Shown here piece by piece: positions 1 to 32,430 of a DNA stretch of 32,430 nt. Positions within the stretch are counted from its first letter, which is position 1. Each line of letters opens with the position of its first letter. Origin of the DNA: a bacterium (Candidatus Blackallbacteria) CG13_big_fil_rev_8_21_14_2_50_49_14. GTDB taxonomy: Bacteria; Cyanobacteriota; Sericytochromatia; UBA7694. A program made the position numbers and the translations under genes. A model generated the notes under the pieces. That model made no database searches, was not told where the DNA came from, and saw only the letters and a program-made list of their open reading frames with translations. The stretch is from the NCBI GenBank assembly GCA_002783405.1, contig PFGG01000008.1, positions 189 through 32,618 of the forward strand, given 5' to 3'.

Positions 1-93
1 CAGGTCTTGCCATGAGACAGTTTACCTGCAGCATTCTAAATCCTTTGAATTGGGAGCCGTTTTATAGCACTCCAAAAAGAAAAGCAAGCAAGT

Positions 94-99
94 TATACT
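94..99 (+). promoter_or_regulatory. Candidate -10 box for the urease operon
   Basis: TATACT lies eight bases before the ATG of the first gene, with no clear -35 hexamer and no Shine-Dalgarno sequence between it and the ATG. If used, the transcript would start almost at the start codon, giving a leaderless or near-leaderless mRNA. A promoter further upstream, outside the window, is equally possible. Confidence 0.3.
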
Positions 100-107
100 G
101 AATTACC

Positions 108-1148
108 ATGTTGAAACTTCGCAAAGTCTTTTCTATTTTGGTTGCAGCCCTCTTCTTGCTGGGCCTGGGGGTTCTGCTGTATTTTAACCAGCTGGCAGAC
201 CAAATGCTTTTTTACAAATATGACAAAGCCTGGTGGCAAACTTCGCATCCAGCCAGTTGCACGCCCTACCGCCAAAGCTATTTTGAAGATCTTCGCCCCA
301 AGGCAAGCAGCTCAAAACCGCTTGAACTCAGTTGCGAAGAAGCCCTCAAACTGCCGGCTCAATCGGCCTATGCCCAAACCTCGGATGGGCTCAAAATCCA
401 TTACCGAATTTTTTTCACTCAGCACAAGAAGGCCCCCCTTCTCCTGCATGTTTCAGGCATTACCTCTGACTGGCTGAATGGTGCGCGCTATGTGCCAGCG
501 GCCCAGCGCATGGGTTTTCAACTGGTCACCATGGAAATGCGCAACCACGGCAATTCAGACAATAATGGCCTGGGCACGCGCTATGGCTGCCATGAGTCGG
601 CAGATATTCTGGCTGTGCTCAAGGCTTTGCATGAAAAAGAGCCTGATCGCAAGATCATGCTCTGGGGAACTTCGGGAGCCACCATGGCGATTCTCAATGC
701 CGCAGAGGATTTGAGCAAAGATCCCCTGATTCAGACGATACTGTTGGAAAACCCCATCAGCAGCCTGCGGGATGTCGCTGAAGCCAAAAAACCAGGTTTG
801 CCGCCCTTTGTCTATAATTTTGCGATGGGTATGGCCAGCCTGAAAGGCGGCGTAGATTTTCAGGCCTGTGCCCCCACCGCCCAAGCGCCCAAACTCTTGA
901 AAAAGGTGTGGGTCACTGTTTCGCAAAAAGATCAACTGACTCCTGTTTGGATGGCTCAAAAGATTGTTCAAGCCCTGCCCCAGGGCAGTTTAAAAATGTA
1001 TCCCGAAGGAAACCATGAACGAATTTGGAATGGACAGCCCGAGGCCTACGAAACCGATATACGTCTTCAGGGGCAGCCACTGCCTACGGAATTGATAGAG
1101 CGAGCGAGCTATATCGCTGATGATGCACCTTCAAAACAAGAAAAATAA
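108..1148 (+). CDS. Membrane-anchored alpha/beta hydrolase (S33-like)
   Basis: A 346-residue predicted hydrolase. Residues 8-25 form one hydrophobic segment after a basic start, so the protein is probably anchored in or exported across the inner membrane. The catalytic triad of an alpha/beta hydrolase can be placed: Ser189 in GTSGA, Asp275 in SQKDQLTP and His303 in EGNHER. The nucleophile elbow ends in Ala rather than the usual Gly (G-x-S-x-A). MRNHGNSDN (about 144-152) matches the oxyanion-side RGHGxS region of this fold. It sits 12 bases before ureA on the same strand, so it is probably co-transcribed with the urease genes. The substrate is unknown; an esterase, peptidase or amidase are all possible. 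A role in feeding urea or ammonia metabolism is inferred from position only. Confidence 0.8.
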   Translation: MLKLRKVFSILVAALFLLGLGVLLYFNQLADQMLFYKYDKAWWQTSHPASCTPYRQSYFEDLRPKASSSKPLELSCEEALKLPAQSAYAQTSDGLKIHYRIFFTQHKKAPLLLHVSGITSDWLNGARYVPAAQRMGFQLVTMEMRNHGNSDNNGLGTRYGCHESADILAVLKALHEKEPDRKIMLWGTSGATMAILNAAEDLSKDPLIQTILLENPISSLRDVAEAKKPGLPPFVYNFAMGMASLKGGVDFQACAPTAQAPKLLKKVWVTVSQKDQLTPVWMAQKIVQALPQGSLKMYPEGNHERIWNGQPEAYETDIRLQGQPLPTELIERASYIADDAPSKQEK

Positions 1149-1160
1149 AGGAAACAGAAC

Positions 1161-1463
1161 ATGCGCCTGACCGAGCGAGAAACAGAAAAACTGCTGATTT
1201 TCATGGCCGCTGAACTGGCTCGCAAACGTCAGGCCAGAGGCCTCAAGCTCAATTACCCTGAGGCCAATGCCCTGATCAGTGCCGAAATTTTGGAATGGGC
1301 CCGCGACGGCAAATCCGTAGCCGAAATTGTGCAATTGGGCAGCACCGTTTTAACACGCGCCCAGGTCATGGAAGGCATTCCCGAAATGCTGAGCGAAATT
1401 CAAATCGAAGCCACTTTTCCCGATGGCAGCAAACTGATTACCGTGCATGACCCGATTCGCTAA
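1161..1463 (+). CDS. ureA: Urease subunit gamma
   Basis: The smallest structural subunit of nickel urease, which splits urea into ammonia and carbamate in the cytoplasm. At 100 residues it has the usual gamma-subunit length and runs end to end with the family pattern: [12 protein letters not shown] at the start, LNYPEA near residues 30-36, VMEGIPEM in the middle and the VHDPIR ending. The ATG follows an AAAGGAAA ribosome-binding sequence. It is a separate gene rather than a gamma-beta fusion as in Helicobacter. Gene order then continues with ureB 30 bases downstream. Nothing in the sequence looks degraded, and the assignment is secure. Confidence 0.98.
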
Positions 1464-1493
1464 AATGCCCAGAGAGCCCTTCAAGGAGGAATT

Positions 1494-1844
1494 ATGATTC
1501 CAGGTGAAATTTTCTTCGCCCCCGGCGAGATAGAAATCAACCCCCAGCGCGAAATAACCTCACTCACCGTTTCGCACCAAGGCGATCGCCCGATTCAGGT
1601 AGGCAGCCACAGTCATTTTTTTGAAGTCAACCGCGCCCTGCACTTTGATCGCAAGGCGGCCTACGGCAAACGCCTGAATATTCCAGCGGGTACGGCCATT
1701 CGTTTCGAACCTGGCCTGTGCAGCGAAGTGGAGTTGATTCCCCTGGCAGGAAAACGGATTGTTCAGGGCATGAACGGTTGGGTTTCGGGCTCCCTTGAAG
1801 AAAAACAGGCTGAAGCCTTTGCAAAACTGGAGCAAGCACAATGA
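1494..1844 (+). CDS. ureB: Urease subunit beta
   Basis: The 116-residue beta subunit of urease, which packs on the alpha subunit and helps shape the trimeric assembly. It begins with MIPGEI and contains [11 protein letters not shown] (about 37-47), [14 protein letters not shown] and the GMNGWVSG region, all typical of the family. A near-perfect Shine-Dalgarno sequence (AAGGAGGA) stands just before the ATG, so translation is probably strong and independent of ureA. The stop codon overlaps the ureC start in an ATGA arrangement, a sign of translational coupling. No unusual residues were noticed. Confidence 0.98.
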
Positions 1845-3541
1845 AACTTACCCGTCAGGACTATGCCCGGCTCTATGGCCCCACCACGGGCGACCGGATC
1901 CGTCTGGGAGATACCCAGCTTCTGCTCCGAATTGAGCAAGACCTCAGTACTTACGGCGAAGAAGCCATTTTTGGGGGCGGAAAAGTGATCCGCGATGGCT
2001 TGGCTCAAAGTCAGTTCACACGCGCAGAAGGCAGCCCCGATCTGGTGATTACCCAGGTCGTGATTCTGGATTGGTGGGGAGTCGTCAAAGCAGATCTGGG
2101 CATTCGCGACGGGAAAATCTGCGCGATTGGCAAAGCGGGCAACCCCGATATTCAAGACGGTATTACCCCGGGTCTTGAAATCGGCCCCGGCACTGAAATT
2201 CTGGCCGGAGAGGGCAAAATTTTAACTCCGGGTGGTATCGATGCCCACGTTCATTTTATTTCGCCCCAGCAAGCCTGGGAAGCGCTTTACAGCGGCATTA
2301 CCACCCTGATTGGTGGGGGCACGGGGCCTGCGGAAGGCACCAAGGCTACCACCTGCACGCCCGGCGCCTGGAATCTTTCCCGTATGCTGGAGTCGCTCAC
2401 GGCCTTCCCCTTGAATTTTGGTCTTTTGGGCAAGGGCAACAGCAGCCGGGCAGAAACACTCGAAGAACAGATCCTGGCCGGCGCCATGGGACTAAAACTG
2501 CATGAAGACTGGGGCACCACCCCCAGCGCAATCGATACCTGCCTCTCGGTAGCCGAACGCTATGATGTACAGGTCGCAATTCATACCGATACCCTGAACG
2601 AGAGCGGCTATGTCGAAGATACCCTCAAGGCCATTCAAAATCGGGTGATTCACACCTACCATTCCGAAGGAGCCGGTGGCGGGCACGCCCCCGATATCCT
2701 GCGGGTGCTGGCTTACCCGCATATTCTGCCCAGCAGCACCAATCCCACCATGCCCTATACGGTCAATACCCTCGATGAGCATCTCGATATGCTGATGGTC
2801 TGTCACCACCTCTCGCCTCAGGTACCTGAAGACGTAGCCTTTGCGGAGTCTCGCATCAGAGCCGAAACCATGGGTGCCGAAGATGTCTTGCATGATTTGG
2901 GAGCGATCAGCATGATGTCGAGCGATTCCCAAGCCATGGGACGGGTCGGTGAAGTCATTCTGCGCACCTGGCAGACCGCCCATAAAATGAAAGTTGAACG
3001 CGGCCCCCTGCCCGGCGATGGCGACGATGACAATCTGCGCATCAAACGCTACCTCGCCAAATACACGATCAATCCGGCCTTGACCCACGGAATTGCCGAT
3101 CATGTTGGCAGCATCGAAGTGGGCAAACTGGCCGATCTGGTGCTCTGGCAGCCTGCCTTTTTTGGCGTCAAACCTGAGATCATCCTCAAAGGGGGCATGA
3201 TTGCGGCTTCCTTGATGGGAGATCCCAACGCCAGCATCCCCACTCCCGAACCCTTACGTTACCGCCCCATGTTTGCGGCTTTTGGTGCTGCCCGTGATCA
3301 GACCTGTGTGCATTTTGTCTCCCAGGCTGCACTTGCGGGGGGAAACCTGCCCAAGCTGAATCGCCCCTATTTGGCAGTTAAAAACTGCCGCAATCTGCGC
3401 AAAACAGATTTAAAACACAATGATTATCTGCCCAAGCTGGAGGTCAACCCCGAAAGCTATCAGGTGAGCATTGAAGGGCAGATCATCAGCAGCGCGCCCG
3501 CTGAAACCCTGCCGCTTACGCAGAAATACTTTCTTTTTTAG
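1841..3541 (+). CDS. ureC: Urease subunit alpha (catalytic)
   Basis: The 566-residue catalytic subunit, of normal length. All active-site residues are present, each shifted by two from Klebsiella numbering: His136 and His138 (DAHVHF), the carbamylated Lys219 ([10 protein letters not shown]), His248 (IHTDTLNE), His274 ([10 protein letters not shown]) and Asp362 ([10 protein letters not shown]) bind the two nickel ions. Cys321-His322 lie on the mobile flap over the active site. The enzyme should therefore be active if nickel is loaded by UreD, UreE, UreF and UreG, all encoded next to it. The start codon overlaps the ureB stop by four bases, so translation is coupled. No frameshift or missing motif was seen. 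Confidence 0.99.
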
Positions 3542-3544
3542 GCC

Positions 3545-4000
3545 ATGTTTTTGCGCAAAACCCAGCCCCCGATCAAAGAGCTGCCCCCGCAAACCAAAGC
3601 AGAAGCAGAACTTGTCGTTGAAATTCCGCTGCTGTGTTGGGAGCGGCAGAAAGTGCGCCGCCGCCTGATCGCACCCGATGGTGAAGAATTGCTGCTGGCC
3701 CTGCCAACAGGTACCCAGCTTCACCCCGGCACCCTGCTGGCACGACGTGAGAACCGGGCCTATACGGTGATCGCAGCTCCCGAAGCTGTGCTGGTCTATT
3801 GCCCACCTGACTGGCAGGCCGCTTTGCGTTTTGGCCATTTTATCGGCAACCAGCACCGGGATCTTGAAATCAAAGGCTGCGAAGTTTTGGTTCTGGACGA
3901 TCCCAGCCTGCGGGAACGGCTCGAAAAATTGGGCTTTGCCGTCGAACCCGCGTTGAGACCCTATCATGGCCGCCCTTTAAGTGAATACGCCCATGTCTGA
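3545..4000 (+). CDS. ureE: Urease accessory protein UreE
   Basis: A 151-residue nickel metallochaperone that hands nickel to UreG during urease maturation. The C-terminal half holds HFIGNQHRD (about 97-105), matching the conserved GNxH site whose histidine binds nickel at the dimer interface, followed by DDPSLRERLEKLGF. The protein ends in EYAHV and lacks the long His-rich tail found in Klebsiella UreE, so nickel storage capacity should be low. The ATG lies three bases after the ureC stop, and the preceding pyrimidine-rich sequence has no Shine-Dalgarno motif. Translation therefore probably depends on ribosomes finishing ureC. The N-terminal half is less conserved, as is common in this family. 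Confidence 0.93.
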   Translation: MFLRKTQPPIKELPPQTKAEAELVVEIPLLCWERQKVRRRLIAPDGEELLLALPTGTQLHPGTLLARRENRAYTVIAAPEAVLVYCPPDWQAALRFGHFIGNQHRDLEIKGCEVLVLDDPSLRERLEKLGFAVEPALRPYHGRPLSEYAHV

Positions 4001-4655
4001 AGCGAAAGCAGCCAGATCTCAAGCCCTCCTTCGGAGAGCCCTGATTCTACAACAGATTTTTGATTCCCAGTTTCCCCTGGGGGGGTTTGCCCATTCCAAC
4101 GGTCTGGAGGCCTATACAACTGAGCCCCCGACCCCAGATTTTCTGTTGGCCCTGCTGGAAAATCACCTGCGCCAGGGAGGGCTCTGGCTGGAGTTAAGTG
4201 CCCTCAGTCTGGTCTACCGGGGAGACGATCCCGAAACGCTGTCCGCCGAGATCAGCGCCTGGAAAAGCACACCTGGCGCGTATCTTTCCAGTCTTGCCCT
4301 GGGCAAACGCCTGAAAAAAATGGCGCTGCGTTTCTGGAAAAAAGATCTCCCCAAGCTCACCGCCCCCCATTTTTGCCTGCTCATCGCCTGCCTGGGACAG
4401 GCGCTTGAATTGCCCCAGGCCGAACTTGCAGCCGCCTATGCCCAAAACCAGTTACAGGGAATGCTTTCAGCCTGCACCCGCTGCTTGGCATTCAGCCCTG
4501 AACAGGCCCAGGAAATTCTGATTCAATTGCAGCCCAGCATCGCAGAAACCGTTCCCCGCAGCCTTGAGCAGCCGTTTTTGCGCGCCGGCATGCCGGCCTT
4601 GGATTTGCGTGGACATCAACAGCAATATTTGTATTCACGGCTCTTTCAATCGTGA
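3993..4655 (+). CDS. ureF: Urease accessory protein UreF
   Basis: About 220 residues, the usual UreF length. UreF joins UreD on the apo-urease and gates GTP-dependent nickel delivery by UreG. The signature DSQFPLGGFAHSNGLEAY lies near the N-terminus, and the C-terminal region (residues LDLRGHQQQYLYSRLF) is typical. Two starts are possible: a GTG at 3981, which overlaps ureE by 20 bases and has no ribosome-binding sequence, and the ATG at 3993, which overlaps by eight. The ATG is chosen because it is the better codon; the difference is four residues. The gene continues the ureABCEFG order and is followed 18 bases later by ureG. Confidence 0.95.
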   Translation: MSEAKAARSQALLRRALILQQIFDSQFPLGGFAHSNGLEAYTTEPPTPDFLLALLENHLRQGGLWLELSALSLVYRGDDPETLSAEISAWKSTPGAYLSSLALGKRLKKMALRFWKKDLPKLTAPHFCLLIACLGQALELPQAELAAAYAQNQLQGMLSACTRCLAFSPEQAQEILIQLQPSIAETVPRSLEQPFLRAGMPALDLRGHQQQYLYSRLFQS

Positions 4656-4673
4656 TCGACAAGGAGAAGGCAT

Positions 4674-5297
4674 ATGACCGTCAAAATTGGCGTAGGAGGC
4701 CCTGTCGGCAGTGGCAAAACCGCCCTGCTGGAAAAGCTCTGCAAAGCCCTGCGCGAAACCTACCAGTTGGCTGTGATCACCAATGATATCTATTGCTATG
4801 AAGATGCAGAAATTCTGGTCAAGGCCCAAGCGTTAAGCGCCGAGCGGATTCGCGGCGTGCGTACCGGCGGCTGCCCCCACACTGCCATTCGTGAAGATCC
4901 CAGCATCAACCAGGAAGCTGTCGATGAAATGCTGGAGACCATGCCCGAGCTTGAGATTCTGCTGCTCGAATCCGGCGGAGACAATCTCGCTTCCTCATTC
5001 AGCCCTGAACTCGTCGATGTTTCGATTTTCGTGATTGATGTCAGCGGGGGCGATAAAATTCCCCGCAAAGGCGGCCCCGGTATTACCCGCTCAGATCTGC
5101 TGGTGATCAATAAAACCGATCTGGCTCCTTTCGTGGGGGCCGATCTTGAGGTTATGGCCCGCGATGCCCAGCAACAACGCGGAACCGCCCCCTTCTGTTT
5201 TACCAATCTCAAAACAGGTGAAGGCTTAGAAAAGATTATCGCCTGGATTGAAGCTGACGTTCTGTTTAAACCCACACGAGGCGAGCCATGGGATTGA
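4674..5297 (+). CDS. ureG: Urease accessory GTPase UreG
   Basis: A 207-residue SIMIBI-class GTPase that couples GTP hydrolysis to nickel insertion into urease. The P-loop GPVGSGKT is at residues 9-16, the nickel-binding Cys67-Pro68-His69 motif sits in [18 protein letters not shown] follows at about 99-105, and the base-recognition motif NKTD is at 146-149. The ATG is preceded by AAGGAGAAGG, a strong ribosome-binding sequence. The 3' end overlaps the nickel permease gene by ten bases. All functional motifs are intact and the family assignment is certain. Confidence 0.98.
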
Positions 5298-5959
5298 TCG
5301 AGGTGCTGCTGCTGGGTCTGGCATTGGGAATCAAACATGCCCTGGAACCCGACCATCTGATCGCTGTCAGCACCCTGCTGGGCCAGGAAGGCCAAATTTT
5401 GCCGGCCTTGCGAATGGGTGCCTGGTGGGGTCTGGGACACAGCACCACGCTGGCCTTGGGAATTGGCCTGCTGTTTATGCTCAAACTCCCCCTTCGAGCC
5501 CATCACCTGCTTTATTTTGAATTGCCAGTGGCGCTGATGCTCGTATTTTTAGGGCTCAAAACACTCCTGAAGCTCTCGCCGGGAGGCTCTGCTCTGCTCT
5601 TTCACCAACATGGGCGCTGGGTACATGTTCATGCTCTCAACCAGCAGGGCCTGCCTGAAGCCCAAGTGCGCAATCAGCTCCAGGGTTTTGGCATTGGGCT
5701 GATCCATGGTTTGGCGGGCAGCGGTGCGATGGCGCTTTTTCTGGCAGCCCAACTGGCCGATTGGAGACAGGTGCTGCTGTATACCCTCAGTTTTGGCTTG
5801 GGCAGTCTCTTGGGCATGACCTTGGTCTCCTGTGGCATGGCCCTGCCTTTTCTGGCCACCCGTCAAAAACCCCTGCTTCACGCAGGGCTGAGTCTTTTAA
5901 CCGCCCTGCTCAGTTTGGGATTGGGTGGAGAAATTCTCTGGGCCCTGCTCCATGCATAG
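5288..5959 (+). CDS. ureH: Nickel permease, NiCoT/UreH-like
   Basis: A 223-residue integral membrane protein with about six hydrophobic segments. Residues 17-23 read HALEPDH, the HX4DH signature of NiCoT nickel/cobalt permeases, and the later segments WGLGHSTTL (47-55) and [14 protein letters not shown] match the conserved His/Ser/Gly motifs of that group. It resembles the short UreH proteins of Bacillus urease clusters more than the longer HoxN/NixA type. It most likely imports nickel for the urease. The gene overlaps ureG by ten bases and ureD by eight, so it is an integral part of the operon. Cobalt transport cannot be excluded from sequence alone. Confidence 0.88.
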
Positions 5960-6749
5960 TCAGCTCCAACTTCAATTCAGGCAGTGCCAAGGCCAAACCC
6001 AACTCAAAACAGCCTTTTGCTCGGGGGCACTCAAGGTCTTTCGCCCCTTTCAGATCGGCCCCTATGCGCTTTTGCAAATCAGCAGCAATGCCCCCGGAAT
6101 TCACAATGGCGACAGAATTGAAATAGAGATTGAAGTCGAAGCCGGTGCACAGGTCATTCTGCTCCATCAATCGGCGACCAAACTGCACCCCAAACAGGCC
6201 CCCGAAGCACGTCAGAACATTCAGATCCAAATCGGCCCTGCGGCACATCTTGAATATTATCCAGGCCTGTGTCTGCCCTTTGAAGGCGCCCATTTTTCAC
6301 AGACGATCGAGGTCAGTTTAGCCCCCCAGGCTCAGTTTGGATTCTTCGAAGCCTGGAGTGCGGGTCGTCTGGAGCGGGGAGAGGCCTGGCGTTTTAAACA
6401 GCTCAGCAGCCTGCTCAGAATCAATCAGCAGGAGTTACCCCTCTACCGGGATGCCTTCGAAATCACTGAAAACAGCACCTTGGCAGGTCTGACCGATGGC
6501 TATCCTCTTTGGGCCCATGGCTTCTGGCACGGCTTGCCCAATCCCCCTGCTGCCATGCAGACTCCCCCTGGCGAAGCCACCCTCGCAGGTTGGGGCCCCA
6601 CCCCAAAAGGCAGCCATTATTACCGGGCCTTGAGCAGGAACAGTCTGGCCTTTCAAAAAACAAACCGCGCCTACCTTGAGCAACGCTGGAAACAGTCTGC
6701 AAACCTGTCTATTCCCTGGCAGCGTTATGCCAGTGGCCTGGGGTTTTAA
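5952..6749 (+). CDS. ureD: Urease accessory protein UreD
   Basis: About 265 residues. UreD is the scaffold that binds apo-urease first and recruits UreF and UreG. The pattern of the family is visible: VLLHQSATKLHP (near residues 70-81), a long beta-rich core with LEYYPGLCLPFEGAHFSQ, and AWSAGRLERGE. A GTG at 5925 would add nine residues, but the ATG at 5952 gives an eight-base overlap with the permease, as elsewhere in this operon, and is preferred. UreD is last here, after the permease, whereas many operons begin with it. The TAA stop interlocks with the TAA stop of the convergent HD-GYP gene in a shared TTAA. Confidence 0.92.
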   Translation: MHSQLQLQFRQCQGQTQLKTAFCSGALKVFRPFQIGPYALLQISSNAPGIHNGDRIEIEIEVEAGAQVILLHQSATKLHPKQAPEARQNIQIQIGPAAHLEYYPGLCLPFEGAHFSQTIEVSLAPQAQFGFFEAWSAGRLERGEAWRFKQLSSLLRINQQELPLYRDAFEITENSTLAGLTDGYPLWAHGFWHGLPNPPAAMQTPPGEATLAGWGPTPKGSHYYRALSRNSLAFQKTNRAYLEQRWKQSANLSIPWQRYASGLGF

Positions 6750-7978
6750 GCAGCAAGAACAGGCTCATGCCCTGTGGCAGCCTGCCAACAACCCAAAAGA
6801 TCAGTTGCCACCAACTCAATGATATCGGGGTCCAATTTGGATTTTTTTCCCATATCCCGCAAGATTTCAAGAATTTTTTCAGGGGGCAAAGGCCCCCGAT
6901 AAGGCCGCTCCTGCGCCAAAGCCTGAAAAACATCTGCAACCGCAATAATTCGCGCTTCACGGGAAAGGCTGTTCCGGCGCAAGCCATAGGGATAACCTTC
7001 TCCCGTCAGGGTTTCATGATGAAAGGCTGCCCATTCCGCCACCTTTTCAAGCCCATCAATCTGGCGCAGAATCTGATAACTTTCAAAACTGTGGCGCTTC
7101 ATAATCGCCCGTTCTTTTTCATCCAAAGGCCCCGATTTTTCAAGAATCGAATCGGGAATATTGAGCTTGCCCAAATCATGTAGAAGACCGGCAATTTCAA
7201 GCAAATAACAGGTGTGCTCATCCAGCTTGTCGAGCTTGCCAATATAATGCGCCAGTCGGCCTACCCCCAAAGAGTGGCTGGCCGTAAAGGGGCTTTTGGC
7301 GTCTACAATCCCGGCAAAAAGACGGGCCACTTCTAAAAACTCATAGGGCGTCATTTCACGCTGTAAATGATGTTCTGACATTTCGCGCAAATAGAGGTTC
7401 AAATGCCGCATTTCCAAGGTCAGCCAGAAAAATTCACTGCTTGAAATCTCCAGAAAGACATCCATCAGTTCAGGCTTAAACAGCCGCTTGGCATGTTTTT
7501 TCATGGTTTCCTGTATTTCATAACGGGTCAGTAAAAGATCTTGACCGGCATAATGCGCGGCAAAAGCATCCACGCGATCCACCAGAAAAATCAAATTGGA
7601 GGCATCCTGAGTTTCAGCTGACAAAGGCAATTCTTTCATGCGTTCCCAAAAGGTATGGTGGTGAAGTACAATTTCAGACAAATGCTTAAAAACAGATTGC
7701 TGCTCTAAAAGCGCAAAGCCACGTGTACAGTGGTTGCCGGAATTCTGCCAGTCAAGCTCTTCAATCAGATGGGCATGTTCACGGGTAGAGGAAACACCAC
7801 AATCGTGCAAAAGTCCCGCATGGTAAACCGTATCCAGTTGCTTTTGCCCCCATCCCAGCTTTCGGGCGCATTCAGTGGCCATAAAAGCCACACGTTTACA
7901 ATGCTGGTAATCGTCTACGCCCACCAAATCCAGTGTATCTGAGAGCGCAGATACAATCTGGCGAAAATCTATTTTCAT
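6746..7978 (-). CDS. Tandem HD / HD-GYP domain protein
   Basis: A 410-residue cytoplasmic protein with two HD-type hydrolase modules. The N-terminal module has HAGLLHDCG with His58-Asp59 and a downstream HHHTFWERM. The C-terminal module (about 215-400) is an HD-GYP domain: ASHSLGVGRLAHYIG, LLHDLGKLNIP with His267-Asp268, and HHETLTGEGYPYGL with the GYP at 328-330. HD-GYP proteins usually hydrolyse cyclic di-GMP, or related dinucleotides, using a two- or three-metal centre, and the needed residues look intact. No receiver or sensor domain and no membrane segment are present, so the N-terminal HD may act as the sensor or regulator. An AAGGA sequence lies about 12 bases before the ATG. The partner processes are unknown. 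Confidence 0.92.
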   Translation of the reverse strand: MKIDFRQIVSALSDTLDLVGVDDYQHCKRVAFMATECARKLGWGQKQLDTVYHAGLLHDCGVSSTREHAHLIEELDWQNSGNHCTRGFALLEQQSVFKHLSEIVLHHHTFWERMKELPLSAETQDASNLIFLVDRVDAFAAHYAGQDLLLTRYEIQETMKKHAKRLFKPELMDVFLEISSSEFFWLTLEMRHLNLYLREMSEHHLQREMTPYEFLEVARLFAGIVDAKSPFTASHSLGVGRLAHYIGKLDKLDEHTCYLLEIAGLLHDLGKLNIPDSILEKSGPLDEKERAIMKRHSFESYQILRQIDGLEKVAEWAAFHHETLTGEGYPYGLRRNSLSREARIIAVADVFQALAQERPYRGPLPPEKILEILRDMGKKSKLDPDIIELVATDLLGCWQAATGHEPVLAA

Positions 7979-8386
7979 CAGCAGCCAAATCCTTAAAAAA
8001 GTTTTGTCAAAATCTAATTTCTAAGACAACAAATCCTGTTCTGCGCTTCAATTTTTAAAGCAAACCAGGCCAAGGAGTTGTTTTTTAATAGCTGTGACAC
8101 AGGAGCAATTACAGGGTTAGTGAAAATAATTATAAATGAGAAGGGCTCCAATTTACAGGACTTCACTGCATATTTAAGGCAAAATTGTTGCAAATATCAC
8201 ACAAGCGTCACATTAATAGAACTCACCCCTTAAATCCAGTCCGCAGAAAGGCCTGAAGCCAGAGCTGAGAAAAGAGCAAAGCAGTCTGCTCTGACCCTTC
8301 GGAAAAAAGCGAAAATCTGCTACCATGTGAAAACACCCTGAATACCATTACACAATTTCTGACGCGTACCATCATAAGGAGCAGGC
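7979..8386. other. Intergenic region between divergent genes
   Basis: 408 bases without a credible gene, distinctly A+T-rich in its left two thirds. It must hold the promoters for the HD-GYP gene (leftward) and the permease gene (rightward). A perfect TTGACA (minus strand, 8010-8005) has no good -10 box at the right distance. On the minus strand TATAAT occurs at 8134-8129. On the plus strand, TTCGGA, a 17-base spacer and TGCTACCAT near 8300-8329 form a weak promoter candidate. No convincing hairpin, riboswitch or repeat was seen. Confidence 0.5.
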
Positions 8387-9652
8387 ATGAGTTCAAACCT
8401 GGGAATGGCCACCGGCGAACTGCAGCATATGCATATTGAAGGAGGCGGTGAAAGTCTCTGGAAAGAAGCCTTTAAACGCCTGCTCAAAGACAGAATCGCC
8501 GTCTTTGGCGGAATCGTGATTATTTTATTGGTTCTGCTGGCCATCGCCGCCCCCTGGTTCAGCCCCCATAAACCCCATGCCCAATATGCCAATGGTACTT
8601 CAGCCTATGGCATGCCTTTGCCGATTAACAGTTGGGGAAAGCAAATGACCCTGGAGCTGAATCAGCCCCCCAAACGGTTGCTCGTGATTCCTCCCAATGT
8701 GGTCTATGTCACCCCCCAGGGTGAAGAGTTTACGGCCCGTGATAATATCAGTTTTCAGCCAGGCCAGAAAACAGCCACTGTGCCTGTGAACCCCGTACGC
8801 CCTGAAATGGCAAAGGCCGCGGATAAAAGCAGCCTCAAGCTTGAAAATGCCGAAGACTTGAATTTGCCGATTGCTTCGGCCCAACTTCAGAACGACAAAC
8901 TCTTTCTTTTGGGCACCGATGCCAGTGGCCGGGATGTGATGAGCCGCCTGATCTTTGGCGCCCAGGTCTCCCTTCAGGTCGGCGTGATTGCGATTGGCCT
9001 GGCCGTCATTATTGGCTGTGTCTTGGGGTTGATCTCCGGTTATTTCGGAGGCTGGGTCGATGCCGTGATTATGCGTCTGACAGATATCATGATGGCCTTT
9101 CCTGACCTTTTGCTGGTGATGGCAATTGTGGCAGTGATCAATCCCTCACAATTGGGCAACAGCGACCGCGCTTTCGACAAAGCCCTGAACAGCTTCTTTG
9201 GCTTGGCCGGTTTTGTGGGGGTGACCCCTGAAGTGATTTTTATCTGTATCGCGATTTCGATCGTCAGTTGGACCCAATACGCCCGCCTGGTGCGCAGTCA
9301 GGTTTTAACGGTCCGCGAAATGGAATTTGTGGAAGCCTCCCGTTCCTTGGGGGCCCGTGACACGTATATTATGTTCAAACATATTCTGCCCAATGTGGCT
9401 GCCCCGATTATTGTCGTCGCCACGATGGGCATTGCCGGGGCGATCATGACCGAGGCTTCACTGAGCTTTCTCGGCTTTGGGGTCAAGGTGCCCACCGCCA
9501 GCTGGGGCAGCATGATCAACGATGGCTTGGGCTATTTCCGCGATGCCCCCCTGATTCCGCTGGTACCAGGCCTGGCGATCGCCATCACGGTCTTTGCGTT
9601 CAATCTCTTTGGCGATGGCGTGCGTGACGCTCTCGACCCCCGTTTGAAATAA
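8387..9652 (+). CDS. ABC transporter permease, OppC/DppC type
   Basis: A 421-residue inner-membrane permease of the peptide/nickel ABC transporter class. The first membrane helix is near residues 38-57, the family landmark LGTDASGRDVMSRLIFGAQVS begins at 176, then come several helices and the ATPase-contacting EAA loop EASRSLGARDTYIMFKHILPN at about 317-337. The C-terminal region FGFGVKVPTASWGSMIND-type residues are typical. Between helix 1 and LGTD lie about 118 residues, far more than in DppC or OppC, giving a predicted extra domain outside the cytoplasm. No partner permease, ATPase or binding protein is in the window, so the rest of the transporter must be elsewhere. A good AAGGAG ribosome-binding sequence precedes the ATG. 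The substrate is unknown. Confidence 0.9.
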   Translation: MSSNLGMATGELQHMHIEGGGESLWKEAFKRLLKDRIAVFGGIVIILLVLLAIAAPWFSPHKPHAQYANGTSAYGMPLPINSWGKQMTLELNQPPKRLLVIPPNVVYVTPQGEEFTARDNISFQPGQKTATVPVNPVRPEMAKAADKSSLKLENAEDLNLPIASAQLQNDKLFLLGTDASGRDVMSRLIFGAQVSLQVGVIAIGLAVIIGCVLGLISGYFGGWVDAVIMRLTDIMMAFPDLLLVMAIVAVINPSQLGNSDRAFDKALNSFFGLAGFVGVTPEVIFICIAISIVSWTQYARLVRSQVLTVREMEFVEASRSLGARDTYIMFKHILPNVAAPIIVVATMGIAGAIMTEASLSFLGFGVKVPTASWGSMINDGLGYFRDAPLIPLVPGLAIAITVFAFNLFGDGVRDALDPRLK

Positions 9653-9671
9653 ATCCTGAGTAGGTTTTGCT

Positions 9672-11006
9672 ATGTCCCGTAAAACACTTGTTCTGACCAC
9701 CGTTCTTCTCGCTTTGGGGGCCTGTGCTCCCCTGGCACACCCCCCACTGCGCCCGGCAGCACAGCTTCAGGCCCAAGCCAGCCAGGAAAGTCTGCCCACC
9801 ACACTGAGCGAGAAACAATATCTGGATTTATCGATCAAAACCATCCGCGAAGATCTCGACCAGGGCTCAGAAGCCAGCCTTCAGGCTTATCTCGACTGGG
9901 GCAAAAGCCAGCCTGAATATTTCAAAGGCTCACGCAATACGATTGGCCAGGCCATCTTGACCACCCTGCGCAGCCGCAAAGGGCCCGGCTCCCAGCGTAT
10001 TGCCGAATTAGAAACCCTTTTAAAAACCCCGGTTCAAGGCGTCAGCCCTGAGGCCTATCGTGCGATTGATTTCAAGCGCGACCAGGGGGTTCACAAATCC
10101 AAACTTGCAGAATGGTGGTATTATACCGGCCACCTGCAAACCAGCTCAGGCACTCCCTATGGCTATGAACTCTGTTATTTCAGAGTTGCACCCGTGATCA
10201 ATTTCGCCCACCTGGCAGTCACCGACGAAAAAAATCAGCGTTTCAGCTATGAACGCAATTTCTACCGTCCTTCAGCCGTTTCCTTTGCGGCGGATAAAAA
10301 CCAGGTCAAATACGGCCCCCTGCTCAGCGATCAAACCGGCCCCTTTGCCTATACCCTGAGTTTTCCCATAGGCGGGCATTTCAAGCTGAACCTGAAAATG
10401 GAAGCCGAAAAACAGCCCCTGATGATCAATGGCAATGGCCTGATCGACATGCCCGAAGGGCTGGACTCCTATTATTATTCCCTAACCCGCCTGAAAACCT
10501 CAGGCACAATTGAAATCGACGGGCAAAGCCAGGCCGTGACGGGCCAATCCTGGATGGATCACCAGTGGGGGCATTTCGTGGCCCTGCGAATCGGCTGGGA
10601 TTGGTTCTCTTTCCAGATGGACGATGGCAGTGAATACAATCTGTTTGGTTTCCGCAAGCGCAATGGTGAAAAACTGGAGCGCTATGTCAACGGTTTTGAC
10701 AGCCGCAACCAACAGGTTCAAGGCAAGGGCTTTAAGATTGAACGCCTGCAATGGTGGAAAAGCCCACGCACCGGCCGCATGTATGTCACCCGCTGGCGCG
10801 TGACCCTGCCCCAGACCGGCGAAGTCTTTGAAGTTGAGGCCGTGCAACCCGATCAGGAAGTTGCCGCCGTGAAACCCTATGATATCGCCCCCACCTATTG
10901 GGAAGGCCGTTGCCGAATCACCAAGATTCGCCCCGATGGCACGCGGATCAGTGGCTTGGGCTATACCGAGCATTTTGACTATACCCGTCAGATTGGCGCA
11001 GACTAA
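9672..11006 (+). CDS. AttH/CrtC-like lipocalin-domain lipoprotein
   Basis: A 444-residue predicted lipoprotein: the signal sequence ends in ALGAC with the lipid-bearing Cys18. After a linker of about 110 residues, the typical start of the AttH/CrtC-like (carotenoid 1,2-hydratase-related) fold appears: DQGVHKSKLAEWWYYTGHL (137-155). GQSWMDHQWGHF (291-302) and WDWFSFQMDDGSEYNLFGF follow, a pattern shared by this family. AttH-type proteins are exported and often encoded beside ABC transporter permeases; here an OppC-like permease ends 19 bases upstream, so the two are probably one operon. Enzymatic activity is unproven for most relatives, and a true carotenoid hydratase is unlikely because no carotenoid genes are nearby. 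A pair of intrinsic terminators follows. Confidence 0.85.
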   Translation: MSRKTLVLTTVLLALGACAPLAHPPLRPAAQLQAQASQESLPTTLSEKQYLDLSIKTIREDLDQGSEASLQAYLDWGKSQPEYFKGSRNTIGQAILTTLRSRKGPGSQRIAELETLLKTPVQGVSPEAYRAIDFKRDQGVHKSKLAEWWYYTGHLQTSSGTPYGYELCYFRVAPVINFAHLAVTDEKNQRFSYERNFYRPSAVSFAADKNQVKYGPLLSDQTGPFAYTLSFPIGGHFKLNLKMEAEKQPLMINGNGLIDMPEGLDSYYYSLTRLKTSGTIEIDGQSQAVTGQSWMDHQWGHFVALRIGWDWFSFQMDDGSEYNLFGFRKRNGEKLERYVNGFDSRNQQVQGKGFKIERLQWWKSPRTGRMYVTRWRVTLPQTGEVFEVEAVQPDQEVAAVKPYDIAPTYWEGRCRITKIRPDGTRISGLGYTEHFDYTRQIGAD

Positions 11007-11029
11007 GTTTCAGCCAAATTTGGGTTTTC

Positions 11030-11069
11030 AGACCGGTGAAAAGGAACTTCTCACCGGTCTTTCTGTTTT
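11030..11069 (+). terminator. Intrinsic terminator after AttH-like gene
   Basis: A perfect 10-base stem, AGACCGGTGA paired with TCACCGGTCT, encloses an 11-base loop, and a T-rich run (TTCTGTTTTC) follows. It lies 24 bases after the stop codon and ends the permease/lipoprotein transcript. Confidence 0.8.
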
Positions 11070-11070
11070 C

Positions 11071-11102
11071 AAAAAAAGAAAAAGGCGGGAATCAAACCCG
11101 CC
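11071..11102 (-). terminator. Intrinsic terminator after LysM gene
   Basis: Read leftward, GGCGGG, a seven-base loop and CCCGCC form a six-base G/C stem followed by TTTTTCTTTTTTT. It lies 38 bases past the LysM stop codon. It stands beside the terminator of the convergent operon, so each strand has its own. Confidence 0.8.
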
Positions 11103-11140
11103 CGATAGCGTAGAGAGTAGAGAAAAACTTTTACAAAGGC

Positions 11141-11893
11141 CTATTGATGCGCCTTGTGGTAGAGATAATAGCCTCCAGCGGCTAAGCCTGCAGCTGCCAG
11201 GCCAACGCCTACAGCCACACCTGCAGCAGCCACTTTGGGGCCACCGACAGTCGAAATCAGTTTTGAAAGGGCAGGGCCCGTGGGAACTTTCAGACCTATA
11301 GCGGTCAGTTTGCCCGCAATCAGCTGGGCTGTGCCATAGCCCCCCAAATTGGAGAGCGGCGCACCCAAGGTGGCAGTAATCGCAGTTAAAGCACCCGCAG
11401 TGCCTACGGTACCCACAGCACCACCGATCAAAGCGGCTTTGCCCAGATAGAGCTTTTTAGATATATCCACAGGCTGAGCGGGCGTTTCCTGAACGGGAGC
11501 CGGGGCCTCTTGAACGGGAGCAGGCGTTTCCTGTACCGGTGCGGGAGTCGGAGGCTCTTGAGGCGCAGGGGTTTCTTGAATCGGTTGAGCAGGCTGTTCA
11601 GCTGCGATCGGCAAGGTCAAAACCTGTTTGGGGTAAATCAAATCTGGATTTTTAATCTGGTCTTTGTTTAAATTGTAAATCGCATTCCAACGGGTCGGGT
11701 CGCCCAATTTGGCTTTGGAAATATTCCAGAGATTATCGCCTTTTTTTACGGTATAGGTTTGCAGTTTATCGCCACTCTGCAAAGCAGATTCAGGAGCTGA
11801 CTGAGCAATAGCTTGTTCAGCAGGGGCCGATTTGGGAGCCACTGCCGGGGCAGGTAGGACGGGCAAAGAAGCAGATACTTGTAAATTCGACAT
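11141..11893 (-). CDS. LysM-domain protein with Pro-rich linker
   Basis: A 250-residue protein with one LysM domain (about residues 46-95: YTVKKGDNLWNISKAKLGD, then NAIYNLNKDQI and PKQVLTLP), which in known proteins binds peptidoglycan or chitin. It is followed by a Pro/Glu/Gln linker with near-repeats of APVQETP and APVQEAP (about 107-142). A C-terminal 100-residue Gly/Ala-rich hydrophobic region ends in a probable membrane helix and YYLYHKAHQ. There is no N-terminal signal peptide: the start MSNLQVSASLPVLPAPAV is neither basic nor helical-hydrophobic. The ATG at 11893 is preferred over an in-frame TTG at 11965 because it has GAGAG upstream. It is divergent from the Omp85-like gene, which also lacks a signal. 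Topology is uncertain. Confidence 0.8.
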   Translation of the reverse strand: MSNLQVSASLPVLPAPAVAPKSAPAEQAIAQSAPESALQSGDKLQTYTVKKGDNLWNISKAKLGDPTRWNAIYNLNKDQIKNPDLIYPKQVLTLPIAAEQPAQPIQETPAPQEPPTPAPVQETPAPVQEAPAPVQETPAQPVDISKKLYLGKAALIGGAVGTVGTAGALTAITATLGAPLSNLGGYGTAQLIAGKLTAIGLKVPTGPALSKLISTVGGPKVAAAGVAVGVGLAAAGLAAGGYYLYHKAHQ

Positions 11894-12157
11894 GGTTCTC
11901 AACTCTCTTTTCGCAAACTCTGTATACAACTCTTTTCGTAGCTTGCCCCGCGCAACTGAACTCAAGCTGCTTAGAATTAAATGAATTTTACAAATTACTT
12001 AACCATCCTTAACCTTTGAGCGGCCTTGATTTCAGCAAAACCCCGCTTTTAAAAAACAGGTTAATCCGGCAAAATTGCCCTCTGGCACGAAAGATCTAAC
12101 AGCTTCTGTGCGATAATTCTTATCAGAGCCATTTTATCCAGTAAAGGATTTCCTCCT
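11894..12157. other. Divergent intergenic region, LysM/Omp85
   Basis: 264 bases between two divergent start codons, holding the promoters of both genes. On the plus strand TGCGATAAT (12109-12117) resembles an extended -10 box about 40 bases before the Omp85 ATG. On the minus strand no convincing promoter was found. The Omp85 frame is open back to a TAA at 12062-12064 but contains no ATG, GTG or TTG, so no hidden signal peptide can be added. Confidence 0.5.
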
Positions 12158-14422
12158 ATGCCGAATTTGAATGTCAACGGGCGCACAGTCGACCCCAACA
12201 GTATCCGCAAGATCTCCGTTCCTGAAGGAGAAACCCCCAAATCCTATCTTCAGAAAAACGAAGCCCTGATTCGTAAAAATTTTAAAGACGAGCTCTATTT
12301 TGAGCAAAACGGGGATCTCTTTGTTACCGAAGATCGTTTTATTGTCGAAAGCATGGGCGGCAACCTCAAAGACGCCAAACTGCGCATGGGTGCAGTTCCT
12401 GCTGTCGCCTTGATGCTCGACAATGAACCCGACTCCCATAAAATTACCGATCTGGAAATCACTGGCGCTCCCACTGAAACCGAATGGCTCAAAAAAGAAC
12501 TGGGGCTCAAAAAGGGTGACCACGTCAATTTGCACGATTTGCAAAAAAAGGCAGATGTTCTCTTCCGTTCCAATCGCTTTTTAAACGTCAATTTTGTGCC
12601 TGAAGCCTCCGAGAAGGGCATCAAACTGCGGCTAGATGTGACTGAAGTACCCAAAGAAATCAAATTCCATGGCGCAGAGCCGGGCCAGGAAACCAAACTG
12701 AAAGCCCTCTTTCCCCAACCTCTGACCCAGGAAAATATCGCCAAAGGCATGCAGGCCGTTCAAGATCTGCAAGACAAAGACACCCAATCTCTCCTGCGTG
12801 GCCTCGACTTTAAAATCAACGGCAATCAACTGGATGTCATGATTTCAAAGGCGCAAATCCCCCAGCGCATGACCTTTGCGGGCATGAGCACCCAAGAAGC
12901 AAGTTCTGTCGAGCCCTTCTTTCAAAAGCCCCTGAACTATGAAAACATTGAAAAAGGCATGGAGAATATGCGCAAGCATTTCGCCAAACAAGGCTATATC
13001 CTGCCCACCCTTGAATTCAATGTCAAAGGCGAAGACCTCACGATTCAGATGAGCAAAGCCCCGATGCCCACCCGCATAGAGATCAAAGGGGCCACGGTTT
13101 ATTCCGAACAGGAAATCAAGGGCATGTTTAAAGAACCTCTGACCATGGAGCATATCCAAGCCGGCCTGCGCGAACTTGAAAAGAAATACAATGACGATGG
13201 CTATGTACTCATGCCTCCTGAAGGCGTTTCTGCCGACCTCGACAAGGGCGTGCTCTCGATTCAGGTACGCGAAGCCAAGCTCAGCAGCATCGAATTGAGT
13301 GGCAATGACAAAACCAAATCTGATGTGATTATGCGCGAAATGCGCCAGCATGCAGATAAACCCCTGAATATGAAAACCCTCGATCAGGACTTGCAGCGCG
13401 TGGCTGGCACCGGTTTGTTTGCCAATGTCAACAAAACCGTTGAACCCGACCCTCAAAACCCAGACAAAGTCAAAGTTCGGGTGCATACCGCTGAAGAGAA
13501 AATGTCGAGTTTGAATGTGGGCGCGGGCTACAGCATGAGCAATGGCCCCTTCGGAACCGCCAGCCTGAATCTTGGCAACGTAGCAGGCATGAATCGCAAG
13601 GTCAGCATTGATGGCACGCTGGGAACCAAGGTTTGGGGCGGGGGCTTGAGCTATTATGATCCCTGGATGTTTGAAGGCCGTACGTCCTTTGGCGCCAGTG
13701 TCTACCACCGCCAATGGCAGGGGCCCTATTCCGACGAAACCCGTACAGGAGCAAAAGTCAGCCTGGGCAAACCCCTGGGAGATATTTACGATTCTCCCTG
13801 GCGGGCCGATGTTACCCTCAGCGCCGAACGGATTGGCATTGACGACCAATACAGCGTCAGCGGCACGGGCACCGATTATCGCGTGGGTGTGCGCCCCTCA
13901 ATAACCTACAGTACCCTCGATGACCCTGTTATGCCCCACAAAGGCACCAAATTCCAGGCTGGCGCAGAACCCGTCTGGGTCAGTGGCCGCGTGATTGGCA
14001 AATTCGATGCCAGCGCCAGCCACAATATTCCCCTGGGCGAACGCTTTACCCTGACAGGCAGTGTTCAGGGCGGCACGATTTTAGGCGATGCACCGCTCTA
14101 TGAAAAATACAATAATGCCGGTTTGGGACGCACCCTGATGGGATGGGAATCAGACGGCAAATTGGTCGGCAATAACTATGCCATGGCCAGTACCGGTGTC
14201 AACGCTCAAATTTGGGGCCCTGTGAGTGCCACCGCCAAATTGACAGCGGGTGACTATTTTGATGGCACCGATATTCACCCCAAAGTCGGCGCAGGTGTAG
14301 GCGTCAATGTCAAAATCGGGAATTTTGGCGTGCTCAACGCAGGCTATGGTTTCAAATTGGTTGGCAAAGAAAAGGGCGACAGCCCCGGTGCCTTCCATTT
14401 GGGCTTTGGCATTCCCTTCTAA
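12158..14422 (+). CDS. Omp85/BamA-like protein with five POTRA repeats
   Basis: A 754-residue protein with five POTRA-like repeats and a C-terminal beta-barrel. The repeats span roughly 95-165, 166-236, 237-304, 305-373 and 374-447, each with an ITDLEITG/RIEIKGA-type first strand and two helices; repeats 2-4 share a PLTxENIxxGM-type helix. The barrel (448-754) has alternating-residue strands, GxxFxxG-type turns and ends in the aromatic LGFGIPF beta-signal. Five POTRAs match proteobacterial BamA, whose job is inserting barrel proteins into the outer membrane. The odd feature is the N-terminus: about 90 polar residues (MPNLNVNGRTVD...) with no signal peptide, although Omp85 proteins need Sec export. 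AAAGGA lies about 10 bases before the ATG. A strong terminator follows. It could be the sole BamA or a specialised paralogue. Confidence 0.85.
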   Translation: MPNLNVNGRTVDPNSIRKISVPEGETPKSYLQKNEALIRKNFKDELYFEQNGDLFVTEDRFIVESMGGNLKDAKLRMGAVPAVALMLDNEPDSHKITDLEITGAPTETEWLKKELGLKKGDHVNLHDLQKKADVLFRSNRFLNVNFVPEASEKGIKLRLDVTEVPKEIKFHGAEPGQETKLKALFPQPLTQENIAKGMQAVQDLQDKDTQSLLRGLDFKINGNQLDVMISKAQIPQRMTFAGMSTQEASSVEPFFQKPLNYENIEKGMENMRKHFAKQGYILPTLEFNVKGEDLTIQMSKAPMPTRIEIKGATVYSEQEIKGMFKEPLTMEHIQAGLRELEKKYNDDGYVLMPPEGVSADLDKGVLSIQVREAKLSSIELSGNDKTKSDVIMREMRQHADKPLNMKTLDQDLQRVAGTGLFANVNKTVEPDPQNPDKVKVRVHTAEEKMSSLNVGAGYSMSNGPFGTASLNLGNVAGMNRKVSIDGTLGTKVWGGGLSYYDPWMFEGRTSFGASVYHRQWQGPYSDETRTGAKVSLGKPLGDIYDSPWRADVTLSAERIGIDDQYSVSGTGTDYRVGVRPSITYSTLDDPVMPHKGTKFQAGAEPVWVSGRVIGKFDASASHNIPLGERFTLTGSVQGGTILGDAPLYEKYNNAGLGRTLMGWESDGKLVGNNYAMASTGVNAQIWGPVSATAKLTAGDYFDGTDIHPKVGAGVGVNVKIGNFGVLNAGYGFKLVGKEKGDSPGAFHLGFGIPF

Positions 14423-14440
14423 AGCTGAAACGACATACTT

Positions 14441-14469
14441 AAAAGCCCCCTGGTTTCAGGGGGCTTTTT
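14441..14469. terminator. Bidirectional intrinsic terminator
   Basis: A perfect 12-base stem, AAAAGCCCCCTG paired with CAGGGGGCTTTT, encloses the four-base loop GTTT. A/T runs on both flanks make it work in either direction, ending both the Omp85-like gene and the convergent M20 peptidase operon. Confidence 0.92.
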
Positions 14470-14490
14470 GCTGGGCAAAACGTGCCCGAC

Positions 14491-15615
14491 TCAGTGAGGG
14501 CTTAATAGCTGAGCCCCCCGGCGCAAGATTTCCTGATAAAGCCGATAGGTATCCAAAAGACTTTCACGGCTCAACCACTCATCGGGGCGATGTGAATTGC
14601 CGCCAACCGGAGCCAAACTCAAAACAGGAAAGCCCACCAATGCAAGAATATTTTCATCGGCCACAGAAACGCCCATCACCTCGGGCAAAGCCTGCCCCCG
14701 CAAGCGGGTAAACAAATCTTGGATCTGTTTGACCAGGGGATGATACGGTGAAACCCAATAACCGGGAGCCATCGGCGTGGGGCGGTCCAAAGGTGACACA
14801 CACAAATCGGCTTGGGTCCAGACCTGCAAAAAACTCTGTAAACGTTTTTGCAAACCCTCTTGGGTCGTGCCCGGATGCACAAGACAAGAGAGCACGACTT
14901 CACAGTGCGAGGGCACACTGAATTCAGCTTGCCCCCCCTGAATCTGACGCACCAGCATCTCTTCTGCTCCCCATTCCGGGTGGCGCGAGAGCAATAAATC
15001 CGGCAATTTCTGCAGGGTTTTGGCGGCCTCTTCAATGGCATTTAAGCCTTGTCCAAACAACGCTCCGTGAGCGGTTTCACCTTCAAAGACAAGCCGGTAG
15101 CTGAAAGAACCTCTGCGCCCCAACCCCAAACAGGGATAAGCGGTGTCCACACTCATTTCAGGCACCAAAGCCAGGGCCACATCCTCCAACCAGCCGGAAC
15201 GCACCAAGGTCCAGGCCCCTTCAGACCAAAGCTCTTCATCGACACCCAAGGCGATTTTCAGACGATAGCCCTGAAATTTAAACTGCTGAGCCACTTCCAG
15301 AATCAAGGCCATGCCGCCTTTCATGTCTGAAACCCCCAGCCCGGTCATGCGATCGCCTTCTGTTTTTAAAACAAAGGGGTCTTTCCAAGTCTCTGCTGGC
15401 ATAACGGTATCCAAATGGGCATAAAGCAGAATCGCCTGTTCACCCTCACCAGCTTCGGCCAGAAGATTAAAGCGGTTTTCTCCTTCAAGATACTGACGCT
15501 CTGTTTGAAAGCCTGCTTCTTGCAAAAAACGCTCACACCAAATCGCAAGGGCCTGCTCCTGGCCTGTGACCGACGGAATTGAAATCAGTTCGGCAAGCGT
15601 TTCAAAAAGCTGCAC
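14491..15615 (-). CDS. M20 family metallopeptidase
   Basis: A 374-residue cytoplasmic zinc-dependent amidohydrolase of the M20 (ArgE/DapE/carboxypeptidase G2) family. Metal and catalytic residues are visible: His67 and Asp69 in YAHLDTV, Asp97 in SDMKGG, Glu127-Glu128 in GVDEEL, Glu153 in VPEMS and His342 in GGNSHRPDEW. The dimerisation lid begins near GRRGSFSYRLVFEGETAHGA (167-186). The gene starts with GTG immediately after the TAA of the upstream lipoprotein gene, with no intervening base, so translation is probably coupled. The substrate, an N-acyl amino acid or small peptide, cannot be told from sequence. No arginine or lysine biosynthesis genes are nearby. Confidence 0.92.
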   Translation of the reverse strand: MQLFETLAELISIPSVTGQEQALAIWCERFLQEAGFQTERQYLEGENRFNLLAEAGEGEQAILLYAHLDTVMPAETWKDPFVLKTEGDRMTGLGVSDMKGGMALILEVAQQFKFQGYRLKIALGVDEELWSEGAWTLVRSGWLEDVALALVPEMSVDTAYPCLGLGRRGSFSYRLVFEGETAHGALFGQGLNAIEEAAKTLQKLPDLLLSRHPEWGAEEMLVRQIQGGQAEFSVPSHCEVVLSCLVHPGTTQEGLQKRLQSFLQVWTQADLCVSPLDRPTPMAPGYWVSPYHPLVKQIQDLFTRLRGQALPEVMGVSVADENILALVGFPVLSLAPVGGNSHRPDEWLSRESLLDTYRLYQEILRRGAQLLSPH

Positions 15616-16485
15616 TTAATCCCCCGTTGCAACGACCTGGTTATCACGCAATACATTCCAACGCTTGTCCACACGCTGAATCTGCATCACGGTCTGGCCG
15701 TTCTGCTGAATATCCACGGTATTTGTAAAACCTGAGGCATCGACTGTGCCAAATCCATTATAGGCTTTGCCCTGAAAAACCGTATCAAAACTGATCTGGC
15801 CCTGGGTCAGCGTCCCCTCCAGATTGGCCTTGCCATCTACGCGCAGACCAATTTTCCCCAAGGCCGGATGGCCGGTATTTTCACCGCTGCCAGACAAGCT
15901 GGTTTCAATGTCTCCCCGCAGAGGAATCTGGCGGGGGACTTCGCCTTTGAGGGTCAGACTGAGCGTACCCAAGGTATTGGAGGGCGTTTGCGCCACACTC
16001 AGTTCATAATAGGCAAAATCAGCGGGGAAGGCTTTGGCAGGAAAAGGTTCCGCAGCCCCATAATTGGAGATCGCCAGCACATCAAAGGCATAGGGCTTGC
16101 CTTCACCATTTTTAAAACTCAGGGTATAGTTGCTGCGGTAAACAGGATCAAAGGTGGTATAGTCGGTACCATTGAAGAACCAATCAGGCAAACCGCTGCT
16201 GTTGCTGCTTTTGACATTGAAATAAATAAAGTTTTCAACCTGCTGGCGACGGGTACTGATCGCACGGGTGGTCACCAACATGCGTGAGGTTTCCTGGGCA
16301 ATGCTGATCATGCGCGTGGCCAGGGCAATCAGCCCTTCTTCAGTGCTGATTTTGTATTCATCCGGGGCGGCAGATGCCACCGGTTTAATCAATTCTGGGC
16401 GCACCCCCTGTATGACCTGGGGAACCCAACAGCCTGTCAGACTGGCCATGGCCAAGAGGGTCAGCGAAATTGTATTGCGTTTCAT
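15616..16485 (-). CDS. Unknown lipoprotein
   Basis: A 289-residue predicted lipoprotein of unrecognised family. The start at 16485 gives a classic signal, MKRNTISLTLLAMASLTGC, with the lipid-bearing Cys19; the open frame extends 14 codons further upstream but that would bury the signal. The mature part has a helical stretch with EEGLIALATRMISIAQETS and RRQQVEN (about 45-80), then a long region rich in beta strands (about 150-270) with LSLTLKGEVP, GKIGLRVDGKANLEGT and GFGTVDASGFTN. This could be a lipid- or polymer-binding sheet, but no domain was identified. It is the first gene of a two-gene unit with the M20 peptidase. Confidence 0.75.
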   Translation of the reverse strand: MKRNTISLTLLAMASLTGCWVPQVIQGVRPELIKPVASAAPDEYKISTEEGLIALATRMISIAQETSRMLVTTRAISTRRQQVENFIYFNVKSSNSSGLPDWFFNGTDYTTFDPVYRSNYTLSFKNGEGKPYAFDVLAISNYGAAEPFPAKAFPADFAYYELSVAQTPSNTLGTLSLTLKGEVPRQIPLRGDIETSLSGSGENTGHPALGKIGLRVDGKANLEGTLTQGQISFDTVFQGKAYNGFGTVDASGFTNTVDIQQNGQTVMQIQRVDKRWNVLRDNQVVATGD

Positions 16486-16575
16486 ATTCGGAATCAGCCC
16501 TTTACTTGATCTTCTGCAGAGAAACACGCCCCAAAGGGAATATGCTCAAATCTGTGCTAAAAGCGCAGCATATGC

Positions 16576-16584
16576 ATCATACCA
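16576..16584 (-). promoter_or_regulatory. Extended -10 promoter for lipoprotein gene
   Basis: Read leftward, TGGTATGAT is an extended -10 element (TGn plus TATGAT). It lies between the YkgJ-like stop codon and the lipoprotein ATG and predicts a leader of about 83 bases. No good -35 hexamer was found. Confidence 0.35.
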
Positions 16585-16611
16585 CGATGCGGGAGCGGCA
16601 AAAATGGAGCC

Positions 16612-17184
16612 TTAGTTTTCAAGGGTTTCAAGCGCCAGTTCGGCCAACCCCACCCGTTCCTGTGCCAGACCCAGGTCTTGCAACTGGTCACGGCAATAGA
16701 CATGGTTGATAGCCGCCAGCCGCAGATTGAGCCGATCCAGAGCCAGGGTATCCGGCAGTTCAAGGGCTTCCAGCGCACCTGGCTCCGTAAAATTCAAGGG
16801 GCAGACATCGAGCAAAACTTCGCCCTCGGCAGCTGCTTCTTCATCCTGAAAATAAACCGGCAGGCCGTGGGTCCGGCAAATCACCGGGCGCTGGGCATAG
16901 ACAGTACAGAGATCATTGAGCAAAAGCGCACAGTGCGTTTGTGCTTCGGGTGCGGCCAGCGCCTGGCGGGCCTGGGCCAAAACCTGGGCTTGCTGCTCGG
17001 GAGCCAAGGCTTTCAGAGCGGTTTTGAGGGCATCCGCTTCGACCTGAAAGACCCCCAAACCAGGCAGACAACAGCCACTGCAACCGGCCTGACAACTCAA
17101 ATGCGCAGCATGCTTTGTGCTCAAGGCTTCGCAAAGGCCTTCAAGGTCGTTTAAAAGTTGGTGATAAGGTTCAAAAAAAGGCAT
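16612..17184 (-). CDS. YkgJ-type cysteine-cluster protein
   Basis: A 190-residue protein of the YkgJ (UPF0153) cysteine-cluster family. The N-terminal HLSCQAGCSGCCLPG (about 28-42) holds the CxxxCxxCC pattern, and the C-terminal half carries DLCTVYAQRPVICRTHGLP, the second half of the metal-binding signature. The family is thought to chelate zinc or an iron-sulfur cluster, and its function is unknown. The start codon has no Shine-Dalgarno sequence, and a TATAGT on the same strand (17196-17191) lies only six bases before it, so the mRNA may be leaderless. It is upstream of, and on the same strand as, the lipoprotein gene. Confidence 0.88.
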   Translation of the reverse strand: MPFFEPYHQLLNDLEGLCEALSTKHAAHLSCQAGCSGCCLPGLGVFQVEADALKTALKALAPEQQAQVLAQARQALAAPEAQTHCALLLNDLCTVYAQRPVICRTHGLPVYFQDEEAAAEGEVLLDVCPLNFTEPGALEALELPDTLALDRLNLRLAAINHVYCRDQLQDLGLAQERVGLAELALETLEN

Positions 17185-17460
17185 GGTTGCACTATATCTG
17201 ATTTTTTCAGGGGTGGGGAGAGGACACGGATCTGCCAGATCAAAGAATAGCTTGGTCTGAAAGGGAGCATTCTATATTGAAATAGATCATTCTAATTGGA
17301 GAGAGATAGGGGCCACAGGCCCGCTGGCTTTTTCTTTCCATCATGTGCTTCTTCGAAATTATTTCTGAAGTAATTCACAGTCTAAAAACAAATCAATAGT
17401 CAAAATCTATCATAAATAACAAAACAAACGATTTTACTTATCAAAAGAAATCTGTCATGA
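17185..17460. other. Gene-poor A+T-rich stretch
   Basis: No gene is supported here. The left part has an imperfect palindrome near 17272-17287 (TCTATATTGAAATAGA). GGGCC-ACA-GGCCC at 17309-17321, followed at 17328 by CTTTTTCTTTCC, looks like a rightward terminator, although no rightward gene precedes it. Together with the Dps remnant next to it, this suggests sequence left by deletion. From about 17340 the composition is markedly A+T-rich. Confidence 0.5.
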
Positions 17461-17646
17461 TCAGAGCAACGAAAAGAAAGAAGGCAAAACACCATTTTAG
17501 AGGCTTTTCAAGCCTTGCTGCTGCATCAGCGTGAAATACAAAAACAAGCGGCTGAAGCCGGTGATGAAGGCACAGCCTCATTGCTCAGCGATTATATCAA
17601 GCAGCAAGAAAAACAGGTTTGGATGTACGCCGCTTACCAAGGCTGA
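17461..17646 (+). pseudogene. 3' remnant of a Dps-like ferritin gene
   Basis: The frame ending in TGA at 17644-17646 encodes the C-terminal end of a Dps/ferritin-like protein. From about 17488 it reads NTILEAFQALLLHQREI, then AAEAGDEGTASLLSDYIKQQ and EKQVWMYAAYQG. The pattern aGDeGTadLLsdxixxxEKxxWMlra is characteristic of the last helix and tail of Dps proteins, which store iron and protect DNA. An in-frame TGA at 17458-17460 blocks the frame upstream, there is no plausible start, and some two thirds of the normal length (about 150-180 residues) is absent. The first ten codons or so before the match do not resemble Dps. It is best read as a 5'-deleted pseudogene; too few bases remain to say when it decayed. 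Confidence 0.72.
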
Positions 17647-17662
17647 AACCCGAGGCAAGAAT

Positions 17663-17692
17663 TTGGCAGAAACCAGGGATAAGCATTAAAAT
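17663..17692 (+). promoter_or_regulatory. Candidate promoter for EF-hand lipase gene
   Basis: TTGGCA and TAAAAT are separated by 18 bases. The predicted start near 17699 leaves a leader of about 33 bases before the ATG at 17732. It lies just after the Dps remnant. TATTCT at 17708-17713 is a weaker alternative -10 box. Confidence 0.45.
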
Positions 17693-17731
17693 AGGTTTAT
17701 TCCTGGTATTCTTCCTGAGGTAGTCTTTATC

Positions 17732-18820
17732 ATGCGTGCATCCCGAACCTTGCTAACCTTGCTGGCCTGCGCCACGGCATTCAGCGCCTGCCAGAATCAG
17801 CCCTTTTCAAGCCCCCTTTCACGGGCCTCGGCCCCGCTGCAACAGAACAGCGTTTCAAGTTTTTTACAACACACCCTTCTGAACCAGTACCAGGCCCAGT
17901 TTCAAGAGCATGATCTCAACCACAATGGCCGCCTGGAACCCCAGGAATTGCCTCACGCCCCGCAGACCTTCAGCCGCTTGGATCGCAACCGGGATGGTTT
18001 TCTAAGCCCCGAAGAAGCGCAACCCGAAAGCAGCTTTCTGCGCCGACAGGGTGAGTTTCTGCTCAAAGAACTGCGCACGGCCTTTGAAAGCAAACACAGT
18101 GGCAGTGAGGATCCCCAATTGGAAATGCCCTTGGAAAACAGCTACGCCCAATTTGAAAATGCCTTTCTCAGCCAGACCGAAACCTTCCGCAGCAGCATGG
18201 AACAGAACAACACACCTCAAACAACGGGTCGCACCCCTGTGCTGCTGGTGCCCGGTTATGCCGAACCCAGTTGGTATTTTATGTATGGTATTTACCGCGA
18301 CCTGAAAAAAGCGGGTTGGCCGGTCGAAGGCATCAATCTTTTCCCCAATTTTGCCTCAGCCGAAGAACAGGCCGCCAAGGTCAAGGCCAAAGCCGAAGCC
18401 CTGATGAAAAAATATGGCAGCAAAAAAGTCAATCTGGTTGTTCACAGTTTTGGCGGCCTGATCAGCCGCTATTTTATTCAGGAAAGGGGCGGCAACCAGG
18501 CCGTCGAAAATCTTGTCACGGTCGCCACCCCCCATTTGGGTACTTATACCGCCTACCTGGGGCCCGGTCAGAGTGCCGTACAATTGCGTCCTGAAAGTGA
18601 ATTTATTCAAAAGCTGAATGCCCAGGGCTTTACCCGCCCCCCCGTCAAATACACCTCGATTTGGTCCAATCTCGATGAGATTGTGATTCCTCCCAAAAAC
18701 TCGATTATGCCGGACTCAGAGGTACAATACGTGCCCTGGACAGGTCATTTAACGATCATGTTCAGCAAACGTACCTACGCCCATATCCGCCAGGCGCTCG
18801 AAAAACCAACGCGCCGATAA
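17732..18820 (+). CDS. EF-hand lipoprotein with alpha/beta lipase domain
   Basis: A 362-residue predicted lipoprotein (signal ending in AFSAC, Cys20). Two canonical EF-hand loops follow: Asp61-Asn63-Asn65-Arg67-Glu69-Glu72 and Asp84-Asn86-Asp88-Phe90-Ser92-Glu95. Residues 168-360 form an alpha/beta hydrolase of the triacylglycerol-lipase kind: VLLVPGYAEPSWYF, the nucleophile Ser239 in VVHSFGGLISRYF, VTVATPHLGTYTA, a probable acid Asp315 in SNLDEIVIPP and His339 in WTGHLTIM. The elbow has Val in place of the first Gly of GxSxG. Calcium-binding motifs joined to a lipase on a lipoprotein suggest an envelope or surface enzyme controlled or stabilised by calcium, but this is inference. Phospholipase or esterase activity is also possible. 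Confidence 0.85.
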   Translation: MRASRTLLTLLACATAFSACQNQPFSSPLSRASAPLQQNSVSSFLQHTLLNQYQAQFQEHDLNHNGRLEPQELPHAPQTFSRLDRNRDGFLSPEEAQPESSFLRRQGEFLLKELRTAFESKHSGSEDPQLEMPLENSYAQFENAFLSQTETFRSSMEQNNTPQTTGRTPVLLVPGYAEPSWYFMYGIYRDLKKAGWPVEGINLFPNFASAEEQAAKVKAKAEALMKKYGSKKVNLVVHSFGGLISRYFIQERGGNQAVENLVTVATPHLGTYTAYLGPGQSAVQLRPESEFIQKLNAQGFTRPPVKYTSIWSNLDEIVIPPKNSIMPDSEVQYVPWTGHLTIMFSKRTYAHIRQALEKPTRR

Positions 18821-18822
18821 GC

Positions 18823-18851
18823 TTGCCGTAAAGCGCTTCGCTTTCTAAAAT
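18823..18851 (+). promoter_or_regulatory. Promoter for the Cys-rich protein/DnaJ operon
   Basis: TTGCCG, a spacer of exactly 17 bases and TAAAAT make a good sigma-70-type promoter starting three bases after the lipase stop. The spacer contains the inverted repeat AAAGCG-CTT-CGCTTT (18830-18844). This could be an operator or a small hairpin ending the lipase transcript. The predicted leader is about 65 bases. Confidence 0.55.
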
Positions 18852-18922
18852 AGGGGGAGGGCGTTCAAGCAAACGCCGCCTTAAAGTACTGCCCCAAGTG
18901 ATAACGGCGCGAGGAGGAAACC

Positions 18923-19150
18923 ATGTCCGGCAAAAAAGCCAAAGTGATCTATAAATGCCCGCATGTGCGTAAAAAAGTCTGCGTAGACGTGGAAAATGAA
19001 TTGGAAAAAGGCCTGCTCGGAAGTAAAATTACCGCTCAGACCGTCATCGCCTGTGATCTTCAGGCCATGGGAGGCTGCAATATGCGCCTGGATCGTTTTG
19101 ACTGCAAGTGCCCCGCATTGGCCCAAGCCCTCAAGTGCAGCCTGAAATGA
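18923..19150 (+). CDS. Seven-cysteine small protein coupled to DnaJ
   Basis: A 75-residue protein of no recognised family. It has seven cysteines (12, 20, 44, 52, 61, 63, 72) in CPHVRKKVC, ACDLQAMGGC, DCKCPA and LKC contexts, which suggests a zinc site or disulfides, plus a basic N-terminus. There is no signal peptide, so it is probably cytoplasmic, which favours metal binding. A very strong ribosome-binding sequence (GAGGAGGAAACC) precedes the ATG. Its TGA overlaps the DnaJ ATG in ATGA, so the two proteins are translationally coupled and probably made together. A promoter lies about 70 bases upstream. The function is unknown; a partner or adaptor of the DnaJ is a reasonable guess. Confidence 0.75.
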   Translation: MSGKKAKVIYKCPHVRKKVCVDVENELEKGLLGSKITAQTVIACDLQAMGGCNMRLDRFDCKCPALAQALKCSLK

Positions 19151-20079
19151 AATACACCGATTACTATGCCAGTCTGGGAATTGAAAAAGGCGCAAATGAA
19201 AAAGAAGTTCGCCAGGCCTATCGCCGCTTGGCCAAGGATTGCCACCCCGACACCCACCCTGGTGATAGCAAAGCCGAAGAAAAATTCAAGCAGATCACCG
19301 AAGCCTATGAAGTGCTCAGCGATCCTGAAAAACGTTCTCGCTATGATCAACTGGGTGCCAATTGGCAGGATTTTTCAGATTTTGCGGAGTCTTTTGGTGC
19401 CCACCAGCGCAACAAGCACCGGGTAGAATACAATTCAGAGCTCTTTGATCTGCCCTTCAGCGATTTCTTTGAAACCTTTTTTGGCGATCAGGCCGGTGGG
19501 ATCTGGGATAAACACGCCCCCGATCTGCGCCAGGAAGCTCCTTCACAATTTCATGCCAAAAACCAAAACACTGCCAATTCAGAGATCAGCTATACTGCCC
19601 AGGTAACCCTCGAAGAAGTTCTCAATGGCACCAAACGCCGCATTCAATTGCATGAAGATGACGATTTCAAAACCCTGGAAGTGAAAATTCCTCCGGGCGT
19701 CAAAGAGGGGTCGAAAGTCAGAATTGGCAATCCTGAGCACAATCTCTTTCTCGAAATTCATCTGCGCCCCCACCCTCTGTTTAGCAGCGAAGGCCTCAAT
19801 TTACATGGCAAACTCAAAATCATGGACTATGAGGCAATGCTGGGAGCGAGTAAACCTGTAGGAACACTGACCGGCAATATTCAAATGAAAATCCCGCCCG
19901 GCAGTCAATCCGGGCAGGTCTTCCGGGTCAAAGGTCAAGGGCTTCCTCAGTTGAAAAATCCTGAAGAACGCGGGGATCTGATGATCACACTCGAAGTAAA
20001 AACTTCCCGCAACCTGGGTGAAGAAGAGCGTCAGCTGATCGAACGCTTTCAGGTACTGCGAGAGGCCAAACCGCTTTAA
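19147..20079 (+). CDS. Class II DnaJ/CbpA-like co-chaperone
   Basis: A 310-residue Hsp40 co-chaperone that would stimulate Hsp70 (DnaK). The J-domain is at residues 1-70: YYASLGIEKGA, AYRRLAKDCHPD with the essential HPD, AYEVLSDPEKRSRYDQLG. A phenylalanine-rich linker follows (FSDFFETFFGD). Two substrate-binding beta domains begin near 145 (ISYTAQVTLEEVLNGTKRRI) and continue to LPQLKNPEERGDLMITLEV. The zinc-finger of class I DnaJ is absent, so it is CbpA-like. The ATG at 19147 overlaps the stop of the small Cys-rich protein; an ORF beginning upstream at 19108 is out of keeping with the family's MxYxDYY start. No dnaK or grpE is nearby. It ends with a TTAA stop shared with scoB. Confidence 0.93.
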   Translation: MKYTDYYASLGIEKGANEKEVRQAYRRLAKDCHPDTHPGDSKAEEKFKQITEAYEVLSDPEKRSRYDQLGANWQDFSDFAESFGAHQRNKHRVEYNSELFDLPFSDFFETFFGDQAGGIWDKHAPDLRQEAPSQFHAKNQNTANSEISYTAQVTLEEVLNGTKRRIQLHEDDDFKTLEVKIPPGVKEGSKVRIGNPEHNLFLEIHLRPHPLFSSEGLNLHGKLKIMDYEAMLGASKPVGTLTGNIQMKIPPGSQSGQVFRVKGQGLPQLKNPEERGDLMITLEVKTSRNLGEEERQLIERFQVLREAKPL

Positions 20080-20729
20080 TCTTTGAGAGCCACGCGAAAA
20101 TTCGCTTCGGTACAGGCCCGAATCTCTTCAAGACTGAGATCCGGGTCTTTTTCAATCAGCACCAGTTCACGGCCCTGTTTATCCACTTCAAAAACGGCTT
20201 TTTCAGTGATCACCAGATCAATACAGCTTTTGCCTGTTAAAGGCAGGGTACATTCTTTCAGCAGCTTAGAAGCGCCACTCTTGTCATTGTGGGTCATGAC
20301 CACAACCACACGCTGCGCACCCGCCACCAGATCCATTGCGCCGCCCATGCCTTTGATCATTTTGCCCGGCACCATCCAATTGGCAATGTCTCCGGCCTGA
20401 GAAACTTCAAGCGCCCCCAAAATCGCCAGGTCAATATGGCCGCCCCGAATCATTGAAAACGAGGTGGCGCTGTCAAAATAACTCGCCCCTGGCAAAGCCG
20501 TGACAGTCTGTTTACCGGCATTGATCAAATCGGCATCGACTTCTCCATCCTCTGGAAAAGGCCCAATGCCCAGGAGCCCATTTTCAGAATGCAGCACCAC
20601 GGTCATGCCTTCAGGCACGTAATTGGCAACCAGAGTGGGAATCCCAATACCCAGATTGACATAATAACCATCGCGCAGCTCTTGGGCTGCCCGTTTAGCG
20701 AGTAGTTCTCTGCTCGATCCGCTTTTCAT
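20076..20729 (-). CDS. scoB: 3-oxoacid CoA-transferase subunit B
   Basis: The 217-residue beta subunit of a succinyl-CoA:3-oxoacid (acetoacetate) CoA transferase. [14 protein letters not shown] and [11 protein letters not shown] are the family landmarks; the Glu of SENG (about residue 48) forms the covalent CoA thioester. [15 protein letters not shown] and [18 protein letters not shown] follow as in ScoB and AtoA. It transfers CoA between succinyl-CoA (or acetyl-CoA) and acetoacetate, linking ketone-body or polyhydroxybutyrate breakdown with central metabolism. AAAGGAG precedes the ATG. Its start overlaps the 3' end of scoA by 35 bases, an unusually long overlap. Its stop interlocks with dnaJ. 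AtoA-type (butyrate) specificity cannot be excluded. Confidence 0.93.
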
Positions 20730-21390
20730 AGTGGGCTCCTTTCAAAAGCATATTTACAAAAATACTGGGAGTATGCACCTGATCGGGGTCTAAATCACCC
20801 ACAGGCACCAATTGCTCAACTTCGGCAATCGTGATCTTGCCGGCAGTGGCAACAGGGGCATTGAAATTACGCGCCGTTTTGCGGTAAATCAAATTGCCGT
20901 GGGTATCTCCCAGATGTGCCTTAACCAAAGCCAAATCGCCACGAATGGGCTTTTCAAGCACATACATGCGCCCGTCTATTTCACGGGTTTCTTTGCCTTC
21001 GGCCACAGGGGTGCCGTAACCTGTAGGGGTATAAAAACCACCTATCCCTGCTCCCCCCGCACGCAAACGCTCGGCCAGCGTTCCTTGGGGCACAAACTCG
21101 ACTTCCAATTCGCCATCGAGAAACTGTTTTTCAAAGAGCTTGTTTTCGCCGACATAACTCGAAACCATTTTGCGAATCTGACGGGTTTGCAAAAGCAGTC
21201 CCAGGCCAAAATCATCGACACCGGCATTGTTGCTGACCACTGTCAGATCCTTGACGCCCAGCTCACGCAAAGCCAGGATTAAATTCTCAGGAATACCACA
21301 GAGACCGAATCCCCCCACAAGTACCGTGGCCCCATCTTTGAGACCGACCTGTTCGAGAGCTTCGGCTGCTGACTGAACGACTTTCTTCAT
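20695..21390 (-). CDS. scoA: 3-oxoacid CoA-transferase subunit A
   Basis: The 231-residue alpha subunit of the same CoA transferase. [19 protein letters not shown] near the N-terminus is the glycine-rich coenzyme A loop. [35 protein letters not shown]-type residues and [15 protein letters not shown] (around residues 112-126) are standard ScoA landmarks. The subunit pairs with ScoB, whose gene starts inside the 3' end of this one, so the pair should be produced in equal amounts. AAAGGGG precedes the ATG. A promoter with an extended -10 box lies 30 bases upstream. No thiolase or PHB genes are in view. Confidence 0.94.
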
Positions 21391-21417
21391 GCGCAGCCCC
21401 CTTTGGGTGATGCGCCC

Positions 21418-21426
21418 AGTATAACA
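21418..21426 (-). promoter_or_regulatory. Extended -10 promoter for scoAB
   Basis: Read leftward, TGTTATACT is an extended -10 element. It predicts a start near 21411, about 20 bases before the scoA ATG and just ahead of its AAAGGGG. A TTGACT lies upstream but only 13 bases away, so the -35 contact is probably weak. Confidence 0.5.
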
Positions 21427-21516
21427 TAGGAAAAAGAGTCAAAGCCGCCCAGGATCTAGCTTTCAAAAAAATGTTCCAAATCTGCTTGCTGCGGGGCTTC
21501 CACCTGATCGTGCATT

Positions 21517-21525
21517 TGTTACAAT
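21517..21525 (+). promoter_or_regulatory. Extended -10 promoter for coaD
   Basis: TGTTACAAT is an extended -10 element with a predicted start near 21532, leaving a leader of about 27 bases before the GTG at 21559. CTTCCA lies 17 bases upstream as a poor -35 box. It is divergent from the scoAB promoter about 95 bases away. Confidence 0.5.
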
Positions 21526-21558
21526 TGAAAGGACGAAAGAAAACAAAAGGAGCCCTGA

Positions 21559-22044
21559 GTGACACGCGCGATCTATCCTGGCAGTTTTGATCCCGTCACC
21601 AATGGCCATCTCGATATCATGGAAAGAGCCGCCCATCTTTTTGATGAGGTGATCGTAGCGGTGTCTACCAATATTGCCAAAAAATGCACCTTCAGTGTGG
21701 AGGAGCGTCAGGAAATGATTCGCCAAAGCACCCAACATTTGCCCAACCTTAAAATTGATGGTTGTGATGGTCTGATTGTAGACTATGCCCGCCAGGTTCA
21801 GGGCAATGTGATTATCCGGGGGCTGCGTGCCGTCTCTGATTTTGAGATTGAACTCAAAATGGCCCTGATGAACAAACATCTCAACCCCGAAGTGGATACG
21901 GTTTTTCTGATGCCCAAGGCAGAATACATGTTTCTGAACTCCAGTTTGATTCGTGAAATCGCTGGATTTGGAGGAAATATTTCAGATTTTGTCTCTCCTT
22001 GTGTTGAAGAATTGCTCAGAAAAAAATATAATAGTATTAAATAA
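21559..22044 (+). CDS. coaD: Phosphopantetheine adenylyltransferase
   Basis: A 161-residue enzyme, the usual length, that joins ATP and 4'-phosphopantetheine to make dephospho-CoA, the penultimate step of coenzyme A synthesis. The nucleotidyltransferase motif YPGSFDPVTNGHLD with His17 is present, along with VIIRGLRAVSDFEIELKMALMN and the closing NSSLIREIAGFGGNISDFV. Usually this last part reads SSSLVKEIA; here the first residue is Asn. The start codon is GTG, preceded by AAAGGAG. The last 40 bases are A/T-rich and contain the promoter of the next gene. CoA synthesis beside CoA-transferase genes is probably coincidental. Confidence 0.96.
   Translation: MTRAIYPGSFDPVTNGHLDIMERAAHLFDEVIVAVSTNIAKKCTFSVEERQEMIRQSTQHLPNLKIDGCDGLIVDYARQVQGNVIIRGLRAVSDFEIELKMALMNKHLNPEVDTVFLMPKAEYMFLNSSLIREIAGFGGNISDFVSPCVEELLRKKYNSIK
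22004..22032 (+). promoter_or_regulatory. Promoter inside coaD 3' end for coiled-coil gene
   Basis: TTGAAG and a perfect TATAAT are separated by exactly 17 bases, inside the last codons of coaD. The predicted start near 22039 gives a leader of about 27 bases. The downstream gene can therefore be expressed independently of coaD. Confidence 0.6.
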
Positions 22045-22065
22045 AAGATAAATGTAAGTTAAAAA

Positions 22066-22596
22066 ATGATAAATCAAAATGAAATTGCTCCCGCCATGGC
22101 CCCTGCAGCCCCCAGTTCTGCTGATACCACCCTCGCGTTGGTACAGAAGATTGAAGAAGTGATCGTCAACAGCATGAAAGTGCCGTTTACCTCACGCGTC
22201 GTGGTAGACGAAGAGGATATCTTTGAATTGATCGACCGGATTCGTGAGGTTTTACCCTCTGAAATCGTTCAGGCCCAGCAGATCATTGCCCAAAAAGAGT
22301 CGATTATCAACGAAGCCCAAAACAAAAGCAAACAGATCATTGAACTTACCAAAGAAAAATCACGCCAATATTTACAGGAACACGAACTGGTTCGTCAGGC
22401 CATGAAACTGGCCGATGAAACCCGTAAAAATGCAGAAGCAGAATGCCGTCAGCAACGCTTTGAAGCAGACAAATACAGTGAAGAAGTCCTGGCCACCCTT
22501 GAAGACAAGGTCACTCAAGCCTTGAGCATGGTTCAGGCAGGCCGTAGAAACCTGTCCCGCAATATGGAAACCACCGCCCGCTCACTCGGCGTATAA
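22066..22596 (+). CDS. DivIVA-like coiled-coil protein
   Basis: A 176-residue soluble protein. After a Pro/Ala-rich start, residues about 22-65 hold LVQKIEEVIVNSMKVPFTSR and VDEEDIFELIDRIREVLPSEI, then a long charged heptad-like region (66-170) predicts a coiled coil. There is no membrane helix. Bacteria including cyanobacteria and Firmicutes have a similar protein next to coaD, annotated as DivIVA-like or as ATP-synthase-B-like; a role in cell division or envelope scaffolding is suggested for some. No Shine-Dalgarno sequence precedes the ATG; a second in-frame ATG lies at 22096. It has its own promoter. The function is not established here. Confidence 0.75.
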   Translation: MINQNEIAPAMAPAAPSSADTTLALVQKIEEVIVNSMKVPFTSRVVVDEEDIFELIDRIREVLPSEIVQAQQIIAQKESIINEAQNKSKQIIELTKEKSRQYLQEHELVRQAMKLADETRKNAEAECRQQRFEADKYSEEVLATLEDKVTQALSMVQAGRRNLSRNMETTARSLGV

Positions 22597-22621
22597 AACA
22601 GTCAAAAAGAGGAATAAAGCC

Positions 22622-24124
22622 ATGTACCCACGTGCCAGTGGCATTTTACTGCATCCCACATCCCTGCCTGGCCCCTTCGGCATCGGCGATCTGGGCGAAA
22701 TCGCCTATGATTTTCTCGACTTTATGGCAGAAACCGGGCAAAAGCTCTGGCAGGTCATGCCCTTGGGCCCCACAGGTTATGGAGATTCTCCTTATGCCTG
22801 TCTCTCAGCCTTTGCGGGCAACCCCCTCCTGATCAGCCCGCAAAAACTGGTTGAAAAAGGGTTGCTTTCACCTGAAAGTCCGGCCTTGCAAAACTATCCT
22901 GAATTAAGCCGCGAAAAGGTCGAATTTGAAGCCGTAGCGGCTGCAAAAAAAGAAATTTTTGAAGATTCATTTGCCCATTTTCGCAGCTATGCCAGCATTT
23001 CTGAGCGCAAACGCTTCAATAATTTCTGCCAATGTCAGCAAAACCACAATTGGCTGCACAATTACGCCCTCTTTGCCTCGTTAAAAGAACACTATGCCGG
23101 CGAGCCCTGGGACAAATGGAATGCAGGCCTGATCCGTCGGGATCCTGACACGGTTTCAGAATTTGAACAGGTTCTGGCCGAACGGATTCTCTACCACAAA
23201 TACCTGCAATACCTCTTCTATACCCAATGGAATGAACTGCGCAGCTACGCCCATCTCAATGGTATTCATATTATTGGGGATATGCCCATCTTCCTGGCCC
23301 ATGACAGTGCCGATGTCTGGGCACACCAGTCGCTCTTTCATCTCGATGCCCATGGCAAACCCACCGTCGTGGCAGGCGTTCCCCCTGACTATTTTTCGGC
23401 CACAGGCCAGCTTTGGGGCAACCCTCTGTATCACTGGGAAGCCATGGCCAAAGACAACTATGCCTGGTGGGCAGAACGCTTCCGTGTCATGCTCAATCTG
23501 GTGGATATTGTCAGACTCGATCATTTCCGGGGCTTCGAAGCCTATTGGGAAATTCCCGCCGGCGAAGAAACCGCAATCAATGGGAAATGGGTCAAAGGGC
23601 CGAATAAAGCCTTCTTCAAAGCCATGCAGAAAGCCCTGGGCAACCTGCCCTTTATTGCCGAAGACCTGGGCGTGATTACGCCTCCTGTCGAAGATCTACG
23701 TGACAGCTTTGGCTTTCCTGGCATGAAAGTATTGCAGTTTGCCTTCGACGATACCCCTGAAAACGCATTTTTGCCCCATAACCATATCGCCAATAGCGTG
23801 GTCTATACGGGCACCCATGATAACCAAACCACCCTGAGTTGGTTTGAAGATCGGCCCGAAAAGGTCAAACAGTTTATCTTGGGCTACCAGGGCAGCAACG
23901 ATGCCAATTTTATCCATTGGCAGCTGATTCGTCTGGCCCTATCTTCTGTCGCCAATACAGTCTTGATTCCGCTTCAGGATATTCTCGGCCTGCCCGACGA
24001 AAGCGCGCGGATGAATACGCCCGGCAAAGCAGAAGGCAATTGGAGCTGGCGTCTCAAGGAAGAAGATCTGACGTCTGAAGTCGCCCATACCCTCAAACAT
24101 TGGACCCAACTCTATAACCGCTGA
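22622..24124 (+). CDS. malQ: 4-alpha-glucanotransferase (GH77)
   Basis: A 500-residue amylomaltase, the same length as the Thermus enzyme. It cuts alpha-1,4-glucans and passes the piece to another glucan, so it works in glycogen or maltodextrin turnover in the cytoplasm. SGILLHPTSLPGPFGIGDLG begins the barrel. Catalytic residues are visible: nucleophile Asp300 in VRLDHFRGFE, acid/base Glu347 in FIAEDLGVI and Asp400 in YTGTHDNQTT. ASAFAGNP-type (LSAFAGNPLLI) and NAGLIRRDP regions are also conserved. GAGGAA precedes the ATG. Its stop region overlaps the upstream part of the HD gene. No other glycogen genes are in the window. Confidence 0.96.
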   Translation: MYPRASGILLHPTSLPGPFGIGDLGEIAYDFLDFMAETGQKLWQVMPLGPTGYGDSPYACLSAFAGNPLLISPQKLVEKGLLSPESPALQNYPELSREKVEFEAVAAAKKEIFEDSFAHFRSYASISERKRFNNFCQCQQNHNWLHNYALFASLKEHYAGEPWDKWNAGLIRRDPDTVSEFEQVLAERILYHKYLQYLFYTQWNELRSYAHLNGIHIIGDMPIFLAHDSADVWAHQSLFHLDAHGKPTVVAGVPPDYFSATGQLWGNPLYHWEAMAKDNYAWWAERFRVMLNLVDIVRLDHFRGFEAYWEIPAGEETAINGKWVKGPNKAFFKAMQKALGNLPFIAEDLGVITPPVEDLRDSFGFPGMKVLQFAFDDTPENAFLPHNHIANSVVYTGTHDNQTTLSWFEDRPEKVKQFILGYQGSNDANFIHWQLIRLALSSVANTVLIPLQDILGLPDESARMNTPGKAEGNWSWRLKEEDLTSEVAHTLKHWTQLYNR

Positions 24125-24182
24125 TCTCAAGCTCAAAACAAACTGGGAAAGCCTGGTCAGCTCTTTTTGCCAGGATCCCAGT

Positions 24183-24746
24183 TTGCGTGAGCGCAGCTTC
24201 AATGAGCTTGTGCATCGCTATACAGAGCCCCACCGGGCCTATCATACGCTTGAACATGTCTCCGCCCTGCTCGATTTGTGGATGCGCTATGGCGCTCTGG
24301 TTTCAGATCTACAAAGTGTCGGCTTGGCGATTTGGTTCCACGACGCGATTTACAACCCCCGCCGCCCTGGCAACGAGCTAAAAAGCGCCAAACTCTCCTC
24401 CCGCCATCTGCAGCGCATGGGTGCACCTCATAAACTTCAGAAACGGGTCTTTGAACTGGTTTTAGCCACCGCTGGCCACCAGGCAGCAGCCAACGATGGC
24501 GATGCCCTCTTTTTTCTGGATTGTGACCTGTCGATCCTGGGGGCACCTCCAGCAAGCTATCAGGCCTATACGCAGAAAATCCGGCAGGAATACTATTTTG
24601 TGCCTTTTTTTCTGTATAAAAAAGCACGTAACCGCCTGCTACAGACATGGCAAAACAAACAGCTCTTTCAGACCCCAGAACTCAGGTCTGTCTGGGAGAG
24701 CCAGGCCCATGTCAATCTTGCAGAAGAACTGCGCCAATTCTCCTGA
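24183..24746 (+). CDS. HD-superfamily phosphohydrolase, start unclear
   Basis: At least 187 residues of a predicted metal-dependent HD hydrolase: RYTEPHRAYHTLEHVSALL (13-30), WFHDAIYNP with His53-Asp54, NELKSAKLS, and FLDCDLSILG. The family is uncharacterised but the fold is that of HD phosphohydrolases. The only ordinary start is the TTG at 24183. However, the frame upstream back to 24072 reads LKLKTNWESLVSSF, the kind of W-containing helix that precedes RYxExHRxYH in relatives. That upstream part has no ATG, GTG or TTG, and the stop of malQ lies within it. Possible real starts are ATA at 24114 or ATT at 24099, or translation is re-initiated from malQ. Confidence 0.78.
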   Translation: MRERSFNELVHRYTEPHRAYHTLEHVSALLDLWMRYGALVSDLQSVGLAIWFHDAIYNPRRPGNELKSAKLSSRHLQRMGAPHKLQKRVFELVLATAGHQAAANDGDALFFLDCDLSILGAPPASYQAYTQKIRQEYYFVPFFLYKKARNRLLQTWQNKQLFQTPELRSVWESQAHVNLAEELRQFS

Positions 24747-24786
24747 GCCCCCGAGCGCTGTCTGCTTCTGTTTTGCCTCTCCAGAC

Positions 24787-24795
24787 TGGTACAAT
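24787..24795 (+). promoter_or_regulatory. Extended -10 promoter for cmk
   Basis: TGGTACAAT is an extended -10 element 40 bases after the HD gene stop. The predicted start near 24802 would place it between the two possible cmk ATGs (24794 and 24833). This supports the ATG at 24833 as the real start. Confidence 0.55.
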
Positions 24796-24832
24796 GCATG
24801 TGTTTAAACCTAAGAAAAGCAATTCTGAAATC

Positions 24833-25531
24833 ATGACCCAATTATTAACACCCATTATTGCCCTAGATGGTCATGCCGGAGCAGGAAAAAGTACAGTTGC
24901 GGGCGAAGTCGCCCAACGCCTCGGCTTTTGGCATGTCAATACGGGCCTGTTTTACCGCGCCCTGACCTGGAAAGTTCTGCAAACCGGTCTGGCCCCTGAA
25001 AATCAGCCGCAGATCGAAGCCCTTTCCCGCCAGGTTCAAATCCAGGTCAAAGAAGATGCCAGCGGCCAACAACATGTCTGGCTCGATGGCAAAGAAATCA
25101 GCCACGAAATACGCACCCCTGAAATCAACCGCAATATTTCACTGATCTCAGCCTATGCGGGCGTACGAGAAGCAATTACCCACCAATTGCGCCATATTGA
25201 ACACCCCCAAGGCATTATCATGGATGGACGGGATATCGGCACAGTTGTTTTTCCCCATGCCACCCTGAAAGTTTTTCTGACGGCTTCGGTTGAAGAGCGG
25301 GCCCGCCGTCAATACCAGGATGCCCAGGCCCAGGGCCAGGAAATCAGCCTTGAAGAATTAAAACAGGCCATCGCCCGTCGCGATCGCATGGATTCGGAAA
25401 GATCGGTAGCCCCTCTGCGTCAGGCAGAAGATGCCGTTCGTGTAGATTCCACAGGACTTTCGCCTGAAATGGTGATCCGTCAAATCTTAGACTTGTGGGC
25501 CCAACACGCGATCAGCGTCAAAGCACCTTAA
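24833..25531 (+). CDS. cmk: Cytidylate kinase
   Basis: A 232-residue nucleoside monophosphate kinase that phosphorylates CMP and dCMP. The P-loop GHAGAGKST is near residues 14-22, MDGRDIGTVVFP (around 130) is the CMP-binding motif, and RRDRMDSERSVAPL (about 181-194) is the lid. It is close to the usual 220-230 residues. An upstream ATG at 24794 would add 13 residues lacking family resemblance, and the larger open frame from 24647 overlaps the HD gene and is not coding. A strong terminator follows. Cmk often precedes rpsA and other RNA/lipid genes, which are not present here. Confidence 0.95.
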   Translation: MTQLLTPIIALDGHAGAGKSTVAGEVAQRLGFWHVNTGLFYRALTWKVLQTGLAPENQPQIEALSRQVQIQVKEDASGQQHVWLDGKEISHEIRTPEINRNISLISAYAGVREAITHQLRHIEHPQGIIMDGRDIGTVVFPHATLKVFLTASVEERARRQYQDAQAQGQEISLEELKQAIARRDRMDSERSVAPLRQAEDAVRVDSTGLSPEMVIRQILDLWAQHAISVKAP

Positions 25532-25569
25532 AACAAAGGGCAAAAGCCGAAGCTTACACGTCAAAATAA

Positions 25570-25612
25570 AACCGCCTTTGAGCAGTTTTAACTGTTCAAA
25601 GGCGGTTGAAAA
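25570..25612. terminator. Bidirectional intrinsic terminator
   Basis: AACCGCCTTTGA pairs perfectly with TCAAAGGCGGTT, and the inner CAGTT/AACTG extends the stem. A-rich and TGAAAAA flanks allow function for both cmk and the convergent barrel-protein gene. Confidence 0.85.
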
Positions 25613-25623
25613 ATAGAAAGCGT

Positions 25624-26397
25624 TTAAAGCACGAAGCCCGCCCCGACCTGAAAGCCAAAGATATTGGATAAGGTGCGGTCGGTAATGCTGCCACTGCCCA
25701 ACTGAGCCGGGGCCTGCCACCAGTAAAAACCGGCCAGGAGATCAAGATTAGGCAAAAGGCGATAGTTCATCTCTGTATAAATTCTGTGCAGCGTTAAAGT
25801 AAAGGGCGAGACATTGCTGACTTGGTTGGCCAAATGCAGAACCGGCACATTAAAACCATAATCAACAGAGATGCGCGCTACTTCAGGATAAAGCCAATAT
25901 TCAAGCCTGACACCCGGTTCAAACCCGATGAGATGTTGCTGTACATTCGGGGCCATGGCAAACATATCGCGAAAATGGGCTTGGGGAATCAGCGCAAAAT
26001 TTTCCCAGGCAAAGCGATAGCCTACGCCCGCACTGATTTCATTGTAATTGGGATAACCTGCCACCTGCGAAGCTGAAAGAAAGCGTTCAAGTGTCGCTGG
26101 GCTGGTATTGAAAAAATGATGAAAATGGGCATCGAGAACATAACCCTGTTGCCGATCCGTTTCAGAAGCCAGAAGCTGACGATAGGCCAGGCGCAACATC
26201 ATGGAACGGGAAATATCATTGATGCCCTGATCTAAAAGAGAAAACTGAAATTCAGTGGTTTTGGGAGTGGGCGCACCGGGTGTCTTCACGGGAAAAACCG
26301 GTGAATCATCTTCTTGGGCACGAACACCCGTGGAAAGAGCCAAACACAAACTGCTGGCCAAAACGGCAATTGCTACAAATTTGGAGGTAAGTTTCAT
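25624..26397 (-). CDS. Exported, probably outer-membrane barrel protein
   Basis: A 257-residue protein of unknown family. The start at 26397 gives a clear Sec signal peptide (MKLTSKFVAIAVLASSLCLALS, cut after VRA). The mature part, after a Pro-rich spacer (about 26-50), shows alternating hydrophobic and aromatic stretches such as GYVLDAHFHHFF, GVGYRFAWENFALIPQAHF, GVRLEYWLYPEVARISVDYGF, LDLLAGFYWWQ and a C-terminal NIFGFQVGAGFVL. This looks like a small barrel of 10-12 strands, but without a terminal Phe. A longer open frame starting at 26460 would mask the signal peptide. A well-formed promoter precedes it. The substrate or function is not known. Confidence 0.75.
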   Translation of the reverse strand: MKLTSKFVAIAVLASSLCLALSTGVRAQEDDSPVFPVKTPGAPTPKTTEFQFSLLDQGINDISRSMMLRLAYRQLLASETDRQQGYVLDAHFHHFFNTSPATLERFLSASQVAGYPNYNEISAGVGYRFAWENFALIPQAHFRDMFAMAPNVQQHLIGFEPGVRLEYWLYPEVARISVDYGFNVPVLHLANQVSNVSPFTLTLHRIYTEMNYRLLPNLDLLAGFYWWQAPAQLGSGSITDRTLSNIFGFQVGAGFVL

Positions 26398-26431
26398 GAA
26401 GATAGTATCCTGCTGTAGGCTGAATGGATTC

Positions 26432-26460
26432 ATTATACCCAGGCTGGAGACAAATCCCAA
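26432..26460 (-). promoter_or_regulatory. Promoter for barrel-protein gene
   Basis: Read leftward, TTGGGA, a 17-base spacer and a perfect TATAAT. The predicted start near 26425 gives a leader of 28 bases that includes AGGA before the ATG. Confidence 0.65.
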
Positions 26461-26602
26461 GCAAGTGGGTTCTGCTCTGTTTGAAAACCTGTGCTCGTTT
26501 GATTTTCTTACCGTAACATTTCTCTTATCTTAACCTAAACATAAGAAAGGTTTGAGCAGATCAACCGGACAATAACTAAGAATAGCGTTGAGGTAAGAAA
26601 CT

Positions 26603-27565
26603 ATGAAAAAAGCATTTCTTCTGTCCCTCCTGTCCCTACAGGCTGCTCTGCTCATCGGTTGCAGTCGCAATCCCAATTCTGTCATGCCCAATCAGGCAGT
26701 GAGCGCACCTGGTGCAGCACTGCCGACCACTGGCACAGGCGCTGGTTACAGCGACCCCTACGGTGCAGGTGCAGGTTATGGTACCGGCACAGGTACTGGC
26801 TACAGCGACCCCTACGGCGCAGGTGCCGGAACAGGTTATGGCACCACCCCCGGTTATGGTACTGGCACAGGCACTGGCTACACGGATCCCTACGGTGCGG
26901 GCGCCGGAACAGGTTATGGCACCACTCCCGCCTATGGCACCGGCGTCGCCGGTTGTGGCGGAGCGGGTTCTGCCTATGGTACCGGCACAGCTTATGGCAC
27001 CACCCCTGGTTATGGTACCGGCACAGGTACTGGCTACACGGATCCCTACGGCGCAGGTGCCGGAACAGGCTATGGCACCACCCCTGGATACACTGATCCC
27101 TATGGTGCTGGCGCTGGCTACGGCACGGCTCCCGCCTATGGCACAGGTGCCGGTTATGGTACCGGAACCGCCTATGGCACCAACCCCTGTATGGATCCTG
27201 GCATTTCTCAACAGGTGATCACCAAGATTCAAGCCGCAGGTGGCTACAAAGCCTTGAAAGCAGACAATGTCGTCATCGACTATCTGAAAACCCTGAGCAT
27301 GCCCATTCAACAGGCTTTCCAGGCTGCTCCCCTGACCAACCGGGTTCTGATTATCAAAACCCTGCTCGACGGTTGGGCTGGCAGTGATGAAGTCAACTAT
27401 GCACGTCAAATCTGGAATACGATTATGCCCCAGGATCAGCAGACCTTGACAGGTCAAGATCCTGAACTGGCCAAGCTGGTTCAAAAACTGAACGGCGGCA
27501 GCAGCTCAGGTGGCACAAGTTCTATTCTTTCCAGTATCGGCAAGGTCTTCGGACTGAGCAAATAA
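26603..27565 (+). CDS. Gly/Tyr-repeat lipoprotein
   Basis: A 320-residue predicted lipoprotein (signal ending in ALLIGC, Cys20). Residues 43-194 are a low-complexity repeat region built from DPYGAGAGTGYG and GYGTGTGTGY segments, with almost only Gly, Tyr, Thr, Ala, Pro and Asp. Two 26-residue units (78-103 and 130-155) are nearly identical. One cysteine interrupts the repeats (VAGCGGAG) and another follows (NPCMDP). The C-terminal part (198-320) is an ordinary helical region: QQVITKIQAAGGYKALKAD, LKTLSMPIQQAFQAAP, then a Ser/Gly-rich tail. No family was recognised for this domain. A surface spacer or adhesive role for the repeats is inference. GAGGTAAG precedes the ATG. Confidence 0.8.
   Translation: MKKAFLLSLLSLQAALLIGCSRNPNSVMPNQAVSAPGAALPTTGTGAGYSDPYGAGAGYGTGTGTGYSDPYGAGAGTGYGTTPGYGTGTGTGYTDPYGAGAGTGYGTTPAYGTGVAGCGGAGSAYGTGTAYGTTPGYGTGTGTGYTDPYGAGAGTGYGTTPGYTDPYGAGAGYGTAPAYGTGAGYGTGTAYGTNPCMDPGISQQVITKIQAAGGYKALKADNVVIDYLKTLSMPIQQAFQAAPLTNRVLIIKTLLDGWAGSDEVNYARQIWNTIMPQDQQTLTGQDPELAKLVQKLNGGSSSGGTSSILSSIGKVFGLSK
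26729..27184 (+). repeat. Tandem Gly/Tyr-coding repeat
   Basis: Imperfect tandem repeats inside the lipoprotein gene. Two 78-base units (26834-26911 and 26990-27067) encode nearly the same 26 residues. A 30-base segment is identical at 26774-26803 and 27008-27037. Shorter partial units lie before, between and after. The repeats keep frame, so they could expand or contract without breaking the protein. Confidence 0.85.
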
Positions 27566-27597
27566 GATTTTTGATTCTCTACTCAACGCTAATCTAT

Positions 27598-27628
27598 TCC
27601 GTTACCCCTCAGGTAACGGATTTTTCTT
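27598..27628 (+). terminator. Intrinsic terminator after repeat lipoprotein
   Basis: TCCGTTACC pairs perfectly with GGTAACGGA around a five-base loop, followed by TTTTTCTTT. It lies 32 bases past the stop codon. Confidence 0.85.
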
Positions 27629-27660
27629 TCCAGAATAAAGCAGGCGGAGAAACCGGCAAA

Positions 27661-27669
27661 TGCTATAAT
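27661..27669 (+). promoter_or_regulatory. Extended -10 promoter for PD40 lipoprotein
   Basis: TGCTATAAT is a perfect extended -10 element with no good -35 box. The start near 27676 leaves an unusually long leader of about 130 bases before the ATG at 27808; it contains the small hairpin TCCTG-GAT-CAGGA (27740-27752). Confidence 0.55.
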
Positions 27670-27807
27670 GAAAAGGTTTTAAAGGGTTTTCAAAGATTTT
27701 TCTGATTCTTCAGGAAACATCTGCAACCTTTTCTACGTCTCCTGGATCAGGATGCCGTCATAAGCAAATGAAAACGGTTAGAGCGTGCTAGCAAAATAAA
27801 GGACCGG

Positions 27808-29319
27808 ATGATGGACAAGTATATTTGGCAAAAAAGACTTCTCAGCCTGAGCGGCCTCGCAACCCTGGGATTGATGAGTTCCAGTTGCGGCCCGGGTGGA
27901 GGAATTGCGCTCAATTGCAATACTTTTTATACGTTTCAAATCGCCAGTCAAAGCATCGGCGTAGCTCAGCGGGTTCCCATCAATCTTTTGGTCAATAACC
28001 CCTGCAACCACAACCTTGAGTTCCGTTTTATCGCAAACCGGGGGCAGGTCATGTCTCAAAATCCAACCGTTCCCAGTGCGGAGTATATCTCCCCCTTTAC
28101 CGGCGGTGAAGATGTCATTACCGTTACCGTTTTCGACCGCACCGACTCTGTCAATCTGCCCCAGCAGCAACGTCCTTTGCTGGTTCTGGGCGATGGCATG
28201 GCCTTTGTCGAAGCACCGGCTCAAGGCACCACCCTGGATGAATTCGATAATGGCGTGATCAAGGTCGCGGGCATTCAAGGCACGGGGGGCACCGGAACCC
28301 CGCCCCAACAGATCGCCATTGGCCGCCAACCCAATATCTCACCCGATGGCCGTTATATCGCCTATACCTATTATCCCGGCGATGGCACTTCTCAAATTCG
28401 CATGCAAGACACTGCAGGCAATGTCACCATTTTAAGCGGCAACAGCACCTCCTTTAACCGAGATCCCGCCTGGGCACCGATTGGCAGTGACCGCACCCTG
28501 AATGTGGTCTATTCTTCAGATCGTCTCAGTGATGGCAATGGAACCGGCGTCGAAGGCCGTGGAGACGTTTACAATATCTGGCGCGTAAATGCCCAGGGAC
28601 AAATGAGTCGCCAAATCGCCAGTACGCCAGGTTCAGACCGAGAGCCCACCTGGTCGCCAGATGGCCAATTTATCATGTATCGCAGTAATTTTTCGCAGAA
28701 CAAAGTCAATAATTTTGACAACCTGTGGCGCATGGAACTGACCAGCGGCCGCTTGCTCCAGTTGACCTACGAAACAGCGCCTCAAAAAGGCGCCTTTCAA
28801 CCCAGCTTTTCACCCGATGGCAGTCGGATTGTCTACTCGCGCAAATACCTATCCCGCCAGCCCCAAAGCCTGTTTGATTTTCAAAAGATTTGGGTCGTCA
28901 ATCTTGCCCAGATTGACATTCCCAGCTTGATTCCTTTTGTGCCAGGAGCACCGGGTCAACCCGCAGTGCCCGCCACCCCTGCCCTACCAGGCGGCAGTGT
29001 TGGCCCCGTGCCGGATCCCAGCCTCTTAAATCCCACGCTTCCCGGTAGCGTCAACAGTCTGAACGGCAATTTTGGCAATGTGGCCACCCAGGAATTTGAT
29101 GAGGGAACAGTAGAAAGCTCCCCCAGTTTTTCAGTCGATGGACGCTGGATTACCTATGTTCAGCAACGGGGGGATGAAGTACGAGCCCTCTCTGTACCAG
29201 GCAATCCCGGCAATTTGGGCACGATCGGCTTTCAACCATTAAATGTTTTGCCCTCTGGGGCTGAGCGTGCACTGGAAGTGCGTTGGGCCCGTCAGGCTCA
29301 AAGCTTCAATCGCTTTTAA
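27808..29319 (+). CDS. PD40/TolB-like beta-propeller lipoprotein
   Basis: A 503-residue predicted lipoprotein (signal ending in LMSSSC, Cys27). An N-terminal beta domain (about 36-130) precedes at least four PD40 blade motifs like those of TolB: NISPDGRYIAYTY, TWSPDGQFIMYRS, SFSPDGSRIVYSR and SFSVDGRWITYVQ. A Pro-rich insert (about 375-420: GAPGQPAVPATPALPGG) splits the propeller before the last blade. PD40 propellers bind proteins or peptidoglycan-associated partners in the periplasm; here no Pal, TolA or OmpA-like gene is adjacent. AAAGGA lies before the ATG (two consecutive ATG codons). A 16-base-stem terminator follows. The role is unknown; envelope scaffolding is a guess. Confidence 0.85.
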   Translation: MMDKYIWQKRLLSLSGLATLGLMSSSCGPGGGIALNCNTFYTFQIASQSIGVAQRVPINLLVNNPCNHNLEFRFIANRGQVMSQNPTVPSAEYISPFTGGEDVITVTVFDRTDSVNLPQQQRPLLVLGDGMAFVEAPAQGTTLDEFDNGVIKVAGIQGTGGTGTPPQQIAIGRQPNISPDGRYIAYTYYPGDGTSQIRMQDTAGNVTILSGNSTSFNRDPAWAPIGSDRTLNVVYSSDRLSDGNGTGVEGRGDVYNIWRVNAQGQMSRQIASTPGSDREPTWSPDGQFIMYRSNFSQNKVNNFDNLWRMELTSGRLLQLTYETAPQKGAFQPSFSPDGSRIVYSRKYLSRQPQSLFDFQKIWVVNLAQIDIPSLIPFVPGAPGQPAVPATPALPGGSVGPVPDPSLLNPTLPGSVNSLNGNFGNVATQEFDEGTVESSPSFSVDGRWITYVQQRGDEVRALSVPGNPGNLGTIGFQPLNVLPSGAERALEVRWARQAQSFNRF

Positions 29320-29328
29320 ACCCGCTAA

Positions 29329-29366
29329 AAACAGAAAAGGCTCCTCTGTAGGAGCCTTTTCTGTTT
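29329..29366. terminator. Bidirectional intrinsic terminator
   Basis: AAACAGAAAAGGCTCC pairs perfectly with GGAGCCTTTTCTGTTT around a six-base loop. It ends both the PD40 gene and the convergent TPR gene. Confidence 0.93.
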
Positions 29367-29381
29367 CAAGAAAGAGAAGGT

Positions 29382-30707
29382 TTATTTGGCTTCTGCCAAG
29401 ATTTCCTTCAAATCTGTAATCAACTGATTGGCAGTCGCTTTTAACTTTCCATCGGATGAAAGCGAAGTAAATTTCTGGAAGTTTTCAAGCGCTCTTTGCT
29501 GCATATCCGTTTTAAAGAAGCGCATGCCCCGCGTGAAATATTCTTTTGAACTGTTTTTATTGACAATCTTGGAGATAAACTGAGCCGTGGGTTTTAATTC
29601 AGCCAAACGGAAATAAGAAACCCCCAGGTCAAAATAGACGGGTGCATAATTGGATTTTTTGGTAATCGCCATCTGGTAGCTTTGAATCGAACGGTAAATA
29701 TACTCAAATTTGGTATTGTTCATTTTCAATTGCTGAGGATCAGTCAGACTGCTGCGCTCATCCCATTTAAAATTAATTGTCATGCCTTTTTTATAAAAGG
29801 CATTGCCCAGATTATAGTAGACGTCTTCATCGCGCAATTCGTGTTGCAGCGCTTCCTGCAGATTGAGAATGGCCCCATCGTAATTGCCCACCAAGAGATA
29901 GGCCGTACCCAAATTGAAATGCACCCGGGGCTGACGCATACCCAGTGCAACGGCACGCTCAAAATGAGAAACCGCTTGTCCCACCAGTTTAAGATCTACT
30001 TTACTGGCTTTGGCCGTGCCTTCTTTATATTGCGCATCGCCCAAGGAAACATGATAAAGCGGGTTATTGGGGTCCAACTCCACTGCCTTCTCATAAGAGG
30101 GAATGGCTTTTTTCATCTTTTTGTTTTTAAACATCAGATTTCCCAATTGAAAATGGGGATCGGGATAGTCCTCATCAATCTGACTGGCCCGTTCAAAGGC
30201 TTTGACTGCTTCTTTTTCATTGCCAAAACGCAAATGGCGCATGGCCAAGGTATACTGATTTCCCGCCTGGGGGTCCACTTTCAGCACTTCCCAATAATCG
30301 GCAAGAGCCTGCTTAAACTGGCGGTGAGAAGCAAAATACTCGCCCCGTTTGATATGATCTGCACCATAACTGGGGTTGAGCAGACGAACCGCAATCTGAT
30401 ACTGTTCAGTCGCTTTTTCAAGCTGCCCCTGTTTCATATAGACTTTGCCCATGCCAATATAGGTCGGGTAATAGTCAGGGTTAATCGTCTTGGCCGTAAA
30501 AAACTCATGCATCGCGTCAGTAATGCGGTTTTGAGCCAAAAATTTATTGCCTTCTTCCACATGGCGGGCATAAAACTTGGGCAAAGGAATCGGGGTCGCG
30601 TCAATTTTGGGGGGTTCTTTGGGTCCTCGCGCCAAAACAGGCTCAATAGAGCCAAAGGTCACGCTTGCCGCGACCAGGATCATAAATAAAGCCGTATTCT
30701 TGCGCAT
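29382..30707 (-). CDS. Exported TPR-repeat protein
   Basis: A 441-residue protein with a Sec signal peptide (MRKNTALFMILVAASVTFG, cut after VLA). The mature part is made of about eight or nine TPR units, for example TYIGMGKVYMKQGQLEKATEQY, HFQLGNLMFKNKKMKKAIPSYE, HFNLGTAYLLVGNYDGAILNLQ and YYNLGNAFYKKG. TPR arrays form superhelical scaffolds for protein partners, so this is likely a periplasmic assembly factor. An upstream open frame from 30752 adds residues without a signal and is not used. A promoter lies about 36 bases upstream of the ATG. It is convergent with the PD40 lipoprotein gene, so the two may share an envelope process, which is only a guess. Confidence 0.88.
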   Translation of the reverse strand: MRKNTALFMILVAASVTFGSIEPVLARGPKEPPKIDATPIPLPKFYARHVEEGNKFLAQNRITDAMHEFFTAKTINPDYYPTYIGMGKVYMKQGQLEKATEQYQIAVRLLNPSYGADHIKRGEYFASHRQFKQALADYWEVLKVDPQAGNQYTLAMRHLRFGNEKEAVKAFERASQIDEDYPDPHFQLGNLMFKNKKMKKAIPSYEKAVELDPNNPLYHVSLGDAQYKEGTAKASKVDLKLVGQAVSHFERAVALGMRQPRVHFNLGTAYLLVGNYDGAILNLQEALQHELRDEDVYYNLGNAFYKKGMTINFKWDERSSLTDPQQLKMNNTKFEYIYRSIQSYQMAITKKSNYAPVYFDLGVSYFRLAELKPTAQFISKIVNKNSSKEYFTRGMRFFKTDMQQRALENFQKFTSLSSDGKLKATANQLITDLKEILAEAK

Positions 30708-30742
30708 AGATGCCCCCAACAAGGATTCTGAGACTCCAACCC

Positions 30743-30771
30743 ATATTACCATTCCCCTTCCAGGCAGTCCA
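30743..30771 (-). promoter_or_regulatory. Promoter for TPR gene
   Basis: Read leftward, TGGACT, a 17-base spacer ending in TGG, and TAATAT. The predicted start near 30736 gives a leader of about 29 bases with a GGGGG run before the ATG. The TG one base before the box makes it an extended -10. Confidence 0.45.
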
Positions 30772-30833
30772 GGTACTTTGACACAGGCCCCATAAGCAAA
30801 AGCCTGTATTCATCTAAAGAATAGCGAAACAGG

Positions 30834-30839
30834 TATAAT
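30834..30839 (+). promoter_or_regulatory. -10 box for tyrosine phosphatase gene
   Basis: A perfect TATAAT about 34 bases before the ATG, with no clear -35 box. The leader would hold CAGGAG as ribosome-binding sequence. Confidence 0.5.
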
Positions 30840-30872
30840 AATAAATCGATCTCAATCAAGCAGGAGTCTAGC

Positions 30873-31367
30873 ATGAACAGGGTGCTTTTTGTATGTCTGG
30901 GCAATATCTGCCGCTCCCCCATGGCAGAGGCCATTTTTCAAAACCTACTCGAAAAAAATGCGCAAACCAAAGCCTGGAGTTGTGATTCTGCGGGGACCTC
31001 GAATTACCATCCCGGTGAACGCCCAGACAGACGCACCCTACAGGTCTTAAATAAATATGGGATTCAGACCCAACATCGGGCCCGGCAAATTTTGCACCAT
31101 GATTTTGAAGAATTTAGCTACCTAATCGCCATGGACGATCAGCATCTAGAGCATATGCTGCGCATGCAGAAAAGCTTACCCCAAAATCAGGCGCAAATTC
31201 TCAGAATGATCGATTTCATTTCAGACGATCAAAATCCCTCCCGTCATCAGGAGATACCCGACCCTTACTATGGAGATCTTTCAGATTTTGAGGCCGTTTA
31301 CCAACTGCTCAAACCAGGGTGTGAAAACCTTTTGAGCCATATTCTAAGTCATGCTCAGGCCTTGTGA
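30873..31367 (+). CDS. Low-molecular-weight protein tyrosine phosphatase
   Basis: A 164-residue phosphatase. The catalytic loop CLGNICRS starts at Cys8 with Arg14 (C-x5-R), and the general acid lies in IPDPYYGD near residue 130. The residue at position 12 of the loop is Ile, as in tyrosine phosphatases, rather than the Thr linked with arginine phosphatases like YwlE. Such enzymes act on tyrosine-phosphorylated proteins, often tyrosine kinases of capsule export, but no kinase or polysaccharide genes are near. It has its own promoter and a CAGGAG ribosome-binding sequence. The 3' end overlaps the convergent gene by 13 bases. Confidence 0.93.
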   Translation: MNRVLFVCLGNICRSPMAEAIFQNLLEKNAQTKAWSCDSAGTSNYHPGERPDRRTLQVLNKYGIQTQHRARQILHHDFEEFSYLIAMDDQHLEHMLRMQKSLPQNQAQILRMIDFISDDQNPSRHQEIPDPYYGDLSDFEAVYQLLKPGCENLLSHILSHAQAL

Positions 31368-32005
31368 GAAAGCGTAAACAGACTGCCATCTTCACGCCGG
31401 AGTAAAACCCCCAACTCATCAAAGACCGCAATTGTATAATTGGAGATATGCTCTTCTTCATCAAAATGTGCCTGGTAGAGCAGTTTACCAGCATGCTCAA
31501 GTAAGCCCTCGTCTACAGCATCGTGGGTAATATCCAGACAACTGTCTTCACTGATCAATAAATTTTTTTGCGTTGTATAGGGGTTGAGATACCAATCCTG
31601 GCTACCCTTGCGCTGTACAAAACGTTTGAGATCATCAAGCGTTTGTGGAAATTCCCCTGAATTCTGCAGGGCATAGGCTTCAACCAAGCCCTGCAAACGG
31701 TAGGCTTCTTGCTTGACCAGCTCCATTTTTTCACGCGCAGAAAGTAGTTTCAGCTCATCGGCCTGAAGCAAGGCTCCCGCAGCAGAGATATCTGAGGCAC
31801 TTTGTTTCAGAACAGAAACACTTCCGCCCTCTATCAATTGAACCTGCTCAGCCAATTGATGGTACTCTTTGCGTAGATGCTCCATTTCACGTCGCAAAAG
31901 CTCATTTTGCTTATTGAGGGTATCCACACGGGCACTGCTGCTCAAGGTCAGAATCAAACTGCCCATCACCAACAAAAGACAAAGCGCCAATAAAAAGCTC
32001 AACAC
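31355..32005 (-). CDS. Membrane coiled-coil protein, pseudopilin-like tail
   Basis: A 216-residue protein. Residues 1-22 are a single membrane helix (LSFLLALCLLLVMGSLILTL), followed by a coiled coil of about 28-65 with ELLRREMEHLRKEYHQLAEQ. The region near 100-145 (VEAYALQNSGEFPQTLDDLKRF, then WYLNPYTT) resembles the part of type II secretion pseudopilin G that follows the long helix, although there is no prepilin cleavage site (no G-F-T-L-E). The start is a GTG, preceded by AAGG in the 57-base gap after ftsY, so the two genes are probably one transcript. The family is not recognised. Its last 13 bases overlap the phosphatase gene. Confidence 0.7.
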   Translation of the reverse strand: MLSFLLALCLLLVMGSLILTLSSSARVDTLNKQNELLRREMEHLRKEYHQLAEQVQLIEGGSVSVLKQSASDISAAGALLQADELKLLSAREKMELVKQEAYRLQGLVEAYALQNSGEFPQTLDDLKRFVQRKGSQDWYLNPYTTQKNLLISEDSCLDITHDAVDEGLLEHAGKLLYQAHFDEEEHISNYTIAVFDELGVLLRREDGSLFTLSHKA

Positions 32006-32062
32006 CTTGGATCATCACCTCGCAAGAAAAAAAAGCTCGATGCGTCCGTTAAATACATCCGA

Positions 32063-32430
32063 TTAATCCTGTAAGGCCATTTCGACTTCCTCTTCATTGG
32101 AGAAGAGGGCACTCACAAAGGCCTGCGGTTCAAACTCCTGCAAATCTTCAAGCTGTTCGCCCACGCCCACCAAACGAATCGGAATATTCAATTCCTGGCG
32201 AATGGCAAAAACCACCCCGCCTTTGGCCGTCCCGTCCAGCTTGGTCAAAATCAAACCATCCAAAGGCACAGATTTCGAAAAGACCTCAGCCTGGCGCAAG
32301 CCATTCTGGCCTGTTGTGGCATCCAAGACCAGAACACATTCCACATGGGCATCGCCTTTTTCTCGTTCAATAATGCGATGAACTTTTTTCAGTTCTTCCA
32401 TCAGGTGATCCTTATTGTGCAGGCGTCCAG
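32063..32430 (-). CDS. ftsY: Signal-recognition-particle receptor FtsY (3' part)
   Basis: The C-terminal 120 or so residues of the SRP receptor GTPase; the gene continues past the window's right edge. GRLHNKDHLMEELKKV starts the visible part (the end of the DTAGR motif). LVLDATTGQNGLRQAEVF follows, then the guanine-recognition TKLDGTAKGG and closing VGVGEQLEDLQEFEP. FtsY versus Ffh is decided by the TAGRLHNK and DLQEFEPQAFV pattern and by the absence of an M domain before the TAA. It docks ribosomes carrying membrane proteins at the inner membrane. The TM/coiled-coil gene follows 57 bases downstream. Confidence 0.93.
   Translation of the reverse strand, partial: GRLHNKDHLMEELKKVHRIIEREKGDAHVECVLVLDATTGQNGLRQAEVFSKSVPLDGLILTKLDGTAKGGVVFAIRQELNIPIRLVGVGEQLEDLQEFEPQAFVSALFSNEEEVEMALQD

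Follow-up and report, generated by a model that had tools for sequence, protein, structure and literature searches.

An Omp85 paralogue of Sericytochromatia without a recognisable Sec signal, and the N-terminal domain that it shares with other signal-less proteins

The protein described here, encoded in a metagenome-assembled genome of the class Sericytochromatia, is a conserved Omp85 paralogue of one order of that class and, to judge from the gene as read at six orthologous loci, it has, as translated, neither a Sec nor a Tat signal. Its first ~90 residues (1-93) form a domain for which the name SND (Sericytochromatia N-terminal domain) is coined here, and the protein is accordingly referred to as SND-Omp85. 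Two of its properties go beyond what had been noticed in the original sequence view, namely that the N-terminal extension is a domain of dozens of signal-less proteins, and that the lid-lock typical of the superfamily has been lost; so does the presence, in the same genome, of two ordinary BamA-like proteins with signal peptides. Sec is the route by which barrels of the bacterial outer membrane are expected to pass the inner membrane. A conserved barrel that is never found with a Sec signal, in a genome whose other BamA-like proteins have one, would imply either that the envelope can be entered by a different route or that Omp85 is put to use elsewhere. Among non-photosynthetic bacteria, Sericytochromatia are one of the groups most closely related to cyanobacteria, and a leaderless Omp85 in this class is therefore of interest for the origin of the cytosol-made Omp85 proteins of organelles. 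As a handle on the question SND is convenient, being a single domain that occurs in ~80 natural fusions and yields a clear prediction.

The gene, its start codon and its barrel

The window (the whole stretch of DNA analysed, 32,430 nucleotides) is contig C8 of a host genome of 5.65 Mb that is 96% complete, and whose nearest named relatives, in a scan of GTDB contigs, are Candidatus Sericytochromatia assemblies; all genomes compared, including that of the host, are metagenome-assembled. The features of the gene are as follows.

12158..14422, + strand: coding sequence of the signal-less Omp85 paralogue, 754 residues, ATG start (ORF analysis, Pfam, orthologues)
12143..12148, + strand: Shine-Dalgarno-like AAAGGA, 9 nt 5' of the ATG (similar site in all six orthologues)
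12158..12436, + strand: SND domain, residues 1-93, alpha/beta (profiles; AF2 of the domain alone)
12437..12646, + strand: POTRA 1, residues 94-163 (AF2 secondary structure)
12656..12856, + strand: POTRA 2, residues 167-233 (AF2)
12866..13063, + strand: POTRA 3, residues 237-302 (AF2)
13073..13267, + strand: POTRA 4, residues 306-370 (AF2; Pfam POTRA_2 at 305-372)
13277..13495, + strand: POTRA 5, residues 374-446 (AF2; Pfam POTRA at 374-442)
13496..14419, + strand: 16-strand Omp85 beta-barrel, residues 447-754 (Pfam Omp85; AF2; strand amphipathicity)
14135..14146, + strand: degenerate L6 lid-lock motif LMGW, residues 660-663, for (V/I)RG(F/Y/W) (alignment with BamA-like proteins)
14237..14251, + strand: degenerate strand-13 motif KLTAG, residues 694-698, for FxDxG (alignment)
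14393..14419, + strand: aromatic, beta-signal-like C-terminal end FHLGFGIPF (terminal Phe kept across orthologues having the C-terminus)

Membership of the superfamily is clear from Pfam, which finds Omp85 (PF01103) at residues 474-754 (E 1.9e-22, above cut-off) preceded by POTRA repeats (PF07244, POTRA, 5e-22, and PF08479, POTRA_2). The AlphaFold model of the 754-residue chain has 16 barrel strands and, before them, five repeats resembling POTRAs, although with a mean pLDDT of 69 from a six-sequence alignment its topology is usable but its geometry is not. The initial annotation had proposed just this arrangement, with five POTRAs and a barrel ending in an aromatic beta-signal, and both points are borne out. 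BamA structures are the whole-chain Foldseek neighbours of the model, and a PDB sequence search returns BamA together with POTRA chains of cyanobacterial Omp85. The BamA equivalog TIGR03303 scores 144.9 bits, which is below its cut-off of 297.15, the Toc75 model matches weakly (E 1.1e-13), and the matches listed among plasmid records are of the ordinary BamA type only.

Absence of a signal peptide was judged by hydropathy. Residues 1-40 have no hydrophobic core, the highest 9-residue mean being -0.17, as against 2.69 and 2.67 by the same measure in the two signal-bearing BamA-like proteins of the host, so that the ~90 polar residues without a Sec signal described initially are indeed what the sequence contains. 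It was likewise correct that the frame, followed upstream, stays open only as far as 12065 and offers no ATG, GTG or TTG before 12158. The decisive comparison is with the orthologous loci, six in all with that of the host and drawn from two families of Sericytochromatia, the other five proteins being 84% (G001), 61% (G002), 65% (G003), 67% (G004, partial) and 34% (G006, from the sister family) identical to it. All six have the same ATG, a conserved polar N-terminus and a Shine-Dalgarno-like site 6-9 nt before the ATG; in none of them is there an upstream frame able to supply a leader, nor, when the N-termini are compared by hydropathy, a Sec signal, so that the observation named in advance as refuting, a cleavable signal at the corresponding place in homologues, was not made among these orthologues. 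A comparison of the first 60 codons in the host and G001 shows 26 synonymous and 8 non-synonymous substitutions, and dN for residues 1-93 (0.08, with dS saturated) is similar to that for the barrel (0.065). Given the conserved start and the low dN, the N-terminus would appear to be translated and selected in its present form; by this measure codons 1-93, which encode SND, are under purifying selection.

Ordinary Sec export by way of a cryptic leader, whether because the start is non-canonical or because an internal signal has gone unrecognised, is in consequence very improbable. What speaks for it is that the upstream frame of the window, though it has no start, contains the hydrophobic segment FCAIILIRAIL; however, orthologues lack this segment or have it interrupted by stops, and as the equivalent frame is interrupted by stops in G001 it is not a hidden signal. 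The good ribosome-binding site at the same ATG in every orthologue also tells against a cryptic leader, as does the fact that in G002 and G003 the upstream oppC ends within ~100 nt of the gene, leaving scant space for one. An assembly or sequencing error, or a gene in decay, is barely credible: G003 does have an ambiguous base and a frame break within the barrel, as is typical of contigs of this kind, but the frame is unbroken in the five other loci where covered (G004 ends at a contig end) and dN/dS is low throughout, which rules out decay. The six loci similarly rule out a missed start or frameshift, and a sequence error. Thus, of the three options originally offered for the missing signal, a rare start and a sequence error are effectively excluded, which leaves an unusual export route as a candidate; taken as a whole, that interpretation is partly supported.

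A search for a second bamA, suggested at the same time, shows that the host has three further Omp85 proteins, on contigs C43, C76 and C64. Those on C43 and C76 are ordinary BamA-like proteins with plain Sec signals (for C76 the start is taken as the Met at residue 44), so that Sec export of Omp85 is evidently normal in this organism. In a tree the SND-Omp85s group together with full support and apart from these two, though how deep the split between them lies is uncertain, G006 being a long branch. The N-terminal part of the C64 protein (L004, G000:C64:296874) resembles WD40/TolB repeats by eye, and it may be likened to the WD40-Omp85 subfamily (PMC4104836).

Omp85 proteins have two motifs in common, of which (V/I)RG(Y/F) occupies the tip of L6 and (F/G)xDxG lies on strand 13, the Arg of the one and the Asp of the other forming the lid-lock salt bridge (PMC4490367). 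Neither is present in the five SND-Omp85s that cover this region. Their L6 motifs read LMGW, LMGW, LLGW, LLGW and VYGR, so that the Arg has become Met, Leu or Tyr in every case, and the Asp of strand 13 is Thr in all five; the two BamA-like paralogues of the host keep both motifs (IRGW/FTDLG and IRGW/FADYG). The alternating pattern of lipid-facing residues along the strands is nevertheless as strong as in those paralogues (z ~6 against shuffled sequences), and the terminal Phe is present in every orthologue with a C-terminus. There is accordingly no sign that the barrel has turned soluble. From its residue pattern it looks fit for a membrane and not locked as BamA is, and with both lid-lock residues lost it is probably not an insertase of the BamA type, but rather constitutively unlocked or structural.

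Around the gene, the only recurrent neighbours in relatives are the upstream oppC (G002, G003) and a divergent LysM gene (G001). The latter also lies in the window (11141-11893, - strand), where it encodes a LysM protein whose C-terminus is hydrophobic and rich in Gly/Ala and which starts without a signal peptide (MSNLQVSASLP...); in G001 the LysM/Omp85 pair keeps this divergent arrangement, and a similar, likewise signal-less, LysM protein occurs on contig C64 of the host. A leaderless peptidoglycan-binding LysM protein fits the same puzzle as SND-Omp85. The window also has an exported neighbour at 17732-18820 (+ strand), which combines an EF-hand with a lipase-like alpha/beta-hydrolase and begins with a lipoprotein-type signal (MRASRTLLTLLACATAFSAC).

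SND as a domain of signal-less proteins

A profile built from the six Omp85 N-termini alone gave only weak matches to other signal-less proteins (best E 0.0013), but once four of these had been added a search of the class gave strong matches, down to 1e-11 in other families. The final 46-row profile has 82 matches, in 16 of the 18 genomes of the class and with 11 in the host; SND-Omp85 itself is found with E 4.9e-22, a value that includes its own row in the profile. In 274 other Cyanobacteriota genomes the same profile gave three marginal matches (E 0.005-0.007), and among the Cyanobacteriota genomes searched the domain thus appears, by profile matching, to be essentially confined to Sericytochromatia. 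Outside Cyanobacteriota the search comprised GTDB contigs, scanned once with patterns derived from the Omp85 lineage, together with plasmid and phage records, the last of which contained no SND (tblastn with one SND domain).

That the Omp85 N-termini belong with the remainder is supported by hhalign, in which they align with 33 non-Omp85 members over the whole domain (Prob 97.8, E 7.6e-13), although it must be remembered that these members had been gathered with a profile that had contained Omp85 rows. An HMM made from five hairpin proteins and run against 4,699 ORFs matched SND proteins only, SND-Omp85s included, and no shuffled ORFs, individual Omp85 N-termini being marginal in this comparison (E 0.002-0.11). 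The core signature of the domain is NG..(V), then N(G)xDE(I/L)(Y/F)F...G..YV(A), then (D/N)(D/N)E.N. The AF2 model of the domain by itself has pLDDT 77 and shows a compact alpha/beta unit spanning residues 1-88. No sequence match for it was found in Pfam, NCBIfam or the PDB, and no structural match of any weight among PDB and viral models, the query being a model from six sequences. It is not a POTRA, as no Pfam POTRA model matches it and its secondary structure differs.

Most SND proteins are of the membrane-hairpin kind, in which one hydrophobic segment rich in Gly/Ala, or two, and then a short tail of polar residues come after the domain. Among the 53 frames that have a start codon, the start lies within 12 codons of SND in 50, and a hydrophobic, signal-like run precedes SND in one only, the two-domain protein L142; this last (L142:1194-1925, G017) has two SND domains with a hydrophobic segment between them. 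Other partners are a signal-less double HKD, phospholipase-D-like protein of NucT/cardiolipin-synthase-like type (host C64:142777 = L126:1475-2944), an alpha/beta-hydrolase (host C82, also G004) and, in the Omp85 lineage, a full POTRA-barrel. The SND genes of the host are scattered singletons and do not form an operon, nor was a shared secretion cluster seen beside ten of them. Counting charges around the hairpins of SND proteins by the positive-inside rule gave no indication of the side on which SND lies.

Sorting, export and alternative explanations

The reading we favour, if tentatively, is that SND-Omp85 is a repurposed paralogue in which the N-terminal SND acts as a sorting or adaptor domain that replaces the Sec signal, with the barrel destined for the outer membrane. 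As an Omp85 barrel is expected in the outer membrane, and as there is no Sec or Tat signal, substitution of SND for the signal is the parsimonious mechanism. SND would on this scheme be a folded N-terminal tag bound by a cytoplasmic factor, which might keep membrane-active cargo (the barrel, Gly-zipper hairpins, and lipid- or phosphodiester-cleaving enzymes) soluble and deliver it to a route independent of Sec, with insertion of the barrel into the outer membrane as the supposed last step; the function of SND as a tag, its export and its destination are all inferred. The broader proposition, in which Sericytochromatia would possess an undescribed Sec-independent sorting system where the folded, ~90-residue SND directs dozens of signal-less, membrane-active proteins, a complete five-POTRA Omp85 among them, to a membrane beyond the cytoplasm, is a more speculative one and must be called unlikely as it stands. 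Neither gene neighbourhoods nor the presence and absence of FlhA and sheath genes revealed any export machinery linked to SND.

The main rival, itself on the unlikely side though to be taken seriously, is that the protein stays inside. SND would in that case be a cytoplasmic adaptor that gathers signal-less membrane- or lipid-active proteins at the cytoplasmic face of the inner membrane or of an internal compartment, and the Omp85 would have been repurposed there. Such an arrangement is consistent with the lack of signals in SND proteins, with the fact that a hairpin protein residing in the inner membrane does not require a Sec leader, and with the loss of the lid-lock, as might follow from relaxation of the ancestral outer-membrane function. 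However, the amphipathicity of the barrel is as full as in the BamA-like proteins of the host and its aromatic C-terminus has been kept, and we know of no beta-barrel that functions in a bacterial cytoplasmic membrane.

Export of a flagellar or type-III-like kind, with SND proteins as substrates of a second FlhA-type export gate in the class, is improbable. Most genomes of the class have at least two near full-length FlhA proteins, one of those in the host lying in a flagellar operon and the other alone; type III substrates are signal-less, and one SND gene adjoins what, by eye, appears to be a second FliF/FliG set. Against this, FlhA is present in G014 and G015, which are without SND, FlhA copy number does not follow SND number, both host FlhA proteins pass the flagellar equivalog and not SctV, and type III signals are usually unstructured whereas SND is structured. 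The notion that SND proteins are cargo of a contractile injection system finds no support in presence and absence, as sheath genes score above cut-off in 4 of the 18 genomes and SND occurs in 16.

Some features of these FlhA genes may be recorded separately. The second near full-length copy of the host (L168:9977-12151, G000:C55) lies outside flagellar operons and adjoins a gene for a B12-dependent ribonucleotide reductase of 1,269 residues (L168:12562-16371), in which matches to intein models at 172-466 indicate a probable intein. A further frame (L170:12349-14004, G000:C80), beside fliR and flhB, combines a match to the C-terminal part of FHIPEP (FlhA) with an MshE-type c-di-GMP-binding motif, and G013, G015 and G016 each have several extra matches to the FHIPEP C-terminal domain.

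Comparison with known systems

A search of the available literature found no paper on a signal-less Omp85 or on export in Sericytochromatia. Like SND-Omp85, the eukaryotic-organelle proteins Toc75, Oep80 and Sam50 are synthesised in the cytosol and have no Sec signal of the bacterial kind. They enter their membrane from the cytosolic side, aided by organelle import systems; we know of no import system of organelle type in a free-living bacterium, and SND is, we take it, not a transit peptide.

With BamA and cyanobacterial Omp85 the protein shares five POTRAs, a 16-strand barrel and an aromatic C-terminus, but it differs from BamA in lacking a signal peptide, in having an N-terminal SND and in having lost both lid-lock residues, and in the host it is additional to two ordinary BamA-like proteins. 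A survey published in 2014 distinguished ten Omp85/TpsB subfamilies, among them the WD40-, patatin-, metallo-, lipo-, noNterm and BamA-like types, of which the BamA-like proteins have 1-3 POTRAs and are always additional to BamA (PMC4104836). These ten subfamilies provide precedent for Omp85 barrels with odd N-terminal domains, although SND with five POTRAs is among none of the architectures of the survey (PMC4104836). What is new here, then, is the domain SND, carried by a member of the known Omp85 superfamily.
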